From positions 1 to 61,996 of the forward strand of contig JAUIIG010000011.1 in the NCBI GenBank assembly GCA_030431875.1: a stretch of 61,996 bases of DNA, in the 5' to 3' direction. The translations under genes were made by a program, and so were the position numbers. Below the pieces are notes generated by a model that saw only the letters and a list, made by a program, of their open reading frames with translations, did not search any database and was not told where the DNA came from. This document shows positions 1-61,996 of the stretch, in pieces; within the stretch, counting starts at the first letter, position 1, and each line of letters opens with the position of its first letter. Source of the DNA: Alphaproteobacteria bacterium. GTDB taxonomy: Bacteria; Pseudomonadota; Alphaproteobacteria; Sphingomonadales; Sphingomonadaceae.

Positions 1-1209
1 TCCGCCCGTCACCGCCATCTGGATTGCGATCGAACTGAAGTTGGCGAAGCCGCACAGCGAGAAGGTGACAATGGCCGCCGCACGCGGGGTCAGGCCCTCT
101 TCGGTCAGGGCGCCAAGATCGATGAAGGCTACGAATTCGTTGAGCACGATCTTGGTGCCGAACAGGCCGCCTGCAGTCATTGACTGGTCCCAAGGTACGC
201 CCAGCAGGAACATGATCGGTGCGAAGATATAGCCCAGCAGTTGCTGGAACGAGAGGTCCGGCATGCCGAACCAGCCGCCGATCCCGCCGAGGATGCCGTT
301 GGCGAGCGCAATAAGGGCGACAAAGGTCAGCACCATGGCGCCGACGGCGACGGCAAGCTTGAGGCCGGTCTGTGCACCTTGCGCGGCGGCTTCGATGATA
401 TTCGCGGCGCGGCCACTTTCGTCGAAGTGGGCGGCAACCTCCACCTCGTGCGGAGCTTCGCCGCCTTCGGTGATGGCTGCCGGGCCTTCAGCGCTGATCC
501 GGCTTCGGGGCAGGGTGATCTCGCCTTCGGCTTCGGGGGCAGCCTCTTCGGTATCGGGCATGATGATCTTGGCCATCAGGATGCCGCCCGGAGCAGACAT
601 GAAGGCAGCAGCCAGCAGGATCGGCAGGTATTCGGCGCCCAGCAGCCCCGCATAGGCCGCGAGGATCGTGCCCGCGACACCGGCCATGCCGACAGTCATC
701 AGGGTGAACAGGCGGGAAGGTGAAAGCGCGGCGAGGTAAGGCCGCACCACCAGCGGGCTTTCGGACTGGCCAACGAAGATGTTGGCGGCAGCACCCAGCG
801 ATTCCACCTTGGAGATACCGGTGATCCAGCCAATCGCGCCACCAAGCCAGCGCACGATTTTCTGCATGATGCCAAGGTGGTAGAGGATCGATACCAGCGA
901 GGCGAAAAACACGATCACCGGCAGGGCGCCAAGCGCGAAGGTGCCGGAGAGCGGGTTGTCTGCGCTCGCGCCGAACAGGAATTCAACGCCCTCATTGGCG
1001 TAGGACAACAGCGCCGATACGCCGTTCGCCATCCACTGGATCACGGCTGCACCCCAGTCCGTGCGCAGGACAAGGGCGGCAATGCCGGCTTGTAAAGCAA
1101 AGGCCGCGCCGACAATGCGCAGGCTGATCTGTTTCTTGGCGTTCGACAGCAGGAAAGCGAGCAGCAGGATGACGGCAATGCCGGCGAGCGAGATCAGTTG
1201 GGGTGGCAC
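1..1209 (-). CDS. nupC: NupC-type concentrative nucleoside transporter (C-terminus cut by window edge)
   Basis: Inner-membrane importer of nucleosides, driven in this family by H+ or Na+ symport. About 403 codons are visible, close to the usual CNT length of about 400-420, so only a short C-terminal part lies beyond base 1. The protein has many hydrophobic helices, the family stretch VGQSESPLVVRPY and a conserved GTKIVLNEFVAF segment. Between the helices around residues 210-260 is a long acidic loop (EEAAPEAEGE and onward), which is longer than in E. coli NupC. I chose the GTG at 1209 because GGAGAC lies a few bases upstream and no ATG fits better. It is divergent from the queuosine-precursor transporter and cytidine deaminase genes, which suggests a nucleoside salvage neighbourhood. 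Family assignment is firm; the substrate is inferred. Confidence 0.88.
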   Translation of the reverse strand, partial: MPPQLISLAGIAVILLLAFLLSNAKKQISLRIVGAAFALQAGIAALVLRTDWGAAVIQWMANGVSALLSYANEGVEFLFGASADNPLSGTFALGALPVIVFFASLVSILYHLGIMQKIVRWLGGAIGWITGISKVESLGAAANIFVGQSESPLVVRPYLAALSPSRLFTLMTVGMAGVAGTILAAYAGLLGAEYLPILLAAAFMSAPGGILMAKIIMPDTEEAAPEAEGEITLPRSRISAEGPAAITEGGEAPHEVEVAAHFDESGRAANIIEAAAQGAQTGLKLAVAVGAMVLTFVALIALANGILGGIGGWFGMPDLSFQQLLGYIFAPIMFLLGVPWDQSMTAGGLFGTKIVLNEFVAFIDLGALTEEGLTPRAAAIVTFSLCGFANFSSIAIQMAVTGG

Positions 1210-1337
1210 GGCGTCTCCGGATTTCAGGCTTTGCTTTCTTGCGAAACCACAGTCTTTGCCCATTCATGCCGCGCATTCAAACGGATTTTGCCCACAGGCC
1301 TCTTCCAATTCGTTGCACTGTTGAATAGCCACAGCCG

Positions 1338-2006
1338 ATGGCTGCACCATCCAACACAACTTCGATGCCTCGCGCGCAATTTGTCCTGACCTTGTTATAC
1401 GGTGGCATGACGGTGATCGCCGGGGTGCTCGCCTTCAAACAGTTCGCCATCGGCCCGTTGGTGGTGGAAAGCGGGATCCTTGCCTTCCTGCTGCTGGTGG
1501 TCATCTCCAGCACCACGGCTCAACTGTACGGCAAGCCAGCTGCGGACCGGCTGGTGCTATGGGGTTTCCTGCCGCTTGCCTTCTCGATCGGTCTGATCTG
1601 GCTGGTGCTGGCCCTGCCGGTTTCGCCCGATATGCCGGCAGTAAACCTCGCAGCATTCGAGCTGGTGCACGGCCAGACCCCTCGCATCATGGCGGCCGGG
1701 CCGGTCGCCTACGGTGTTTCGCTGCTGCTGAACGTCTGGATCTTCAACAAGCTGCGCGGCAAGGGCCCGGAAGGGAAGGCCGGTGGCAACCTGTGGTTGA
1801 TGGCGCGTGGCGGCATTGCTTCGGCAATCAGCCAGGCGGTCGACACGCTGATCTTCATCACCCTGGCATTCTATGGCGAGTTTCCGATCGGCAACCTGCT
1901 GGTGGGCCAGGCCATTGCCAAGATTGTCCTCTCGCTGGTGCTGGTGCCCTTCCTGATTGCCGGAGCCGTTGCGCTTGCCCGCAAAATGGATGCGAAGCCC
2001 GCATGA
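1338..2006 (+). CDS. yhhQ: Queuosine precursor transporter, YhhQ/VUT (DUF165) family
   Basis: Predicted inner-membrane importer of preQ0/preQ1-type precursors used to make the modified tRNA base queuosine. The 222-aa product is almost entirely hydrophobic, with about six helices. It carries the family-typical GGMTVIAGVLAFKQ start and the RGGIASAISQAVDTLIFI segment, where COG1738 proteins keep a conserved Arg, Ser and Asp. The start is uncertain: ATG 1338 and ATG 1365 (MPRAQFVLTLL) both lack a clear Shine-Dalgarno sequence, and the later one matches the family N-terminus better. The stop overlaps the cdd start (ATGA), so the two are translationally coupled. I looked for a preQ1 riboswitch in the leader and saw none. 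Confidence 0.85.
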   Translation: MAAPSNTTSMPRAQFVLTLLYGGMTVIAGVLAFKQFAIGPLVVESGILAFLLLVVISSTTAQLYGKPAADRLVLWGFLPLAFSIGLIWLVLALPVSPDMPAVNLAAFELVHGQTPRIMAAGPVAYGVSLLLNVWIFNKLRGKGPEGKAGGNLWLMARGGIASAISQAVDTLIFITLAFYGEFPIGNLLVGQAIAKIVLSLVLVPFLIAGAVALARKMDAKPA

Positions 2007-2431
2007 GCGAGCCAATTCCCTTGATCGAGGCGGCCAAGGTGGCGCGCGAGCGGGCCTATGCTCCCTATTCGCAGTTCCACGTCGGCTGTGCAGTCGAGAG
2101 CGCCGACGGCAAGGTGGCGCTGGGCGCGAACATGGAGAATGCCTGCTACCGGCTTGGCGTATGCGCGGAGCAGTCGGCGCTGACGGCGGCACAACAGGCC
2201 TTCGGACTGGAGAATGTCCGTCGGCTGGTCGTGGTCGGTGGCCCCGCCAACAGCGGAGCAGAAGCTGGCGCACCGGTGACGCCCTGCGGCGGTTGTCGGC
2301 AAGCGATCGAGGAAGCGGCAGCACTGTCCGGCCACGATATCGAGATCGTCTGCTGCGACCACACGGGCGAGCAGTCGATCAGCACCACGATAAGCGAGCT
2401 ATTGCCCGCCGCTTTTTCACTCGACGACTAG
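2003..2431 (+). CDS. cdd: Cytidine deaminase
   Basis: Cytosolic zinc enzyme that deaminates cytidine and deoxycytidine to uridine and deoxyuridine in pyrimidine salvage. The 142-aa length fits the homotetrameric class. Visible motifs are CAE at residues 54-56 (zinc Cys and catalytic Glu) and PCGGCR at 94-99 (two further zinc cysteines). The N-terminal APYSQFHVG substrate loop and the NMENACYR motif are intact. Its ATG overlaps the upstream transporter stop by four bases. At the 3' end its TAG shares the palindrome CTAG with the stop of the convergent glcB gene, a four-base tail-to-tail overlap. Together with the divergent nucleoside transporter it forms a small salvage cluster. Confidence 0.93.
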
Positions 2432-4575
2432 TGAGCCTTCGCCAGCGCGCGGGCACGATGGAGCACCGGTTCCGTATAGCCGGACGGCTGCCGGGTGCCC
2501 GTGATGATCAGCTCGCGCGCGGCATTGAGGGCAATCGAATTGCGCTCGTTACCCGCCATCGGGTGATAGTCCGGGTCACCGGCATTCTGCGCATCGACCT
2601 TGGCTGCCATGCCGTGCAGGGCCTCGTCGATCATCAGCCTGTCGATCACACCGTGCAGGAGCCAGTTGGCGATGTGCTGGCTGGAAATGCGCAAGGTCGC
2701 GCGGTCTTCCATCAGGCCGACGTCGTTGAGATCAGGCACCTTTGAGCAACCGACACCGGCATCGATCCACCGGACCATGTAGCCGAGGATGCCCTGCACA
2801 TTGTTGTCGAGTTCGGCAGCGATCTCTTCGGCTGTCCAGTTCGCGTCCTCCGCCAGCGGCACGGTGAGCAGCTTTTCCACCGGCACTACCGGCTCTGCGA
2901 CCCTTTCGCGCTGGCGATCGCTCACCTTGCAGCGGTGGTAGTGCGTCGCGTGCAGCGTGGCGGCGGTGGGCGAGGGGACCCAGGCCGTGCTCGCACCGCT
3001 CATGGGGTGGCCGACCTTCTGCGCCAGCATGTCATGCATGGCATCGGGTGCCGCCCACATGCCCTTGCCGATCTGCGCCTTGCCAGAAAAGCCGCAGGCA
3101 AGACCGATCTGCACGTTGCGGTCTTCATAGGCGGCGATCCATTCGGCGCACTTTATCTCTGTCTTGCGCAGCATCGGCCCGGCCAGCATCGAGGTATGTA
3201 TCTCGTCGCCGGTCCGGTCGAGGAAGCCGGTGTTGATGAAGAATACGCGGTTCTTCACCGCGCGGATGCAGGCTGCAAGGTTGGCGCTGGTGCGGCGCTC
3301 TTCGTCCATCACGCCGATCTTGATCGTGTGCCGGGGCAGGCCAAGCATGTCCTCGACCGCCGCAAACAGTTCATTGGCGAAGGCGCATTCGGCCGGACCG
3401 TGCATCTTCGGTTTGACGATGTAGATCGCGCCCTCGCGGCTGTTGGACAGGCGCCCGAGGCGCTTCAGGTCATGCAGCGCGGCAAGGCTGGTGATCGCCG
3501 CATCGAGCAAGCCTTCGAACATCTCGGACCCGTCGGGAAGATGCACCGCAGGGGTTGTCATCAAGTGGCCGACATTGCGCACCAGCAGCAGGCTGCGTGT
3601 GCGCAAGGTCTTCTGCTCACCATCTGCGTCGATGTAGGTGCGGTCGGGGTTGGCCGTGCGCACGACCTTGCGATCACCCTTGGCAAAACTTGCCACCAGG
3701 TCGCCGCGAACGGCACCCAGCCAGTTGCGATAGGCAGCGACCTTGTCCTCGGCATCGACCGCCGCGACCGAATCCTCCAGGTCGACAATGGTAGAGAGCG
3801 CGGATTCGAGGCGTATGTCAGCGATGTGTGCCGGGTCCGTCCGGCCGATATCGTGCTGAGGATCGATCACCAATTCGATCTTCAGGCCATTGTTCTGCAA
3901 AAGGATGTTGCCGTCGATTGTTCCGACAAACTGATCGGGGGCGGCCAGCTGCGGGCTGCCGCCGCTCCAGTCGCGCCAGCTGCCTTCTACAAGTGGAACC
4001 GCATCGTCGAGGAAGGCCTTGGCCCAGGCGATAACCTTCGCGCCGCGATCCGGATCGTAACCGGGGCCGGTGGGCGTGGTGCCGTCGAGCGCGTCGGTGC
4101 CATAGAGGCCATCGTAAAGGCTGCCCCAGCGCGCGTTGATGGCGTTGAGCAGGAACCGGGCGTTGAGCACTGGCACGACCAGCTGAGGCCCTGCCATACG
4201 CGCGATCTCGTCGTCGACGCCCGTGGTGCCGATGGTGAATGGTTCGGGTTCAGCTTCGAGATAGCCGATGGCGCGCAGGTAGGCGGGCGGGGCCCCAGTC
4301 CCTGCATGGGGATTGCGGCGATGCCAGTCGTCGATGGCCTGTTGCAGGCTTTCACGACGCTGGAGCAAGGCGCGGTTGCGCGGGCTGAAGCGCTCGGCAA
4401 GCGATGCCAGCCCCTGCCAGAATCGGTCCGCCACGATACCCGTGCCCGGCAGGGCCTCGGTCTCGACGAAGGCGGCGAGTTCACTGGCAACTGCCAGCCC
4501 TGCGCGAAGGACAAAACCTTCGCGCAGGGGCTGGCTGGTGCCCGCGTCATTCCTGGCAGGGGCGAGGCTCGTCAT
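2428..4575 (-). CDS. glcB: Malate synthase G
   Basis: Second enzyme of the glyoxylate shunt: glyoxylate plus acetyl-CoA gives malate and CoA, in the cytosol with Mg2+. At 715 aa it matches the single-chain G isoform (about 720 aa) and not the shorter A form (about 530 aa). Recognisable blocks include [20 protein letters not shown]-like [14 protein letters not shown], the KMHGP segment, and [25 protein letters not shown]-like sequence near the middle. The gene is third in a leftward operon; its ATG overlaps the stop of the 51-aa ORF (ATGA), and aceA lies just upstream. Placement with aceA and beside an acyl-CoA-type regulator supports induction on acetate or fatty acids. Confidence 0.95.
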
Positions 4576-4727
4576 CGGCCGAAGCGTCCCAGGCGGTGGT
4601 GCAGGTTCACCAGCTTGCGGGTCTCCGCATTGTCTTCGCCATTGCGGATGGCGACGGCCAGCGCGTTGCGGATGAGGCCGAAATCCTCGGTCGAGAAGAC
4701 CGGACGGGCCATTGTCGGATGTGCCAT
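4572..4727 (-). CDS. 51-aa conserved-looking protein between aceA and glcB
   Basis: No function is recognised. The product is 51 aa, basic and His/Arg-rich at its C-terminus, ending [10 protein letters not shown]. It has no membrane segment and no cysteine. It looks like a real gene because a strong AAGGAG precedes its ATG at good spacing and its stop overlaps the glcB start (ATGA), so it is translationally coupled inside the glyoxylate operon. The text [28 protein letters not shown] suggests a short helical pair. An upstream in-frame extension of 24 codons is possible but lacks the ribosome site. It could be a small regulator or stabiliser of AceA or GlcB, or simply a translational coupler; that part is inference. 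Confidence 0.75.
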
Positions 4728-4788
4728 TTTACTTCTCCTTCTCTTCGCTATGCGCGGACCTAGGCCGCAAACTGGTTCCCCGCAGCGT

Positions 4789-6384
4789 TCACGCTGCAAA
4801 CTGGTTCATGGTGTTGTGTTCGCCGCCAGCCTTGAGGGCTGCTTCCCCGGCGAAGGCTTCCTTGTGGTCGTCCCCGATGTCGGAGCCGGCTATGTTCTGG
4901 TGCTTCACGCAGGCGATGCCCTGGCGGATTTCCTCGCGCTGCACCTGCTTGACATAGCCAAGCATGGCTTCCTCACCGAAGTAGCGCTTGGCGAGGTTGT
5001 CCGTGCTCAACGCGGCCGTGTGATAGGTCGGCAGGGTGATCAGGTGGTGGAAGATTCCCGCACGCTTGGCAGCATCGCGCTGGAAGGTGCGGATCTTCTC
5101 GTCAGCTTCGATCGCCAACGCGCTGTCGTCGTAATGCTGGCTCATCAGCATGTCGCGATCATAGTCGGTCAAGTCGCGGCCTTCTGCTTCCCAGGCGTCG
5201 TAGACCTGCTGGCGGAAGTTCAGCGTCCAGTTGAAGCTGGGTGAATTGTTGTAGACCAGCTTGGCCTTGGGAACGACTTCACGTATGCGGTCCACCATGC
5301 CGGCGATCTGCTCGATATGCGGCTTCTCGGTCTCGATCCACAGCAGGTCCGCACCGTTCTGCAGGCTGGTTATGCAGTCGAGTACGCAGCGATCTTCGCC
5401 GGTGCCTGGGCGGAACTGGTAGAGGTTGGAGGGCAGGCGCTTCGGGCGGAGCAGCCTGCCCTCGCGGCTGATCAGCACCTCTCCCGTACCAATGTCAGCC
5501 GCATCCACTTCCTCGCAGTCGAGGAAAGCATTGTATTGGTCGCCGAGGTCGCCCGGCTCGCGGGTGAAGGCGATCTGCTTGGTCAAACCGGCGCCAAGCG
5601 AGTCCGTGCGGGCGACGATCACGCCTTCGGGAATGCCGAGTTCGAGGAAAGCGTAGCGGATGGCGCGGATCTTCTGCAGGAAGTCCTCGTGCGGCACAGT
5701 GACCTTGCCGTCCTGGTGGCCGCACTGCTTCTCGTCCGAAACCTGGTTCTCGATCTGGATCGAGCAGGCACCGGCCTCGATCATCTTGCGGGCGAGCAGG
5801 TAGGTTGCCTCGGCATTGCCGAAACCTGCGTCGATATCGGCGATGATCGGCACGACGTGCGTCTGGTGGTTGTCGATGGCCTGCTGGGCCTTGGCCGCAG
5901 CTGCCTCGTCGCCCGCCTCGCGGGCCTTGTCGAGATCGCGGAACAGGCCGCCCAGTTCGCGGGCGTCGGCCTGGCGAAGGAAGGTGTAGAGCTCCTCGAT
6001 CAGCGCCGGAACGCTGGTCTTCTCGTGCATCGACTGGTCGGGCAGGGGGCCGAACTCGCTGCGCAGGGCGGCGATCATCCAGCCCGACAGGTAGAGGTAG
6101 CGGCCCTTGGTGCTGCCGAAGTGCTTCTTGATGGAGATCATCTTCTGCTGGCCGATGAAGCCGTGCCAGCAGCCGAGCGACTGGGTGTAGGCAGCGGGAT
6201 CGGCATCGTATGCCGTCATGTCCTCGCGCATGATCCTCGCCGTGTAGCGGGCGATATCGAGGCCAGTCTGGAAGCGGTTCTGCTGGCGCAGGCGTGCAGC
6301 GAACTCGGGATCGATGCCCTGCCAGTTGCCGCCCTGCTTGTGCTTGATGGCGGTCTGGCGGTGGATTTCGGCGAAGTAGGTCAT
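4789..6384 (-). CDS. aceA: Isocitrate lyase (subgroup 3, Pseudomonas-type)
   Basis: First enzyme of the glyoxylate shunt: isocitrate is cleaved to glyoxylate and succinate in the cytosol. The 531-aa length and sequence resemble the P. aeruginosa-type enzyme more than the 434-aa E. coli form. The catalytic signature reads KQCGHQ at residues 219-224, with the active-site Cys at 221; the E. coli type has KKCGH. Other conserved blocks are DIDAGFGN (183-190), ARTDSLGAG and NNSPSFNW. The C-terminus ends in the family-typical NTMNQF. The gene heads a leftward operon with the 51-aa ORF and glcB, and is divergent from a ScfR-type regulator across a 143-base spacer holding repeated TGTAAAG half-sites. 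Confidence 0.96.
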   Translation of the reverse strand: MTYFAEIHRQTAIKHKQGGNWQGIDPEFAARLRQQNRFQTGLDIARYTARIMREDMTAYDADPAAYTQSLGCWHGFIGQQKMISIKKHFGSTKGRYLYLSGWMIAALRSEFGPLPDQSMHEKTSVPALIEELYTFLRQADARELGGLFRDLDKAREAGDEAAAAKAQQAIDNHQTHVVPIIADIDAGFGNAEATYLLARKMIEAGACSIQIENQVSDEKQCGHQDGKVTVPHEDFLQKIRAIRYAFLELGIPEGVIVARTDSLGAGLTKQIAFTREPGDLGDQYNAFLDCEEVDAADIGTGEVLISREGRLLRPKRLPSNLYQFRPGTGEDRCVLDCITSLQNGADLLWIETEKPHIEQIAGMVDRIREVVPKAKLVYNNSPSFNWTLNFRQQVYDAWEAEGRDLTDYDRDMLMSQHYDDSALAIEADEKIRTFQRDAAKRAGIFHHLITLPTYHTAALSTDNLAKRYFGEEAMLGYVKQVQREEIRQGIACVKHQNIAGSDIGDDHKEAFAGEAALKAGGEHNTMNQFAA

Positions 6385-6471
6385 GCGATTCGGTGTCCTT
6401 TGGCAGGGGTGTCGAGGTGCTTCCTGCCAACCGCGCGGACGAAAATCGTGTGTTCCGATGTAATGTTGTCA

Positions 6472-6506
6472 AACTTTACAAGAAATGTGTGTAAAGGTGT
6501 AAAGTT
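6472..6506. promoter_or_regulatory. Candidate operator in aceA/scfR intergenic region
   Basis: AACTTTACA (6472-6480) and TGTAAAGTT (6498-6506) form a perfect 9-base inverted repeat. A third half-site, TGTAAAG, lies at 6490-6496, giving three copies of the TGTAAAG word in 35 bases. The array is 21 bases upstream of the regulator start and about 90 bases from the aceA start. This fits autoregulation plus control of the glyoxylate operon by the adjacent HTH protein. The binding partner is inferred. Confidence 0.6.
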
Positions 6507-6527
6507 GATACCACCACGGAGGCCTGC

Positions 6528-7931
6528 ATGGCGGGAAAGACGCTTTACCTGGGGCCGCGGCTTAAGAAGCTGCGCCGCGAGCTTGGCTTGACCCAGGCGA
6601 ACATGGCTGCCGACCTCGAAATCTCCGCCAGCTATATCGCCCTGATGGAGCGCAACCAGCGCCCAGTCACCGCCGAGATGCTGCTAAAGCTGGCTACGAC
6701 CTACCGCATCGACGTTGCCGATCTCGCGGACCAAGGTGCGGACGAAACTGCCGCGCGGCTGCAATCTACCCTGCGTGATCCGCTGTTTGCAGACATCGCC
6801 ATAGAGCGGCTGGATATCGAGGACATCGCCACCTCCTACCCCGGCATCGCCGAGGCCTTGTTGCGCCTCTACACGGCCTTCGGGGAGGAACAGCTGGCGC
6901 TGGCGACACGTCGTGAAAATGCCAAGGGTGGCGGGGGCGAGATTGCGGCAGATCCGGTTGCAGAGGCACGGGCGTTCCTAGCTGCGCGCCGCAACTGCTT
7001 CCCGGCGCTGGATGACAGCGCCGCTGCTGCGGCTGTCAAGGGGCTGGACAGCTTCGAGGCCATGCAGCGCCATATCGCCGACAATTTCGGGCTGGATGTG
7101 CGCGTGGCGGACGATGGCCTCATGCGGGGCGGTGTGCGTTGGCACGATTATCATCGCCGCCGGATCAATATCGCCGAGCGGCTCGATCACTCGGGGCGCC
7201 GGTTCCAGCTGGCCTTGCAGATTGCCATCCTCGAGCAGGGCGAGGCGATTGAGGGGCTGCTGGCGGAAGGTCGCTTTGCCAGTGACGGAAGCCGTTCGCT
7301 CGTGCGTCGAGCGCTGCAGGGCTATTGGGCGGCAGCCTTGGTGATGCCTTACCGCTCCTTCCGCAAGGCGGCGGAGGAGTTGCGCTATGATATTGAGGCT
7401 TTGGCTGCGCGCTTTTCCGTCAGTTTCGAACAGGCCGCGCACCGGCTGACCAACCTGCAGAAGCCGGGCGAGGAAGGGGTGCCGTTCTTCTTCCTGCGCG
7501 TGGATCGCGCCGGCAACGTGTCCAAGCGGCTCGACGGCGCAGGTTTCCCGCTGGCGCAGCACGGCGGGGGGTGCCCACTGTGGAACGTCCACCAGGTTTT
7601 TGCCGCGCCCGGCCGTGTCGACGCGCAATTGATCGAAATGCCCGATGGCGAACGTTATGTCTCGATTGCCCGCGTGGTGCAGGCAGGGGGCGGAAGCTTC
7701 GGCACGCAGAGTGTCCCGCGCGCCATTGCACTTGCTTGCGCTGCCGATCACTTGGATCGACTGGTCTATGGCGAAGCCCTGGAGCAGGCCGATCCGACGC
7801 CAATCGGGGTCGCCTGCCGCCTCTGCCACCGCCCGCGCTGCATTGCCCGTTCCGCCCCGCCGCTAGGCCGCGAGCTGGTGCCCGTGCGTTTCCGCGACAG
7901 CGGCGTCCCGTTCGATTTTTCTGCCGACTAG
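6528..7931 (+). CDS. ScfR/RamB/PrpR-type XRE regulator of acetate or fatty-acid metabolism
   Basis: DNA-binding regulator of 467 aa. Residues about 10-65 are an XRE helix-turn-helix (LKKLRRELGLTQANMA, then SASYIALMERNQRPVT). A middle IrrE/ImmA-like region follows, but its HExxH metal motif is absent (FQLALQIAILEQ). The C-terminal DUF2083-type domain contains GGGCPLWNVHQVF and a Cys cluster, CRLCHRPRC, with Cys at 430, 433 and 438. In mycobacterial PrpR a similar C-terminal region binds CoA and a 4Fe-4S cluster, so this protein probably senses an acyl-CoA. It is divergent from aceA with a palindromic array between them, so the likely targets are aceA-glcB and itself. Activator versus repressor cannot be told from sequence. 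Confidence 0.85.
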   Translation: MAGKTLYLGPRLKKLRRELGLTQANMAADLEISASYIALMERNQRPVTAEMLLKLATTYRIDVADLADQGADETAARLQSTLRDPLFADIAIERLDIEDIATSYPGIAEALLRLYTAFGEEQLALATRRENAKGGGGEIAADPVAEARAFLAARRNCFPALDDSAAAAAVKGLDSFEAMQRHIADNFGLDVRVADDGLMRGGVRWHDYHRRRINIAERLDHSGRRFQLALQIAILEQGEAIEGLLAEGRFASDGSRSLVRRALQGYWAAALVMPYRSFRKAAEELRYDIEALAARFSVSFEQAAHRLTNLQKPGEEGVPFFFLRVDRAGNVSKRLDGAGFPLAQHGGGCPLWNVHQVFAAPGRVDAQLIEMPDGERYVSIARVVQAGGGSFGTQSVPRAIALACAADHLDRLVYGEALEQADPTPIGVACRLCHRPRCIARSAPPLGRELVPVRFRDSGVPFDFSAD

Positions 7932-8012
7932 TCCGTGGCCTAGGCCAATCTGGCGCGCACAAGCGTAGTCAGCAGCTTGTGGCATGGCGTGGCAATGCGT
8001 AGGTAATCGGCC

Positions 8013-8765
8013 ATGTCAGGTGAATTGAGAGACAATCGTGGTCGCGGCGATGCCGAATGGGGGTTTCCCGCGATCCACCCTGAAGGCCGCAAATACGGCG
8101 TGATCGCCGGGCTTGTCGCCCTGCTGGTGATGTTCGGTTTCGACTGGGAAGTCATCGGCGCCCTGCTGCTTGTGCTGACGGCTGGTGTCTTCGCCTTCTT
8201 CCGTGATCCTGAACGCGTGGTGCCGCAGGGTGACCGACTGATCGTATCGCCTGCTGACGGGCTGGTGTCGCTGATCACCCAGGTCCCGCCGCCGCTAGAG
8301 TTGCAGCATCCTGCCGAAGACGGCGGGCGTGGCTTGGGCTCGGCGCCGCTGACACGCATTTCCATCTTCATGTCGGTGTTCGACGTGCACATCAATCGCT
8401 CGCCCATTGCGGGCACGATCAAGCGCCTTGTCTATATCCCCGGACGGTTCATGAACGCCGATCTGGACAAGGCGAGCGAAGAAAACGAGCGCCAACACAT
8501 CCTGGTGGAGCGGGCTGATGGCACCTCCATCGGCTTTACGCAGATTGCTGGCCTGATCGCGCGCCGGATCATCCCGCTGGCCAAGCCTGGCGACATTGTC
8601 GCTGCCGGACAGCGCGTGGGTCTGATCCGCTTTGGCAGCCGCGTCGACATCTACCTGCCTGCCGGGACTGACGCCAAAGTGCTGCTTGGCCAGCGGGTGA
8701 TCGCGGGCGAGACGGTGCTGGCAGAGATCGGCACGGGCGGCCTGCTGGAGGGGGTCAGCCAGTGA
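8013..8765 (+). CDS. psd: Phosphatidylserine decarboxylase proenzyme
   Basis: Membrane-associated, pyruvoyl-dependent enzyme that converts phosphatidylserine to phosphatidylethanolamine. The 250-aa proenzyme is of the short type common in alphaproteobacteria. One or two hydrophobic segments lie at residues about 28-62, followed by FFRDPER. The self-cleavage motif is RFGSRVD near residues 206-212, so cleavage between Gly208 and Ser209 would create the pyruvoyl group on the small alpha chain. Two conserved histidine-bearing stretches, DVHINRSP and NERQHI, are present. TAGGTAA lies about eight bases before the ATG. The stop overlaps the pssA GTG (GTGA), so substrate-making and substrate-using enzymes are coupled. 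Confidence 0.94.
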
Positions 8766-9706
8766 GCGCGGGTTCCGACTACGACGACGATGAGACGGCA
8801 ACGCCGGGTCCGGCGTGGCTTGGTCCGAAAGCCAGCGAGCACGAGGTTGTCACCCGGTCGCGGGCAGGCAAAGGCCTGTCGATGCGCGCGCTGGTACCCA
8901 ATGCCATCACTGCTGCCGCCCTGTGCTCCGGCCTGACGAGCATCCTGTTCGCCATTGCCGGGCAGTGGGACAAGGCGGTCTTCGCCATGATCTTTGCCGG
9001 TGTGCTGGATGGCATGGATGGTCGCATCGCCCGCCTGCTGAAGGCCCAGTCGCGTTTCGGGGCGGAACTCGACAGCCTCGCCGATTCCGCCAGCTTCGGC
9101 ATGGCGCCTGCGCTGGTGTTGTACCTGTGGTCGCTCGTGGAGGTGCCGCGCTTCGGCTGGCTGGCTGCGCTGGCATATGCCATTTGTTGCGCGCTGCGCC
9201 TCGCACGTTTCAACGCCCAGATCGACGTTGACGACCAGCCACACAAGCTGGCCGGGTTCCTTACCGGCGTTCCTGCCCCGATGGGAGCGGGCTTTGCCTT
9301 CATGCCGATGTACCTTTGGCTGGCGACCGACGCGGAGGTGTTCCGCGAACCCTGGCTGGTTGGCCCATGGCTGGTGTTCGTCGCACTGCTGATGGTGTCG
9401 AACCTTGCCACGCCCAGCTGGAAGTCGCTGCGCCCGTCACCCAGCCTGAAGCTGTTTGTCCTCGTGCTGGCAGGCCTGATGGTGGGCGGCCTGCTGATCG
9501 AAACCTGGTGGACGCTGGTGCTGATCGGGGTGGTCTATTCCGCGCTGATCGTCTGGACCCTGTTCCGCTACGCTGCGGTCAAACGCGGTCATCGCGAGGC
9601 GAAGGTACCGGACGAAAAGCCCGAAAGTGTCACGCCGCCAGAAGGGCGAAAGCCTCTCGCGGTTGACGAGGTTGAACAGCAACTGGCGCAGGATCGCGAT
9701 CCATAG
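8762..9706 (+). CDS. pssA: CDP-diacylglycerol--serine O-phosphatidyltransferase
   Basis: Integral membrane enzyme that makes phosphatidylserine from CDP-diacylglycerol and serine, feeding the adjacent Psd. The CDP-alcohol phosphotransferase signature is complete: Asp83, Asp86-Gly87, Ala90-Arg91, Gly100, Asp104 and Asp108. About seven hydrophobic helices follow an acidic cytosolic N-terminus (DYDDDE). A charged hydrophilic tail of about 45 residues follows the last helix. At 314 aa it is somewhat longer than the roughly 250-290 aa common in the family, owing to both tails. The start is a GTG overlapping the psd stop. The last 77 bases of the gene are overlapped on the other strand by a 66-aa ORF. 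Confidence 0.93.
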
Positions 9707-9830
9707 CGGCCAGCTCAGCGCGGATCATGCGCCAGCGGACCAGCCCCTGGAACACCGATTCAAGGCACGACGCCAGCGACAGCGCGGCGATCAATCCGAA
9801 GAACAGCGAAATTGCGACTGCCAGTGCCAT
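9630..9830 (-). CDS. 66-aa single-span membrane protein, probably SOS-controlled
   Basis: No named family is recognised. The product has one hydrophobic helix at residues about 3-24, with a single Cys at its end. A basic, amphipathic stretch follows (GLVRWRMIRAEL), then a Pro-rich tail ([12 protein letters not shown]) ending in a short hydrophobic patch. I chose the ATG at 9830, which has an AGGGAA about eight bases upstream; an earlier in-frame start at 9905 would run through the regulatory sites. Three GTTC-N7-GTTC boxes lie 32-98 bases upstream, which points to LexA control. In Caulobacter, SOS induction makes small membrane proteins (SidA, DidA) that block division, and this gene may have a comparable role. 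Its 3' end overlaps convergent pssA. Confidence 0.7.
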   Translation of the reverse strand: MALAVAISLFFGLIAALSLASCLESVFQGLVRWRMIRAELAAMDRDPAPVAVQPRQPREAFALLAA

Positions 9831-9861
9831 TGAGTGATTCCCTGTGCGATTGCGTTGATTC

Positions 9862-9876
9862 GTTCTTGTTGCGTTC
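9862..9876. promoter_or_regulatory. LexA (SOS) box A, GTTC-N7-GTTC
   Basis: GTTC at 9862-9865 and 9873-9876 are separated by exactly seven bases, the alphaproteobacterial LexA motif (GAAC-N7-GAAC on the other strand). It lies 32 bases upstream of the 66-aa ORF, near the expected transcription start of the leftward promoter. Confidence 0.7.
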
Positions 9877-9879
9877 CAT

Positions 9880-9894
9880 GTTCCACTTTCGTTC
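9880..9894. promoter_or_regulatory. LexA (SOS) box B, GTTC-N7-GTTC
   Basis: GTTC at 9880-9883 and 9891-9894 are separated by exactly seven bases. The box lies just downstream of the TTGACC -35-like element for leftward transcription, so a bound repressor would cover the promoter. It starts 18 bases from box A. Confidence 0.7.
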
Positions 9895-9899
9895 CAGCG

Positions 9900-9905
9900 G
9901 GTCAA
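9900..9905 (-). promoter_or_regulatory. Putative -35 element for the 66-aa ORF
   Basis: On the minus strand this reads TTGACC, a near-consensus sigma-70 -35 hexamer, sitting between LexA boxes B and C. The matching -10 region at about 9877-9883 is poor (AACATG), so the promoter call rests mainly on the -35 and on the placement of the boxes. Confidence 0.4.
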
Positions 9906-9913
9906 GAACTTTT

Positions 9914-9928
9914 GTTCTCACGATGTTC
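9914..9928. promoter_or_regulatory. LexA (SOS) box C, GTTC-N7-GTTC
   Basis: GTTC at 9914-9917 and 9925-9928 are separated by exactly seven bases. It is upstream of the TTGACC element for the leftward gene and about 200 bases from the rpsB start. The first GTTC also pairs with GAAC at 9906-9909 to form GAAC-TTTT-GTTC. Confidence 0.65.
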
Positions 9929-10126
9929 TCATGTGGTGAATTGGGGCTGGATTTCCCCGTACCACTCGGCTAGTGGCGCGACCGCCTGAAGGGCTGGAGC
10001 GATTCCCGTTCCTGCCGAAGAGGGCAAATCCACATGGAAGGCACTGACATACCGGTGCTGCCCGCGCGTTTCGGCGCAAGGGTCGGTTCCCCGTCTTCCA
10101 GAGGCTTAACCGGAAAGGAATTACCT

Positions 10127-10897
10127 ATGGCGGGTCCCACCGTCACCATGCAGCAATTGATCGAGGCCGGCGCACACTTCGGCCACCAGACCCACCGCTG
10201 GAACCCGCGGATGAAGCCGTATATCTTCGGCGACCGCAACGGCGTTCACATCATCGACCTGTCGCAGACCGTGCCGCTGTTCGCACGCGCGCTGGACTTC
10301 ATCTCGTCGACCACCCGCGCCGGCGGCAAGGTGCTGTTCGTCGGCACCAAGCGCCAGGCGCAGGAACCGATTGCTCAGGCTGCCCGTTCGTGCGGCCAGC
10401 ACTTCGTCAACCACCGCTGGCTGGGCGGCATGCTCACCAATTGGAAGACGATCTCGCAGTCGATCAAGGAACTGAAGACTCTCGAGGAAAAGCTGTCGGG
10501 TGATACCCACGGCCTGACCAAGAAGGAAATCCTCCAGCTGACCCGCAAGAAGGACAAGCTGGAACTGTCGCTCGGCGGTATCCGTGACATGGGCGGCGTT
10601 CCCGACGTGATGTTCGTGATCGACGCCAACAAGGAGGACCTCGCGATCAAGGAAGCCAACGTGCTTGGTATTCCGGTTGTCGCGGTTCTTGATACCAACG
10701 TCGATCCGTCGGGCATCGCTTTCCCGGTTCCGGGCAACGACGACGCCAGCCGCGCTGTGCGTCTTTACTGCGACGCTGTTGCTGCCGCTGCAAGCGCCGG
10801 CAAGGGCGAAGGCGTGGTGGACTCGGGTGCCGACATCGGCGCCATGGACGCTCCGCCCGCAGAAGCAGTTGCCGAGGAAGCTCCGGCCGAGGCCTGA
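10127..10897 (+). CDS. rpsB: 30S ribosomal protein S2
   Basis: Structural protein of the small ribosomal subunit, needed for S1 docking and translation initiation. The 256-aa product has the S2 hallmarks [14 protein letters not shown] near the N-terminus, [22 protein letters not shown] and [13 protein letters not shown]. The C-terminus ends in an acidic Ala/Glu-rich tail ([12 protein letters not shown]), common in alphaproteobacterial S2. I placed the start at the ATG after AAAGGAA because the protein then begins [11 protein letters not shown]; an upstream in-frame extension of 31 residues does not look like S2. A long untranslated leader of about 200 bases separates it from the LexA boxes. 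tsf follows in the conserved rpsB-tsf order. Confidence 0.97.
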
Positions 10898-10909
10898 TCT
10901 TCATCCGAT

Positions 10910-10940
10910 GCGCGGCCTGCGAACGCTTCGTAAGCCGCGC
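10910..10940 (+). other. Hairpin between rpsB and tsf
   Basis: GCGCGGC (10910-10916) pairs with GCCGCGC (10934-10940), and inside this CGAA and TTCG pair around a CGC loop. No U-run follows, so it is more likely a processing or partial attenuation structure than a full terminator. It lies in the 160-base rpsB-tsf spacer. Confidence 0.45.
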
Positions 10941-11057
10941 GTCACAATTGCACGACATGGCGCCACCGATCACGGCCATCGCTGGCCGCGATAGCCCGCA
11001 ATGATAATTTCACCGGGGCAATCCGGTGCCACATTTGAAGCATCGAAGGAATTAGAC

Positions 11058-11984
11058 ATGGCTGCATTTTCTGCATCCGACGTGAAGGCCCTGCGCGAAA
11101 AGACCGGCGCGGGCATGATGGACGCCAAGAAGGCGCTCGAAGAAGCCAATGGCGACATCGAAGCCGCAGTTGACGCACTGCGCGCCAAGGGTCTCGCCAC
11201 CGCCCAGAAGAAGTCCAGCCGCACCGCGGCAGAGGGCCTCGTCGGCGTGGCCGTGGAAGGCACCAAGGGCGTTGCCGTCGAAGTGAACTCGGAAACCGAC
11301 TTCGTCGCCAAGAACGACAAGTTCCAGGACTTCGTCCGCAACACCACCGAAGCCGCCCTCGGCCTCGGTTCGGACGACGTCGAAGCCCTCAAGGCAGCTG
11401 CCTATCCGGGCGGCGGCACCGTGGCCGACAAGCTGACCGACAACGTCGCCACCATCGGTGAAAACCAGCAGGTACGCCGCATGAAGTCCGTCAGCGTCAC
11501 CAACGGCATTGTCGTGCCCTACATGCACAATGCGCAGGCTCCGAACCTCGGCAAGATCGGCGTGCTCGTCGCTCTCGAGAGCGAAGCCGGTGCCGACGTG
11601 CTGGAACCGCTGGGCAAGCAGCTGGCCATGCACATTGCCGCTGCCTTCCCGCAGGCCCTGACCGCTGAAGACCTCGACGCCGACGTGATCGAGCGTGAGC
11701 GCAAGATCGCTGCCGAAAAGGCTGCCGAAAGCGGCAAGCCCGAAAACGTGCAGGAAAAGATGGTTGAAGGTGCCGTCAAGAAGTACGCCAAGGAGAACGC
11801 TCTCCTCAGCCAGGTCTTCGTGATGGACAACAAGACCCCGATCGCTGACGTCGTTGCCGCCGCTGGAAAGGAAGCCGGCACGTCGATCACACTGGTCGAC
11901 TACGTCCGCTTCCAGCTGGGCGAAGGCATCGAAAAGGAAGAAAGCGACTTCGCCGCAGAAGTCGCAGCTGCCGTCGGCGGCTGA
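11058..11984 (+). CDS. tsf: Translation elongation factor Ts
   Basis: Guanine-nucleotide exchange factor that recycles EF-Tu-GDP to EF-Tu-GTP in the cytosol. The 308-aa product has the N-terminal UBA-like region ([23 protein letters not shown]) and the EF-Tu-contacting [11 protein letters not shown] motif near residue 80. The C-terminal module ([17 protein letters not shown], then LLSQVFV) is also present. The ATG follows GAAGGAATTAGAC. It lies downstream of rpsB as in most bacteria, but 160 bases away, so it may have its own start or be processed from a shared transcript. A GNRA-loop hairpin follows the stop. A 19-codon upstream extension in frame has no family support and was not used. Confidence 0.97.
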
Positions 11985-12008
11985 TCGCTTCCAACCTGAC
12001 GCATTTGG

Positions 12009-12040
12009 GGCCGTCGGACCGCAAGGTTCGGCGGCCTCTT
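12009..12040. terminator. Likely terminator after tsf, shared with convergent gene
   Basis: GGCCGTCGGACC (12009-12020) and GGTTCGGCGGCC (12025-12036) pair over 12 positions, with two G-U pairs, around a GCAA tetraloop. TCTT follows. It stands between the tsf stop and the stop of the convergent phosphoesterase gene, so it may serve both strands. The U-tract is weak. Confidence 0.6.
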
Positions 12041-12041
12041 G

Positions 12042-12893
12042 CTATCTGGCGGTCAGTTCCACCAGCCATATCTCCGGATGGGTGCCGAACCGCAAAGGCA
12101 GCACGCTGGTGCCGAGGCCAGCGCCGACAATCACCGTCTGTTCGTGTTCGATGGTTTCGCCGCAGGCGAAGCGGTCTCCATATCGAGACAGTGTGGTGGG
12201 TGCGCCGATAAAGGGCAGCCGAATCTGCCCGCAGTGGGTGTGACCGGCCAGAACCAACGAGACATCGCCTGGCACCTGCGGGAAGATATCCGGGCTGTGC
12301 GTCAGGATCAGCCTGCCGCCCTGCAGTTCGTCCATCGCCTCGATCACCAGCGGCAAGTCATCGCGCCGGGTGTAGGCATCGTCCACGCCGCCTACCACCA
12401 GCGGACCGATCTGCGCCGCCTCGTTCTGCAGCACGCGGATCCCGTGGCGATCGAGCTCGCTGCGCAGGCCTTCCCAGTCGAACCAGTGATCGTGATTGCC
12501 CGGTGCCACGACCACGCCGAGCGGCGCATCGAGATTGCCCAGCGGTGCAACGATCTCCTCCGGCGTATAGACGTGGGTGGAGAAGCCTTTTTCACTCACC
12601 AGGTCGCCCGCGATCAGGACGATATCGGGTTCCAGCGCGTTGATCTGTTCGACAATCCGCTCAAGCCGTTCGGGTGGCATATCCGGCCCGGCGACATGCA
12701 CGTCGGAAATCAGCGCGGCGGTAATTGGCGCGGCATCTGCTGGAAAGCCATGCAGCGCGACCTGTGTGCGCAGCACTTCCGGATCGCGCATCGTATCGTA
12801 CCATGCCTTGGCGCAAAGTAGCAGGCCGATCGCCAGCAAGGCGAGGGTAATGCGTTTCCAGTTCCGGAGGAGTGCGGAGAGAATGCGAGGCAT
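12042..12893 (-). CDS. Membrane-anchored metallophosphoesterase (YaeI-like)
   Basis: Calcineurin-like phosphoesterase of 283 aa with an N-terminal membrane anchor at residues about 14-30. The five metal-binding blocks are visible in order: SDVH (63-66), GDLV (96-99), GNHDHW (132-137), THSPD, and GHTHCGQ near residue 219. The single anchor followed by the domain is the layout of E. coli YaeI and its relatives, where phosphodiesterase activity has been reported. The physiological substrate is unknown, although lipid or nucleotide phosphodiesters are plausible. I chose ATG 12893 (MPRILSALLRNW) because it begins just before the anchor; an extension of 24 codons upstream looks non-coding. It is convergent with tsf and divergent from pyrH. 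Confidence 0.85.
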   Translation of the reverse strand: MPRILSALLRNWKRITLALLAIGLLLCAKAWYDTMRDPEVLRTQVALHGFPADAAPITAALISDVHVAGPDMPPERLERIVEQINALEPDIVLIAGDLVSEKGFSTHVYTPEEIVAPLGNLDAPLGVVVAPGNHDHWFDWEGLRSELDRHGIRVLQNEAAQIGPLVVGGVDDAYTRRDDLPLVIEAMDELQGGRLILTHSPDIFPQVPGDVSLVLAGHTHCGQIRLPFIGAPTTLSRYGDRFACGETIEHEQTVIVGAGLGTSVLPLRFGTHPEIWLVELTAR

Positions 12894-13023
12894 GGGTTCA
12901 TTGCTGGCGCAGCAATACAGGTCTCGCAAGCCAAAGAGGCAAAACCGGCGGGGAACACTTGGCACATTGCCTCGCTGTCTCTAACAGTCGCGCCAACCTG
13001 CTTTCGAGAGGAACTATCCACCC

Positions 13024-13743
13024 ATGTTGCTGCCCGACACCAAGCGTATCCTGCTCAAGCTTTCGGGCGAGGTGCTGATGGGGGAGCAGGACTTCGGCAT
13101 CGACACCGATTACGTCATGCGCCTTGCCGAAGAAGTTAAGGCGGCGAAGGACACGGGGCTGGAGATCTGCCTGGTCATCGGCGGCGGCAATATCTTCCGC
13201 GGCATGGCGGGCGCCGCGCAGGGCATGGACCGCGCGCAGGCCGACTACATGGGCATGCTGGCGACGGTCATGAATGCCCTCGCCATGCAAAGCGCGCTGG
13301 AGCAGCTGGGTGTGCACACCCGCGTGCAGAGCGCGATCCAGATGGACCAGGTGTGCGAGCCCGTCATCCGGCGCCGCGCGGAAAGGCACCTCGAAAAGGG
13401 GCGCATCGTGATCTTTGCGGCAGGTGTGGGCGCGCCCTATTTCACCACCGATTCCGGTGCCGCCCTGCGTGCTGCGGAAATGCGCTGCGACGCGCTGCTC
13501 AAGGGCACCAGCGTGGACGGGGTCTACAGTGCCGATCCCAAGCGCGATCCCGATGCCAAGCGTTTCGATACGGTCACCTATGACAAGGTGCTGGCAGATA
13601 ATTTGAAGGTTATGGACGCCTCGGCCGTGGCCCTGTGCCGCGATAACGAAATCCCCATCGTGGTCTTTTCGATCCGCCAGCGGGGCAATGTCGCGCGGGT
13701 GCTGGAAGGCAAGGGCGTCCAGACGATTGTACAGAAGGACTGA
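13024..13743 (+). CDS. pyrH: UMP kinase
   Basis: Hexameric cytosolic kinase that phosphorylates UMP to UDP in pyrimidine nucleotide synthesis. The 239-aa product carries the amino-acid kinase fold motifs RILLKLSGE near the N-terminus, [10 protein letters not shown] around residues 52-61, and [19 protein letters not shown] for nucleotide binding. [14 protein letters not shown] is the conserved C-terminal block. AGAGGAA lies about ten bases before the ATG. frr follows four bases after the stop, the usual pyrH-frr pairing. In the family, activity is activated by GTP and inhibited by UTP; no transcriptional control site is evident here. Confidence 0.97.
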
Positions 13744-13747
13744 GACG

Positions 13748-14305
13748 ATGCCGAAGTATGACAAGAGCGACGTGGAACGCCGCATGGCGGGCGCAGTGGA
13801 AAGCCTGAAGGGTGACCTGTCGGGCCTGCGCACGGGTCGTGCGAATACGGCTCTGCTCGATCCCGTGGTGGTCGAGGTTTACGGATCGATGATGCCGCTC
13901 AACCAGGTGGCCACCGTCTCCGCTCCCGAACCGCGCATGCTCAGCGTGCAGGTGTGGGACAAGAGCAACGTCAATGCGGTGGAGAAGGGCATCACCAAGG
14001 CCAACCTCGGTCTCAACCCGATGAGCGATGGCCAGACCATCCGCCTGCCCATGCCCGATCTCAACGAGGAACGCCGCCGCGAACTGGCCAAGCTGGCGGG
14101 CGACTATGGCGAAAAGGCCAAGATCGCCATCCGCAACGTGCGCCGTGATGCCAACGACGCACTGAAGGAAGACGAGAAGAAGAAGGAAATCTCCGAAGAC
14201 GACCGCAAGCGTCTGGAGGACGAAGTGCAGAAGCTGACCGACAAGTATGTCGCTGACGTCGATACCGCCACGTCCACCAAGGAAAAGGAAATCATGACGC
14301 AGTAG
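13748..14305 (+). CDS. frr: Ribosome recycling factor
   Basis: Cytosolic factor that, with EF-G, splits post-termination ribosomes. The 185-aa length is exactly typical. The protein has the family blocks [20 protein letters not shown] near residues 27-46, the [16 protein letters not shown] turn, and the long helical [18 protein letters not shown]-like C-terminal arm. The ATG follows GAGACG only four bases after the pyrH stop, so translation is probably coupled. uppS follows 20 bases downstream, and the run from rpsB to fabZ preserves a widely shared alphaproteobacterial order. Nothing unusual was seen in the sequence. Confidence 0.97.
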
Positions 14306-14325
14306 GCGTCTGAGGGTCGCGTCCC

Positions 14326-15006
14326 GTGGCTGAATCCAACTTCCCTCGCCATGTCGCGATCATCATGGACGGCAATGGCCGCTGGGCGAAGCGGCGTGCC
14401 CTGCCGCGGGCCATGGGTCACAAGGCGGGCGGCGATGCCGTGCGTCGGACGGTGCAGGCGGCGGAAGACCTGGGGCTGGAATGCCTGACGCTCTACGCCT
14501 TCTCCAGCGAGAACTGGAAGCGCGAGGAAAGCGAGATTTCCGACCTGATGAACCTCATGCGCAGGTTTATAGAGGCCAACCTCACCGACATGATCGAACG
14601 CAAGGTGCGACTGAAGATCATCGGCGATTACAAGGCCTTCGCGCCCGATATTGTCGAAAAGCTCGAAGACGCGCTGGAGCGCACTTCTGGCGGCACGCGC
14701 ACCCTGGCGGTGGCGCTCAACTACGGCGCGCAGCAGGAAATCGCGCGGGCGGCGCGGCTGGCGGCTGAAGAGGGGTCTATCGACCCTGAAGGCATCGAGA
14801 AGCACCTCTACACTACCGACCTGCCGCCGCTCGACCTGCTGATCCGCACCAGCGGCGAAGTGCGGCTGTCGAACTTCCTGCTGTGGCAGGCGGCCTATGC
14901 CGAAATGCTGTTCCTCGACGTGCTCTGGCCCGACTTCGGCGAGGAGCACCTGCGCGCGGCCTGCGAAGAATTCGCCAAGCGGGAGCGGCGCTATGGCGGA
15001 CGGTGA
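14326..15006 (+). CDS. uppS: Undecaprenyl diphosphate synthase (cis-prenyltransferase)
   Basis: Cytosolic, membrane-associated enzyme that adds eight isopentenyl units to farnesyl diphosphate, giving the lipid carrier for peptidoglycan and O-antigen. The 226-aa product has the catalytic motif HVAIIMDGNGRWAKRR, with Asp15 as the Mg2+-binding aspartate. It also has GHKAGGDAVRR, YAFSSENWKR and the C-terminal DLLIRTSGEVRLSNFLLWQ diphosphate-binding block. GEVRLSNF is a small departure from the more usual GE.RISNF. The start is a GTG at 14326 inside CCCGTGGCTG, with no strong Shine-Dalgarno. Its 3' end overlaps cdsA by 14 bases. Confidence 0.95.
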   Translation: MAESNFPRHVAIIMDGNGRWAKRRALPRAMGHKAGGDAVRRTVQAAEDLGLECLTLYAFSSENWKREESEISDLMNLMRRFIEANLTDMIERKVRLKIIGDYKAFAPDIVEKLEDALERTSGGTRTLAVALNYGAQQEIARAARLAAEEGSIDPEGIEKHLYTTDLPPLDLLIRTSGEVRLSNFLLWQAAYAEMLFLDVLWPDFGEEHLRAACEEFAKRERRYGGR

Positions 15007-15793
15007 GGACGAGGGCCTGCGCGACCAGCTGAAAGAAGCGGCTGCGGACGCCAAGGACGCGGTGAAGGACATCGTCGAAGAGGTGCCGCTGCCGGTTCGC
15101 ACCAGCGACCTGCCCAAGCGCGCGGCCTCAGCCGTGGTTATGCTGGCGGTGCTGGCGGGAATTGTCTGGGCGGGTGGTTATGTCTGGACCGGCTTTGCCG
15201 CACTCGTGGGACTGATCGTCTACGGCGAATGGTCGCGTATCGTGCTGCGCATGACCCAAAGCACCGTCAAGCGCGTGATCGGGCTGGTACTCGGCGTGAT
15301 CTATATTGGCGGGGCGACCTATTTCCTTGCGGTATTCGGCAATGACGAGGCCATGGGCGTGCCCGAAGGCCAGTGGCATTGGCCGTTGATCGCCCTGGTC
15401 GCCGTGGTGATCGCCACCGATACCGGAGCATACTTTGCCGGACGCGCCATTGGCGGGTCGAAGATCGCCCCGTCGATCAGCCCCTCGAAGACCTGGGCGG
15501 GGCTGATCGGCGGCATGGTCTGCGCGGCGGCCGTGCTGGCGCTGATCGTGCAAAACACCTTTATCGAAATGCCGCTCCCGATGGCCTTGCTGTTCGGCGC
15601 CGGGGCCGCAGTCATAGCGCAGGCCGGAGACTTCCTCGAGAGCGGGATGAAGCGAAAGGCGGGCCTGAAGGACTCGGGCACGCTGATTCCAGGACACGGC
15701 GGCTTCTTCGATCGGCTCGACGGACTATTGGCCGTATCCTGGGCGGCTGGCGCATGGGTGCTCGTGGCTCTACTGTACGCACCGGAACTATGA
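14993..15793 (+). CDS. cdsA: Phosphatidate cytidylyltransferase (CDP-diacylglycerol synthase)
   Basis: Integral membrane enzyme that converts phosphatidate and CTP to CDP-diacylglycerol, the common precursor for PssA (8.8 kb) and PgsA (42.7 kb). The 266-aa protein starts with an amphipathic charged N-terminus (DQLKEAAADAKDAVKD) followed by about seven hydrophobic helices. The family signature is complete near the C-terminus: ESGMKRKAGLKDSGTLIPGHGG followed by FFDRLDG. An internal ATDTGAYFAGRAIG motif is also typical. The ATG lies inside the end of uppS. The stop overlaps the dxr start (ATGA). Envelope-lipid and isoprenoid genes are thus translationally linked here. Confidence 0.95.
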   Translation: MADGEDEGLRDQLKEAAADAKDAVKDIVEEVPLPVRTSDLPKRAASAVVMLAVLAGIVWAGGYVWTGFAALVGLIVYGEWSRIVLRMTQSTVKRVIGLVLGVIYIGGATYFLAVFGNDEAMGVPEGQWHWPLIALVAVVIATDTGAYFAGRAIGGSKIAPSISPSKTWAGLIGGMVCAAAVLALIVQNTFIEMPLPMALLFGAGAAVIAQAGDFLESGMKRKAGLKDSGTLIPGHGGFFDRLDGLLAVSWAAGAWVLVALLYAPEL

Positions 15794-16944
15794 CCCGCAC
15801 CATCTCCATCCTCGGAGCCACCGGCTCTATTGGCGATTCCACGCTCGACCTCTTGCGCTTGCAGCCGGGTGAGTGGCGGGTAGTGGCGCTCAGCGCCAAT
15901 TGCTCTGCCGAGAAGCTGGCGCGGCTAGCCATCGAGTTTTCGGCCGAGATCGCCGTCGTCGGCGACGAGAAGTGCTTGCCCGAACTGCGCGAGCACCTGT
16001 CCGGCACCGGCATCAAGGCCGCTGGCGGCGCGCAGGCGCTGTGCGAAGCTGCCGCTCGCCCGTGCGACCTGACGGTTGCCGCCATTGTCGGCTGCGCGGG
16101 CCTTGCGCCCACCATGGCGGCCATCGAACAAGGCAAGACCGTCGCGCTCGCCAACAAGGAAGCGCTGGTTTCCGCGGGTGAGGTGATGACTGCCAAGGTT
16201 GCCAAGCACGGCACCACGCTGCTGCCGGTCGACAGCGAGCACAATGCGATCTTCCAGTGCCTGCAGGGCGGTGACATCGCCGACGTGCGCTGGATCACGC
16301 TGACGGCCAGTGGCGGCCCCTTCCGAACCAAGACCATGGCCGAACTGGAGGCCGCCACGCCCGCGCAGGCCGTAGCGCACCCCAATTGGGACATGGGCGC
16401 CAAGATCAGCGTCGACAGCGCCACGATGATGAACAAGGGACTCGAGTTTATCGAGGCCTTCCACCTGTTCCCCGTGGGGCTGGATCGCCTCAGGATCATC
16501 GTCCACCCACAGAGTGTGATCCATTCGATGGTCGAATATCGCGACGGTTCGACGCTCGCCCAGCTGGGCCCCAGCGACATGCGCGTGCCCATCGCCTCGA
16601 CGCTGGCGTGGCCCGCGCGCATGGACACGCTATGCAAGCCGCTGGACCTGGCAACCATCGGGGAACTCACCTTTTTCGCACCGGACGAGGAGCGTTTCCC
16701 GTCCACGAAACTGGCACGCGAGGCGGCCCATGCCGGCGGCGGGGCACCCGCCGTGCTCAACGCCGCGAACGAGGTCGCCGTGGCGGCCTTCCTTGCCGGT
16801 CAGCTAAAATTCACCCAAATTTCGGCAATAGTGGCTAGAACCCTCGACAAGTATGCGCCGCCTGCGCCCGAAACGCTCGACGCCGTGCTGGCTGTCGATG
16901 CCGAGGCGAGGGCGCGCGCCGGAGAGATGCTGGAGCCTGTTTAA
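15790..16944 (+). CDS. dxr: 1-deoxy-D-xylulose 5-phosphate reductoisomerase
   Basis: Cytosolic NADPH-dependent enzyme that makes methylerythritol 4-phosphate, the committed step of the MEP isoprenoid pathway and the fosmidomycin target. The 384-aa product has the N-terminal GATGSIGDSTL nucleotide-binding loop and ALANKEALVSAG. The metal-binding PVDSEHNAIFQCL contributes an Asp and a Glu. The flexible loop, HPNWDMG, and the substrate-binding NKGLEFIEAFHLF are also present. The start overlaps cdsA by four bases, and rseP begins immediately after the stop. It supplies the precursors used by the nearby uppS. Confidence 0.97.
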   Translation: MTRTISILGATGSIGDSTLDLLRLQPGEWRVVALSANCSAEKLARLAIEFSAEIAVVGDEKCLPELREHLSGTGIKAAGGAQALCEAAARPCDLTVAAIVGCAGLAPTMAAIEQGKTVALANKEALVSAGEVMTAKVAKHGTTLLPVDSEHNAIFQCLQGGDIADVRWITLTASGGPFRTKTMAELEAATPAQAVAHPNWDMGAKISVDSATMMNKGLEFIEAFHLFPVGLDRLRIIVHPQSVIHSMVEYRDGSTLAQLGPSDMRVPIASTLAWPARMDTLCKPLDLATIGELTFFAPDEERFPSTKLAREAAHAGGGAPAVLNAANEVAVAAFLAGQLKFTQISAIVARTLDKYAPPAPETLDAVLAVDAEARARAGEMLEPV

Positions 16945-18069
16945 GTGAGTTTCGAGTCCGTGCCCTTCTGGGTCTACATCGTCGGCTTCTTGCTGATGCT
17001 TGGCCCACTCGTCGTCCTGCACGAGCTGGGACACTACCTGGTCGGGCGTTGGTTCGGTGTTGGGGCGGAGGCCTTCTCGGTCGGCTTCGGCAAGGAAATT
17101 GCCGGCTATACCGACAAGCGCGGCACCCGCTGGAAACTCTCCGCGCTGCCCATCGGTGGCTACGTCCAGTTCAAGGGCGACATGAACCCCGCCAGCGTGC
17201 CCGATCCCGATGCTCCGGCAGAGCCCGACTGCTTCCAGACCAAGCCGCTGTGGCAGCGCGCGCTGATTGTTGCGGCGGGCCCGGTTGCGAACGTGATCGT
17301 TGCTATCGCCATCTTCACCGCTTTCTTCATGATCTTCGGGAAGCCGGTGGCGAGCGATCCCGACGCGGAGAACTACATTGTCGCCTTTGCCGAGGAATCG
17401 CCTGCCCGCGAGGCCGGTATCCAGATCGGTGATCGCATCGTTGCGGTCGAAGGCGAGGCGATGGGCTCCTATCGCGAAGTGCAGCAGGCGATCTGGCTCT
17501 ATCCCAATCGCGAGCTGGACATCACCGTCGAGCGCGACGGGCAGCGCATCACCTATCCGATCACCACCCGGTCCGAGGAAGTCCCCGACCAGTTCGGCAA
17601 TGTCTCCACCATCGGCCTGATCGGGGTGGAAAGCCGCCCCACTGAGCGCAATTTCGAGGCGGTTGGACCGATTACGGCCGTGGGCCTCGCCACCGGTCAG
17701 TGCCTCGACATGTTCGACATGATGGTGACCGGCATCGGCCAGATCCTGTTCGGCGAACGCTCGGTGAAAGAGCTGGGCGGACCGCTCACGATTGCCAAGG
17801 TTTCGGGTGAACAGTTGAGCCTCGGGTGGCTGGAATTCGTCAGCTTTGCCGCGCTCATCTCGCTTAATTTGGCGTTCATTAACCTGCTGCCAATCCCTGC
17901 CCTCGACGGTGGGCACCTGGCTCTTTATGCAGTGGAAGCAGTCCGCCGCAAACCAGCCAGTCCCCGCAGTCAGGAGCTCGCGTTCCGCACCGGTATGGCC
18001 ATCGTTCTGGCCCTGATGCTGTTCGTGACGATCATCGATATTGCCAAGTTGCCGATTTTCGGCAGCTAG
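16945..18069 (+). CDS. rseP: Site-2 (intramembrane) zinc metalloprotease RseP
   Basis: Inner-membrane protease that cleaves transmembrane substrates such as anti-sigma factors and leftover signal peptides. The 374-aa protein has the zinc motif HELGH at residues 26-30 in the first helix. A single PDZ domain lies at about 120-200, containing SPAREAGIQIGDRIVAVEG. The third zinc ligand is in NLLPIPALDGGH near residue 320. Single-PDZ forms are usual in alphaproteobacteria; E. coli RseP has two. The start is a GTG directly abutting the dxr stop. Position between dxr and bamA is the conserved order and suggests a role in envelope quality control. Confidence 0.94.
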   Translation: MSFESVPFWVYIVGFLLMLGPLVVLHELGHYLVGRWFGVGAEAFSVGFGKEIAGYTDKRGTRWKLSALPIGGYVQFKGDMNPASVPDPDAPAEPDCFQTKPLWQRALIVAAGPVANVIVAIAIFTAFFMIFGKPVASDPDAENYIVAFAEESPAREAGIQIGDRIVAVEGEAMGSYREVQQAIWLYPNRELDITVERDGQRITYPITTRSEEVPDQFGNVSTIGLIGVESRPTERNFEAVGPITAVGLATGQCLDMFDMMVTGIGQILFGERSVKELGGPLTIAKVSGEQLSLGWLEFVSFAALISLNLAFINLLPIPALDGGHLALYAVEAVRRKPASPRSQELAFRTGMAIVLALMLFVTIIDIAKLPIFGS

Positions 18070-18133
18070 GCAAAACTCCTCTGGTGGGGAAAGGACAGCA
18101 CTTTCGACGTGATTTCGGGCATGATTGCTTGAT

Positions 18134-18146
18134 TGCCAGTCTGGCA
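18134..18146. promoter_or_regulatory. Perfect palindrome in the bamA leader
   Basis: TGCCAG-T-CTGGCA is a perfect 6+1+6 inverted repeat about 125 bases upstream of the bamA start. It could be an operator or a small RNA hairpin. No regulator is assigned. Confidence 0.3.
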
Positions 18147-18268
18147 TCGGGCAAGGGCGCACTTCGCGTTTGAAACCGGACGATGCATCCCGCTTGGGGG
18201 CGGGGGAGCGACAGACCGGGTTCGTTCGTCCCACCTGGGGCGCGGATGTCGAGACAAGTGGACGGATA

Positions 18269-20971
18269 ATGGGTTCCAAAGCCAAGACGATCAAATCCCA
18301 GCACTATGCCGTAGCCCTGTTGGGCTGCACCATGCTTGCCGGCATGCCGATTGCGGCGCTGGCGCAAGACGCTGGCGATCTTACTCTGCCTCCTGAAGAA
18401 GCCACTGCGGCTCCGCAGGAAGAAACGCCGACGCCTGCTCCGGCTCCGCAGGAGCAGGGCGAAATCATCCGCACCATCGCCGTTGCCGGTGCCGAGCGCC
18501 TGGAGCCGGAAACGATTGTTTCCTACATCCAGCTGCGTCCGGGCATGGTCTATACCGCTGCGGCCGGTGACCAGGCCCTGCTGGACCTCGCCGAGACCGA
18601 GCTGTTTGCCGATTTCGAGCTGGCCTTCAACGACGGCAACGTCGTCATCACGGTCGAGGAAAACCCGATCATCAACCGCATCATCCTGGAGGGTAACCGC
18701 CGGATCGATGCTGACGAGATCATTCCCGAGATCAACCTGGCCCCGCGCCAGATCTTCACCCGTTCGCGTGTTCGCGCTGACGTCGCCCGCATCATCGAGC
18801 TGTACAAGCGCCAGGGCCGTTTTGCCGCGACCGTCGAACCGCAGATGGTCATGCTGGACCAGAACCGCGTCGACGTGATCTTCGAGATTTCCGAAGGCCC
18901 CAAGTCGCGCGTGCGCCAGATCAACATCATCGGCAACGAGGTGTTCTCCGACGGCCAGCTGCGTGACGAGATGGTGACGCGCGAAGCCGGCCTGTTCGCT
19001 ATCTTCAGTTCGAACACCAGCTACGATCCCGATCGCCTGGCCTTCGACCAGCAGCAGCTGCGCCAATTCTACCTGACCGAAGGTTATGCCGACTTCCGCG
19101 TCGTCTCCGCCGTGGCCGAGCTGACGCCGGACAAGCGCGACTTCATCATCACCTACGTGGTGGAAGAGGGCGAGCGCTACACCTTTGGCGACGTTGAAGT
19201 GGTCAGCCAGCTGCGCGATTTCTCGTCCGAACAGCTGTCTGCCGGCCTGGTGATGGAAACCGGCGACTGGTACAACGCTGCGCAGATCGACGACACCGTC
19301 GAAGGCCTGACCGAGACCGCCGGTGCCTTTGGCTATGCCTTTGCCGACGTGCGCCCGCGCATCTCGCGCAATGCCGAAGATCGCACGATGGATGTCACCT
19401 TCACGGTGGCCGACGCACCGCGCGTTTACATCGAAGCCATCGAGATCAACGGCAACACGCTGACGCAGGACAAGGTGATCCGCCGCGAGTTCCGTATCGC
19501 GGAAGGCGACGCCTTCTCCAGCCTGCAGGTCGCCCGTTCGACTGCGCGCATCAACTCGCTGGGCTACTTCCAGGAAAACTTCGAGATCGAGCAGGTCGAA
19601 GGCTCTTCGCCCGACCGCATCATCCTGCAGGCCAACGTGCAGGAAGAACCGACCGGCGAACTGACCCTGTCGGCCGGTTTCTCCTCGCTCGAAAGCTTCA
19701 TCTTCAACGGCTCGATCCGGCAGAACAACTTCCGCGGCCGCGGCCAGACCATCGGCTTCGGCATCAACTATTCGCGCTATTCGCGTTCGGCCAACATCAG
19801 CTTCACCGAACCCAAGGTGTTCGACCGCGATATCGCGCTGGGCTTCGATATTTACCGGCAGGACTTCAACAACGGCTACTTCAACCGCGACAGCGCGACC
19901 TACGAGCAGTCGACGACCGGTTTCTCGGTACGCATGGGTGTGCCGCTGAGCGAGTACATGAGCCTGCTGGGCAGCTATACGCTGAACTACCAGGACGTGA
20001 CCGTCGACGAGACGCGCTTCTTCGCCGACTTCGACGGCGACGGCACCACGCAGTGCGAGCCGCTGCTGGCCGGTCGCTACCTGTGCGACGCCCTGGGCAC
20101 GCGCCTGCAGTCGATCGTCGGCCTGTCGCTGACCTATTCGACGCTGGACAGCCGTATTCGTCCGACTCGCGGCATGAACGCCGTGGGTACCGTGCAGTTC
20201 GCCGGCCTTGGCGGTGAAACCCGCTACGTGCGCGTGCGCGGCGAAGTGGCGCAGTACTGGAACCTTGGCGGTGGCTTCATCGGCTCGGTCCGCCTCGAAG
20301 GCGGTTATATCAACGGCCTCGGCGACGACGTGCTGCTGACCGACCGTTTCTTCCTCGGTGAAGGGCAGATCCGCGGTTTCGACATTCGTGGCGTCGGCCC
20401 GCGCGTGGTCCGCAGCTTCTACGAAACCGACGAGGAAGGTAACCAGGTCCTCATCCCGCTGGGTGACAACCGCAACCAGGACGATGCCCTTGGCGGTACG
20501 GCCTACTACCTCGGCCGCGCCGAGATCGAGATCCCGCTGGGTTCGGGCGTGCGCGAACTGGGCCTGCGCCCGTCGCTGTTCGTCGATGTCGGCTCGGTGT
20601 TCGGGGTCGATTCGCCGCAGCTGACGCAGAGTCCGCTGCCCGATGGCCTGTTCATCCCGCAGCGCGATGGTGAGGGCAATCCGCTGTTCACCCAGCTGAC
20701 GCTGGATGACACCGGCGCCGTGATCGGCGGCATCACCACCATCAACCCGGTGGCGCCTGATGGCCGCCTGAATACGCCGATTGGCCTGGACCTGCCGCCC
20801 TTTACCGAAGAATTCCTGGGCGATACCCCGTCGCCGCGTGTGACTGCCGGTCTCGGCGTCAACTGGAACTCGCCGTTCGGTCCGTTCAGGATCGATATAG
20901 CCTATGATATTCTATCTGAGCGCGGCGACGAAACCAAACTCTTCTCCTTCAATGTAGGAACGCAATTCTGA
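18269..20971 (+). CDS. bamA: Outer membrane protein assembly factor BamA
   Basis: Core of the BAM complex that inserts beta-barrel proteins into the outer membrane. The 900-aa product has a signal peptide ending near AALAQ|DAGD (about residue 31). A short Pro/Glu-rich linker (EETPTPAPAPQEQGE) follows, then five POTRA repeats to roughly residue 430 and a C-terminal barrel ending NVGTQF with terminal Phe. The barrel contains the family RGF motif (GEGQIRGFDIRGVGPR). It is longer than E. coli BamA (810 aa), partly through the linker and extra barrel loops. I chose ATG 18269 because it begins the signal peptide; the 48 codons upstream in frame do not look coding. It overlaps the ompH start by one base. 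Confidence 0.96.
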   Translation: MGSKAKTIKSQHYAVALLGCTMLAGMPIAALAQDAGDLTLPPEEATAAPQEETPTPAPAPQEQGEIIRTIAVAGAERLEPETIVSYIQLRPGMVYTAAAGDQALLDLAETELFADFELAFNDGNVVITVEENPIINRIILEGNRRIDADEIIPEINLAPRQIFTRSRVRADVARIIELYKRQGRFAATVEPQMVMLDQNRVDVIFEISEGPKSRVRQINIIGNEVFSDGQLRDEMVTREAGLFAIFSSNTSYDPDRLAFDQQQLRQFYLTEGYADFRVVSAVAELTPDKRDFIITYVVEEGERYTFGDVEVVSQLRDFSSEQLSAGLVMETGDWYNAAQIDDTVEGLTETAGAFGYAFADVRPRISRNAEDRTMDVTFTVADAPRVYIEAIEINGNTLTQDKVIRREFRIAEGDAFSSLQVARSTARINSLGYFQENFEIEQVEGSSPDRIILQANVQEEPTGELTLSAGFSSLESFIFNGSIRQNNFRGRGQTIGFGINYSRYSRSANISFTEPKVFDRDIALGFDIYRQDFNNGYFNRDSATYEQSTTGFSVRMGVPLSEYMSLLGSYTLNYQDVTVDETRFFADFDGDGTTQCEPLLAGRYLCDALGTRLQSIVGLSLTYSTLDSRIRPTRGMNAVGTVQFAGLGGETRYVRVRGEVAQYWNLGGGFIGSVRLEGGYINGLGDDVLLTDRFFLGEGQIRGFDIRGVGPRVVRSFYETDEEGNQVLIPLGDNRNQDDALGGTAYYLGRAEIEIPLGSGVRELGLRPSLFVDVGSVFGVDSPQLTQSPLPDGLFIPQRDGEGNPLFTQLTLDDTGAVIGGITTINPVAPDGRLNTPIGLDLPPFTEEFLGDTPSPRVTAGLGVNWNSPFGPFRIDIAYDILSERGDETKLFSFNVGTQF

Positions 20972-21657
20972 TGAAAAATCTCGTCAAGACCTCGCTTGGT
21001 GCCGCACTGGCTGTTGCCGGTGCGAGCCTCGCCGTGCCCGCCGCCGCCCAGGTTAACGGCATCGGTACCGTCGATCTCAGCTACGCCGTGGCCAATTCGC
21101 AGGCCTTCCAGACTGGCTACCAGCAGATCGCCACGCAGTATCAGGCGCAGCGCACTACCATCGAACAGCGCCAGCAGCAGCGCCAGCAGCTGATCGTGAC
21201 CTTCGACACCAACAGCGACGGCCAGCTGGATGCCACCGAACAGGCAGCCACGCAGGATCCCAACAACACGACGGTGCAGCAGATCCAGGCCATCGACCAG
21301 GAAATCGCCACCCTGCAGCAGCCGATCAACCTCGCGCGCGTTTACGTGGTGCAGCAGATTGCCCAGCAGTACTCGGCCGCCATGCAGCAGGTGATCAGCG
21401 ACCAGAACATCCAGTTCGTGATCTCGCCCGATGCCCTGATCTACGCGCCGGAAGCTGCCGACATCACCGAAGCCGTCACCACTGCGCTCAACGCCCGCGT
21501 ACCTTCGGTCGCTGTCGTGCCGCCGGCTGACTGGCAGCCCAGCGAAGCTGCGGTGAACCTGTTCCAGCAGATCCAGCAGATCCTGGTGATGGCCGCCATG
21601 CAGCAGCAGCAGGCCGCCGCCGCAGGCGAACAGCCCGCTGCCGCCACCGGCCGCTAA
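20971..21657 (+). CDS. ompH: OmpH/Skp-family periplasmic chaperone with an EF-hand-like loop
   Basis: Periplasmic holdase for unfolded outer-membrane proteins, encoded after bamA as usual. The 228-aa product has a signal peptide ending AAAQ (about residue 27), a Skp-like core start ([19 protein letters not shown]) and long Gln-rich helical arms. At residues 79-90 the tip region carries [12 protein letters not shown], which matches the 12-residue EF-hand calcium loop at positions 1, 3, 5, 6, 8, 9 and 12. The next residue is Gln and not the usual hydrophobic one. Ordinary Skp has no such loop. The C-terminus is a Gln/Ala-rich tail. The start overlaps the bamA stop (TGATG). Chaperone family is likely; calcium binding is only suggested. 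Confidence 0.85.
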
Positions 21658-21683
21658 GACCAAGAGAAGACGGGGGCAGGGCA

Positions 21684-22133
21684 GTGAGCGATAGCTACGA
21701 CATTCCGCGCATCCTCAAGGCCCTGCCGCACCGTTACCCGATGCTGCTGGTCGATCGCGTTGCCGAACTGGTAAAAGGCGAGCGGATCAGTGCCATCAAG
21801 GCGGTGACCTTCAACGAAGGTTTCTTCCAGGGGCACTTCCCCGGTCGTCCGATCATGCCGGGCGTGCTGCAGATCGAGGCGCTGGCGCAGGCCGCCGGCA
21901 TCCTCGGTATCGAAACGCTCGATCTCGCGGACAGTGGCAAGCTGGTTTATTTCATGGCCATCGAAAACGCCAAGTTCCGCGCCCCGGTCGAGCCGGGTTG
22001 CCTGCTGCAGCTGGACGTCGCTTTCACCCAGCAGCGCAGCAAGATCTGCAAGTTTGATGGCAAGGCCAGCGTTGACGGCAAGGTGACCTGCGCCGTCAGC
22101 TTTACCGCGATGATTGCCGACCCGCCTGAATAA
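21684..22133 (+). CDS. fabZ: 3-hydroxyacyl-ACP dehydratase FabZ
   Basis: Cytosolic hot-dog-fold enzyme that dehydrates (3R)-hydroxyacyl-ACP in fatty-acid elongation. The 149-aa length is typical. The catalytic His lies in [12 protein letters not shown] and the catalytic Glu in [11 protein letters not shown]. The N-terminal [13 protein letters not shown] block is also intact. The start is a GTG preceded by GGGGGCAGGG. It follows ompH by 26 bases in the conserved bamA-ompH-fabZ order; lpxD and lpxA, which flank fabZ in many proteobacteria, are not here. rpmE begins 100 bases downstream. Confidence 0.96.
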
Positions 22134-22232
22134 GGTTGCTTTTGGCGCGATACGCCGCTAGGCGCGCGCCTTTCCGAACTTCAATCCATCTGCAGGTCGG
22201 TCGGAACCGGCCAGACGCAAAGGAACAATGCC

Positions 22233-22457
22233 ATGAAGGCCGATACGCATCCCGATTACCACATGATCACGGTCAAGATGACCGATGGTACCGAATTCCA
22301 GACCAAGAGCACCTGGGGTGCCGAGGGCGATACGATGAACCTCGAAATCGACCCGACCAGCCACCCGGCATGGACCGGCGGTCCGCAGCGCATCCAGGAC
22401 GGCGGCCGCGTGGCCAAGTTTAACCAGCGTTTCGGCGGCCTGAAGCTGAAGAAGTAA
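22233..22457 (+). CDS. rpmE: 50S ribosomal protein L31 (cysteine-free type)
   Basis: Small protein of the large ribosomal subunit, 74 aa, beginning [10 protein letters not shown] and containing [10 protein letters not shown] and the C-terminal FNQRFGGL block. It has no cysteine, so it is the C-minus form that does not bind zinc, the usual single form in alphaproteobacteria. AAAGGAACA lies upstream of the ATG at good spacing. A strong stem-loop terminator follows about 28 bases after the stop. It is separate from the fabZ operon by about 100 bases and may have its own promoter; a weak TTGCTT-N17-TAGGCG candidate sits at 22136-22164. Confidence 0.96.
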
Positions 22458-22484
22458 GCTTTCAGCGCATTCGCGAAATCAGGG

Positions 22485-22513
22485 AAGGGCGGTCCGATCA
22501 GGCCGCCCTTTCT
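22485..22513 (+). terminator. Rho-independent terminator after rpmE
   Basis: AAGGGCGG (22485-22492) pairs with CCGCCCTT (22503-22510), and TCT follows. It also lies just before the stop of the convergent DUF2165 gene, so it may act in both directions. Confidence 0.75.
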
Positions 22514-22522
22514 GATTCCGGG

Positions 22523-23011
22523 CTAGTCGTCGGGCGTGTGGTAGACGAACAGCACGGTCACCACCGATGCCATGGCAAACATGAAAGCCCCCTTCAGCGA
22601 TCCGTCGCCCACCTGTGTCTGCCACATCTGGAAGAAGGCGGAGCCGATGGTCATGAACAGGCCGAACCAGGTCAACAGGGCAAATCCGGCGGCGTAGACA
22701 GCGGTACGCTTGGCAGCAGTGAAAGCTGCCGCATCGCCCTTGCGGGCCGCGAACAGGTCCCACCCGCCCTTGATGCCGAAGAATGCCGTGGCGAATTCGC
22801 CCGCCAGCACGATGGCCAGCGCGATCCAGGCCAGCGTGGGGTTGTCACTCTTGAAGAACAGCGTGTCCGGATAGGCGGTATTATCCGCCCCCGACATTAC
22901 GTAACTCAACGATGCTTGCGCGGCCTCGATATTGGCCACGTTCTGCAACGCGTAGATCAGTGCATGAAAGCCGATGACGGCCACGAGTGTGGCCTTGATA
23001 AGACGAAGCAT
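22523..23011 (-). CDS. DUF2165 small integral membrane protein
   Basis: Predicted inner-membrane protein of 162 aa and unknown function. Four hydrophobic helices are visible (near residues 5-25, 60-80, 103-125 and 135-155). Between the first two is a short extracytoplasmic loop with VMSGADNTAYPDT. The first-helix text MLRLIKATLVAVIGFHALIYALQN and the LAIVLAGEFATA segment resemble COG5472/DUF2165 proteins. It stands alone between the rpmE terminator and a GFA-family gene 64 bases away on the same strand. No regulatory site was recognised. The family call is by memory of its sequence pattern and is fairly sure; the function is not known. Confidence 0.78.
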   Translation of the reverse strand: MLRLIKATLVAVIGFHALIYALQNVANIEAAQASLSYVMSGADNTAYPDTLFFKSDNPTLAWIALAIVLAGEFATAFFGIKGGWDLFAARKGDAAAFTAAKRTAVYAAGFALLTWFGLFMTIGSAFFQMWQTQVGDGSLKGAFMFAMASVVTVLFVYHTPDD

Positions 23012-23075
23012 AGTCCCCCCTCAGTCTGCGACCAGGAGGAGAGGCTAGCCGCTCGCGCGTCCGGCGGCAAATCGG

Positions 23076-23522
23076 CTAGATCACGCCCTTGGGCCAGACC
23101 TTGCCCGGCGTTTCCTCGAAGCGCAGCCAGCCTGCCTGTGTCCGCTCGCCGCCAAAGTCGTCGACATGGCGCTGCCCGTTGAAGACTGGCACCTCAGGGA
23201 AGTCCTCGTAAGGCCGCACCCCTTCCAGCGTGGAGGCGTTGATGGCGAACTTGTCGGGATCACTCCGCGCCTGATGCATGACGTGAATGCCGCACTTGGA
23301 GCAGAAGTGGTGCTTCGCCGCCATGGTGTTGAACTGGTAGCAGGACAGGGCCTCTTCACCCTTGGTCACGGTCACGGCTTCAACCGGCACGTAAACCATT
23401 GCCGCACCCTTCATGGCGCAGATCGAGCAGTTGCATCGCGACGGTACCAGCCGTTCGTCGGGGAACTCTACCGCGTACTGCACGGCGCCGCAGTGGCAGG
23501 AACCTTTGCGCGTCACCCCCAT
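23076..23522 (-). CDS. GFA (glutathione-dependent formaldehyde-activating) family protein
   Basis: Cytosolic zinc-binding protein of about 148 aa with the CENP-V/GFA fold. The zinc cysteines are visible as GSCHCGAVQYAV at the N-terminus, SRCNCSICAMKG near residue 30, and FCSKCGIHV near residue 75. These families were named after Gfa of Paracoccus, but most members have no shown formaldehyde activity, so the substrate is open. The start is ATG 23522 or the in-frame GTG two codons later. It overlaps the end of the upstream dioxygenase gene by about ten bases, so the two are co-transcribed. Confidence 0.85.
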   Translation of the reverse strand: MGVTRKGSCHCGAVQYAVEFPDERLVPSRCNCSICAMKGAAMVYVPVEAVTVTKGEEALSCYQFNTMAAKHHFCSKCGIHVMHQARSDPDKFAINASTLEGVRPYEDFPEVPVFNGQRHVDDFGGERTQAGWLRFEETPGKVWPKGVI

Positions 23523-24145
23523 GGCTTTTCCCGGTACCACTTGGTGATCACGTACTTCACCCCCTTGCGCACCTTCATGCCGTGGTGAAGTGTGTTGGGA
23601 TTGACGCGGCCGTCAGGGCGGCGGTTGTCCCAGCACACGAGGCGTCCCGTTTCCGGCTGGAAGGTCTTGTTGATGACCTTGAACCGCGTGCCGCCGCCGG
23701 CTTCCACCTCGTTGAGGTAGATCATGAAGGTCCAGGTGCGGTTGCCGGCCACGCTGCAATAGGTGTTGTAGTCCATGCCCTGCGGCTCGAAGTAGTCGGT
23801 GTGGGGTTTGAACTCCTGCCCCTCGGCATAGCGCTGGCCCTGCACCGGCTCGCCGTGGGCGCGGTCGATGCCGTTCAGTTCGAACAGCATGTCTTCCAGG
23901 TCCTTCACCGCAGCTTCCTTGGGATCGAGGTCGCAGGTCTCGCTGGTGCGGAAGTAGTCGTCGCCATTGGTGTCGGCGATGGTGGAAGGGCGGCGGTCGC
24001 GGTCGATCAGCTCGATCAGGCCGACGCACAGGTCGTCGGGAATGAAATTGGCGCAGGTAAGCAGAGTTAGCCGCGAAGAGGGGACCTGCCGCATCCCGTC
24101 ATGCTGGCCGAGGATGTCGACAGAGGTCTCGCCCGGATTCGTCAT
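23513..24145 (-). CDS. 2OG-Fe(II) dioxygenase, prolyl 4-hydroxylase-like
   Basis: Non-haem iron dioxygenase of about 210 aa that uses 2-oxoglutarate and oxygen. The iron facial triad is visible as HTD in FKPHTDYFEP and the distal His in NTLHHGMKV, followed by the 2OG-binding Lys in GVKYVITKWYRE. FMIYLNEVEAGGGTRF is the typical core strand pair of P4H-alpha homologues. The substrate, a protein or small molecule, is unknown. I used ATG 24145 (MTNPGETSVDIL); the longer in-frame text upstream runs towards the tRNA promoter and looks non-coding. The downstream GFA gene overlaps its end. A second, distant 2OG domain occurs at 54.6 kb. Confidence 0.85.
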   Translation of the reverse strand: MTNPGETSVDILGQHDGMRQVPSSRLTLLTCANFIPDDLCVGLIELIDRDRRPSTIADTNGDDYFRTSETCDLDPKEAAVKDLEDMLFELNGIDRAHGEPVQGQRYAEGQEFKPHTDYFEPQGMDYNTYCSVAGNRTWTFMIYLNEVEAGGGTRFKVINKTFQPETGRLVCWDNRRPDGRVNPNTLHHGMKVRKGVKYVITKWYREKPWG

Positions 24146-24279
24146 GCCGACATTGATAAACCCGGCGATGGGCCGCGCAAGCCCAAGTAATTTTCTTGCG
24201 TTTGAGCCGCTGCAAAGCACTTTTCGCTTTGCTTGCCAGCCGACTTGTGCAACAGGCCAGCCCCCGCGCCGGATGGCCC

Positions 24280-24307
24280 TTGACCACTCGGCGCAGACCC
24301 CTAACAG
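24280..24307 (+). promoter_or_regulatory. Putative tRNA-His promoter
   Basis: TTGACC (24280-24285), a 16-base spacer and TAACAG (24302-24307) lie about 33 bases upstream of the tRNA. The pattern is similar to that upstream of the tRNA-Met at 52.4 kb. Confidence 0.55.
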
Positions 24308-24340
24308 GCCGCATCTTGGCATGCGGAACCTGGCATGTGT

Positions 24341-24418
24341 GGCGATCGTAGCTCAGTTGGTTAGAGCGCCGGTTTGTGGTACCGGAGGTCGGGGGTTCGA
24401 GACCCCTCGATCGCCCCA
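24341..24418 (+). tRNA. tRNA-His (anticodon GTG)
   Basis: The cloverleaf folds fully. The acceptor is GCGATCG with CGATCGC, the D arm is GCTC...GAGC, and the anticodon stem CCGGT/ACCGG encloses TTGTGGT. The T loop is TTCGAGA. G-1 at 24341 is encoded and pairs with C73 at 24415, and CCA is encoded at 24416-24418. Many alphaproteobacteria (the Rhodobacterales/Rhizobiales/Caulobacterales group) have lost G-1, so its presence fits a Sphingomonadales-like lineage. Confidence 0.95.
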
Positions 24419-24463
24419 TTTCCCCAGTTTTCCTGCCGCGTTGAAAGCGATGAGGGGCTAGTC

Positions 24464-25531
24464 ATGCCGGCATTCTGGAGCGAACCCGACTGGGACGAGC
24501 ACGAGCGCGTCGAGGTGGTGCATGATCGCGCCTCCGGCCTCACCGCGATTATCGCCCTCCATTCCACTCATCTCGGCCCCGGCGCCGGAGGCACCCGATT
24601 CTGGCACTATGCCGATCCGGCTGGCGCCATGCGCGACGCGCTGCGCCTGTCGCGCGGGATGAGCTACAAGAACGCCATGGCCGGCCTGCCCATGGGCGGC
24701 GGCAAGGCCGTGGTCCTGCTCGACAAGGATCGCAAGAAGACCGCTGCCATGCTGCACGCTTTCGGTGATGCCGTCGAAGCCTTGGGCGGAAAGTATGTCA
24801 CTGCCGAAGATGTCGGCGCGACCGTGGCCGATATGGAAATGGTGCGCGAGCGGACCGAGCACGTCTGCGGCCTGCCGGTGGCAGAGGGTGACGCAGGTGG
24901 TGATCCCGGCCCGTTCACGGCCATGGGCATCTACCACGGCATCAAGGCTGCCGTTGCGCACAAGCTGGGCAAGGAATCGATGCAGGGCGTGCGTGTCGCC
25001 GTGCAGGGTGTGGGCTCGGTCGGTGGCGGCGTCGCGCGCCTGCTGGCCAAGGACGGCGCGCGGCTGACCTTGGCCGACGTCGACGACAAGCGCGCCAAGG
25101 CCCTAGCCGACGAGCTCGACGCCGAAGCTGTCGCCGCAGACCAGATCATGTCAACAACCTGCGACGTGTTCAGCCCCAATGCGCTGGGCGCCATCCTCGA
25201 CGAGGAAGGCATTGCCCGGCTCGATTGCGCCATCGTTGCAGGCGGGGCGAACAACCAGTTGGCGCGTCCCGAACACGGGGCCATGCTGCATCAGCGCGAC
25301 ATCCTTTATGCGCCGGACTACGTCATCAACGCGGGCGGCATCATCAATGTCAGCCTGGAATATCTCTGCCGCCGGTCTGGCGAGCCTTGCGACATCAACG
25401 AAGTGCGCAAGCGTATCGCCCAGATTCCTGGCCGCCTGAACTCGATCTGGCGGGAAACCGACGCCACCGGACGTCCGTCCAACGAGGTCGCCGACACAAT
25501 GGCGCAGATCCTGATCGGGCGTGGCCAGTAG
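24464..25531 (+). CDS. Leu/Phe/Val dehydrogenase family amino-acid dehydrogenase
   Basis: NAD-dependent oxidative deaminase of branched-chain or aromatic amino acids, 355 aa, cytosolic. The N-terminal catalytic domain holds GPGAGGTRFWHY, the substrate-binding Lys in MSYKNAMAGLPMGGGKAVV and the aspartate in AEDVGATVADM. The C-terminal Rossmann domain has VAVQGVGSVGGGVARLL near residue 185 and INAGGIINV. ATG 24464 follows GAGGGG; in-frame text further upstream overlaps the tRNA and was rejected. Substrate preference (Leu, Val or Phe) cannot be set from sequence. It stands alone after tRNA-His, with the cytochrome c maturation genes about 100 bases downstream. Confidence 0.88.
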   Translation: MPAFWSEPDWDEHERVEVVHDRASGLTAIIALHSTHLGPGAGGTRFWHYADPAGAMRDALRLSRGMSYKNAMAGLPMGGGKAVVLLDKDRKKTAAMLHAFGDAVEALGGKYVTAEDVGATVADMEMVRERTEHVCGLPVAEGDAGGDPGPFTAMGIYHGIKAAVAHKLGKESMQGVRVAVQGVGSVGGGVARLLAKDGARLTLADVDDKRAKALADELDAEAVAADQIMSTTCDVFSPNALGAILDEEGIARLDCAIVAGGANNQLARPEHGAMLHQRDILYAPDYVINAGGIINVSLEYLCRRSGEPCDINEVRKRIAQIPGRLNSIWRETDATGRPSNEVADTMAQILIGRGQ

Positions 25532-25627
25532 GCAGCCGCTGAAACCGCACAAAAGAGTTCCGGTTTTGCTTGTCGGACGCGGCTGCGACTGCAATAGGAT
25601 GCGGCCAAAGATAGACTTTGTCCGACG

Positions 25628-26365
25628 ATGCACGGCTTCGCCAATCCCGCCCGGTTCCTGAGAATCGCCAAGTGGCTCACGCCGCTCTGCCTTTTGGCGG
25701 GGCTAGTGATATTTGGCGCGGTAATCGTCTACGGCCTGTTCTACGCGCCGCCCGAGCGATTGCAGGGCGAAACCGCGCGAATCCTCTTTATCCATGTGCC
25801 CACTGTCTGGTTCGGCATGGCTGGCTGGACCACCATCGCGCTCGCCAGCCTCGCAGAACTCGTCTGGCGGCACCCGCTGGCAGCGCTGGCAGCCCGCGCG
25901 GCAGCCGTGCCGGGCGCAGTGTTTACGACGCTGGGACTGCTGACCGGTTCGATCTGGGGTCGTCCTGCATGGGGCACCTGGTGGGTGTGGGACGGGCGGC
26001 TGACCAGCTTCCTCGTACTGCTGTTCCTCTACCTCGGATATATCGCGCTGGCCGGCGCGCTCGACCGTGAAGGCAGCAACAGCCGCGTTGCGGCGATCTT
26101 CGGCCTTGTCGGCGCGGTGAATATCCCGATCATCCACTATTCGGTGATCTGGTGGAACTCGCTCCACCAGCCTCCTTCCATCTCCACCAGCGGCTCGGCC
26201 ATGGCGCCCGAATACCTGTGGGGCATGCTCGGCGGCGCGCTCGGCATTTCATTGCTGTTCGGCGGCGTCGTGCTAGCCCGCATGCGCATGTTGCTGGCCA
26301 ACGTGCAGGCCGAAGCCCGCCTGCGCCGCAAGGCCATGGGTGCAGCGGAAGGGCTTGCAAGCTGA
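25628..26365 (+). CDS. ccmC: Heme exporter/handling protein CcmC
   Basis: Inner-membrane protein that loads haem onto CcmE in System I cytochrome c maturation. The 245-aa product has six helices and the haem-binding tryptophan-rich motif WGTWWVWDGRLTS in the second periplasmic loop. His in LFIHVPTVW and in NSLHQPPS are the expected axial ligands. No clear Shine-Dalgarno precedes the ATG; instead the near-repeat TTGTCCGACG abuts it. It leads the ccmC-D-E-F-G-H-I run, which is coupled throughout by overlapping stops and starts. ccmA and ccmB, the ABC exporter genes, are not in this window. Confidence 0.95.
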   Translation: MHGFANPARFLRIAKWLTPLCLLAGLVIFGAVIVYGLFYAPPERLQGETARILFIHVPTVWFGMAGWTTIALASLAELVWRHPLAALAARAAAVPGAVFTTLGLLTGSIWGRPAWGTWWVWDGRLTSFLVLLFLYLGYIALAGALDREGSNSRVAAIFGLVGAVNIPIIHYSVIWWNSLHQPPSISTSGSAMAPEYLWGMLGGALGISLLFGGVVLARMRMLLANVQAEARLRRKAMGAAEGLAS

Positions 26366-26505
26366 TGGCCGAGCAGCTGGATCAATGGACTTTCGTGATC
26401 GCTGCCTATGCGGTGGTGATTGTCGGCACGCTCGGTATGGTGGCGTGGAGCTGGATTGCCATGAAGCGCGCCGAGAAACGGCGTGAGGAGACGCGCAGGA
26501 AATGA
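26365..26505 (+). CDS. ccmD: Heme exporter small subunit CcmD
   Basis: Small inner-membrane protein of 46 aa that helps release holo-CcmE from the CcmABC complex. It has one helix (WTFVIAAYAVVIVGTLGMVAW, residues about 8-29) and a strongly basic C-terminal tail, MKRAEKRREETRRK, both standard for CcmD. Its ATG overlaps the ccmC stop by one base, and its stop overlaps the ccmE start (ATGA). The identification rests on size, topology and position, which together are convincing. Confidence 0.9.
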   Translation: MAEQLDQWTFVIAAYAVVIVGTLGMVAWSWIAMKRAEKRREETRRK

Positions 26506-26963
26506 GCACGGGACTGAAGCCCAAACACCAGCGGCTGGTGCTGGTCATCGTCGCGCTAGTGGTACTCCTGGGAGCGGGTGCGCTCGCCGCCTATGCCTTG
26601 CGCAACCAGGCGAGCTATTTCTACGTGCCTGCCGATATCGCCGCCAACCCGCCCGAAGTCGGGCAGGACATCCGCCTCGGCGGCATGGTGGAAATGGGTT
26701 CGATCAACACTGCGGATGACGGCGTTACCGTTCACTTCGTGGTCGGCGACGGCGCAGCGCGGGTGCCGGTCACCTACGCCGGTATTGTGCCGGACCTGTT
26801 TGTCGAGGGCTCCGGTGTGGTTGCCGAAGGTGCAATGAACGCCGAGGGCACTTTCGTCGCAAGCAACCTGCTGGCCAAGCACGACGAGAATTACATGCCG
26901 CGCGAGCTCGAAGGCATGACCATGGAAGAAGCGCGCGAAACGGTCGCAGAGACTTACGAATGA
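26502..26963 (+). CDS. ccmE: Cytochrome c-type biogenesis heme chaperone CcmE
   Basis: Membrane-anchored periplasmic chaperone that binds haem covalently and hands it to CcmF. The 153-aa protein has an N-terminal anchor (residues about 11-32) and an OB-fold domain. The haem-binding His127 with Tyr131 sits in LLAKHDENY, the proteobacterial HxxxY form. The start overlaps ccmD and the stop overlaps ccmF, both as ATGA. Sequence and context agree completely. Confidence 0.95.
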   Translation: MSTGLKPKHQRLVLVIVALVVLLGAGALAAYALRNQASYFYVPADIAANPPEVGQDIRLGGMVEMGSINTADDGVTVHFVVGDGAARVPVTYAGIVPDLFVEGSGVVAEGAMNAEGTFVASNLLAKHDENYMPRELEGMTMEEARETVAETYE

Positions 26964-28963
26964 TCGCTGAAATCGGCCTTGCTGCCCTGTGGCTGTCCGC
27001 GGCGCTTGCCGTGCTCCAGCTGGTTGGCGGCTTCTTCGGCGCGCGCGACGAGACCAATGAACTGCGCGCACTGGTGCGTCCGGCAGCCGTGCTCCAGGCC
27101 GTGCTCTGCGTCATCTCGTTCCTGTGCCTCGTCTGGGTGTTCTACGTCACCGACCTGTCGGTGAAGCTGGTGGCGAACAATTCGCACTCCATGAAGCCGC
27201 TGGCGTTCAAGCTCTCGGGCGCATGGGCAAACCACGAAGGGTCCATGCTGCTGTGGATCACCGTCATGGCAGCAGCCGGCGGCCTGATCGCCTTTATCGA
27301 ACGCCGCCTGCCCGAACGCGCCATGATGGCCACGCTGGGCACGCAGGCTTTCGTCGGGATCGGCTTCTACCTGTTCATCCTGCTGGCCTCGAACCCGTTC
27401 GAGCGGCTTTCGCCCGTGCCCGCTGACGGCAACGGGCTGAACCCGCTGCTGCAGGACATGGGCGTGTCGTTCCATCCGCCCACGCTCTACATCGGCTATG
27501 TCGGACTGTCGGTCGCCTTCAGCTTTGCGCTGGGCGCGCTGCTGACCCGCAATGTCACGCCCGAGTTTGCGCGCGTGATGCGACCCTGGGTGCTGGGGGC
27601 ATGGATTTTCCTCACCATCGGCATCGCTGCCGGTTCCTATTGGGCCTATTACGAGCTGGGCTGGGGTGGCTGGTGGTTCTGGGATCCGGTGGAGAATGCC
27701 AGTCTCATGCCGTGGCTCGCCGCAACGGCCTTGTTGCACTCGGCCAGCGTGCTGGCGGCGCGCGATGCCTTGCGGACATGGACGATCATGCTGGGCGTGG
27801 TGGCCTTCTCCATGTCGATGGTGGGCACCTTCCTGGTGCGATCGGGCATCCTGACCTCGGTGCATGCTTTTGCGGTCGATCCCGAACGCGGCAGCTTCAT
27901 CCTCGCCTTGCTGGCGCTGTACATCGGCGGCGCGCTGGTGGTCTTCGCCATGCGTGCCAGCACCATTGCCGAAGGGCAGCGGTTCTCCATCACCAGCCGC
28001 GAAGGCGCGCTGGTGGTGAACAACGTCGCACTGTCGGCGATCCTCGGCATCGTCCTGCTGGGTACGCTCTATCCGTTGCTGACGGAGGCCTTCGATGTTC
28101 GCGTCTCGGTTGGTCCCCCGTACTTCAACCCGGTAAGCGCCATCTTCCTGGTGCCCATGCTGCTGGTGCTCGCGGTCGGCCCGCTGCTGCGCTGGCGCAG
28201 GGACTCGCTTGCGCGGATCAAATGGCCGGTGATCGTCATTGTCGTGGCAATCTTGGTCGTGCTGATTGCCGCCGCGTTGTTCGCGGAAATGAGCATCCTT
28301 CCGCTGCTGGGCATCGCGCTCGCGGCGGGTGTCGGCATCGCCAGCTTCATGCCCCTGCGCGGCCGCAGCCTGCGCCGCACGCCACTGGCCATCTGGGGTA
28401 TGTGCATTGCCCACTTCGGTGTCGCCGTGTCCTTATTCGGCATGGCCGCTGACAGCGCCTTCCAGCAAGAACGGCTGGTGGCAGCCAATGTCGGCGACAC
28501 CATCGAGATCGGCCCTTGGGAAGCCACCTTGCAGTCAATCAGTCCGGTCGCCGGCCCCAACTGGACCGCCATGCAGGCCGACATGTTCTACAGCTACGAA
28601 GGCGGGCCGCTGATGGAAGGCCACCCGCAGGCACGCAGCTTCTGGGCACCGCCGGGCGAAACCAGCGAAGTGGCGCTCATCACCCGCTGGAATGGCCAAC
28701 TCTACGCCGCAGTGGGCAACATGGCCGAAGATGGACGCTGGCAGCTGCGCCTGTGGTGGAAGCCCTTCGTGACCTGGATCTGGTACGGCGGCCTGCTGAT
28801 TGCCCTTGGCGGCGTAATCGCGCTCGTCGGTCGGGTCGTGAGCGACCTGCGCCGCCGCGAAGCCGAGGCGAGGGGCGAAGCGCGCCCCTATCCCGACGAG
28901 GTGGAATATGCCGACTACGATGAAGTCCGGTCGATCGCCGGACCGGAGGAGGCCAAGTCATGA
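26960..28963 (+). CDS. ccmF: Cytochrome c heme lyase subunit CcmF
   Basis: Large inner-membrane protein that ligates haem to apocytochrome c. The 667-aa length and roughly 15 helices fit the family. The WWD motif is GWGGWWFWDPVENASLMPW near residue 235. Conserved haem-ligand histidines occur in AWANHEGSMLLW, in LLHSASVL and in HAFAVDPERG. The C-terminal periplasmic segment is followed by a last helix and a charged tail rich in Asp, Glu and Arg. The gene overlaps ccmE upstream and the thioredoxin-like gene downstream. Confidence 0.96.
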   Translation: MIAEIGLAALWLSAALAVLQLVGGFFGARDETNELRALVRPAAVLQAVLCVISFLCLVWVFYVTDLSVKLVANNSHSMKPLAFKLSGAWANHEGSMLLWITVMAAAGGLIAFIERRLPERAMMATLGTQAFVGIGFYLFILLASNPFERLSPVPADGNGLNPLLQDMGVSFHPPTLYIGYVGLSVAFSFALGALLTRNVTPEFARVMRPWVLGAWIFLTIGIAAGSYWAYYELGWGGWWFWDPVENASLMPWLAATALLHSASVLAARDALRTWTIMLGVVAFSMSMVGTFLVRSGILTSVHAFAVDPERGSFILALLALYIGGALVVFAMRASTIAEGQRFSITSREGALVVNNVALSAILGIVLLGTLYPLLTEAFDVRVSVGPPYFNPVSAIFLVPMLLVLAVGPLLRWRRDSLARIKWPVIVIVVAILVVLIAAALFAEMSILPLLGIALAAGVGIASFMPLRGRSLRRTPLAIWGMCIAHFGVAVSLFGMAADSAFQQERLVAANVGDTIEIGPWEATLQSISPVAGPNWTAMQADMFYSYEGGPLMEGHPQARSFWAPPGETSEVALITRWNGQLYAAVGNMAEDGRWQLRLWWKPFVTWIWYGGLLIALGGVIALVGRVVSDLRRREAEARGEARPYPDEVEYADYDEVRSIAGPEEAKS

Positions 28964-29502
28964 ACCTGACGCGCCTGCGCTATACCCTGTGGGGCATCGT
29001 CGGCCTGGCTGCCGCCTTGTTCGGCCTGTTCGCCTACCAGCTGTCGCAACCTAAGGACGAGTTCGTCCATAGCGCCATGATCGGCGAGCCGATGCCCGCC
29101 TTCGACCTGCCGCCCGCAGTGGAGAGCCGTCCCGGCTTGTCGAGCGCGGACCTTGCCGACGGTACGCCCAAGCTGCTCAATGTCTTCGCCAGCTGGTGTA
29201 TTCCCTGCGCGGCCGAAGCCCCGCAGCTGGAAGCGCTGGAGCGGGCAGGGGCCAATATTGTCGCCGTTGCCATCCGCGACCGTCCGGCAGACGTGAACCG
29301 CTTCCTCGCCATCTATGGCAACCCGTTTACCCGCATCGGCCGTGACGACATCTCCGAAGTGCAGCTGTCGATCGGCTCTTCCGGTGTGCCGGAGACCTTC
29401 GTGATCGATGGCGATGGTGTCATCACCTACCAGCACATCGGCGACATTCGCGAGGAGCACGTACCGATCCTGCTGGAAGAGCTGCGGAAGGCGGGTTCGT
29501 GA
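28960..29502 (+). CDS. ccmG: Thiol:disulfide interchange protein DsbE/CcmG
   Basis: Membrane-tethered periplasmic thioredoxin that keeps the CXXCH cysteines of apocytochrome c reduced. The 180-aa protein has a signal-anchor at residues about 9-27 and the active site WCIPC at 79-83. Most CcmG proteins have WCxxC with Pro, Thr or similar inside, so this is normal. GVPETFVIDGDGVI carries the cis-proline loop. GGAGGAGG lies about ten bases upstream of its ATG, a strong ribosome site within the end of ccmF. Its stop overlaps the ccmH start by one base. Confidence 0.94.
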   Translation: MNLTRLRYTLWGIVGLAAALFGLFAYQLSQPKDEFVHSAMIGEPMPAFDLPPAVESRPGLSSADLADGTPKLLNVFASWCIPCAAEAPQLEALERAGANIVAVAIRDRPADVNRFLAIYGNPFTRIGRDDISEVQLSIGSSGVPETFVIDGDGVITYQHIGDIREEHVPILLEELRKAGS

Positions 29503-29906
29503 TGCGCTGGCTTGTCGCCCTCTTGCTGCTGGCACTGGCTGCACCCGTGACGGCGCAGGACACCATGCCGCCCGCGCCCTATGCCTACACCCAGCTGGAA
29601 GACCCAGCGCAGGAAGAGCAGGCACGAGAGCTCATGCACACGCTGCGCTGCCTCAAGTGTCAGAGCCAGTCGATTGCCGACAGCGATGCGCCCATGGCGG
29701 GCGACATGCGGCACCAGGTGCGCACGCGCATCGCGGCCGGTGAAAGCCCTGACGAAATCCGCGAATGGCTGATCTCCCGCTATGGTGACTACGTCAGCTA
29801 TGAACCGCAAATCAGCTCCACCACCTGGCCGCTGTTCGTGATCCCGCTGATTGTCCTGCTGTTGGCGGGTACGGTCCTCCTCCGTCGCATGAGGCGCAAG
29901 TCATGA
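29502..29906 (+). CDS. ccmH: Cytochrome c-type biogenesis protein CcmH (CcmL/CycL type)
   Basis: Periplasm-facing thiol-redox protein of 134 aa that handles apocytochrome c. It has a signal peptide ending TAQ (about residue 19), the motif LRCLKCQSQS with Cys50 and Cys53, a three-helix domain and one C-terminal membrane helix followed by RRMRRKS. I start at ATG 29502; a GTG one codon earlier is possible. This is the short form, with the TPR part encoded separately as CcmI. Overlaps couple it to ccmG and ccmI. Confidence 0.93.
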   Translation: MRWLVALLLLALAAPVTAQDTMPPAPYAYTQLEDPAQEEQARELMHTLRCLKCQSQSIADSDAPMAGDMRHQVRTRIAAGESPDEIREWLISRYGDYVSYEPQISSTTWPLFVIPLIVLLLAGTVLLRRMRRKS

Positions 29907-30574
29907 CCTGGATCGCTGTCATCCTGCTGGCGCTGCTGGCCTTCGCCATCGCGGCTGTCGCTTTCAAGCTGGAGAAGGGGCTCTGGACCAGCCTCGCAGC
30001 GGCGCTGGGCTTTGGCCTTGCCGGCTACGCCTTGCAGGCGAACCCGGACATGCCCGCTGCGCCCAAGTCCGCCTCGGCTCGTGCAGCCGAGCTGGAATAC
30101 GACGTGGTCGAAGCGCGGCGCGAGTTTGTCGCCCAGCGCGACTGGTCGCAGAACCGCTTGCTGGTAACCTCCGACGCCATGGCGCGGCTTGGGCGCTTTG
30201 AAGAGGCAGCACAGCTACTTGCTGGCAATACCGATCGTGACCCGCGTGATTTCGAGGTCTGGCTGGCACTGGGAATCGCGCTTACCGAACACGCCGACGG
30301 TGCGCTGACGCAGGCGTCGCTCTACGCTTACCAGCAGGCCGCCAACGCCAAGCCGGACAGCCTTGCGCCCGGATATTTCCTCGGCGTTTCGCTGGTTCGC
30401 CAGGGCCGCCTCATGGAAGCGCGGCAGGTGTGGAGGGAAACGCTCGAAACCGGGCCCGAAGACGCAGCAGGCCGCGCCGGCCTGGAAGATCGTCTTGCGC
30501 GACTTGACGCCATGCTGGGCGCGATGAGCCAGGGGCAGGCACCGGTTGTGCCGGAAGACAACACCGGCGAATAA
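29903..30574 (+). CDS. ccmI: Cytochrome c-type biogenesis protein CcmI (TPR protein)
   Basis: Apocytochrome c chaperone that feeds substrates to the CcmFH lyase. The 223-aa protein has two hydrophobic segments (residues about 3-20 and 28-46) and a soluble region with TPR-like helices. These include FEVWLALGIALTEHADGALTQASLYAYQQAANAKPDS, here split over two repeats. The C-terminal tail is acidic. The N-terminal coiled part is shorter than in E. coli. It ends the ccm run, with 91 bases before kup. The call relies on position and TPR pattern as much as on sequence. Confidence 0.85.
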   Translation: MTWIAVILLALLAFAIAAVAFKLEKGLWTSLAAALGFGLAGYALQANPDMPAAPKSASARAAELEYDVVEARREFVAQRDWSQNRLLVTSDAMARLGRFEEAAQLLAGNTDRDPRDFEVWLALGIALTEHADGALTQASLYAYQQAANAKPDSLAPGYFLGVSLVRQGRLMEARQVWRETLETGPEDAAGRAGLEDRLARLDAMLGAMSQGQAPVVPEDNTGE

Positions 30575-30665
30575 TGCTGCACTGCATCATGTTGCGGGAC
30601 GCGGTATTCGCTGCTAACGCGCCCGCTTCGCCGCCCCGTGGGGGCCAGATGGGCTTTAAATCCAT

Positions 30666-32558
30666 ATGAGCGCAACCGGACAAGACCGGGAAACTGCCAA
30701 GTTCAAACTCGCTGCGGGTGCCATCGGCATCGTCTTCGGCGATATTGGCACGTCCCCCCTCTACGCCTTCCGCGAAACCTTTCGCGGCGCGCACGAGATG
30801 CCCATCGACAACCTGCACGTGCTAGGCGTCGTCAGCCTGATCTTCTGGTCGATGACGCTGATCGTGGCGATCCAGTACGTCACCATCCTGATGCGAGCGG
30901 ACAACAACGGGCAGGGCGGTAGCCTTGCTCTCGTCGCCCTGCTGTCCCGCTCGATGGGCAAGACCAGTTACGGCTGGCTGGTGGTGCTGCTGGGGGTAGC
31001 CGCAACGGCGCTGTTCTACGGCGACTCGATGATTACGCCCGCAATCTCCGTGCTATCGGCGGTGGAGGGCCTGACCGTCGTCGATCACCGGCTGGATCGC
31101 TACGTGATTCCCATCGCGCTGGTGTTGCTGATCTGCCTGTTCATCCTGCAAAAGCGTGGGACAGCGAAGGTCGGCGCACTGTTTGCGCCGGTGATGATGC
31201 TCTACTTCACCGTGATCGCGGTGCTGGGCATCGTGCAGATCTTCAATACGCCGGAAATCCTCTGGGCTTTCAACCCCTGGTACGCGGTGCAGTTCTTCCT
31301 CGAGGAGAAGGTCTTCGCCTTCCTTGCGCTGGGTTCGGTGGTGCTGGCTGTGACCGGTGCAGAGGCGCTCTATTCCGACATGGGCCACTTTGGTCGCGGC
31401 CCGATGAAGCTGTCTTGGTTCGGCTTTGTCATGCCTTGCCTGCTGATCAACTACTTCGGCCAGGGCGCGATGATCCTGGGCCTGCCCGATGCAGCTGCGG
31501 AAGAGGCGATTGCCAGCCCGTTCTTCTTCCTCGCCGACGAAGCCTATCGCCTGCCGCTGGTGATCCTCGCCACCTGCGCCACTTTCATTGCCAGCCAGGC
31601 GGTGATCTCGGGCGCGTTCAGCATTACCCATCAGGCGATCCAGCTTGGCTTCGTGCCGCGCTTGTCGATCCGCCACACCAGCGACGAGCATTCGGGCCAG
31701 ATATACATCCCGGTTATCAACTGGGCGCTGATGTGCGCAGTGATCGTGCTGGTGCTGACCTTCCAGAACTCGTCCAATCTCGCCAGCGCCTACGGGATCG
31801 CGGTTACCGGGGCGATGACCATCGATACCCTGTTGATGGCGGTATTGTTCATCGGCGTGTGGAAATGGAAGAAATGGATCGCAATACCGGTGGTGCTGGT
31901 CTTCCTGGTGGTGGACGGGGCCTATTTCGCCGCCAACCTGACCAAGGTGCCTGACGGTGGCTGGTTCCCGCTGTTGATCGGCGCGGTGGCCTTCACCGTG
32001 CTGACGACGTGGTCAAAGGGCCGCAAGCTCATGCGCGCGCGCATGACCGAGGCGGGGCTGCCGCTGGACATTTTTGCCAAGTCTGCACGGTCGAGTACAG
32101 CGCGGGTGCCGGGAACCGCGATCTTCATGAATTCCGCTTCCGCCGGCACGCCATCGGCGCTGCTGCATAATATCAAGCACAACAAGGTCCTGCACGAACG
32201 GGTCGTGGTGCTGACGGTGAAAATCCAGGATGTGCCCTATATCGGCGACGAGGATCGTTGCTCGATCGAGGAACTGGGCGATGGCTTCTTCCGCGTGGTG
32301 CTGAACTACGGGTTCATGCAGGAAACCGACGTGCCCGCGGCGCTCAAGCGGCACGAGATGTGCGGCGGGCCGTTCGACATGATGCAGACCAGCTTCTTCC
32401 TCAGCCGCCAGACCCTCCTGCCGTCGGACAAGCCCGGCATGATGGTCTGGCGCGAGAAGCTGTTCGCCTGGATGATGCGCAACGCGGCGACGCCGATGGA
32501 ATTCTTCGCCCTGCCGACGAACCGCGTGGTGGAATTGGGCAGCCAGGTCGAGATCTGA
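30666..32558 (+). CDS. kup: Low-affinity potassium transporter Kup
   Basis: Inner-membrane K+/H+ symporter of 630 aa, matching the Kup/HAK/KT family length. The N-terminus holds the family start [22 protein letters not shown] with the GDIGTSPLY selectivity motif. About twelve helices follow up to residue 460, then a soluble C-terminal domain of about 170 residues ending VELGSQVEI. The [15 protein letters not shown] segment is also characteristic. No good ribosome site lies before ATG 30666, so the start is chosen by homology of the N-terminus. A small DUF1801 gene follows four bases after the stop. Confidence 0.95.
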
Positions 32559-32562
32559 CCGG

Positions 32563-32910
32563 ATGGCGATCGATCCGCATCGTGACCTTGTCGACAAGGC
32601 GGATCCATCGGTGCGGGAGCGGCTGGAGGCTATCCAGCGAGCCGTGGAGGGCGCAGTGCCCGGTGCCACGCGCATCACCAGCTACGGGATGCCAGCCTAC
32701 CGCAAGGGCAAGGTGTTCCTCTATTTCGGAGCCTTCAAGAAACACATCGGCGTCTATCCGCCGGTGCTGGAACCCGCCCAACTGGTGAAGGAACTGGAAC
32801 CCTGGCGCGGACCAAAGGGCAACCTGACCTTTCCGCACAGCGAACCGTTGCCGATAGAATTGATCGCTCGTGTCGCAGGGGCGCTGGCGGCGCAATACGC
32901 CGCTGACTGA
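32563..32910 (+). CDS. DUF1801 (YdhG-like) protein
   Basis: Small soluble protein of 115 aa with the DUF1801 fold, related to Bacillus Fra/YdhG, which has been proposed as an intracellular iron chaperone. Family features visible are ITSYGMPAYRKGKVFLYFGAFKKHIGVYP across residues about 39-67 and the C-terminal GNLTFPHSEPLPIELI. The function here is not established, and iron binding is only a family-level suggestion. It begins four bases after kup and is probably co-transcribed. It is convergent with the dapF-mtaB-ftsY-yciB operon, and the two stops abut. Confidence 0.85.
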   Translation: MAIDPHRDLVDKADPSVRERLEAIQRAVEGAVPGATRITSYGMPAYRKGKVFLYFGAFKKHIGVYPPVLEPAQLVKELEPWRGPKGNLTFPHSEPLPIELIARVAGALAAQYAAD

Positions 32911-33582
32911 TCAGCCCGGCGGCGGGGTGTCGTCCGCAGGATCGTTGTCTTCCACGCTCAGCCCGTGGCGCATCAGCATGGGCACCTGGGTAAAGGTGAA
33001 GAGGAAGGTCAGCGGCATAAACAGCCACAGCTTCATCTCCAGCCAGGTTTCGAAGCTGACGAGGTAAAGCAAGGCGGTGTTGAGCACTGCCAGCACGATG
33101 AAGAACAGGCCCCAGTTGCGCGACAGCTTGAGCCAGCCTTCGTCGGTCAGGCCCTCAAATGCGGCTTCCAACAGCACTTTCAGCAGCGACTTGCCCTTGG
33201 CATAGCCCACCAGCAATACGACGGCGAAGAGCACGTAAATGATCGTCGGCTTCCACTGGATGAAACGTTCGTCCTGGAAGTAGATCGTCAGCGCGCCGAA
33301 GCCGACGATGAGTGCCGTCGACATCCACAGCATGGGACTGACCTTGCCCAGCATGAACTTGCTGACCGCCAGTGCGATCACCGAGGCAACGATGAAGGCA
33401 CCGGTGCCCCAGATCACCGCGAGCGTACTCATGGCGGCGAAGGTCAGTTCGTCGGTCACGACATCGGAATCGGGCGAGTGGTATTTGTAGACGAGGAAGA
33501 ATACCAGCAGCGGGCCATAGTCGACTGCGACGTTGAGCCAGCCGCTCTTCGGCTTCTTCGTTTCGGTGGCTGCGTCGGACAT
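32911..33582 (-). CDS. yciB: Inner membrane-spanning protein YciB (IspZ-like)
   Basis: Inner-membrane protein of 223 aa with five or six helices, the family once called intracellular septation protein A. It affects envelope or septum integrity in enterobacteria, and its molecular role is unclear. Typical blocks are VDYGPLLVFFLVYKY near residues 20-34, WKPTIIYVLFAVVLL and LSRNWGLFFIVLAVLN. The C-terminal tail is acidic and Pro-rich (NDPADDTPPPG). It is the last gene of the leftward dapF-mtaB-ftsY-yciB operon; its ATG overlaps the ftsY stop (TGATG). Linkage with ftsY is conserved in alphaproteobacteria. Confidence 0.92.
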   Translation of the reverse strand: MSDAATETKKPKSGWLNVAVDYGPLLVFFLVYKYHSPDSDVVTDELTFAAMSTLAVIWGTGAFIVASVIALAVSKFMLGKVSPMLWMSTALIVGFGALTIYFQDERFIQWKPTIIYVLFAVVLLVGYAKGKSLLKVLLEAAFEGLTDEGWLKLSRNWGLFFIVLAVLNTALLYLVSFETWLEMKLWLFMPLTFLFTFTQVPMLMRHGLSVEDNDPADDTPPPG

Positions 33583-34718
33583 CAGGCCACTCCTGCAATG
33601 ACTTTGGCGACCAGGTCAGGGTCGAAGGGGCGCAGGTCGTCCAGCGTTTCACCGACGCCGATGGCATGGATGGGCAGGCCATACTGCTCTGCCGCTGCCA
33701 CCAGCACGCCGCCGCGCGCCGTGCCGTCCAGCTTGGTCATGATCAGGCCGGTGACGCCCGCCACTTCCTTGAAGATCTCGATCTGGCTGAGTGCATTCTG
33801 GCCGTTGGTGGCGTCGAGCACCAGCAAGACATCGTGCGGCGCCTCGGGATTGAGGCGGCCCAGAACTTTGCGGATCTTGGCGAGCTCGTCCATCAGCTCG
33901 GTCTTGTTCTGCAGGCGACCGGCGGTGTCGACGATCAGCGCATCAATGCCGGTATCGGTTGCCCGCTTCACAGCGTCGAACACGATCGAGGCCGGATCGC
34001 CGCCCTCGGGCCCCGTCACGATCGGTGCGCCGATGCGATCAGCCCAGACCTTCAGCTGGCCGATAGCTGCGGCACGGAAGGTATCGCCCGCCGCAAGCAT
34101 GACGCCATAGTCTTCTTCCTGTAGCCAGTGGCCCAGCTTGGCGATGGTGGTGGTCTTGCCGCTGCCGTTGACGCCGATCACCAGGATCACCTGCGGACGC
34201 GGGAAGGCGGTGATTTCCAGCGGCTTGGCCACGGTGCGCAGGATGGCGGCAATTTCTTCTGCCACGGCTTCCTTCAACTCACGCTCGGTAATCTTCAGGC
34301 CGAAGCGCTTCTCTGCCAGCTTGGCGCGGATGCGCGCGGCGGCGCTGGGGCCAAGGTCGGACACGATCAGCGCGTCTTCCACTTCGTCCAGCGTGGCATC
34401 GTCGAGAGTTGCCGTGCGCATACTGGTGGTAACCTTGGACACGATGCCGGCAGGTTCAGGCGCGGGGTTGGCGATGTGGGCAGGCGCGGAAACCGGCTCG
34501 GGTTCGGGAGCGGGCTCCGGTTCAGGGGTAGGTTCGGGCGCCGGTTCTGGAACAGCTGCTGCTTCCGGTTCTGGCTCCGGTTCTGGCTCAGGGTCCGGGG
34601 CCGCTTCCTCTTCCGCGACCGCTTCTTCCTCGTCCACTACGGCGGAGAGGTTCTCCGACAGGCGGTCCGACGTCTTGCGGAAACCTCCGAACAGTCGTTC
34701 CGTCCAGCTCTTGCTCAC
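33582..34718 (-). CDS. ftsY: Signal recognition particle receptor FtsY
   Basis: SRP receptor GTPase that docks ribosome-nascent chains at the inner membrane. The 378-aa product begins with an amphipathic basic segment (SKSWTERLFGGFRK) for membrane binding. An acidic Pro/Glu-rich region follows at residues 41-90, almost a Glu-Pro repeat. The N domain comes next, then the G domain with GVNGSGKTTTIAKLG (P-loop), DTAGR and TKLDGTARGG. The start is a GTG that overlaps the mtaB stop (GTGA); longer in-frame text upstream lies inside mtaB and was rejected. The PE-rich acidic region is a low-complexity version of the usual variable A domain. Confidence 0.95.
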   Translation of the reverse strand: MSKSWTERLFGGFRKTSDRLSENLSAVVDEEEAVAEEEAAPDPEPEPEPEPEAAAVPEPAPEPTPEPEPAPEPEPVSAPAHIANPAPEPAGIVSKVTTSMRTATLDDATLDEVEDALIVSDLGPSAAARIRAKLAEKRFGLKITERELKEAVAEEIAAILRTVAKPLEITAFPRPQVILVIGVNGSGKTTTIAKLGHWLQEEDYGVMLAAGDTFRAAAIGQLKVWADRIGAPIVTGPEGGDPASIVFDAVKRATDTGIDALIVDTAGRLQNKTELMDELAKIRKVLGRLNPEAPHDVLLVLDATNGQNALSQIEIFKEVAGVTGLIMTKLDGTARGGVLVAAAEQYGLPIHAIGVGETLDDLRPFDPDLVAKVIAGVA

Positions 34719-35884
34719 AGCAGCAGACCTTCCTCGACGCGTGTCGGCGTCACAGTGACAATGGTGCCGGGAGGAGTGCCGTCCGGCACCGCAACCCTTG
34801 CGAAGTTTCCGGCATAGCCCGTGCCGTCGGTCTCGGTAAGCACCGAAAGGGGCATGCCCACAAGGCTGTCGAGCCAGGCAGCGCGCGCCTTGGCGACGGC
34901 GGCACGGACTTCGGCAGAGCGCGCCTTTATGATCGCCTTGTCCAGCTGCGGCATGCGTGCGGCCGGTGTGTTGGGGCGGGGCGAATAGGGGAAGACGTGG
35001 CCGTGGACCACGGGCAGCTCCGCGACAATGGAGCAATTGTCCGCGTGGTGCGCCTCGGTCTCGGTCGGGAAACCGGCGATCAGGTCGGCGCCGATGGCGA
35101 TTTCCGGTCGCTGTTCCTTGAGTCGCTGGACGAGGTCCACGGCATCATGGCGCAGGTGGCGGCGTTTCATGCGCTTCAGGATCAGGTCGGATCCGTGCTG
35201 CAACGACAGGTGCAGGTGCGGCATGACGCGCGGTTCGTGCGCAAACAGGTCGAACAGCAGCGGATCGATCTCCACGCCGTCGAGCGAGGACATCCGCAGG
35301 CGCTGCAATTGCGGAAAGGTATCCAGCACGGCGCGCACCAGTTCGCCCAGTGGCGGCGCATCGGGCAGGTCGTGTCCCCAGCTGGTTACGTCGACCCCTG
35401 TCAGCACCACTTCGGGTGCGCCATGGTCGAGGTGCCTTTCGACTTCCTGCAGCACCTGCGCGATTGTCAGAGAGCGGCTCGACCCGCGTCCCTGCGGGAT
35501 GACGCAGAAGGTACAGGCGTGATCGCAGCCGTTCTGCACCGCGATGAAGGCACGGGTGTGCCTGGGCGGCACGGGCTGGGTGACCTCGGGCACGTTCCAC
35601 GCGCGGGCATCCAGCTTTGCCGTATTGGGTACGAGGCCATCAACCTCGGGCATGGCGGCAAGCTGCTCGCGTTCGATATCTGCGGCGCAACCGGTAACCA
35701 GCAGGCGGGCATCGGGCCGGGCGCGGCGCGCCTTGCGGATTGCCTGCCGGGTCTGGCGCACGGCTTCCATGGTCACGGCGCAGGAATTGACGACGATCAC
35801 GTCCTCGTCCGCCACCAGCGTGCGGATGCGTTCGCTTTCGGCGATATTGAGGCGGCACCCCAGTGAAATAACTTCTGCGCCCAT
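34715..35884 (-). CDS. mtaB: tRNA (t6A37) methylthiotransferase MtaB
   Basis: Radical SAM enzyme that adds a methylthio group to t6A37 of tRNAs reading ANN codons. The 389-aa product has the N-terminal UPF0004 domain with three cluster cysteines (LGCRLN, NSCAVT, VTGCAAD). A radical SAM core follows with CDHACTFC, and the C-terminal TRAM domain is visible in the last 60 residues. The short N-terminus and SLGCRLN separate it from MiaB and RimO. I chose ATG 35884, which overlaps the dapF stop (TGATG); six residues more are possible from an upstream start. It precedes ftsY in the operon, a common alphaproteobacterial pairing. Confidence 0.93.
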   Translation of the reverse strand: MGAEVISLGCRLNIAESERIRTLVADEDVIVVNSCAVTMEAVRQTRQAIRKARRARPDARLLVTGCAADIEREQLAAMPEVDGLVPNTAKLDARAWNVPEVTQPVPPRHTRAFIAVQNGCDHACTFCVIPQGRGSSRSLTIAQVLQEVERHLDHGAPEVVLTGVDVTSWGHDLPDAPPLGELVRAVLDTFPQLQRLRMSSLDGVEIDPLLFDLFAHEPRVMPHLHLSLQHGSDLILKRMKRRHLRHDAVDLVQRLKEQRPEIAIGADLIAGFPTETEAHHADNCSIVAELPVVHGHVFPYSPRPNTPAARMPQLDKAIIKARSAEVRAAVAKARAAWLDSLVGMPLSVLTETDGTGYAGNFARVAVPDGTPPGTIVTVTPTRVEEGLLL

Positions 35885-36696
35885 CAGGCGAAAGCACCCC
35901 ATTCAAAGGAACCGCGAAAGCTTTCGGTGGCGGGGCCGGTCATCGTGATCCGGTTGTCATCGCCCCAGCCGATCACCAGCGGGCCGCCGGGCAGGTGGAC
36001 GGTGACTTCGCGCTCGGTCAGGCCGCGCCGCATGGCGGCGACCGCCGTGGCGCAAGCGCCGGTGCCGCATGCACGAGTAAGGCCAACACCGCGCTCCCAC
36101 ACGCGCAGGCGGATCGTGTACCGGTCCTCCACCGTGGCGACGTTGACGTTGATGCGATCCGGGAACAGCGGGTCGTGTTCTATCTCCGGGCCGAGTTGGT
36201 CCAGCTTTATCGCGTCGTTGTCTTCCACGAAGAACACCACGTGCGGGTTGCCGACGTTGACGGCAACTGGCTGATCCAGCCCGTCCCAGCCCACCGGAAG
36301 GGACAGCGTATCCATGGCATAGGCGAGGGGGATCTGCTCCCATTCGAGCCGCGGTTCGCCCATGTCGACGGCAATCCCGCCATGGCTGGCGCGGGTTTCC
36401 AGCAGGCCGCCGCTGGTAGCGATCCGGGCATTGCCGCCAGCCAGCATGCCCACGGCGCGCGTGGCATTGCCGCAGGCTTCCACTTCGCCGCCATCGTGGT
36501 TGTAGATGCGCATGGTGAAGTCGGCGTCTTCCGCGGGTTCCAGCACGATCAGCTGGTCGCAGCCGATGCCCGTGTGCCGGTCCGCCAGGGCGGCAGCCAG
36601 TTGCGGCGTCATGACGTCAGGCAGGGGCGCCTCGCGTGCGTCGAGCACGACGAAGTCGTTTCCCAGTCCGTGCATCTTGATGAATTCGACGCGCAT
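35884..36696 (-). CDS. dapF: Diaminopimelate epimerase
   Basis: Cytosolic PLP-independent racemase that converts LL- to meso-diaminopimelate for lysine and peptidoglycan. The 270-aa product begins MRVEFIKMHGLGNDFVVLD. The two catalytic cysteines lie in EACGNATRA near residue 70 and in RACGTGACATAVA near residue 215. I chose ATG 36696 because TAGGTGG lies about five bases upstream; a GTG three codons earlier is the alternative. It is the first gene of the leftward dapF-mtaB-ftsY-yciB operon. Nothing unusual was noted. Confidence 0.95.
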   Translation of the reverse strand: MRVEFIKMHGLGNDFVVLDAREAPLPDVMTPQLAAALADRHTGIGCDQLIVLEPAEDADFTMRIYNHDGGEVEACGNATRAVGMLAGGNARIATSGGLLETRASHGGIAVDMGEPRLEWEQIPLAYAMDTLSLPVGWDGLDQPVAVNVGNPHVVFFVEDNDAIKLDQLGPEIEHDPLFPDRINVNVATVEDRYTIRLRVWERGVGLTRACGTGACATAVAAMRRGLTEREVTVHLPGGPLVIGWGDDNRITMTGPATESFRGSFEWGAFA

Positions 36697-36747
36697 CAGC
36701 GCCACCTAGGGGCGCAAGGGCCGCTGCGCAATGGCGCGGTAGCCTGC

Positions 36748-38397
36748 CTAGCTGGCCTTGCGCTGCTCGGTCGGAGGAGTGGGCGAAGCTTCGGAGCCGT
36801 CCAGCAGCATGTTGAGGTCAGCCAGTCGGCGGCGCGTGGTCTCGGCATCTTCGGGCTTTCCGTAAAGGTAGCCCTGGCCTTTCAGCTGACCCATCTCTTG
36901 CAGGTGCTGCAATACATCGCTGCTTTCGACGCCCTCTGCCGTAATCGGCAGTGATAGACCCTTGCCCAGTGATACGATGGCTTCGACCAGGTCCTTGCCA
37001 TTGGCTTCGCCCGACAGTTCCGAAACGAAGCTGCGGTCGATTTTCAGGCGGTCAAACGGCAGCGAGCGCAGTTGCGACAGGCTGGAATAGCCGGTGCCGA
37101 AGTCGTCGAGGCTTATCTTGATCCCCTGGTTCTTCAGGCTCGAGACGATCGATCGCACAGCGCCGATGTTCTCGTGCAGGCAGCTCTCGGTGATTTCGAT
37201 CTCAAGTCGGGCGGGCGGGAAGCCTGCTTCCACCAAAAGCTGCATCAGCTTCTGCGCGAACCACGGATCGCGCAGCTGGATGGGCGAAATGTTCACGGAC
37301 AGCGTCAGGCTGGGAGCCCATTGCTTGGCATCCTGCAGGGCCTGGCGGATCAAACCCTCGGACATGTCGCTGATAACATCGATTTCTTCGGCAATGGGAA
37401 TGAAGATTTCCGGGCTGACGAGGCCAAATCGCGGGCTTTGCCAGCGAGCGAGCATTTCGAAGCCGACCAGTTCGCCAGTCTCCAGGTCGATCTGCTGTTC
37501 GTAGAAGGGAACGAATTCACCTTCCAGGATACCTTTGCGAATGCCGGCTTCCAGCTCGTTGCGGAAGCGCAGCTCGTCTTCCATTTGCGGTTCGAACCAG
37601 AAGGAGCGGTTCCGACCACGCTTCTTGGCATGGTACATGGCAATGTCGGCACGATGGATAAGCGTCTCGGCGTCTTCGCTTGTCGCCTTGCCATGCTCCG
37701 TGCCCGACTGGGCTAGGCCCACGGACACGGTCGCTTCCACTGTCATGTGATTGAATTCGATCGGCGCCGATACATGGCGGATCAAGCAGGCGACAACATC
37801 TTCCACGTGATCGCGGGTATTGAAGTCGAATGGCATGGCACAGGCAAATTCGTCGCCGCCAATGCGGGCCAGGATAGCACTTTCGGGGAGGGCTTCCTCC
37901 AGCCGCTCGGCGATGGTGGTGAGCACAACGTCGCCCATCTGGTGACCGTTCAGGTCATTGATCTGCTTGAAGTTATCGAGGTCGATCATCATTACGGCAA
38001 TTTCGCGCGCAGTGCCGGAAAGCTGCTGACGCAAGGCCTCCATCGCAGGCGGGCCACTGCGACGATTGAGGCAACCTGTCAGCGGGTCGCGTTCAGCCAG
38101 GTCACGGGCGCGCTCCTCCGCTGCCCGGCGCTCGCCGATTTCGCGATTGAGGTCCCGGTAGCGACGCCAGCCGAAGATGAGCAGGGCAATGTTGAGCAGC
38201 ACGGCATTGGTCAGCAAGAGGTCAGGCGAACTGCCATGGCCCAGCCAGGCGCGGACGATTTGCGGCATGATGGTGCCGCCTGTGCCGACAAACAGGATGA
38301 CAGCCGCAATGGCGATGCCCAGCGCAATGACGTCGCGCTCGGCATTCCCGATCTTGCCCTTTTCGGGCGTCGGCTTGCTGTCCAACTGCTTTTTCAA
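36748..38397 (-). CDS. Membrane-bound GGDEF-EAL protein (c-di-GMP synthesis and/or breakdown)
   Basis: Inner-membrane signalling enzyme of 549 aa. Two helices at residues about 22-42 and 58-78 are followed by a short coiled segment, then a GGDEF domain and an EAL domain. The GGDEF motif is intact at 180-184 (ARIGGDEFA), but the RxxD inhibitory site expected just upstream is absent. The EAL motif reads EML at 314-316, a common active variant, and DDFGTGYSS at 431-439 is intact. No sensor domain is seen beyond the helices. Both activities are possible, and which dominates is unknown. It lies alone downstream of dapF's promoter, with its stop about 50 bases from dapF. Confidence 0.9.
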   Translation of the reverse strand: MKKQLDSKPTPEKGKIGNAERDVIALGIAIAAVILFVGTGGTIMPQIVRAWLGHGSSPDLLLTNAVLLNIALLIFGWRRYRDLNREIGERRAAEERARDLAERDPLTGCLNRRSGPPAMEALRQQLSGTAREIAVMMIDLDNFKQINDLNGHQMGDVVLTTIAERLEEALPESAILARIGGDEFACAMPFDFNTRDHVEDVVACLIRHVSAPIEFNHMTVEATVSVGLAQSGTEHGKATSEDAETLIHRADIAMYHAKKRGRNRSFWFEPQMEDELRFRNELEAGIRKGILEGEFVPFYEQQIDLETGELVGFEMLARWQSPRFGLVSPEIFIPIAEEIDVISDMSEGLIRQALQDAKQWAPSLTLSVNISPIQLRDPWFAQKLMQLLVEAGFPPARLEIEITESCLHENIGAVRSIVSSLKNQGIKISLDDFGTGYSSLSQLRSLPFDRLKIDRSFVSELSGEANGKDLVEAIVSLGKGLSLPITAEGVESSDVLQHLQEMGQLKGQGYLYGKPEDAETTRRRLADLNMLLDGSEASPTPPTEQRKAS

Positions 38398-38512
38398 AGG
38401 CCTGTGCCCCCAATTCTCATCGCGGGCTTATCCATCAACATGTTCAATATCGGGTTAATTGCCCGACTAGGCATTACCAGCTAGTGCGCAGCCCAAGCGA
38501 AAGGAGAGACAA

Positions 38513-38923
38513 TTGCCCAATTACTGGCTGATCAAGTCCGAACCGTTCAAGTATTCCTGGGAGCAGCTGGTGGAGGATGGTGAGACCATCTGGGACGGCG
38601 TCCGCAACCACCGTGCGGCCAACAATCTGCGCACAATGGAGGTGGGCGACCAGTGCTTCTTCTACCATTCTAACAAGGGGCTGGAGATCGTCGGCATCGC
38701 CGAAGTGAGCGAGGCTGGCCTGATTGATCCCACCGATCCCGAAGGCAAGTGGCCGACGGTGAAAGTGAAGCCCGTGCGCGAGCTCGACAACTATGTCACG
38801 CTCAAGGCGATCAAGGCGAACGCAACGCTCGAAGGCATCGAACTGGTCCGGCTTGGGCGACTGTCCGTGGCCGAAATACGGCCAAGCGAGTGGAAAGAAA
38901 TCCTCGCAATGTCAAAGGCCTAA
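38513..38923 (+). CDS. EVE domain protein
   Basis: Small cytosolic protein of 136 aa made of one EVE domain, a PUA-like fold that in related proteins binds modified bases in DNA or RNA (the THYN1 family). Visible family blocks are YWLIKSEPFKYSWEQL at the N-terminus, TIWDGVRNHRAANNLR, and CFFYHSNKGLEIVGIAEV. The start is TTG at 38513, chosen because AAGGAG lies seven bases upstream and the family N-terminus begins exactly there. In bacteria single-domain EVE proteins are common and their ligand is not settled. It stands alone, divergent from the GGDEF-EAL gene. Confidence 0.9.
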   Translation: MPNYWLIKSEPFKYSWEQLVEDGETIWDGVRNHRAANNLRTMEVGDQCFFYHSNKGLEIVGIAEVSEAGLIDPTDPEGKWPTVKVKPVRELDNYVTLKAIKANATLEGIELVRLGRLSVAEIRPSEWKEILAMSKA

Positions 38924-39012
38924 TACGGAACCTTTTCACCGTTGAGGCCGTTGGTTGGGCAAAGGGCAGGCGATGATCGCGGCCCGCCAACACTGACCAA
39001 CGGAGGTTCCCC

Positions 39013-39183
39013 ATGGGTGAACTCACTGAAAAGATCAAAGGCAACGTCAACGAAGCCATCGGCGAAATGAAGCAGCATTCGAAGGATGCCGAAACGCGCG
39101 CCGAGGGCAAGAAGCAGGAAGCCAAGGGCAAGGCCCAGCAGCTGAAGGGCGAAGTCAAAGGCAAGCTCGGCGACGACATCTGA
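39013..39183 (+). CDS. CsbD-family stress-response protein
   Basis: Very small, highly charged protein of 56 aa, MGELTEKIKGNVNEAIGEMK and onward, ending GKLGDDI. It has the CsbD pattern of repeated KGxxxEAxG-like helical units and no cysteine or aromatic core. CsbD of Bacillus is a sigma-B-dependent general stress protein of unknown mechanism, and members are widespread in alphaproteobacteria. CGGAGG lies about seven bases before the ATG. A strong terminator with a GCAA tetraloop follows 20 bases after the stop. In this lineage control by the general stress response (PhyR/EcfG) is plausible but no promoter was identified. Confidence 0.9.
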   Translation: MGELTEKIKGNVNEAIGEMKQHSKDAETRAEGKKQEAKGKAQQLKGEVKGKLGDDI

Positions 39184-39204
39184 CGCTGCCCAGAACGCTA
39201 TACT

Positions 39205-39235
39205 GAAAGGCCGCTCCGCAAGGGGCGGCCTTTCT
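39205..39235. terminator. Bidirectional terminator between csbD and the ThDP enzyme gene
   Basis: GAAAGGCCGCTCC (39205-39217) pairs with GGGGCGGCCTTTC (39222-39234) around a GCAA tetraloop, with one G-U pair. T-runs flank it on the plus strand, and on the minus strand it sits 10 bases beyond the stop of the convergent gene. Confidence 0.8.
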
Positions 39236-39243
39236 GCTTTGGG

Positions 39244-40899
39244 CTAGTTGCTGCGCAGTCCGCTGACAGTGGCTCCACCGGCGGAAAGCTGTTCGATATC
39301 GGTGATGCAGTGGATCAGGCGGATGCCCTTGCGACCCATGGCCTCCTCCAGCGCCGCGTCGAATTCCGTGTTGGTCGCAACGCGCCTGCCCCAGCCGCCA
39401 TAGCTCTCCGCCATCCGGGCGAAATCCGGGTTGGCTAGGTGCGTGGACGCCTCGCGGCCGGGATACTCGCGTTCCTGGTGCATGCGGATCGTGCCGTAGG
39501 TGGAATTGTCGAACAGGATTACCAGCAGGTCGAGTCCGTACTGTGCGGCGGTGGCCAGTTCTTGCGCGTTCATCATGAAATCGCCGTCACCCGCAGCAGC
39601 GACCACGCAGCGATCCGGATGGCGCAGGGCAGCCGCAACGGCTGCGGGCACGCCATAACCCATGGCGCCCGCGGTCGGGGCAAGCTGCGAGGGGTAACCA
39701 GCGTAGGGCCAGTAGCGGTGCCACCAGCCGGCGAAATTACCCGCACCGTTACAGATGATCGCGTCGGCAGGCAGCAGTTGGCGGCATGTTGCCATGGCCA
39801 TGGCGAGATCGAGATCATACTGCGGTTCGGTGCGCGGGGTATGCCATTCGAGCCATTCCTGCTTGGCCTGCGCGCCGCAATCGAAGTCGATCAGGTCGCC
39901 GTCGTCCCACAACGCCGCGCTCTCGGCGAATTCGGCCATGTCGGCGCACACGGGCAGGTCCGTGCGATAGACGCGGCCAAGCTCGCTGGGGTCGGGATGG
40001 ACGTGGATCAGGACCTGGTCCGGATGGTCTGGCGTCACCAGCGTGTAACCATCGGTGGTTGCCTCTCCCAGCCGCGCGCCGACCACCAGCAGCAGGTCTG
40101 CCTCCTTCACCCGCTGCACCAGCTTGGGGTTGGGGCCATAGCCGAGGTTGCCGGCATAGACCGCGGACGACGGCGGAATCGAATCCTGCCGACGGAAGGC
40201 GGTTGCGACAGGAATGCCGATCCGTTCTGCAAACTCGGTGAAGTAGTGCTGCGTGCGCTCGTTCCACCCGGCACCGCCGACGATGGCGAGCGGTGCTGCC
40301 GCATCGCCGATCATCTGCATCATGGTGGCCATGACATCGGGGCAGGGGGCCTGCGCGGGTTTCACCACGGCCGGACGCACAGGAGCGGCGATGCCATCCT
40401 CGTGCAACATGTCTTCCGGCAGGGCGAGCACGACGGGGCCGGGACGGCCGGAGATCGCCGTCGACCATGCCCGCGCAATATATTCGGGAATACGGCTGGC
40501 GTCGTCGATCCGTGCGGCCCACTTGGCGATGGGCGCGAAGAAGGCGGGGAAGTCGACTTCCTGGAAGCCTTCGCGGTCGCGCATGGCGCGGTCCACGTCG
40601 CCGATGAACAGGATCATCGGCTGGCTATCCTGCATCGCGACATGCACGCCGATGCTGGCATTGGTTGCCCCGGGGCCGCGCGTAACGAAGGCGATCCCGG
40701 GTTGGCCAGTCATCGCACCGTCAGCACAAGCCATGAAGGTGACGCCGCCTTCCTGTCGGCAGGTGACAGTCTGGATCGCCTCGCAATCGCTCAGGGCGTC
40801 GAGCACGGGCAGGAAGCTTTCACCGGGCACGGTAAAGGCGCGGGTGGCGCCCTGTTCCACGAGGCAATCGACAAGCAGTCGGGCAGCGGTCTTGGTCAT
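39244..40899 (-). CDS. Thiamine diphosphate-dependent enzyme, acetolactate synthase large subunit-like
   Basis: Cytosolic ThDP enzyme of 551 aa with three domains: an N-terminal PYR domain with the catalytic Glu in FTVPGESFLPVLDAL, a central nucleotide-binding-like domain (IVGGAGWNE), and a C-terminal PP domain. The Mg-ThDP motif there is GDGDFMMNAQELATA...DNSTYG. It resembles the ilvB-like proteins encoded without a small subunit, which act on 2-oxoacids but often do not make acetolactate. The true substrate is unknown. I chose ATG 40899 (MTKTAARLLVD); the 58 codons upstream in frame overlap the region with TACCAA repeats and look non-coding. Confidence 0.87.
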   Translation of the reverse strand: MTKTAARLLVDCLVEQGATRAFTVPGESFLPVLDALSDCEAIQTVTCRQEGGVTFMACADGAMTGQPGIAFVTRGPGATNASIGVHVAMQDSQPMILFIGDVDRAMRDREGFQEVDFPAFFAPIAKWAARIDDASRIPEYIARAWSTAISGRPGPVVLALPEDMLHEDGIAAPVRPAVVKPAQAPCPDVMATMMQMIGDAAAPLAIVGGAGWNERTQHYFTEFAERIGIPVATAFRRQDSIPPSSAVYAGNLGYGPNPKLVQRVKEADLLLVVGARLGEATTDGYTLVTPDHPDQVLIHVHPDPSELGRVYRTDLPVCADMAEFAESAALWDDGDLIDFDCGAQAKQEWLEWHTPRTEPQYDLDLAMAMATCRQLLPADAIICNGAGNFAGWWHRYWPYAGYPSQLAPTAGAMGYGVPAAVAAALRHPDRCVVAAAGDGDFMMNAQELATAAQYGLDLLVILFDNSTYGTIRMHQEREYPGREASTHLANPDFARMAESYGGWGRRVATNTEFDAALEEAMGRKGIRLIHCITDIEQLSAGGATVSGLRSN

Positions 40900-41047
40900 C
40901 TTCCAGCAGTTAGCCTTGCACCGGGGGCGCGGCAACCGGTTACGCACGATACCAACCTCGTGAGGGCGAGTTACCAACCGTCCCGATGGTGGACAGCAGG
41001 GGTGGAGGGGATCGCCAAAGGTTACCAAAAAGTTAAGATCGGTGCCC

Positions 41048-41257
41048 ATGAGAAGAGCACTTGTCCTTACCAACGAGTCGGCCCGCCACCCTTTCCGGGC
41101 ATCGCTTCCTCCGCACGTGCTGCTGCGCGCGAACGAGATTGAACCGATGGCTCCGTGGCGAAAGCGCCTTGCTCTTGGCCTGACGCGGCAGGACCTGGAA
41201 ACGGTCGCGGCAACCTATGCCGCCGGTTTCATCGCCACCATCACCTTTATCGCCTGA
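41048..41257 (+). CDS. Small hypothetical protein (69 aa) with a hydrophobic C-terminus
   Basis: No family is recognised. The text begins MRRALVLTNESARHPFRASLPP and ends in a hydrophobic segment, TYAAGFIATITFIA (about residues 56-69), short for a full membrane span. The middle WRKRLALGLTRQDLETVA is amphipathic and basic. The start is uncertain: ATG 41048 or an in-frame GTG two codons earlier has no good ribosome site, and an internal ATG at 41147 would give 36 aa. Three TACCAA repeats lie upstream. Codon pattern and the gap between two leftward genes make it plausible but not proven. Confidence 0.5.
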   Translation: MRRALVLTNESARHPFRASLPPHVLLRANEIEPMAPWRKRLALGLTRQDLETVAATYAAGFIATITFIA

Positions 41258-41259
41258 CT

Positions 41260-42594
41260 TCAGCCCGCCGACGCCGCCGCAGCATTTGCCTGCCGCTCGG
41301 CCTGCAGGAGCTTGCTGCCCAGCCAGGCCGAAATCAGGCACATGACCGCGCTCAGCAGCAGCTGTTCTGCCAGCGGCATGCCCGCTGCACTCAGGCCGAT
41401 CGCGAACAACGATCCTGTCACCATGGCACCCGAGTTGACGATGTTGTTCGCCGCTACGGCCCGGCTGGCCTGCGAGGTGGGCACCTTGGTGGTCAGGAAG
41501 GCGTATAGCGGCACCACGAACATCCCGCCGAAAATGGCGATCAGCAGCAGACTGCCGAGGACGGCCCAGGCCAGCGGGTACGACAGGAATGTGGCCACAT
41601 CCATCAGCTGGTCGTCCACCAGGCCGGCATTCCAGGCGCGGCATACGACGTAAAAGATTGCCACCATTGCGCCCATGAGCAGGACCGAGACGGGCGCGTA
41701 GCGGGCAGAGACGACGCCCTTCAGCAGCAGGTTCACTGCCACCGACCCGATGGCAACGCCGATGGAAAAGAACACCAGGAACAGGCTGGCTACCGCCGGG
41801 TCGGCCAACATGTAGTTCTTGGCCAGTGGCGGGAACTGGATGAAAAGCACGCTACCGATGGTCCAGAAGAAGCTGATCGCCATGATGGCGTAGAACAGTT
41901 CACGGTTGTGCGTGCATTCGCGGATCATCTTCCACGACGAGGTGAAGGGGTTGAAGTCGATCTTCTCCTGCTCGCCCATCGGCGGTGCGGGGGGCACGTG
42001 GCGGCTGGTGAGATAGCCGATCACGGCGAAGCCAAGGATGGCGGCAGCGGCAATCTCGACCTGTTCGGCCAGGAACCCGGCAATGATCGTGCCGCCCATG
42101 ATTGCGATGTAAGTGCCGGCCTCGACCATGCCGGTGCCGGCCAGGACTTCACCCGGTTTCAGGTGCTGCGGCAGAATGGCGTACTTGATCGGCCCGAAGA
42201 AGGTGGAATGGACACCCATCGCGAACAGCGCCAGCAGCAGCAGGGGGATCGCCACTGCATCGATCGCAATGCCTTCCCAAGCGAGGAACAGCCCGATGGC
42301 ACCCACCGTCATGATGCCGATTTCCGCTGCCTTGATCTTGCGGATGATGCTGGCCTTGTCGCGCAAGTCGGCCAGTTGCCCGGCAATGGCGGAAAGCAGG
42401 AAGAACGGCAGGATGAAGATCGCCGAGGTCAGTCCCGAGAAGACCGTCTCGCTCTCGGCCGAATTGTAGACGCTGTAGACGACGAACAGCACCATGGTCG
42501 TCTTGTAGAGGTTGTCGTTGAACGCATTGAGCAGCTGGGTGCAGAACAGCGGCAGGAACCGGCGTTGCTTGAGCAGGTGGGTGGAGGTGAACAT
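41260..42594 (-). CDS. MFS transporter, LplT-like
   Basis: Inner-membrane major-facilitator protein of 444 aa with about twelve helices. The N-terminus (LPLFCTQLLNAFNDNLYKTTMVLFVVY) and GQLADLRDKASIIRKIKAAEI in the first cytoplasmic loop resemble the lysophospholipid flippase LplT. They also resemble the transporter half of fused Aas-type acyltransferase proteins. Here the acyltransferase and ligase domains are absent. GAAGG lies a few bases before ATG 42594. pgsA begins divergently 120 bases away, so a phospholipid-related role is attractive but inferred. General MFS drug or solute export is the alternative. Confidence 0.82.
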   Translation of the reverse strand: MFTSTHLLKQRRFLPLFCTQLLNAFNDNLYKTTMVLFVVYSVYNSAESETVFSGLTSAIFILPFFLLSAIAGQLADLRDKASIIRKIKAAEIGIMTVGAIGLFLAWEGIAIDAVAIPLLLLALFAMGVHSTFFGPIKYAILPQHLKPGEVLAGTGMVEAGTYIAIMGGTIIAGFLAEQVEIAAAAILGFAVIGYLTSRHVPPAPPMGEQEKIDFNPFTSSWKMIRECTHNRELFYAIMAISFFWTIGSVLFIQFPPLAKNYMLADPAVASLFLVFFSIGVAIGSVAVNLLLKGVVSARYAPVSVLLMGAMVAIFYVVCRAWNAGLVDDQLMDVATFLSYPLAWAVLGSLLLIAIFGGMFVVPLYAFLTTKVPTSQASRAVAANNIVNSGAMVTGSLFAIGLSAAGMPLAEQLLLSAVMCLISAWLGSKLLQAERQANAAAASAG

Positions 42595-42713
42595 GATACC
42601 TTCGCGCTGCGCCCGCCGGGCGGTTGAGCAGGGGTCTAACGGCTTTTCCGGCAATGTGCAGCCCGAACTGTGTCTTTTGCCCGCCAGCATTACCGGCTAG
42701 GACCCGTGCCGAC

Positions 42714-43307
42714 ATGTGGACCTTGCCCAACATCCTGACGCTTAGCCGTATCCTGGCGCTGCCCTTGCTGGCCTTCCTGTTGTGGTGGCCGGGGTGGGAA
42801 CTGGGCTTCCTGCTGGCCTTCGGGCTCTACTGCCTGATGGGCATTACCGACTATTTCGACGGGATGCTCGCGCGCTCCAGTGGGGCTGTGAGCAAGCTGG
42901 GTATCTTCCTCGATCCCATTGCCGACAAGATCATGGTGGCGACGGTGATCCTGGTGCTGGCGGCCCAAGGCATCCTGCGCGGCCCCTATGTGGGCGATGC
43001 GCACGTGATCGCAGGCCTTATCATCCTGATCCGTGAGATTGCCGTGTCGGGTCTGCGAGAATTCCTTGGCGGCTTGCAGGTCAGCGTGCCGGTGTCGAAA
43101 CTGGCCAAGTGGAAGACCACCTTCCAGCTGGTGGCGCTGGGCTCGCTGATCCTGGGGCAGGGCCTGCCGGAGTGGAACATCATTGCGGGTGAGGTGGCGC
43201 ACAACGTGCCGCACACGGTGGGCCTGGTAACCCTGTGGGCAGCAGCGATCCTGACAGTGATTACCGGCTGGGACTACCTGCGGGTCGGCCTGAAGCACAT
43301 GGATTGA
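42714..43307 (+). CDS. pgsA: CDP-diacylglycerol--glycerol-3-phosphate 3-phosphatidyltransferase
   Basis: Integral membrane enzyme that makes phosphatidylglycerophosphate, the precursor of phosphatidylglycerol and cardiolipin. The 197-aa protein starts MWTLPNILTLSRILALP, the classical PgsA opening. The full CDP-alcohol phosphotransferase signature is DYFDGMLARSSGAVSKLG followed by IFLDPIADK. About five helices are visible. It uses the CDP-diacylglycerol made by CdsA (15 kb). A hypothetical membrane protein begins eight bases after the stop and is probably in the same operon. Confidence 0.95.
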   Translation: MWTLPNILTLSRILALPLLAFLLWWPGWELGFLLAFGLYCLMGITDYFDGMLARSSGAVSKLGIFLDPIADKIMVATVILVLAAQGILRGPYVGDAHVIAGLIILIREIAVSGLREFLGGLQVSVPVSKLAKWKTTFQLVALGSLILGQGLPEWNIIAGEVAHNVPHTVGLVTLWAAAILTVITGWDYLRVGLKHMD

Positions 43308-43314
43308 GCCTACC

Positions 43315-43815
43315 ATGGGCGAACTGCTGAAGATCGTCCTGTTCTCCGTCGCTGCCGCAATCATTTACGGCATCGCTCACGACATGGTCACAGCGCATGT
43401 TTGCGTCGAATATTTCTCGGTCGCCCATCCGCAAGTGATCGACAGCGAATCGCCGGTGCTGCTGGCCCTGGTTTGGGGAGTGTTGGCGACTTGGTGGATG
43501 GGACTGAGCCTCGGCCTGATGCTTGCCATCGCCGCGCGTTTCGGTTCCCGCCCGCCTGCGGACCTCGCAACCGTTCGTCGCGCAATCGTGGGGGTTATGG
43601 TGGTTTCCTTCGCCACTGCGCTGGTTTGCGGCATCGCCGGAGCTCTGCTTTTTGGCAACGGGTTGATTGATATTCCGCCATTTTGGGCCGAGATCATCGC
43701 GCCCGATCGCCATTTGCGTTTCATGACGGTCGCAGCCGCCCATCAGGGCAGCTATCTTGCCGCTTCGCTTGCCGGACTATTGATGATCGTGCGCACCTGG
43801 CGCCGCCGCGCCTAA
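43315..43815 (+). CDS. Hypothetical four-helix membrane protein downstream of pgsA
   Basis: No family recognised. The 166-aa product has four hydrophobic segments (about 5-25, 47-70, 88-112, 140-160). A soluble loop between the first two contains His and Cys (HDMVTAHVCVEYFSVAHPQ). The C-terminus is basic (RTWRRRA). Histidines at the membrane boundary (AHDM, AHVC, AHPQ, AAHQG) could suggest metal or redox chemistry, but that is speculation. It follows pgsA by eight bases and its stop overlaps the convergent oxyR stop. Real gene status is likely from position and codon pattern. Confidence 0.75.
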   Translation: MGELLKIVLFSVAAAIIYGIAHDMVTAHVCVEYFSVAHPQVIDSESPVLLALVWGVLATWWMGLSLGLMLAIAARFGSRPPADLATVRRAIVGVMVVSFATALVCGIAGALLFGNGLIDIPPFWAEIIAPDRHLRFMTVAAAHQGSYLAASLAGLLMIVRTWRRRA

Positions 43816-44708
43816 CCCGCGCGCAGTTCCTCCGCCAGCATCCGGAATTCGTCCGAACGCGGCGAATTGGTGCGCCAGACGAGCGCGATCTCGCGGCTGG
43901 TGTGGGCACCCTTCAGAGGGCGGGCGACGACATCGGTTTCGTGCAGGATGCCCGCGTCGATGGCCATTTTGGGAAGCATGGTCAGGCCCAGCCCGTTGTC
44001 GACCATCTGCACCAGCGTATGCAGGCTCGTACCAATCATCGTGGCCGAGGCGCGCAGTTCGGGGCGGTTGCATGCCGCCAGCGCATGGTCGCGCAGGCAG
44101 TGGCCGTCTTCCAGCAGCAGCAAGCGGCCTTCGTCGATCATCATCGGGGGGATTTCCGCCGGCGGATCGCGCGGATCGTCCTTGGGGAAGGCGACGAACA
44201 GGTCGTCCTCGCAGATCGTTTCCTTCTCCACTTCGCCGGTGGCGAAGGGCAGGGCCAGCAGCACGCAGTCGGCGCGTCCATGATGGAGCGATTCGATTGC
44301 GTGGTCGCTGGTCTCCTCGCGCAGGAACAGCTTGAGCTGGGGCCGTTCCTTGCGCAGGCGCGGCAGGATGCGCGGCAGCAGGAAGGGGGCGATGGTAGGG
44401 ATCACGCTCATGCGCAATTCGCCCGACAGCGGCTTGCCCGCAGCCTGCACCAGTTCCGCCAGTTCCTCCGCCTCGCGCAGCACGCGGTGCGCCTTGTCGA
44501 CCACCGAATTGCCCAGCGGGGTGAAGCGTACGACGCGGCGGCTGCGCTCCACCAGGGTCACCCCGAGAAGTGATTCCAGTTCTCGGATCCCCGCGGAAAG
44601 CGTTGACTGGGATACGAAACTTGCCTCTGCCGCGCGACCGAAGTGCTGGTGCTCGTGCAAGGCGACGAGGTATTGCAGCTGCTTGATCGTGGGCAGGTAA
44701 GTGCTCAC
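43812..44708 (-). CDS. oxyR: LysR-type peroxide sensor OxyR
   Basis: Transcription regulator that senses hydrogen peroxide by forming a disulphide and then controls catalase and peroxidase genes. The 298-aa protein has an N-terminal winged HTH (FGRAAEASFVSQSTLSAGIRELE). In the sensor domain, Cys204 lies in LEDGHCLRDHAL and Cys213 nine residues later, the exact spacing of E. coli Cys199 and Cys208. The start is a GTG overlapping the rnd stop (GTGA). OxyR is therefore translated behind ribonuclease D, and no katG or ahpC gene is next to it. Confidence 0.93.
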   Translation of the reverse strand: MSTYLPTIKQLQYLVALHEHQHFGRAAEASFVSQSTLSAGIRELESLLGVTLVERSRRVVRFTPLGNSVVDKAHRVLREAEELAELVQAAGKPLSGELRMSVIPTIAPFLLPRILPRLRKERPQLKLFLREETSDHAIESLHHGRADCVLLALPFATGEVEKETICEDDLFVAFPKDDPRDPPAEIPPMMIDEGRLLLLEDGHCLRDHALAACNRPELRASATMIGTSLHTLVQMVDNGLGLTMLPKMAIDAGILHETDVVARPLKGAHTSREIALVWRTNSPRSDEFRMLAEELRAG

Positions 44709-45916
44709 TCGGCGATGGCCTCCGCATGGACCGTGGCATCGCCGTTCGTCACGTCGTCGATGTGGGTCATCTTCAGGCGGCCCTTCTCGACCGCGAAGGC
44801 CAGCTTGCCTTCGACCAGGTCCAGCGCGTCCTTGCCGAAGACTTCGTAGCGCCAGCCGTCGAGCACTTCGAGCTTGCGGACACCGGCGGCGAGGGCTTCC
44901 AGCTCGTCCGACCGGGTGAGCAGGCGCGAGGCCACGTCGATCTCGCGGGCACGGATCTTCAGCAGCAGCTTGAGCAGGTCTGCCACGAGCGCGCCTTCCT
45001 TGCCCAAGGGGGCACCGCGCTTGGGCTTTTCGGGCATTTCCTCGCTATCGAGCGGTTCCGCGTCGCGGAGCACGCGCATCAGCCGCTTGCCGATGTCGTT
45101 TTCCTTCCACGCGTTGGAGAGTCCACGCACCTTGGCGAGATCGGCCTGCTTCTTGGGCGGATGGCTGGCGAGGTCTGCCAGCGTCTCGTCACGGATGATG
45201 CGACCGCGCGGGATATTCTTGTCCTGCGCTTCGGTCTCGCGCCATGCAGCCAGCGCCTTGAGGCGGCCCAGCACCTGCGGATTGCGACCCGGCGCACGGA
45301 TACGGCGCCAGGCGAGATCAAGGTCGTTGGCGTAGTTCGCCGGGTCCGCCAGTTTTTCCATTTCCGCGTTCAGCCAGTGGCCGCGATCGGTCTTGATCAG
45401 CTTTTTCAGGATCTTGGGAAAGATCTTGGCGAGGTAGGTGACGTCGCCGATGGCATATTCGATCTGCCGTTCGGTCAGCGGGCGGCGGCTCCAGTCGGTG
45501 AAGCGCGCGCCCTTGTCGATGGTCTTGTTGAGCCATGATTCGACCAGGTTGGCATAGCCGATCTGTTCGCTCTGGCTGATGGCCATCATGGCAATCTGCG
45601 TGTCGAAGATGGGGAAGGGCGTCTTGCCGGTCAGGTTGTAGACGATTTCCACGTCTTGCCCGCCGGCATGGAATACCTTCAGCACCTCGTCATTCTCGCA
45701 CAGCAGGTCGAGCAGTGGCGACAGGTCGATGCCGTCCGCCAGCGGATCGATGGCAGCGGCCTCTTCCTCGTTGCCGACCTGCACCAGGCACAGCATCGGG
45801 TAATAGGTGTTTTCGCGCATGAACTCGGTGTCCACGCAAACGAATTCTCCCTCGGCAAGGCGGCTGCACAGTGCTTCGAGGTCTTTGGTCTTGGTAATCA
45901 GGGGATGGATTTGCAT
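44705..45916 (-). CDS. rnd: Ribonuclease D
   Basis: 3'-5' exoribonuclease for tRNA and small-RNA maturation, 403 aa. The DEDDy exonuclease motifs are visible: DTEF at residues 29-32, the second Asp in FHAGGQDVEIVYNL, and a terminal block with Asp and Tyr in EYAIGDVTYLAKIF. One HRDC domain is seen after about residue 210 (LKALAAWRETEAQDKNIPRGRI). ATG 45916 gives the standard start, MQIHPLITKTKDLE; no strong ribosome site precedes it. It is translationally coupled to oxyR downstream and divergent from aspS. Confidence 0.94.
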   Translation of the reverse strand: MQIHPLITKTKDLEALCSRLAEGEFVCVDTEFMRENTYYPMLCLVQVGNEEEAAAIDPLADGIDLSPLLDLLCENDEVLKVFHAGGQDVEIVYNLTGKTPFPIFDTQIAMMAISQSEQIGYANLVESWLNKTIDKGARFTDWSRRPLTERQIEYAIGDVTYLAKIFPKILKKLIKTDRGHWLNAEMEKLADPANYANDLDLAWRRIRAPGRNPQVLGRLKALAAWRETEAQDKNIPRGRIIRDETLADLASHPPKKQADLAKVRGLSNAWKENDIGKRLMRVLRDAEPLDSEEMPEKPKRGAPLGKEGALVADLLKLLLKIRAREIDVASRLLTRSDELEALAAGVRKLEVLDGWRYEVFGKDALDLVEGKLAFAVEKGRLKMTHIDDVTNGDATVHAEAIAE

Positions 45917-46105
45917 ATCGTCTTTTCTGTCTGGCCGGTTCACCGTCCTGCGGCTCCACGGCGCCATCAAGGTGGTTCACCTTGACAAAAGGCACTGCTT
46001 CGCCTGTTAGCGCGCGCATGAATCTGGCCCGATGAATCAAGGAAGGGGCCGGTGCAACGCACGCGCGCCCTTAGCGCCATAACCCGTGAAATGAAAAGAG
46101 TCCCC

Positions 46106-47887
46106 ATGCACGCCTATCGTACCCACAACTGCGCAGCCCTGACAAAGGCCGATGTCGGCGAGACCGTTCGCCTGTCCGGCTGGGTGCATAACAAGCGCGA
46201 CCATGGCGGCGTGCTGTTTGTCGACCTGCGCGACCATTACGGCATCACCCAGGTGGTTGCGGACAGCGACAGCCCGGCACTGCCCGTGCTCGAACGGCTC
46301 AAGCTGGAATCGGTGATCACCATCGATGGCGACGTGAAGGCGCGTGCTGCCGAAGCGGTGAACCCGAACCTTCCGACCGGCGAGATCGAGGTCTTTGCCC
46401 GCGAGATCACCGTACAGAGCCGCGCCGAAGAGCTGCCGCTGATCGTGAATTCGGCAGAAGACTATCCGGAGGAAATCCGCCTCAAGTACCGCTTCGTCGA
46501 CCTGCGCCGCGAGCGCGTCCACGCCAACATCATGCTGCGCAACCGCGTGATCACCAGCCTGCGCCGCCGCATGACCGAGCAGGGCTTCAGCGAGTTCCAG
46601 ACGCCGATCCTTGGCGCGAGCAGCCCCGAAGGCGCGCGCGATTACCTCGTGCCCAGCCGCCTCCACCCGGGCCGATTCTACGCGCTGCCGCAGGCTCCGC
46701 AGATGTTCAAGCAGCTGCTGATGGTCGCCGGGTTTGACCGCTACTTCCAGATCGCCCCCTGTTTCCGCGACGAAGACCTGCGCGCAGACCGTTCGCCCGA
46801 ATTCTACCAGCTCGACTTCGAGATGAGCTTCGTCACGCAGGAAGACGTGTTCCAGGCCATCGAGCCGGTACTGGCCGGCGTGTTCGAGGAATTCGCCGAG
46901 GGCAAGACGGTGACGCCCGCCGGTGAATTCCCGCGCATCCCCTATGCCGAAACCATGCTGAAGTACGGCACCGACAAGCCGGACCTGCGCAACCCGCTGA
47001 TCATTTCGGACGTCACCTCGCACTTCGAAAAGTCGGGTTTTGGCCTGTTCGAGAAGATCGTGGGCGGCGGCGGCGTGGTGCGTGTTATCCCCGCGCCCAA
47101 CACGCACGAGAAGAGCCGCAAGTTCTTCGACGACATGAACGACTGGGCGCGCCGTGAGGGCTTTGCCGGCCTTGGCTATGTCACCCGCAAGGGCGGCGAG
47201 TTTGGCGGACCGATCGCCAAGAACCACGGCCCCGAGAACATGCAGAAGGTCTACGACGAGCTGGGCCTCGGCGAGAACGACGGCCTGTTCTTTGCCGCGG
47301 GCAAGGAAAAGGACGCCGCGAAGCTGGCCGGTGCCGCACGCACCCGCTGCGCTGAGGAACTGGGCCTGATCGAGGAAGGCTGCTTCAAGTTCTGCTGGAT
47401 CGTCGACTTCCCGATGTTCGAGTACGACGAAGAGCTCAAGAAGGTCGACTTCAGCCACAATCCCTTTTCGATGCCGCAGGGCGAGATGGAAGCGCTGGAG
47501 ACGCAGAACCCGCTGGAGATCAAGGCCTGGCAGTACGACATCGTCTGCAACGGCTACGAGCTCTCGTCGGGCGCGATCCGGAACCACCGTCCGGACATCA
47601 TGTACAAGGCTTTCGAGATCGCCGGTTACACCCGCGAAGATGTCGACGCGAACTTCTCGGGCATGATCGAAGCGTTCAAGCTCGGCGCACCGCCGCACGG
47701 CGGCTCGGCCCCGGGTATCGACCGCATCGTCATGCTGCTGGCCGACGAACCGAACATTCGCGAGGTGATCGCCTTCCCGCTCAACCAGAAGGCACAGGAC
47801 CTGATGATGGGCGCACCAAGCGAAGTTTCGGCCCGCCAGCTGCGTGATGTGCACATCCGCACCGTGGAACCGCCCAAGCAGGGCTGA
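46106..47887 (+). CDS. aspS: Aspartyl-tRNA synthetase
   Basis: Class II synthetase of 593 aa, cytosolic, charging tRNA-Asp. In lineages with GatCAB the bacterial type is often non-discriminating and also charges tRNA-Asn; that cannot be settled here. Domains in order are an N-terminal OB-fold anticodon-binding region ([24 protein letters not shown]), the catalytic core with motif 2 ([18 protein letters not shown]), the GAD insertion, and motif 3 ([17 protein letters not shown]). ATG 46106 starts [12 protein letters not shown], typical of the family; an 18-codon extension upstream was rejected. AAAAGAG precedes the ATG. Confidence 0.96.
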
Positions 47888-47920
47888 TCCGCCACATTCG
47901 TGGGATCGCAGAGTCATTTC

Positions 47921-47941
47921 TGCGGGGATATCCGCCCCGCA
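47921..47941 (+). promoter_or_regulatory. Hairpin touching the Shine-Dalgarno of the gene after aspS
   Basis: TGCGGGG (47921-47927) pairs perfectly with CCCCGCA (47935-47941) around a seven-base loop, and the last paired A is the first base of the AGGAGG ribosome site. Such an arrangement could modulate initiation of the downstream gene. There is no U-run, so it is not a terminator. Confidence 0.45.
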
Positions 47942-47951
47942 GGAGGCATTG

Positions 47952-48389
47952 ATGGACCAGGTGATTCCACGCGTTGACTGGCTGCTGCGGCCGCCGGGGC
48001 TCATTCGCAGCGCGGCCTGCTACTCGGGTTTCCTCATTGGCGGGCACTTGCACCTGCTGCGCACCGGCCCTGGATGGCAAAAGCTGGGCGGTGCCTATGC
48101 CATTGTCGGTAATATCGTCGTCGAACGGCAGATCGAGAAGAATCGCGCCTTCCTGCAGCAAATGCAAGGGTGGGACCTGGCGCGCGAAGTACCGCAACGG
48201 GCGGAGATCAGCTATCCCCTCGATAGTCTGGAGAGTGTCTCGGTAAAGGAATATCCCCATGCAAGTATTGCGGAAATCCGCATCAGGGCACGCGAAGGCA
48301 AGCCGCGCAAACTGAAACTGGTGGGGCAGGACATGCTCGGCGATGCGGGGCAGCGCCGCGCCTTCTTTGCCCGCATTCCGGCCCGCTAG
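47952..48389 (+). CDS. Hypothetical 145-aa protein downstream of aspS
   Basis: No family named with confidence. The product is soluble or peripheral; the sole hydrophobic stretch, ACYSGFLIGGHLHLL, is weak. The pattern of short beta strands (GAYAIVGNIVVERQIEK, ISYPLDSLESVSVKEYP, AEIRIRAREGKPRKLKLVG) is reminiscent of bacterial PH-like domains. That is an impression only. AGGAGG lies six bases before the ATG and is preceded by a stable hairpin. It begins 64 bases after aspS and may be co-transcribed with it. Confidence 0.7.
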   Translation: MDQVIPRVDWLLRPPGLIRSAACYSGFLIGGHLHLLRTGPGWQKLGGAYAIVGNIVVERQIEKNRAFLQQMQGWDLAREVPQRAEISYPLDSLESVSVKEYPHASIAEIRIRAREGKPRKLKLVGQDMLGDAGQRRAFFARIPAR

Positions 48390-48496
48390 GGCAGCAAGGC
48401 CCTTGGCGTAGCCTCAAGCGGCCCCATATTTCTCCCGCAGGCAAAACGTCGCCTGCCCCTTGCCAGCCATCGCCCCGTTCATTAGGGCGAAAGCGA

Positions 48497-48506
48497 GTTT
48501 CGAAAC
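48497..48506. promoter_or_regulatory. Palindrome in the acpP leader
   Basis: GTTTCGAAAC is a perfect 10-base palindrome 22 bases upstream of the acpP start. It might be an operator for fatty-acid synthesis control. No regulator is assigned. Confidence 0.25.
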
Positions 48507-48528
48507 CCCTAGAGTTGAGAGGGCATAC

Positions 48529-48765
48529 ATGAGCGATATCGCTGACCGCGTTAAGAAGATCGTCGTCGAACATCTCGGCGTCGAAGAAGACAAGGTGTCC
48601 CCGGACGCCAGCTTCATCGATGACCTTGGTGCAGACAGCCTCGACATCGTCGAGCTGGTCATGGCCTTTGAGGAAGAGTTCGGCGTGGAAATCCCCGACG
48701 ACGCTGCCGAGAAGATCAACACCGTCGGCGACGCCAACAAGTTCATCGAAGAGAACGCTGGCTAA
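48529..48765 (+). CDS. acpP: Acyl carrier protein
   Basis: Cytosolic carrier of growing fatty acyl chains, 78 aa and highly acidic. The phosphopantetheine attachment serine is Ser37 in [20 protein letters not shown]. The four-helix pattern and [12 protein letters not shown] helix III are standard. The start is ATG 48529 after GAGAGGGCATAC; a 23-codon extension upstream has no family support. fabF follows about 100 bases downstream, after a stem-loop, so acpP can be made in excess over FabF as in E. coli. Confidence 0.97.
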
Positions 48766-48813
48766 GCCGTACTAGACCCGTTCGCGAAAGCACCCGCCGA
48801 CGCGGACGGGGAC

Positions 48814-48847
48814 GAAGGGCTCAGCCGTGGTGGCTGGGCCTTTCTTG
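48814..48847 (+). terminator. Stem-loop between acpP and fabF (terminator or attenuator)
   Basis: AAGGGCTCAGCC pairs with GGCTGGGCCTTT (with G-U pairs) around a short GTGGT loop, followed by CTT. It could end acpP messages while letting some transcription continue to fabF. Confidence 0.6.
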
Positions 48848-48862
48848 ATTGGAGAGATGTTT

Positions 48863-50125
48863 ATGCGGCGCGTAGTCGTTACCGGCCTCGGTCTGGTCAC
48901 CCCGCTTGGGGCCGACGTCGAAACCACCTGGAAGAACCTGCTTGCCAGTGAAAGCGGCATCGGGCCGATCACCAAGTTCGAGCCGGAGGGGCAGAAATGC
49001 ACCATCGCTGGCGAGGTGAAGCCGAAGGACCATCCCTGGGGTTTCGATGCCGACAAGCGCGTGGATCACAAGATCCAGCGCCAGGTCGACCCGTTCATTG
49101 TCTATGGCATCGACGCCGCCGGACAGGCGCTGGAAGACGCCGGCCTGACCGAAATGGACGACGCCACCAAGCTGCGCGCGGGCTGCTCGATCGGTTCGGG
49201 CATCGGCGGCCTGCCGGGTATCGAGCTCGAATCGGTCAACCTGCACGAACGTGGCCCCGGTCGCGTTTCGCCGCACTTTGTCCACGGGCGCCTGATCAAC
49301 CTGATCAGCGGCCAGGTCTCGATCAAGTACGGGCTGATGGGCCCGAACCACGCCGTTGTGACGGCTTGCTCGACCGGCGCGCACTCGATTGGCGATGCTG
49401 CCCGCATGATCCGTGACGACGATGCCGACATCATGCTGGCTGGCGGCGCTGAAGCAACCGTCTGCCCCATCGGCATTGCCGGTTTCGCCCAGGCGCGCGC
49501 GCTCAACTGTTCGATGAACGACCGCCCGACCGAGGCCAGCCGTCCCTATGACAAGGACCGCGACGGTTTCGTCATGGGCGAGGGCGCAGGCGTTGTGGTG
49601 CTGGAAGAATACGAGCACGCCAAGGCACGCGGTGCGAAGATCTACGCCGAAGTGGTCGGCTATGGCCTGTCGGGCGATGCCTACCACGTCACGGCTCCGC
49701 ATCCGGAAGGTGCGGGCGCCGAAAACTCCATGCGCATGGCCATCCGCAAGGCCGGGCTGGAGCCGTCGGACATCGACTACGTCAACGCCCACGGCACCTC
49801 GACGATGGCGGACACCATCGAACTGGCGGCGGTGAAGCGCGTGCTGGGCGACGACCTTGGCGGTGCCTCGATGAGCTCCACCAAGAGCGCCATCGGCCAC
49901 CTGTTGGGCGGTGCTGGCGCAGTCGAATCGATCTTCTGCATCCTCGCCATCCGTGACCAGGTGGTTCCGCCCACGCTCAACCTGCACAATCCGGACGAGG
50001 GCACCGAAGGTGTCGACCTGGTGCCGCTCACCGCGAAAAAGCGGGAAGTCGGCGCAGTGCTCAACAACAGCTTCGGCTTTGGCGGTACCAATGCCTCGCT
50101 GGTGATGAAGCGCGTCGAGGACTGA
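48863..50125 (+). CDS. fabF: Beta-ketoacyl-ACP synthase II
   Basis: Cytosolic condensing enzyme for fatty-acid elongation, 420 aa. The Cys-His-His catalytic triad is visible: Cys169 in VVTACSTGAHS, the first His in NAHGTSTMADT and the second in SAIGHLLGGAG. GFGGTNASL closes the protein. I start at ATG 48863 because GGAGAG is about eight bases upstream; an ATG two codons earlier is too close to it. mltG begins one base after the stop. The pair acpP-fabF with mltG is conserved in many proteobacteria. Confidence 0.96.
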   Translation: MRRVVVTGLGLVTPLGADVETTWKNLLASESGIGPITKFEPEGQKCTIAGEVKPKDHPWGFDADKRVDHKIQRQVDPFIVYGIDAAGQALEDAGLTEMDDATKLRAGCSIGSGIGGLPGIELESVNLHERGPGRVSPHFVHGRLINLISGQVSIKYGLMGPNHAVVTACSTGAHSIGDAARMIRDDDADIMLAGGAEATVCPIGIAGFAQARALNCSMNDRPTEASRPYDKDRDGFVMGEGAGVVVLEEYEHAKARGAKIYAEVVGYGLSGDAYHVTAPHPEGAGAENSMRMAIRKAGLEPSDIDYVNAHGTSTMADTIELAAVKRVLGDDLGGASMSSTKSAIGHLLGGAGAVESIFCILAIRDQVVPPTLNLHNPDEGTEGVDLVPLTAKKREVGAVLNNSFGFGGTNASLVMKRVED

Positions 50126-50126
50126 T

Positions 50127-51098
50127 ATGAAAAAGTTGCTGGCCGCCATCGTGGCGCTTGGCGTCCTGGCGGTCATCGCTGTGGGCGGCTGGTTGGCCAT
50201 GGGTTGGTACGGCAGCGCTCAGGTGGAGGAGGAGACGGCCTTCATCGTCCCCTCCGGTTCAACGCTCACCTCGGTCGCCAACGATCTGGAGGAGCAGGGC
50301 CTAATCGGCTCTGCCGACGCATTCCTGCTGCGGGCGAAGGTGCTGGGCGGCGGCGACCCGATCAAGGCGGGCGAATTCCTGCTGCCTGCGGGCATCAGCA
50401 ATTCCGGTATCCTCGATACCTTCCAGCACGGCGACGTGATCCGCCGTTTCATCACTATCCCCGAAGGCACGCCCTCGGTGATCGTGCACGACATGCTGAT
50501 GGCGGAAGACCTGCTGGTAGGCGAAATCCCGGTGCCCGAGGAGGGCTCCGTCCTGCCGCAGACCTATGATTTCGAGCGCGGTGAGGAGCGTGTCGCCGTG
50601 CTCGCACGCATGCAGCGGGCGATGGACGAGGCGATTGCCGAGTTGTGGCCCAACCGCAGTTCGCGCACCGTGGCGACCACACCCGAAGAAGCGGTGATCC
50701 TTGCATCGATTGTCGAGAAAGAAACCGGCGTACCGAGCGAACGGCGCATGGTGGCGGGCCTTTACTCCAACCGCATTCGGCAGGGCATATTCCTGCAGGC
50801 TGACCCGACGATCATCTACCCGATCACGCGTGGGCGTCCGCTCGGACGGCGCATCCGCCAGTCCGAGATTGCTGATATCAACGACTACAACACCTACCAG
50901 ATGGCCGGACTCCCCGCAGGGCCGATCACCAATCCGGGCCGCGAATCCATCGCTGCCGTGCTCGATCCGGCGGAAACCAACGCGCTGTTCATGGTGGCTG
51001 ACGGTTCAGGTGGACACGAGTTCAACGATACTCTGCAAGGCCACAATGCTGCGGTGGAGCGCTGGTTCGCCCTGCGCCGCGAACGGGGCGAGATGTGA
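50127..51098 (+). CDS. mltG: Endolytic murein transglycosylase MltG
   Basis: Inner-membrane lytic transglycosylase thought to end nascent peptidoglycan strands. The 323-aa protein has an N-terminal anchor (residues about 4-28), a LysM-like region (FIVPSGSTLTSVANDLEEQGLI) and the YceG catalytic domain. The catalytic Glu sits in EEAVILASIVEKETG. QADPTIIYPITRG and YNTYQMAGLPAGPITNPG are standard substrate-groove motifs. It starts right after fabF. Its stop overlaps the next gene's GTG. Confidence 0.95.
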   Translation: MKKLLAAIVALGVLAVIAVGGWLAMGWYGSAQVEEETAFIVPSGSTLTSVANDLEEQGLIGSADAFLLRAKVLGGGDPIKAGEFLLPAGISNSGILDTFQHGDVIRRFITIPEGTPSVIVHDMLMAEDLLVGEIPVPEEGSVLPQTYDFERGEERVAVLARMQRAMDEAIAELWPNRSSRTVATTPEEAVILASIVEKETGVPSERRMVAGLYSNRIRQGIFLQADPTIIYPITRGRPLGRRIRQSEIADINDYNTYQMAGLPAGPITNPGRESIAAVLDPAETNALFMVADGSGGHEFNDTLQGHNAAVERWFALRRERGEM

Positions 51099-51616
51099 CG
51101 GGCGGCCCGGCTCCGCTCATCATCACTGCCGAACTGCCCGAAGATATCTACAGCTGGGCGACCCAGCTGCGCACCGACCACTTCCCGCCTGAGCGCAACT
51201 ACCTGAAGGCCCACGTCACGCTGTTCCACGCCCTGCCGCCCAGCAGCGAGGCCGAGGTGCGCCAGGTTCTTGCCGCCTTGGCCCGCGACCATGCGCCCGT
51301 CCCGGTCCGTCTCACCGGCCTGATGAAACTGGGGAAGGGCACGGCCCTGCGGCTGGAGAGTGAGGGCATGCTGGCGCTCTGGCACGAACTGGCAGACCGC
51401 TTCCATGGCCTGCTCACTCCGCAGGACGAGCACAAGCCGCGCCTGCACATCACCATCCAGAACAAGGTCTCCATCGAGGAAGCCAAGGCTTTGCAGGCGG
51501 AGCTCGAACCTCGCGTGCTGCCGCGCGATTTTGCTTTTCGCGGTCTCGGTTTGCATTACTATCGCGGCGGACCGTGGGAACGGATTGCCAGCTTTGCCTT
51601 CAGGAAAAGCCGGTAA
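51095..51616 (+). CDS. 2'-5' RNA ligase / cyclic phosphodiesterase family protein
   Basis: Small cytosolic protein of 173 aa with the 2H phosphoesterase fold. The two catalytic HxT motifs are AHVTLFH (His40, Thr42) and LHITIQN near residue 126. E. coli ThpR of this superfamily ligates or cleaves 2'-5' RNA bonds; the biological role is not known for this branch. The start is a GTG overlapping the mltG stop (GTGA), so it belongs to the acpP-fabF-mltG operon. A cNMP-domain protein follows 33 bases downstream. Confidence 0.88.
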   Translation: MTGGPAPLIITAELPEDIYSWATQLRTDHFPPERNYLKAHVTLFHALPPSSEAEVRQVLAALARDHAPVPVRLTGLMKLGKGTALRLESEGMLALWHELADRFHGLLTPQDEHKPRLHITIQNKVSIEEAKALQAELEPRVLPRDFAFRGLGLHYYRGGPWERIASFAFRKSR

Positions 51617-51649
51617 TCGTGTTACGAGGGCGCTGAAAGGGGATAGGCG

Positions 51650-52348
51650 ATGGGTGAATTGTCGCGGGGGATGGCCGATTTGGGGCCTGCCTATCTTTAT
51701 GTATTCCTTGGTATCCTGGTCGTGGCCATGGCCATGGGATCGCTCCGCAATATCCGCCTGCTGATGCTGTTTGCCGGTATTGCCGGCACGCTCCATTTCG
51801 CCCTGCAGGACGGACTGGGTTGGACCACCGCCCTGACAGCCTTGCTCACCGTGGTGGCGCTGGTGCAGGTCGTGCTGCAACACCAGCGGGCCAAGCGCGG
51901 CTTCACCAGCGTAGACGAACAGCGCTTGATCGAGGACGTCCTGCAGGTCAACGAACCGGCAGACCAACAGCACCTGCTCGACCTGCTCGAATGGCGCGAG
52001 CTTGAGCCCGGAGACACCTTGGTGCGGCAAGGGCAGACCGAGCCCCCGCTGGTCTATATCGCCAGCGGTCATGCCAAGGTGGACCATGACGAGCGCGAGG
52101 TGGGTACCTGCGGCCCCGGCGAATTCGTTGGCGAGATGAGCGTTGTCGCGGGCGAATGCGCCTCGGCCACGGTGACCTCGACCGAGCCCATGCGCGTAGC
52201 GCTGATCGACCGCGACGGCCTGCTGGTGCTGACCCGCGGCGTGCCTGAAATCGGCCGCGCCTTCGACCGCGCGCTCAACCGCGGGCTGTCGGCCAAGGTG
52301 CGCCGCATGAACGATGCCCTTGCGGCCAATCGCCAGCACTTCGATTAA
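51650..52348 (+). CDS. Membrane protein with C-terminal cyclic-nucleotide-binding domain (Popeye-like layout)
   Basis: The 232-aa protein has three hydrophobic segments (about 13-28, 34-52, 58-75) followed by a cytosolic cNMP-binding fold at about 95-215. Domain features visible are LLEWRELEPGDTLVRQGQ and the phosphate-binding cassette FVGEMSVVAGECASATV. In CRP-type cassettes an Arg stands where this sequence has Ala just before SATV, so canonical cAMP binding is doubtful. The layout is like Popeye-domain proteins. No HTH is present. AGGCG lies before the ATG. It is probably the last gene of the acpP operon. Function unknown. Confidence 0.82.
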   Translation: MGELSRGMADLGPAYLYVFLGILVVAMAMGSLRNIRLLMLFAGIAGTLHFALQDGLGWTTALTALLTVVALVQVVLQHQRAKRGFTSVDEQRLIEDVLQVNEPADQQHLLDLLEWRELEPGDTLVRQGQTEPPLVYIASGHAKVDHDEREVGTCGPGEFVGEMSVVAGECASATVTSTEPMRVALIDRDGLLVLTRGVPEIGRAFDRALNRGLSAKVRRMNDALAANRQHFD

Positions 52349-52362
52349 GCGCAAATCGCCAG

Positions 52363-52391
52363 TTGACCCACGGCGCGACCCGACCTAAATG
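52363..52391 (+). promoter_or_regulatory. Putative tRNA-Met promoter
   Basis: TTGACC (52363-52368), a 17-base spacer and TAAATG (52386-52391) lie about 43 bases upstream of the tRNA. This is a good sigma-70-like pair for the lineage. Confidence 0.65.
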
Positions 52392-52434
52392 GCGCGCCTC
52401 GCTTCCACCCATAGGTGGCGGAAGCGCGCCGGAT

Positions 52435-52511
52435 GGCGGAGTAGCTCAGGTGGTTAGAGCAGCGGAATCATAATCCGCGTGTCGGGGGTTCGAGTCCCTC
52501 CTCCGCTACCA
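52435..52511 (+). tRNA. tRNA-Met (anticodon CAT), probably elongator
   Basis: The 77-base cloverleaf folds. The acceptor is GGCGGAG with CTCCGCT (a G-U pair at 1:72), the D arm is GCTC...GAGC, and the anticodon stem GCGGA/TCCGC encloses ATCATAA. The T arm has TTCGAGT, and CCA is encoded. It has no initiator-type C-A mismatch. A tRNA-Ile with modified CAT cannot be ruled out by anticodon alone, but the sequence matches common alphaproteobacterial elongator tRNA-Met. Confidence 0.88.
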
Positions 52512-52530
52512 TTTCCTTGCATCGAGATTG

Positions 52531-54324
52531 TCAGCGTCGCTCCTTCTTGGGCGAGCCCTTGCCGCCCTTGCGCGCCTTGCCGCCAAGACCTGGCTTGCCT
52601 TTGGCTCCCTTGGCCTTGTCGAACTTCTTGAAGCGCGGCTTGGCCTTCACCGGCGGTGCTCCGGCGGGGCCGTGCGCCTTGCGCTGACGACGATTGCCCT
52701 TGGCTACTTCACGCGGACCGGTTTCCGACATTTCGATGGAAACGGGATCTTCGTCGCTGTCGGACTGTGCTGAACGCGCGGCGGCTTCGGCAAATTTGTC
52801 CGCGATCTGGCGCGGAATCTGGAAGAAGGTCTCGTCAGGGCCGATCCGGATCGCGCCGACTTCGTTGCGGGTGATGTGCCCGCGGCGACAAAGGAGCGGC
52901 AGGATCCAGCGCGGGTCGGCGTTCTGGCGGCGGCCAAGCGGCATGCGGAACCAGACAGTATCCTCAAAGCCCGGTCGATGGCGATCCTTCTGTGCTTCGC
53001 GCCGTGCCTCGGGCGTGTTGGCGATGAGGTCTTCGGGCTCTGGCATGGACGCGCGGTGCGCCTGCACCAGCATGGCGGCGATTTCCGTGGGAGAGCGCTC
53101 GGCCAGCAGCCGCTCGGCGAGCTCCTTGTCGCCTTCGTCGACCTCGACGGGCGCCAGCAGCTTTTCCAGCAGGCGTTCGCGGTCCTTGGCCTTGATCGCC
53201 TCGCGGTCCGGTGCGTCGGTCCACTCGGCAGCGATCTTTGCATGGCGGAGCATCGATTCGACCCGCTTGCGACGCGAAAAGGGTACGATCAGCACGGCGG
53301 TGCCCTTCTTGCCGGCACGCCCGGTGCGGCCCGAGCGATGCTGCAAGGTTTCGGCATCGCGCGGAATTTCCACGTGGATGACGAGGCTGAGCGAGGGCAG
53401 GTCGATGCCGCGAGCGGCTACGTCGGTGGCGACGCAGACGCGCGCACGGCGGTCGCGCAGGGCCTGCAGGGCCTGGTTGCGCTCCGACTGCGAATGTTCT
53501 CCCGACAGGGCGACGACGGCAAAGCCGCGCTCCTGCAAGGTGGCATGCAGGTGCCGCACCTTCTCGCGCGTGGCGCAGAACAGGATAGCGGTTTCGGCCT
53601 CGTGATAGCGCAGCAGGTTGACGACGGCGTTCTCGATTTCCGGCGGTGAGACGGTCACCGCCTGGTACGAGATGTCGCCGTGGCCGCGGCCCTCGCTGAT
53701 CGTGGCAATGCGCAGGGCATCGCGCTGGTAACGCCGTGCGAGGGCTTCAATCGGGCGGGGCATGGTGGCGGAAAACAGCAGGGTACGGCGCGATTCCGGC
53801 GAAGCGTCGAGGATTTCCTCGAGCTCTTCGCGAAAGCCCATGTCGAGCATCTCGTCCGCTTCGTCGAGCACGACGGCCTTGAGGCCTGACAGGTCCAGCG
53901 CGCCGCGTTCGAGATGGTCGCGCAGGCGGCCCGGGGTGCCGACGACGATACTGGCGCCCGAGCGCAGGGCCTTGCGCTCTTGTTGCGGGTTCATGCCGCC
54001 AACGCATGTCGCCACGCGTCCACCGGCCTTGCCGTAGAGCCAGGCCAACTCACGGCTCACCTGCAGCGCGAGCTCACGCGTCGGGGCGATGATCAGGGCA
54101 AGCGGCTGGATCGAGAAGGGTATGGTGTCGCCTTCGCCCAGCAGTTCCTGTGCCATGGCCAGGCCGAAGGCGATGGTCTTGCCCGAACCGGTCTGGGCGG
54201 AGACGATCAGGTCGCGTCCGGCGGCTTCCGCCTGCAAGACTTCGGTCTGCACTTGGGTGGCCGTTGCATATTCACGTTCGGCAAGGGCAGCCTCGAGGCT
54301 GGACGGAAGCGGGGGGAAGTTCAT
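52531..54324 (-). CDS. DEAD-box RNA helicase (DeaD/DbpA type)
   Basis: ATP-dependent RNA helicase of 597 aa. The core holds the Q motif (ATATQVQTEVLQ), AQTGSGKT (Walker A), PTRELALQ, TPGRL, DEADEML, SAT and HRSGRTGRAGKKG in order. A DbpA-type RNA-binding domain is likely at about 435-510 (WFRMPLGRRQNADPRWILPLLCRRGHITRNEVGAIRI). A basic Lys/Gly-rich tail follows (KGAKGKPGLGGKARKGGKGSPKK). I chose ATG 54324 (MNFPPLPSSLEAAL) as the start of the Q-motif region; 114 in-frame codons upstream are not helicase-like. It probably helps ribosome assembly or cold-shock RNA remodelling. Confidence 0.92.
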   Translation of the reverse strand: MNFPPLPSSLEAALAEREYATATQVQTEVLQAEAAGRDLIVSAQTGSGKTIAFGLAMAQELLGEGDTIPFSIQPLALIIAPTRELALQVSRELAWLYGKAGGRVATCVGGMNPQQERKALRSGASIVVGTPGRLRDHLERGALDLSGLKAVVLDEADEMLDMGFREELEEILDASPESRRTLLFSATMPRPIEALARRYQRDALRIATISEGRGHGDISYQAVTVSPPEIENAVVNLLRYHEAETAILFCATREKVRHLHATLQERGFAVVALSGEHSQSERNQALQALRDRRARVCVATDVAARGIDLPSLSLVIHVEIPRDAETLQHRSGRTGRAGKKGTAVLIVPFSRRKRVESMLRHAKIAAEWTDAPDREAIKAKDRERLLEKLLAPVEVDEGDKELAERLLAERSPTEIAAMLVQAHRASMPEPEDLIANTPEARREAQKDRHRPGFEDTVWFRMPLGRRQNADPRWILPLLCRRGHITRNEVGAIRIGPDETFFQIPRQIADKFAEAAARSAQSDSDEDPVSIEMSETGPREVAKGNRRQRKAHGPAGAPPVKAKPRFKKFDKAKGAKGKPGLGGKARKGGKGSPKKERR

Positions 54325-54587
54325 GGTACTGGCCTGAGAAAGAGGAGGTGCACCGGCAGGCAAACAGCATCGCTGTTCGGCGAGCCAGGCGCGTTGGCGC
54401 AAAGCATATTGCGGGATTCCGTGCCCCATAGGCGAGGAATTGCCGTTTGGCTTCCAAAATCGGCAATGCGGCCTGTTTCCTGCTTGGCCGAAACGCGATG
54501 TGGCAACGGAATAAAGCGTACATTGCACTTTTGGTTTCAGGGACAGCTGGATAGGGTGGACACCAGACCGAAGCAGCAAGTGCATCA

Positions 54588-55682
54588 ATGGCCGACACCC
54601 GACCGACCTACCAAATCGCAGCACCAGCCATTGGGCCCTACGTGCAGAATCTCTGGCCCGGCGCATTGGCCTTGCCGTTCGAGACGCGCGACGAAGAGGG
54701 GCGTCGTCTGAGCCTTGCGGACGACCATCTATCGGGACGCCACCTGCTGATCTTGTTCTTGGGCGATCCGCACAGCGATCAGGCCGTGCCGCTGTTGCGT
54801 GCGCTGTCCGATCTGGAAACTCAGTTGGAGGCTGCCAACGCCACGGTCGTCGCGATCAGTGCTCCAAGCAATGCGACCCGCAGCAAGGAACTCAAACGTG
54901 CGGCTGGCTTCCCCTGGCCGATCGCCTTCGATCCTGCGGGGGCCATCTTCGCATCTTACGGGCTGCATATGGGCGAGGACCTGGGTGCACGTTTGGTGTT
55001 GCTGACACCATTCAGGCAGATCCGCACCTGGTTCGATCTGGACAATGACGCAAGCGCAAGGCTGACGACGATTATGAACCTACTGGAAAATGCACAGGCC
55101 GCCGAAGAGCTGCGCTGGAGCCCGCCACACGCGCCGATCCTGATTGTACCCAACGTCTTGTCGCCCGAGGAGTGCGGCAGGCTCGTGGAGTCGGTCGAGA
55201 CGGATACGCCATTCATGGTGCGGCAGCCGCAGCCGGGTGAAATCCCCGGCAACTACAAGATCCCGGTCTACGATCACCACCGGCAGGACCGTGTCGACCT
55301 GATCATCAAGGACAGGAACACGCTGGAGTTCCTCGACCAACGGATTTTCGGTCGGGTGACGCCGATGATCCAGAAAGCCTTCGCCTTCAACGTGACCCGC
55401 CGCGAGGACCTGCACATCGCACGCTACGAGGGCAAGCGCGAGGGCATCACCATGGGCCATCGCGACAATACCGAGCCGCCGGGAGCCCATCGACGCTTCG
55501 CGCTTTCTATGAGCCTGAACGACGAATACGAAGGCGGGGAGATTGCCTTCAAGGAGTTCAGCCCCAAGGGTTACCGGGTGCCGGCAGGCACGGCGATGGT
55601 GTTTTCCTCGTCATTGCTGCACGAGGTGCAGGAGACGACGGCAGGCGTGCGATACAACCTGATTTCGCACCTGTTCAGTTGA
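54588..55682 (+). CDS. Redoxin-like / 2OG-Fe(II) dioxygenase fusion protein
   Basis: The 364-aa protein joins two folds. Residues about 15-165 resemble an AhpC/TSA-type peroxiredoxin (LPFETRDEEGRRLSLAD, ILFLGDPHSDQAVPLL, ATVVAISAPSN, PWPIAFDPAGAIFASYGL). The position of the peroxidatic Cys is replaced, and no Cys occurs in this half. Residues about 180-364 are a prolyl 4-hydroxylase-like domain with HRD in MGHRDNTEPP, distal His in SSLLHEVQ, and the closing GVRYNLISHLF. The redoxin half may therefore act as a binding module. It stands alone and is divergent from the helicase. The substrate is unknown. Confidence 0.82.
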   Translation: MADTRPTYQIAAPAIGPYVQNLWPGALALPFETRDEEGRRLSLADDHLSGRHLLILFLGDPHSDQAVPLLRALSDLETQLEAANATVVAISAPSNATRSKELKRAAGFPWPIAFDPAGAIFASYGLHMGEDLGARLVLLTPFRQIRTWFDLDNDASARLTTIMNLLENAQAAEELRWSPPHAPILIVPNVLSPEECGRLVESVETDTPFMVRQPQPGEIPGNYKIPVYDHHRQDRVDLIIKDRNTLEFLDQRIFGRVTPMIQKAFAFNVTRREDLHIARYEGKREGITMGHRDNTEPPGAHRRFALSMSLNDEYEGGEIAFKEFSPKGYRVPAGTAMVFSSSLLHEVQETTAGVRYNLISHLFS

Positions 55683-55742
55683 GCGAGGCTTAGCGCCAGC
55701 AATTCCTTGTAATGCGCCGTGCCGCCGTTAAGTCGGGCCGCG

Positions 55743-56477
55743 ATGTCGAAACTGCCTGCACCGCCGACACTGGAAGCGCTGGATCGAAACGGACCACTGG
55801 CGCTGTTTCTCGATTTCGATGGCACCCTGGTGGATATCGCTCCGACCCCTGATGGCATCTTCGTCCCAGCGGGGCTGGCGGATGCCCTGTGCGCCTTGCG
55901 TGATCGGCTGGGCGGGCGGCTTGCCCTCGTCAGCGGGCGCGCGCTCGACGACCTGGAAGGCCACCTCGGGCCGCTCGCCATTGCTCGCGCGGGATCGCAT
56001 GGCAGCGATTGCCGCGCGGCGGATGGCGCGGTGCTGGGCGATGCGCCCGCCGGGTTGCCGGAAGAGTTGCTGGCTACGATCCACCAGTTTGCAAAGCGCG
56101 AAGGCTTCGACACCGAAGACAAGCCGCATGGCGCGGCCTTGCACTATCGTTCCAACCCGTCGCTGGAAGACGCGGGGCTTGTCTTTGCCCGGGAGGTGGC
56201 GAGCGAGCACGGGTTGCAGGTCAAGCGCGGCAAGTGCGTGATTGAGCTGGTCGCCAGCGGGGCGGACAAGGCCGTCGCCGTCCGCAACATCATGCAGGCA
56301 TCGCCGTTCCACGGTGCCGTGCCGGTTTTCGTTGGCGACGACGTGACCGACGAAGACGGCATGCGCGCAGCCGCTGAATTGGGCGGGTTCGGCATCGCCG
56401 TGGGCGAGAGGCCGAGTGATAACGCCAGATATTCGCTTGAAAGTCCTGCTGCAGTGCAGCATTGGTTAGGACTGTGA
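55743..56477 (+). CDS. otsB: Trehalose-6-phosphate phosphatase
   Basis: Cytosolic HAD-family phosphatase that makes trehalose from trehalose 6-phosphate. The 244-aa protein has DFDGTLVDI at residues 24-32 (nucleophile Asp24, acid/base Asp26), SGRALDDL, the cap domain with KPHGAALHYR, and the metal motif VGDDVTDEDG near residue 200. I used ATG 55743; eight more in-frame codons upstream are possible. Its stop overlaps the GTG of the GH15 gene (GTGA). otsB is first and otsA third in this operon, with a glycoside hydrolase in between. Confidence 0.94.
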   Translation: MSKLPAPPTLEALDRNGPLALFLDFDGTLVDIAPTPDGIFVPAGLADALCALRDRLGGRLALVSGRALDDLEGHLGPLAIARAGSHGSDCRAADGAVLGDAPAGLPEELLATIHQFAKREGFDTEDKPHGAALHYRSNPSLEDAGLVFAREVASEHGLQVKRGKCVIELVASGADKAVAVRNIMQASPFHGAVPVFVGDDVTDEDGMRAAAELGGFGIAVGERPSDNARYSLESPAAVQHWLGL

Positions 56478-58273
56478 GCGAGAACAATAGCGATCTAGAG
56501 CTTTGGCCGATCGGCAACTGCCAGGTTTCCGGCCTTATCGACCGCCGCGGTGGCATCGTCTGGGGCTGTGTCCCACGCGTTGATGGTGACCCTGCCTTCT
56601 GCGCCTTACTCAACGGTGCTTCGCAGGATGTCGGCGTCTGGCGGTTCGAGCTGGAAGGGCAGGTCAGCACCCACCAGGAATATATTCGCAACACCCCCAT
56701 CCTGCTGACACGGCTGGAAGCCGCAGACGGCAGCGCTGTGGAAGTGCTCGATTTCTGTCCGCGTTACGAGGGCAATGGCCGGATGTACCGGCCGGTGGCC
56801 TTCAGCCGGATTGTGCGGCCCATTGCGGGCAACCCGCGCATCAAGGTCGTACTGCGACCGATGAAGAATTACGGCGCCGAACAGGCCGAGACGACCAACG
56901 GCACCAACCATATCCGCTATCTCATCCACGACCAGGCGCTGCGTCTCTCGACCGATGCACCGGTGGGCTACATCCTCGAGCAGCGGACCTTCCGCATCGA
57001 GAACGACACGCATTTCTTCCTCGGCCCGGACGAGCCCTTTACTGGCAACCTGCGCGAGGAAGTGCGGCGGATGGAACAGGCCACACGCAAGTACTGGCAG
57101 CTGTGGGTGCGTAGCCTCGCAACGCCGTACGAATGGCAGCAGGAAGTCATCCGCGCTGCGATCACGCTGAAACTGTGCCAGCACGAAGAAACTGGCGCCA
57201 TCGTCGCGGCGCTGACCACCTCGATCCCCGAAGCGCCACATTCGGAGCGTAACTGGGACTATCGCTACTGCTGGATTCGCGACAGCTACTACACCGTGCA
57301 GGCGCTCAACCGGCTGGGCGCGCTGGACGTGCTGGAGAAATACCTCGGCTACCTGCGCAACATCGTCGACGATGCGGCGGGCGGGCAGATCCAGCCGCTA
57401 TATTCGGTCATGGGTGTGGCGGAACTCAACGAGACTACCGCCAGCTGGCTGGAAGGCTATCGCGGAATGGGCCCGGTTCGCGTCGGCAATGCTGCCTACA
57501 AGCAGGTGCAGCACGACTGCTATGGCCAGATCGTCCTGCCGACCGTGCAGGGCTTCCTCGATCGCCGCCTGCTGCGCATGGCGGATGACCGCGATTTCGA
57601 GAGTCTCGAACAGGTGGGCGAAATGGCGTGGAAGATGCACGACCAGCCCGACGCCGGCTTGTGGGAATTCCGCACGCGGCAGGAGGTGCACACCTATTCC
57701 GCCGTCATGAGCTGGGCGGCGTGCGACCGGCTGGCCAATGCTGCTGCCTACCTTGGCAAGGATGACCGTGCCGCATTCTGGCGCGAGCGGGCCGACAAGG
57801 TCGCCAAGACCATCGACGAAAAGGCGTGGAAGGAAAACGGGGAGGGCGGTCACTACGGCGCCAGCTTCGAAAGCGACTACCTCGACGCCAGCCTGCTGCA
57901 ACTGCTGGAGCTGCGCTTCATCGAACCCGATGACGAACGTTTCCTGCGGACCTTCGCCATGGTCGAGCGGGACTTGCGGCGCGGGCAGCACATGTTGCGC
58001 TATGCCGCTGAAGACGACTTCGGCGCGCCCGAAACCGCCTTCAACATCTGCACCTTCTGGCTGATCGAGGCGTTGGCGCTGATGGGCCGCAAGGACGAGG
58101 CGCGCGAGCTTTTCTGCACCATGCTCGATCACCGTACCGGATCGGGCCTGTTGTCCGAAGACATGGATTTCGAAACCGGTGAGTTGTGGGGCAATTTCCC
58201 GCAGACCTATTCGCTCGTCGGCATCATCAATTGCGCGGGTCTGCTGTCCCGTAGCTGGAATACCGTCCGTTAG
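56474..58273 (+). CDS. GH15 glycoside hydrolase (trehalase or glucoamylase-like)
   Basis: Cytosolic GH15 enzyme of 599 aa; no signal peptide is visible. An N-terminal beta-sandwich (LELWPIGNCQVSGLIDRRGGIVWGCVPRVDGDPAF) leads to an (alpha/alpha)6 barrel. The barrel includes RNWDYRYCWIRDSYY near residue 262 and the catalytic Glu in FGAPETAFNICTFW near residue 525. GH15 includes glucoamylases and bacterial or archaeal trehalases. Its place between otsB and otsA makes trehalase activity attractive, so that synthesis and breakdown would be made together. The start is a GTG overlapping otsB; an earlier in-frame TTG is less likely. otsA follows after nine bases. Confidence 0.88.
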   Translation: MSENNSDLELWPIGNCQVSGLIDRRGGIVWGCVPRVDGDPAFCALLNGASQDVGVWRFELEGQVSTHQEYIRNTPILLTRLEAADGSAVEVLDFCPRYEGNGRMYRPVAFSRIVRPIAGNPRIKVVLRPMKNYGAEQAETTNGTNHIRYLIHDQALRLSTDAPVGYILEQRTFRIENDTHFFLGPDEPFTGNLREEVRRMEQATRKYWQLWVRSLATPYEWQQEVIRAAITLKLCQHEETGAIVAALTTSIPEAPHSERNWDYRYCWIRDSYYTVQALNRLGALDVLEKYLGYLRNIVDDAAGGQIQPLYSVMGVAELNETTASWLEGYRGMGPVRVGNAAYKQVQHDCYGQIVLPTVQGFLDRRLLRMADDRDFESLEQVGEMAWKMHDQPDAGLWEFRTRQEVHTYSAVMSWAACDRLANAAAYLGKDDRAAFWRERADKVAKTIDEKAWKENGEGGHYGASFESDYLDASLLQLLELRFIEPDDERFLRTFAMVERDLRRGQHMLRYAAEDDFGAPETAFNICTFWLIEALALMGRKDEARELFCTMLDHRTGSGLLSEDMDFETGELWGNFPQTYSLVGIINCAGLLSRSWNTVR

Positions 58274-58282
58274 GAGGCTCAC

Positions 58283-59683
58283 GTGGCCCGATTAGTCGTC
58301 ATCTCCAATCGCGTTGCCGTTCCCAAGGCGCGCGGGGTGGCTGGTGCGCAGGGGGGACTGGCGGGTGCGCTCAATTCTGCCCTCAAGGCCAACGGCGGGA
58401 TCTGGTTCGGCTGGTCCGGCGAGGAGACCGAGGAGTTCACCGGCTCGATCAACTACGTGAAGTCGGCTGACGGGGTGACTACGGCGACGATTGATCTCGA
58501 ACACCAGGACCTCGAAGAATACTACAACGGCTATGCCAATTCGACGCTGTGGCCGCTGTTTCACTACCGCATCGACCTGGCCAAGTACGAACGCGAGTTC
58601 GGCAAGGGCTACGAGCGGGTGAACGACCTGTTTGCCGATAGCGTGCTGCCGCTGATCGATGCGGGCGACAATGTCTGGGTGCACGATTACCACCTGATGC
58701 CGCTGGGCGATTGCCTGCGCAAACGCGGCATCAAGAACCGCATCGGCTTCTTCCTGCACACACCCTGGCCGCCAACCAACCTGTTCGTATCGCTGCCCTA
58801 TCACGAACGGCTCGTGCGCACGTTGCTGCAGTACGACCTGCTCGGCTTCCAGTGCGACGCCTGGCTCGACAGCTTCCTGCACTATTGCTGGAAGGAACTG
58901 GGTGCGGAAGTCGATCACGACACGGGCGAGATCACGCTCGACGGACGCACCACCATCGCGCGCGCCTACCCGATCGGCATCGATTTCGACTTCTTCTCCG
59001 AGAAGGGCGACACCGAGGCCGCGCGTCACGCCCAGGAGCGGCTGGTCAGCTCGACGCGGGATCGGACGGCCATGATCGGTGTCGACCGGCTCGACTATTC
59101 GAAGGGCTTGCCGGAACGGCTCGACGGCATCAGTCGGTTCTTCGATCGCCATCCAGACCGGGTGCGTGACCTCGTCTTCATCCAGATCGCTCCGCCAAGC
59201 CGTGAGGATATCGGCAGCTACCAGGACATTCGCGAGACGCTCGAACAGAAAGCCGGGCAGATCAACGGCGCACGATCGGAAGTCGACCTCGTGCCGGTCC
59301 GATACGTGAACAAGGGTTACAACCAGGAAGAGCTTTACGGCTTCTACCGGGCGTCGAAGATCGGCCTCGTCACCCCGTTGCGCGACGGGATGAACCTTGT
59401 CGCCAAGGAATATGTCGCGGCGCAAGACCCGGAAGACCCCGGCGTGCTGATCCTCTCGCGCTTTGCCGGGGCCGCGCAGCAGCTCGACTGCGGCGGGGAG
59501 GGCGCGCTGCTGATCAATCCACACAGCGCGGACGATATCGCGCACAACATCCGCCTGGCGCTCGACATGCCGCTGGAAGAGCGCAAGGCGCGCTACCAGA
59601 AGATGATCGTCACCGTGCGCGACGAAAACGTGCAGCGTTGGACCGAGAACTTCATCGCGGACCTTGCCAAGGTGGCAAGCTGA
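58283..59683 (+). CDS. otsA: Trehalose-6-phosphate synthase
   Basis: Cytosolic retaining glycosyltransferase (GT20) that joins UDP-glucose and glucose 6-phosphate. The 466-aa product begins ARLVVISNRVAVP and has the loop AQGGLAGAL near residue 22 that contacts the donor phosphate. It also has VWVHDYHLMPLG, IGFFLHTPWPP, VDRLDYSKGLPERL and DGMNLVAKEYVA, all standard for OtsA. The start is a GTG preceded by TAGGAGG, a strong ribosome site. Trehalose protects against osmotic and desiccation stress; no stress promoter was identified. It is the last gene of the operon and is convergent with a MAPEG gene whose stop abuts. Confidence 0.96.
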   Translation: MARLVVISNRVAVPKARGVAGAQGGLAGALNSALKANGGIWFGWSGEETEEFTGSINYVKSADGVTTATIDLEHQDLEEYYNGYANSTLWPLFHYRIDLAKYEREFGKGYERVNDLFADSVLPLIDAGDNVWVHDYHLMPLGDCLRKRGIKNRIGFFLHTPWPPTNLFVSLPYHERLVRTLLQYDLLGFQCDAWLDSFLHYCWKELGAEVDHDTGEITLDGRTTIARAYPIGIDFDFFSEKGDTEAARHAQERLVSSTRDRTAMIGVDRLDYSKGLPERLDGISRFFDRHPDRVRDLVFIQIAPPSREDIGSYQDIRETLEQKAGQINGARSEVDLVPVRYVNKGYNQEELYGFYRASKIGLVTPLRDGMNLVAKEYVAAQDPEDPGVLILSRFAGAAQQLDCGGEGALLINPHSADDIAHNIRLALDMPLEERKARYQKMIVTVRDENVQRWTENFIADLAKVAS

Positions 59684-60103
59684 TCAGAACGCGGCGAGTG
59701 CCGCTAGCACGATCAGGGCGAGCAGCACTACTTGCGACAGGTTGAACAGCAGGAATCGCGGCACGATCTGGTTGACCGTCGCCTGCAACAGCGAATGCAC
59801 AATGCGGATGCCGACGTAGACCCAGGCCAGCAGCAAGGCGAGGCCTTGCCCCGCTTCCAGCAGAGCCAGCGCCAGCGCCACGGCGTAGAACACCGTGGGT
59901 GCTTCGTGCAGGTGGTTGTAGTTCTTTGCCTTCCACTGCACCTGTACCGGCAGGAGGGTGTCGAGCGAGGCACCCGGTGTATCTGCCAGGGTTTGTGGAT
60001 TTATCCTGGCCTTTTGCATTGCCGGAACGCGCGTGGCGTACATCCACGCCCACATCACCATGGTCCAGGCTGCCAGAACGACGACCGGCTGCAGGATCGT
60101 CAT
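59684..60103 (-). CDS. MAPEG-family membrane protein, copy 2
   Basis: Four-helix integral membrane protein of 139 aa in the MAPEG family (eicosanoid and glutathione-metabolism proteins). Visible are the N-terminal helix LQPVVVLAAWTMVMWAWMY and the family motif WKAKNYNHLHEAPTVFYAVALAL. The third helix LLLAWVYVGIRIVHSLLQ carries the VGIRIVHS signature. Bacterial members may have glutathione transferase or peroxidase activity, untested here. It overlaps the upstream paralogue by an ATGA junction. Confidence 0.88.
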   Translation of the reverse strand: MTILQPVVVLAAWTMVMWAWMYATRVPAMQKARINPQTLADTPGASLDTLLPVQVQWKAKNYNHLHEAPTVFYAVALALALLEAGQGLALLLAWVYVGIRIVHSLLQATVNQIVPRFLLFNLSQVVLLALIVLAALAAF

Positions 60104-60531
60104 GCGCCCAGCGTCGCCATTAGGGCGCGGACGGCCAGGACGGTCAGCACGATGCTGGAGATCGTGAACAGTGTCAGGCGAACCGGGATGGTGTTGACCA
60201 GCGCCTGCCACAGCGAGTGGACTACGCGGATGCCGACGTAGGCCCAGGCGAGGTAGATATCGAGCTGCGTCCCGCCGACCAGCGCGAGGATGATTACGAC
60301 CGGATAGAATGCCGTAGGTTGTTCCATCAAGTGATTGTAATTGTGTGATTTCCACTGGATGGCATCGGGAAGGACACCGTCAAGGTCGGACCCGCGTCCG
60401 CCGCGGCTCTTTTCCGGATCGAGGCCCATCTTGGCGAGGGCCGGAAGGCGCGTGCTCGCCATCCACACCAGCATGATCATCGACCAGACGGCCAGCGCGG
60501 CCGCCGGTGCGAGCAGTTCAAGGTTTACCAT
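60100..60531 (-). CDS. MAPEG-family membrane protein, copy 1
   Basis: Paralogue of the following gene, 143 aa, four helices. It shares the family motif WKSHNYNHLMEQPTAFYPVVIILAL and the AWAYVGIRVVHSLWQALVNT signature with the downstream copy. It has an extra charged loop (KSRGGRGSDLDG) after the first helix. The two genes are translationally coupled, which suggests a tandem duplication whose products might form hetero-oligomers. MAPEG proteins are usually trimers. The start ATG at 60531 is preceded by a weak GGGGAGACGAGACA region. Substrate unknown. Confidence 0.88.
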   Translation of the reverse strand: MVNLELLAPAAALAVWSMIMLVWMASTRLPALAKMGLDPEKSRGGRGSDLDGVLPDAIQWKSHNYNHLMEQPTAFYPVVIILALVGGTQLDIYLAWAYVGIRVVHSLWQALVNTIPVRLTLFTISSIVLTVLAVRALMATLGA

Positions 60532-60605
60532 TGTCTCGTCTCCCCAGTGTTTTGCGGGAGACTGCGTGAGACAATTTAGATTGTCAAATGAAACCTATTT
60601 CGCGA

Positions 60606-61580
60606 TCACGCCTGCCAGATCACCTGCGCGAACTGCCGCGGGTCGACATTGCCGCCGGACAAGATGATCGCGGTCGTGCCGTCCAGCTTGGCCTTGCCCG
60701 TAAGGGCCGCCGCCAGGGCCACTGCGCCCCCGGGTTCCAACACCAGCCGCATCTGGGCAAAGGCGTAGCGTTGGGCATCGCGGACTTCGGCTTCGGTTAC
60801 CCGCAGGCCGTATTCGCAGCGATCCTTCAACACTGCAAAATTGATCGGACTGGTCTGGAAGGTCTGCAGGGCATCGCAGGCCGTTGGCGGCGGGTTTTCG
60901 CCAATTGACTGGATCTCCCCGGTCTCGATCGAGCGGCACACGTCGTCCCAACCTTCGGGCTCGACCGGCACGATCTTGGCATCGGGGCAGGCGAGGGCGA
61001 GCCCGGCGGACAGGCCGCCACCACCACAACAGGCGAGGATGCGGGTGGGGGCAGGCTTGCCCATGGCTTCCAGCTGCTTTGCGATTTCCACGCCCGCGCT
61101 GCCCTGGCCCTCGATCACCCACGGGTCGGCAAAGGCGTGAACGTAGGTCGCGCCCTTTTCGCTCGCGAGGCCCTGCGCGATTTCTTCGCGGTTCTCGGTC
61201 ATGCGGTTGTAGGTGACTACATCCGCCCCGAGTTCCTTGGTGCGGGACAGCTTAATCGGTGGCGCGTCTTCCGGCATGACAATCGTTGCGGCAATGCCGA
61301 GCCGCTTGGCGGCCCAGGCCACGCCTTGTGCGTGATTGCCGCTGGAGACGGCCACCACGCCCCTGGCGCGCTCATCTTCGCTCATGTCGCTGAGACGGTG
61401 CCAGCCGCCGCGAATCTTGAAGGCACCGATAGGTTGCAGGCACTCGGCCTTGGCGTAGGCGGTGTGTCCGTCGATCTCGATCGGCAGCAGCGGCGTTGCG
61501 GGCAAAATCTCGGCAATCTTGCGCGCTGCATCGAGCACGCCTGCCTGCGTTGGTTCCCGTGTCTGGACTGAATTCCCCAT
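60606..61580 (-). CDS. Threonine/serine dehydratase-like PLP enzyme
   Basis: PLP-dependent fold-type II lyase of 324 aa. The catalytic Lys is in IGAFKIRGGWHRL near residue 54, the substrate loop SSGNHAQGVAWAAK near residues 79-92, and the phosphate-binding CCGGGGLSAG near residue 184. The C-terminal SGGNVDP is also standard. There is no ACT regulatory domain, so it resembles catabolic threonine ammonia-lyase, serine racemase or 3-hydroxyaspartate dehydratase and not biosynthetic IlvA. The exact substrate cannot be set. It is divergent from the deoxyhypusine synthase-like gene. Confidence 0.88.
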   Translation of the reverse strand: MGNSVQTREPTQAGVLDAARKIAEILPATPLLPIEIDGHTAYAKAECLQPIGAFKIRGGWHRLSDMSEDERARGVVAVSSGNHAQGVAWAAKRLGIAATIVMPEDAPPIKLSRTKELGADVVTYNRMTENREEIAQGLASEKGATYVHAFADPWVIEGQGSAGVEIAKQLEAMGKPAPTRILACCGGGGLSAGLALACPDAKIVPVEPEGWDDVCRSIETGEIQSIGENPPPTACDALQTFQTSPINFAVLKDRCEYGLRVTEAEVRDAQRYAFAQMRLVLEPGGAVALAAALTGKAKLDGTTAIILSGGNVDPRQFAQVIWQA

Positions 61581-61695
61581 TGGCGCGATATACCGCTTTA
61601 CGAGAGGCTGACTAGCACCTAATGGCGCGCGCCTTTACATACGGAACGACAGGCCATGTCTGCCGTTATACCGGCCATACGGACAGGAGTATTCG

Positions 61696-61996
61696 ATGAC
61701 CGAATCCAAGATCAATGACACGCGCAAGGCAGAGCTGCTGAGCACCAAGGTCGAACATATCGACATCACCAGTTTCGACGCGCGCCCGATCATCGATTCG
61801 ATGAAGAAGATGAGCTTCACCAGCCGTGACCTGGCCAATGCCACGGGCATTTACAACCAGATGCTGGCCGACAAGGATTGCACCATCTTCCTCGTCATCG
61901 CCGGTTCGACCAGCGCAGGCGGCTGCATGGACCTCTATGCCGAGCTGATCCGTTCCAACATGGTGGACTGTGTAGTGGCGACGGGCGCCACCATCG
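61696..61996 (+). CDS. Deoxyhypusine synthase-family protein (3' end beyond window)
   Basis: The first 100 codons are visible, beginning MTESKINDTRKAELLSTKVE. The NAD-binding start of the deoxyhypusine synthase fold is clear: FLVIAGSTSAGGCMDLYAEL, then IRSNMVDCVVATGATI. Bacteria lack eIF5A, so bacterial members are thought to make other polyamine conjugates such as homospermidine; which one applies here is unknown. ATG 61696 is preceded by ACAGGAG at good spacing. The upstream 115 bases hold the divergent promoter region shared with the dehydratase gene. Confidence 0.88.
   Translation, partial: MTESKINDTRKAELLSTKVEHIDITSFDARPIIDSMKKMSFTSRDLANATGIYNQMLADKDCTIFLVIAGSTSAGGCMDLYAELIRSNMVDCVVATGATI

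Follow-up and report, generated by a model that had tools for sequence, protein, structure and literature searches.

LexA-type operators precede a small predicted membrane protein, a candidate SOS division inhibitor, between rpsB and pssA in sphingomonads

We find that three very probable LexA operators stand before a small gene encoding a predicted single-span membrane protein, between the divergent rpsB and the convergent pssA. Sequence comparison strongly supports the presence of LexA-type operators before a genuine small membrane protein. On balance, we favour a LexA-repressed, short-lived membrane protein that pauses cell division; the regulatory part of this reading is well supported, while the division arrest and the proteolysis are inferred. 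The preliminary description of this locus was right and understated the case, as the pattern reaches across the family. The genus is Aurantiacibacter and the family is Sphingomonadaceae in the GTDB sense, which takes in Aurantiacibacter and Erythrobacter; family and class names beyond the record titles follow GTDB.

The window, the whole stretch of 61,996 bases that was analysed, carries the following features at the locus.

9914-9928, plus strand: putative LexA box 1, exact, reading GAAC-N7-GAAC toward the gene, upstream of the -35 element
9900-9905, minus strand: -35 element TTGACC, between the boxes at 9914-9928 and 9880-9894
9880-9894, plus strand: putative LexA box 2, exact, in the spacer between -35 and -10; the invariant box
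9862-9876, plus strand: putative LexA box 3, exact, downstream, near the expected transcription start
9839-9843, minus strand: Shine-Dalgarno-like AGGGA, 5′ of the 66-aa ORF
9630-9830 including the stop, minus strand: gene of the 66-aa small membrane protein (MALAVAISLFF...EAFALLAA), from ORF and translation
9633-9656, minus strand: codons for the last eight residues, EAFALLAA, which resemble the end of the genome's own tmRNA tag, ANDNEALALAA
8762-9706, plus strand: pssA (CDP-alcohol phosphatidyltransferase, phosphatidylserine synthase), convergent neighbour of the small gene
10127-10897, plus strand: rpsB (ribosomal protein S2), divergent neighbour of the small gene

The names pssA and rpsB are putative assignments from sequence motifs and, for pssA, from the traits of its family. 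The coding part of the small gene spans 9633-9830 on the minus strand, with the stop codon at 9630-9632. The 3′ end of pssA overlaps it by 77 bp on the opposite strand, and this overlap is conserved outside the genus. The gene at 6528-7931 (+), upstream of a psd-like ORF (8013-8765) and of pssA, encodes an XRE-type regulator that combines an M78 peptidase domain like that of IrrE with a C-terminal ScfR domain.

Read toward the small gene, the promoter runs box, TTGACC, box, box, and the second half-site of box 2 covers the expected -10 position. The three exact boxes within 67 bases were borne out in coordinates and letters, as was their placement around the -35 element, which reads 9905-9900 on the minus strand between boxes 1 and 2. 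They are the only exact matches to GTTC-N7-GTTC on either strand of the window. The preliminary description had also argued from chance, and this argument stood in part. Shuffling the window 100 times with dinucleotides preserved, we expect 1.49 matches, and at least three were found in 16 of the 100 shuffles; the box count alone was hence set aside as evidence. The clustering held: when 400 windows were simulated with a first-order Markov model, three boxes never fell within 70 bp on one strand, and a pair within 70 bp was seen three times. As a count of three per window is not rare, only the clustering and the conservation carry weight.

A single box match means little alone, because the motif is about as common in the genome as its reversed control (71 exact matches against 68) and is not enriched. 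The genome encodes a LexA that scores above the NCBI cut-off (TIGR00498); a box lies 49 bp ahead of where this match begins, and the box was present at all 30 lexA loci fetched from the genus. Reading 49 of the 71 loci and scanning 19 proteins beside boxes at 18 loci, we found a box followed by recA, uvrA, mmcB, rmuC and an ATPase with the domains of RadA; the other scanned proteins matched other families or none. The uvrA box follows TTGAC with an N6 geometry identical to that of the small gene. Because the motif also precedes the genome's own lexA, recA and uvrA, the three boxes are very probably LexA operators. Six loci (L002, L008, L304, L306, L308 and L030) amount to a draft of the SOS regulon here, with boxes before mmcB, recA, the RadA-like gene, rmuC and uvrA. 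A box also stands before an unnamed 118-aa ORF (L008:1125-1481), which lies near a second, weak LexA/S24-like match.

With the single sequence as query, 32 of the 39 remaining genus genomes yielded the protein and none of 59 outside the genus did, a tally of 33 of 99 once our own genome is counted; a profile search added G007, one of the seven genus genomes that had been missed. The protein is encoded on contigs named Aurantiacibacter and Erythrobacter and on one from an uncultured Sphingomonadaceae (13 loci). For the promoter we used 30 loci of 34 match rows, our own included. Absence of boxes and ORF from close relatives, which would have spoken against the preliminary description, was looked for and is not what we saw: TTGAC-N6-GAAC-N7-GAAC lies within 200 bp upstream of the gene at 30 of 30 loci. 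Within the same 200 bp, 20 loci have two exact boxes, nine have three and one has four. What stays invariant is thus the box six bases after TTGAC, and not the number of three boxes. A box upstream of the -35, like box 1, is found at many genus loci, and the downstream box 3 at some only; outside the genus, one box is usual by our reading of the loci. The proposal that three operators mean very tight repression of a toxic product finds no support as a general rule, given the 20 of 30 genus loci with two. The rpsB and pssA sequence patterns matched at the expected places in 26 and 21 of the 30 loci, respectively, and neither matched in one locus. Comparing the first 42 codons of 24 genus loci (six of the 30 were excluded for shifted or divergent starts), we find pS above pN in all 276 pairs, and dN/dS of 0.08-0.25 in the 15 closest pairs. 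Since synonymous differences exceed nonsynonymous ones in every pair, the small ORF is very probably a translated gene.

Performing the profile search on the family, we obtained matches in 42 of 298 genomes at E<=0.01. When 29 of these loci were read, 21 had a box and lay beside rpsB or pssA (six of the 21 in the genus); the other eight (L108, L109, L112-L114 and L116-L118), with long open frames or no neighbours, were taken as chance matches and dropped. We also read the region upstream of rpsB directly, which is a test independent of similarity. The family set comprised 70 loci, namely the best 30 of 119 by RpsB similarity and 40 hand-picked from lower down, many of the latter from genomes with no match to the strict promoter pattern. 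The outgroup comprised 20 loci of the same order but of sister families, and 39 loci of other orders, L150 being excluded as a member of the family. A box within about 600 bp of rpsB was found at 58 of 70 family loci, 0 of 20 in sister families and 1 of 39 in other orders. A small ORF (45-120 aa, helix at the start) was found at 62 of 70, 2 of 20 and 2 of 39, and both together at 57 of 70, 0 of 20 and 0 of 39, respectively. For the pair, family against outside (0 of 59) gives a Fisher p of about 4e-24, uncorrected for kinship. Twelve of the 70 family loci are without an exact box and eight without the ORF. The ORF was present at 29 of the 30 loci with the most similar RpsB (L190-219) and less often, at 33 of 40, among the hand-picked ones (L220-259). 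Of 199 family genomes, 118 contain the strict TTGAC-N6-GAAC-N7-GAAC, partly at other genes such as uvrA, and 16 contain its reversed control. The sequences are barely alike across the family, yet locus, promoter, size and orientation persist. Together with the motif at lexA, recA and uvrA and the promoter element at every genus locus, this family-wide pairing of box and ORF upholds the claim of LexA operators. The locus L255, from a 2.1-Mb genome (G101), has 38% G+C against 63% in the window; TTGAC, two exact boxes and a 74-aa transmembrane ORF lie there at rpsB. The sole box among the 39 rpsB regions of other orders (L177) has no small membrane ORF in the search range. A possible synteny with Caulobacter sidA, which might lie near rpsB, is unsupported, as the 39 regions show no box with ORF.

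The leftward 66-aa single-span ORF was confirmed, and the purifying selection on it supports a real gene. Hydropathy peaks at 2.46 over residues 1-19. AlphaFold gives a helix over residues 2-45, a loose linker and a short helix over 57-65 (mean pLDDT 85.4, pTM 0.48), with a mean pLDDT of 95-98 over residues 1-40. The small gene is thus predicted to encode a bitopic membrane protein under LexA-type operators. Collecting 75 distinct ORFs, we find little shared but the plan, a hydrophobic N-terminal helix followed by an Arg/Pro-rich stretch. The transmembrane helix is present by construction, since the selection of ORFs demands a hydrophobic start; control ORFs came from the same selection on other regions. 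Three picks (L243, L247 and L259) are probably wrong ORFs and were kept in the counts. Summed over the 75 proteins, just five Lys/Arg precede the helix, against 280 in the 25 residues that follow, and by the positive-inside rule the tail is predicted to be cytoplasmic; the net positive charge after the helix is not above that before it in 22 of the 75. A charged stretch, RxIRAEL, is conserved in the genus proteins. Searching with the small protein, we obtained only below-cut-off matches in Pfam and NCBIfam, no match in PADLOC at E<=0.1, none among PDB sequences at E<=1, and one weak match in PHROGs (E 0.042, one homologue only). Among the titles and abstract openings listed from open PMC text, none dealt with this gene or with an SOS inhibitor of division in sphingomonads.

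One genome of the genus (G019) has a second copy, 61 aa long and 45% identical to its own chromosomal copy (L323:3358-3543 (-), G019:C3). It sits in a prophage-like control region with AlpA, a GapR-like protein, a LexA-type HTH protein, Ogr/Delta, YdaS and a divergent CI-like repressor; its start overlaps the end of the LexA-type HTH gene, near the GapR-like gene. The 8 kb read around it contain no exact LexA box. A 98% identical copy of this paralogue is present in a 40.9-kb IMG/VR viral contig (L325:3001-3183); the 50,697 phage records searched have none, and no copy turned up when viral contigs were scanned with a profile. The prophage copy ends in -WRLQR, without -AA, and -AA is also absent from the four related chromosomal copies (L039, L046, L048 and L050). 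Phages often carry inhibitors of host division. A phage copy beside a CI/Cro-like switch agrees with the division-inhibitor reading without proving it.

The end of the small protein recurs. Among the 75 distinct ORFs, 63 end in -AA and 47 in -AAA, and at the 70 family rpsB loci 55 of the 62 ORFs end in -AA; none of four control ORFs has this end, nor has any of the 45 window ORFs that reach 150 aa and do not overlap. Only 16 of 30 genus proteins carry -AA at the end, though the last residue is A, V, S, G, T or I in all 30, and [ED]A[FL] lies within the last 15 residues in 20 of 30. ClpX recognises -LAA ends. At 61 of the 75 loci, mostly outside the genus, the ORF stops antisense to an identical set of PssA positions; outside the genus it mostly ends antisense to the basic tail of PssA, in a nearly fixed register. 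The conserved letters at the 3′ end of the small gene are those of antisense pssA. A terminator hairpin as the cause of this conserved end was discarded, as folding 100 nt of RNA around the stop gave none in common by eye.

In the mechanism that we propose, LexA would bind the box between -35 and -10 (here the flanking boxes as well) and shut the promoter. DNA damage would lead to LexA cleavage and switch the small gene on. Judging from hydropathy and charge, the product would be a bitopic inner-membrane protein with its N-terminal helix in the membrane and its Arg-rich tail in the cytoplasm. Most likely, the protein would pause division by binding the septal wall-synthesis complex through this helix, FtsW being the likeliest partner by analogy. 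The C-terminus, -LAA or -AAA like the genome's own SsrA tag, would probably hand the protein to ClpXP or a similar cytoplasmic protease, and the division block would lift by proteolysis once transcription stops. More tentatively, at a little below even confidence, we propose that this is an undescribed SOS checkpoint gene of the whole family between rpsB and pssA, evolving fast while promoter, orientation and an SsrA-mimicking, antisense-encoded C-terminus are kept. It would be an inside-out counterpart of YneA and SosA, with the membrane helix on the divisome and the self-destruct tag in the cytoplasm, and a temperate phage would have captured it to stop host division. Homology searches would lose so fast-evolving a protein between genera.

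The late-division block is suggested by analogy with SidA, YneA, SosA and ChiZ, which are small damage-induced membrane proteins acting on late division (PMC13396833). YneA binds TM7 of FtsW through its transmembrane helix, and SidA, SosA and ChiZ are also modelled at FtsW, not with high confidence (PMC13396833). SidA is a 29-aa SOS-induced inner-membrane inhibitor of Caulobacter crescentus that acts on FtsW (PMC4211646). The small protein is like it in coming from an alphaproteobacterium with the LexA box GTTCN7GTTC and in being a small membrane protein (PMC4211646, PMC12700426). It is set apart from SidA as described by a length of 66-98 aa as a rule, by a long Arg-rich tail with a -LAA/-AAA end and by its rpsB-pssA locus, box and ORF being found together at rpsB in 0 of 39 genomes from other orders, which do not necessarily include Caulobacter. 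DidA of Caulobacter (71 aa) resembles it in size, in the single transmembrane helix, in induction by damage and in overlapping an ORF annotated in a sister strain, and differs in being induced by DriD independently of SOS (PMC4211646). SosA of Staphylococcus aureus and YneA of Bacillus subtilis share SOS induction, one transmembrane helix near the N-terminus and removal by proteolysis (PMC6851548, PMC13396833). Relatives of SosA are 25-60% identical and occupy the same chromosomal place, much as the small gene does here, and removal of SosA through its C-terminus by CtpA has been proposed (PMC6851548). The C-terminal parts of SosA and YneA are extracellular, whereas the tail of the small protein is predicted to be cytoplasmic; the proteases are CtpA and DdcP for YneA and CtpA, as proposed, for SosA. 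YneA also has a LysM domain, and Pfam finds none in the small protein. SulA of E. coli is alike in causing an SOS-induced division block that is removed by proteolysis (PMC13396833), and differs as an inhibitor of FtsZ. Searching 37 genus genomes and 24 from sister families for its domain, PF03846, we detected it in none of the 61 but did detect it in the E. coli control, and the domain was not among the Pfam matches of the small protein at E<=1; we count this vacancy in favour of the division-inhibitor reading. Against that reading, the small protein appears to have no detected sequence link to known division inhibitors. It seems to differ from the small SOS membrane inhibitors in its predicted topology, SsrA-like end and antisense overlap with pssA.

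An alternative, which we consider unlikely, is an SOS-induced membrane-active peptide of the TisB/DinQ kind, which would lower membrane potential and growth (dormancy) and would not act on the divisome. TisB is shorter than the small protein here. TisB and DinQ are SOS-regulated small membrane peptides, and DinQ of E. coli is a single-span peptide that shares LexA-type operators, small size and a single hydrophobic helix with the small gene; the paper on it has a section whose heading says that filamentation is not affected (PMC3567139), so SOS control with one transmembrane helix does not prove a division inhibitor. Peptides of this kind act by membrane depolarisation and are kept in check by antisense RNAs, dinQ being likened to tisB-istR (PMC3567139); no known RNA family was found at our locus (Rfam, window 8400-11000, 0 matches). 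The length of 66-98 aa as a rule, the genus-conserved charged stretch and the selected-looking C-terminus also count against it, because a pore peptide would not need the latter two. We give slightly less credence to an SOS-induced modulator of another membrane process, such as envelope synthesis, PssA and phospholipid supply, or the machinery of DNA uptake or recombination. At almost every locus read, the gene adjoins pssA and overlaps it in part on the other strand, and the divergence is too great to name a partner from sequence; however, the two genes are convergent and not an operon, neighbourhood alone is weak evidence, and the prophage copy has other neighbours. That another regulator than LexA recognises the repeats, or that they arose by chance, is barely credible: the near-equal genome counts of the motif and its reverse would allow it, but position, spacing and neighbours are kept across the family and the identical motif stands at lexA, recA and uvrA.

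Two further alternatives concern the overlap with pssA. The -AAA end could be a by-product of pssA coding (V/I-K/R-R/Q-Q/R-R read antisense) and not a degron, because the ORF mostly ends antisense to the basic tail of PssA outside the genus; this account touches the tail only and is compatible with the best explanation of the rest. The nearly fixed register there, the conservation of the basic tail and the kinship of the genomes speak for it. Using the 61 of 75 loci that were usable, and with statistics that ignore kinship, we find that Arg codons ending in G make up 91 of 98 (61 CGG, 30 AGG) at the pssA sites antisense to AAA*, compared with 170 of 505 in the upstream remainder of these genes, and that the otherwise infrequent AGG makes up 30 of 98 against 17 of 505. 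Ala requires a G|C codon boundary, which 165 of 183 sites keep, compared with 1393 of 9089, while the residues vary (R/Q/L). Moreover, 24 of the 30 genus ORFs, that of the window included, stop 19-70 bases earlier on pssA, and 14 of the 24 still end in -AA. As the genomes are related, the codon test argues against the by-product without settling it, and we regard this account of the tail as doubtful. The codon bias of pssA suggests that selection acts on the C-terminus of the small protein, and the selected tail would most simply be a degradation tag; the antisense overlap, in turn, seems to constrain codon choice in pssA. Such AGG and CGG Arg codons stand in pssA just opposite the end of the small gene, for the most part at loci outside the genus (e.g. 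L193, L200 and L233). It is very improbable that the conserved thing is the antisense transcript, with SOS transcription into the 3′ end of pssA lowering phosphatidylserine synthase and the ORF being incidental. The shared antisense end at 61 of 75 loci would fit, but purifying selection acts on the first 42 codons, mostly outside pssA, the starts are conserved behind purine-rich sequences, and the prophage copy has no adjoining pssA.

To our knowledge, the SOS division inhibitors that do not belong to the SulA group came to light singly and have little or no sequence in common. The locus between rpsB and pssA is a family-wide candidate for such an inhibitor in sphingomonads and erythrobacters, SulA not having been found in the 37 genus genomes searched. 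The combination of a LexA box, a fixed neighbour and a small transmembrane ORF offers a homology-free route to such genes. If the tail is a degron, the gene would encode a checkpoint protein with its own off-switch, which constrains the codons of an overlapping lipid-synthesis gene.
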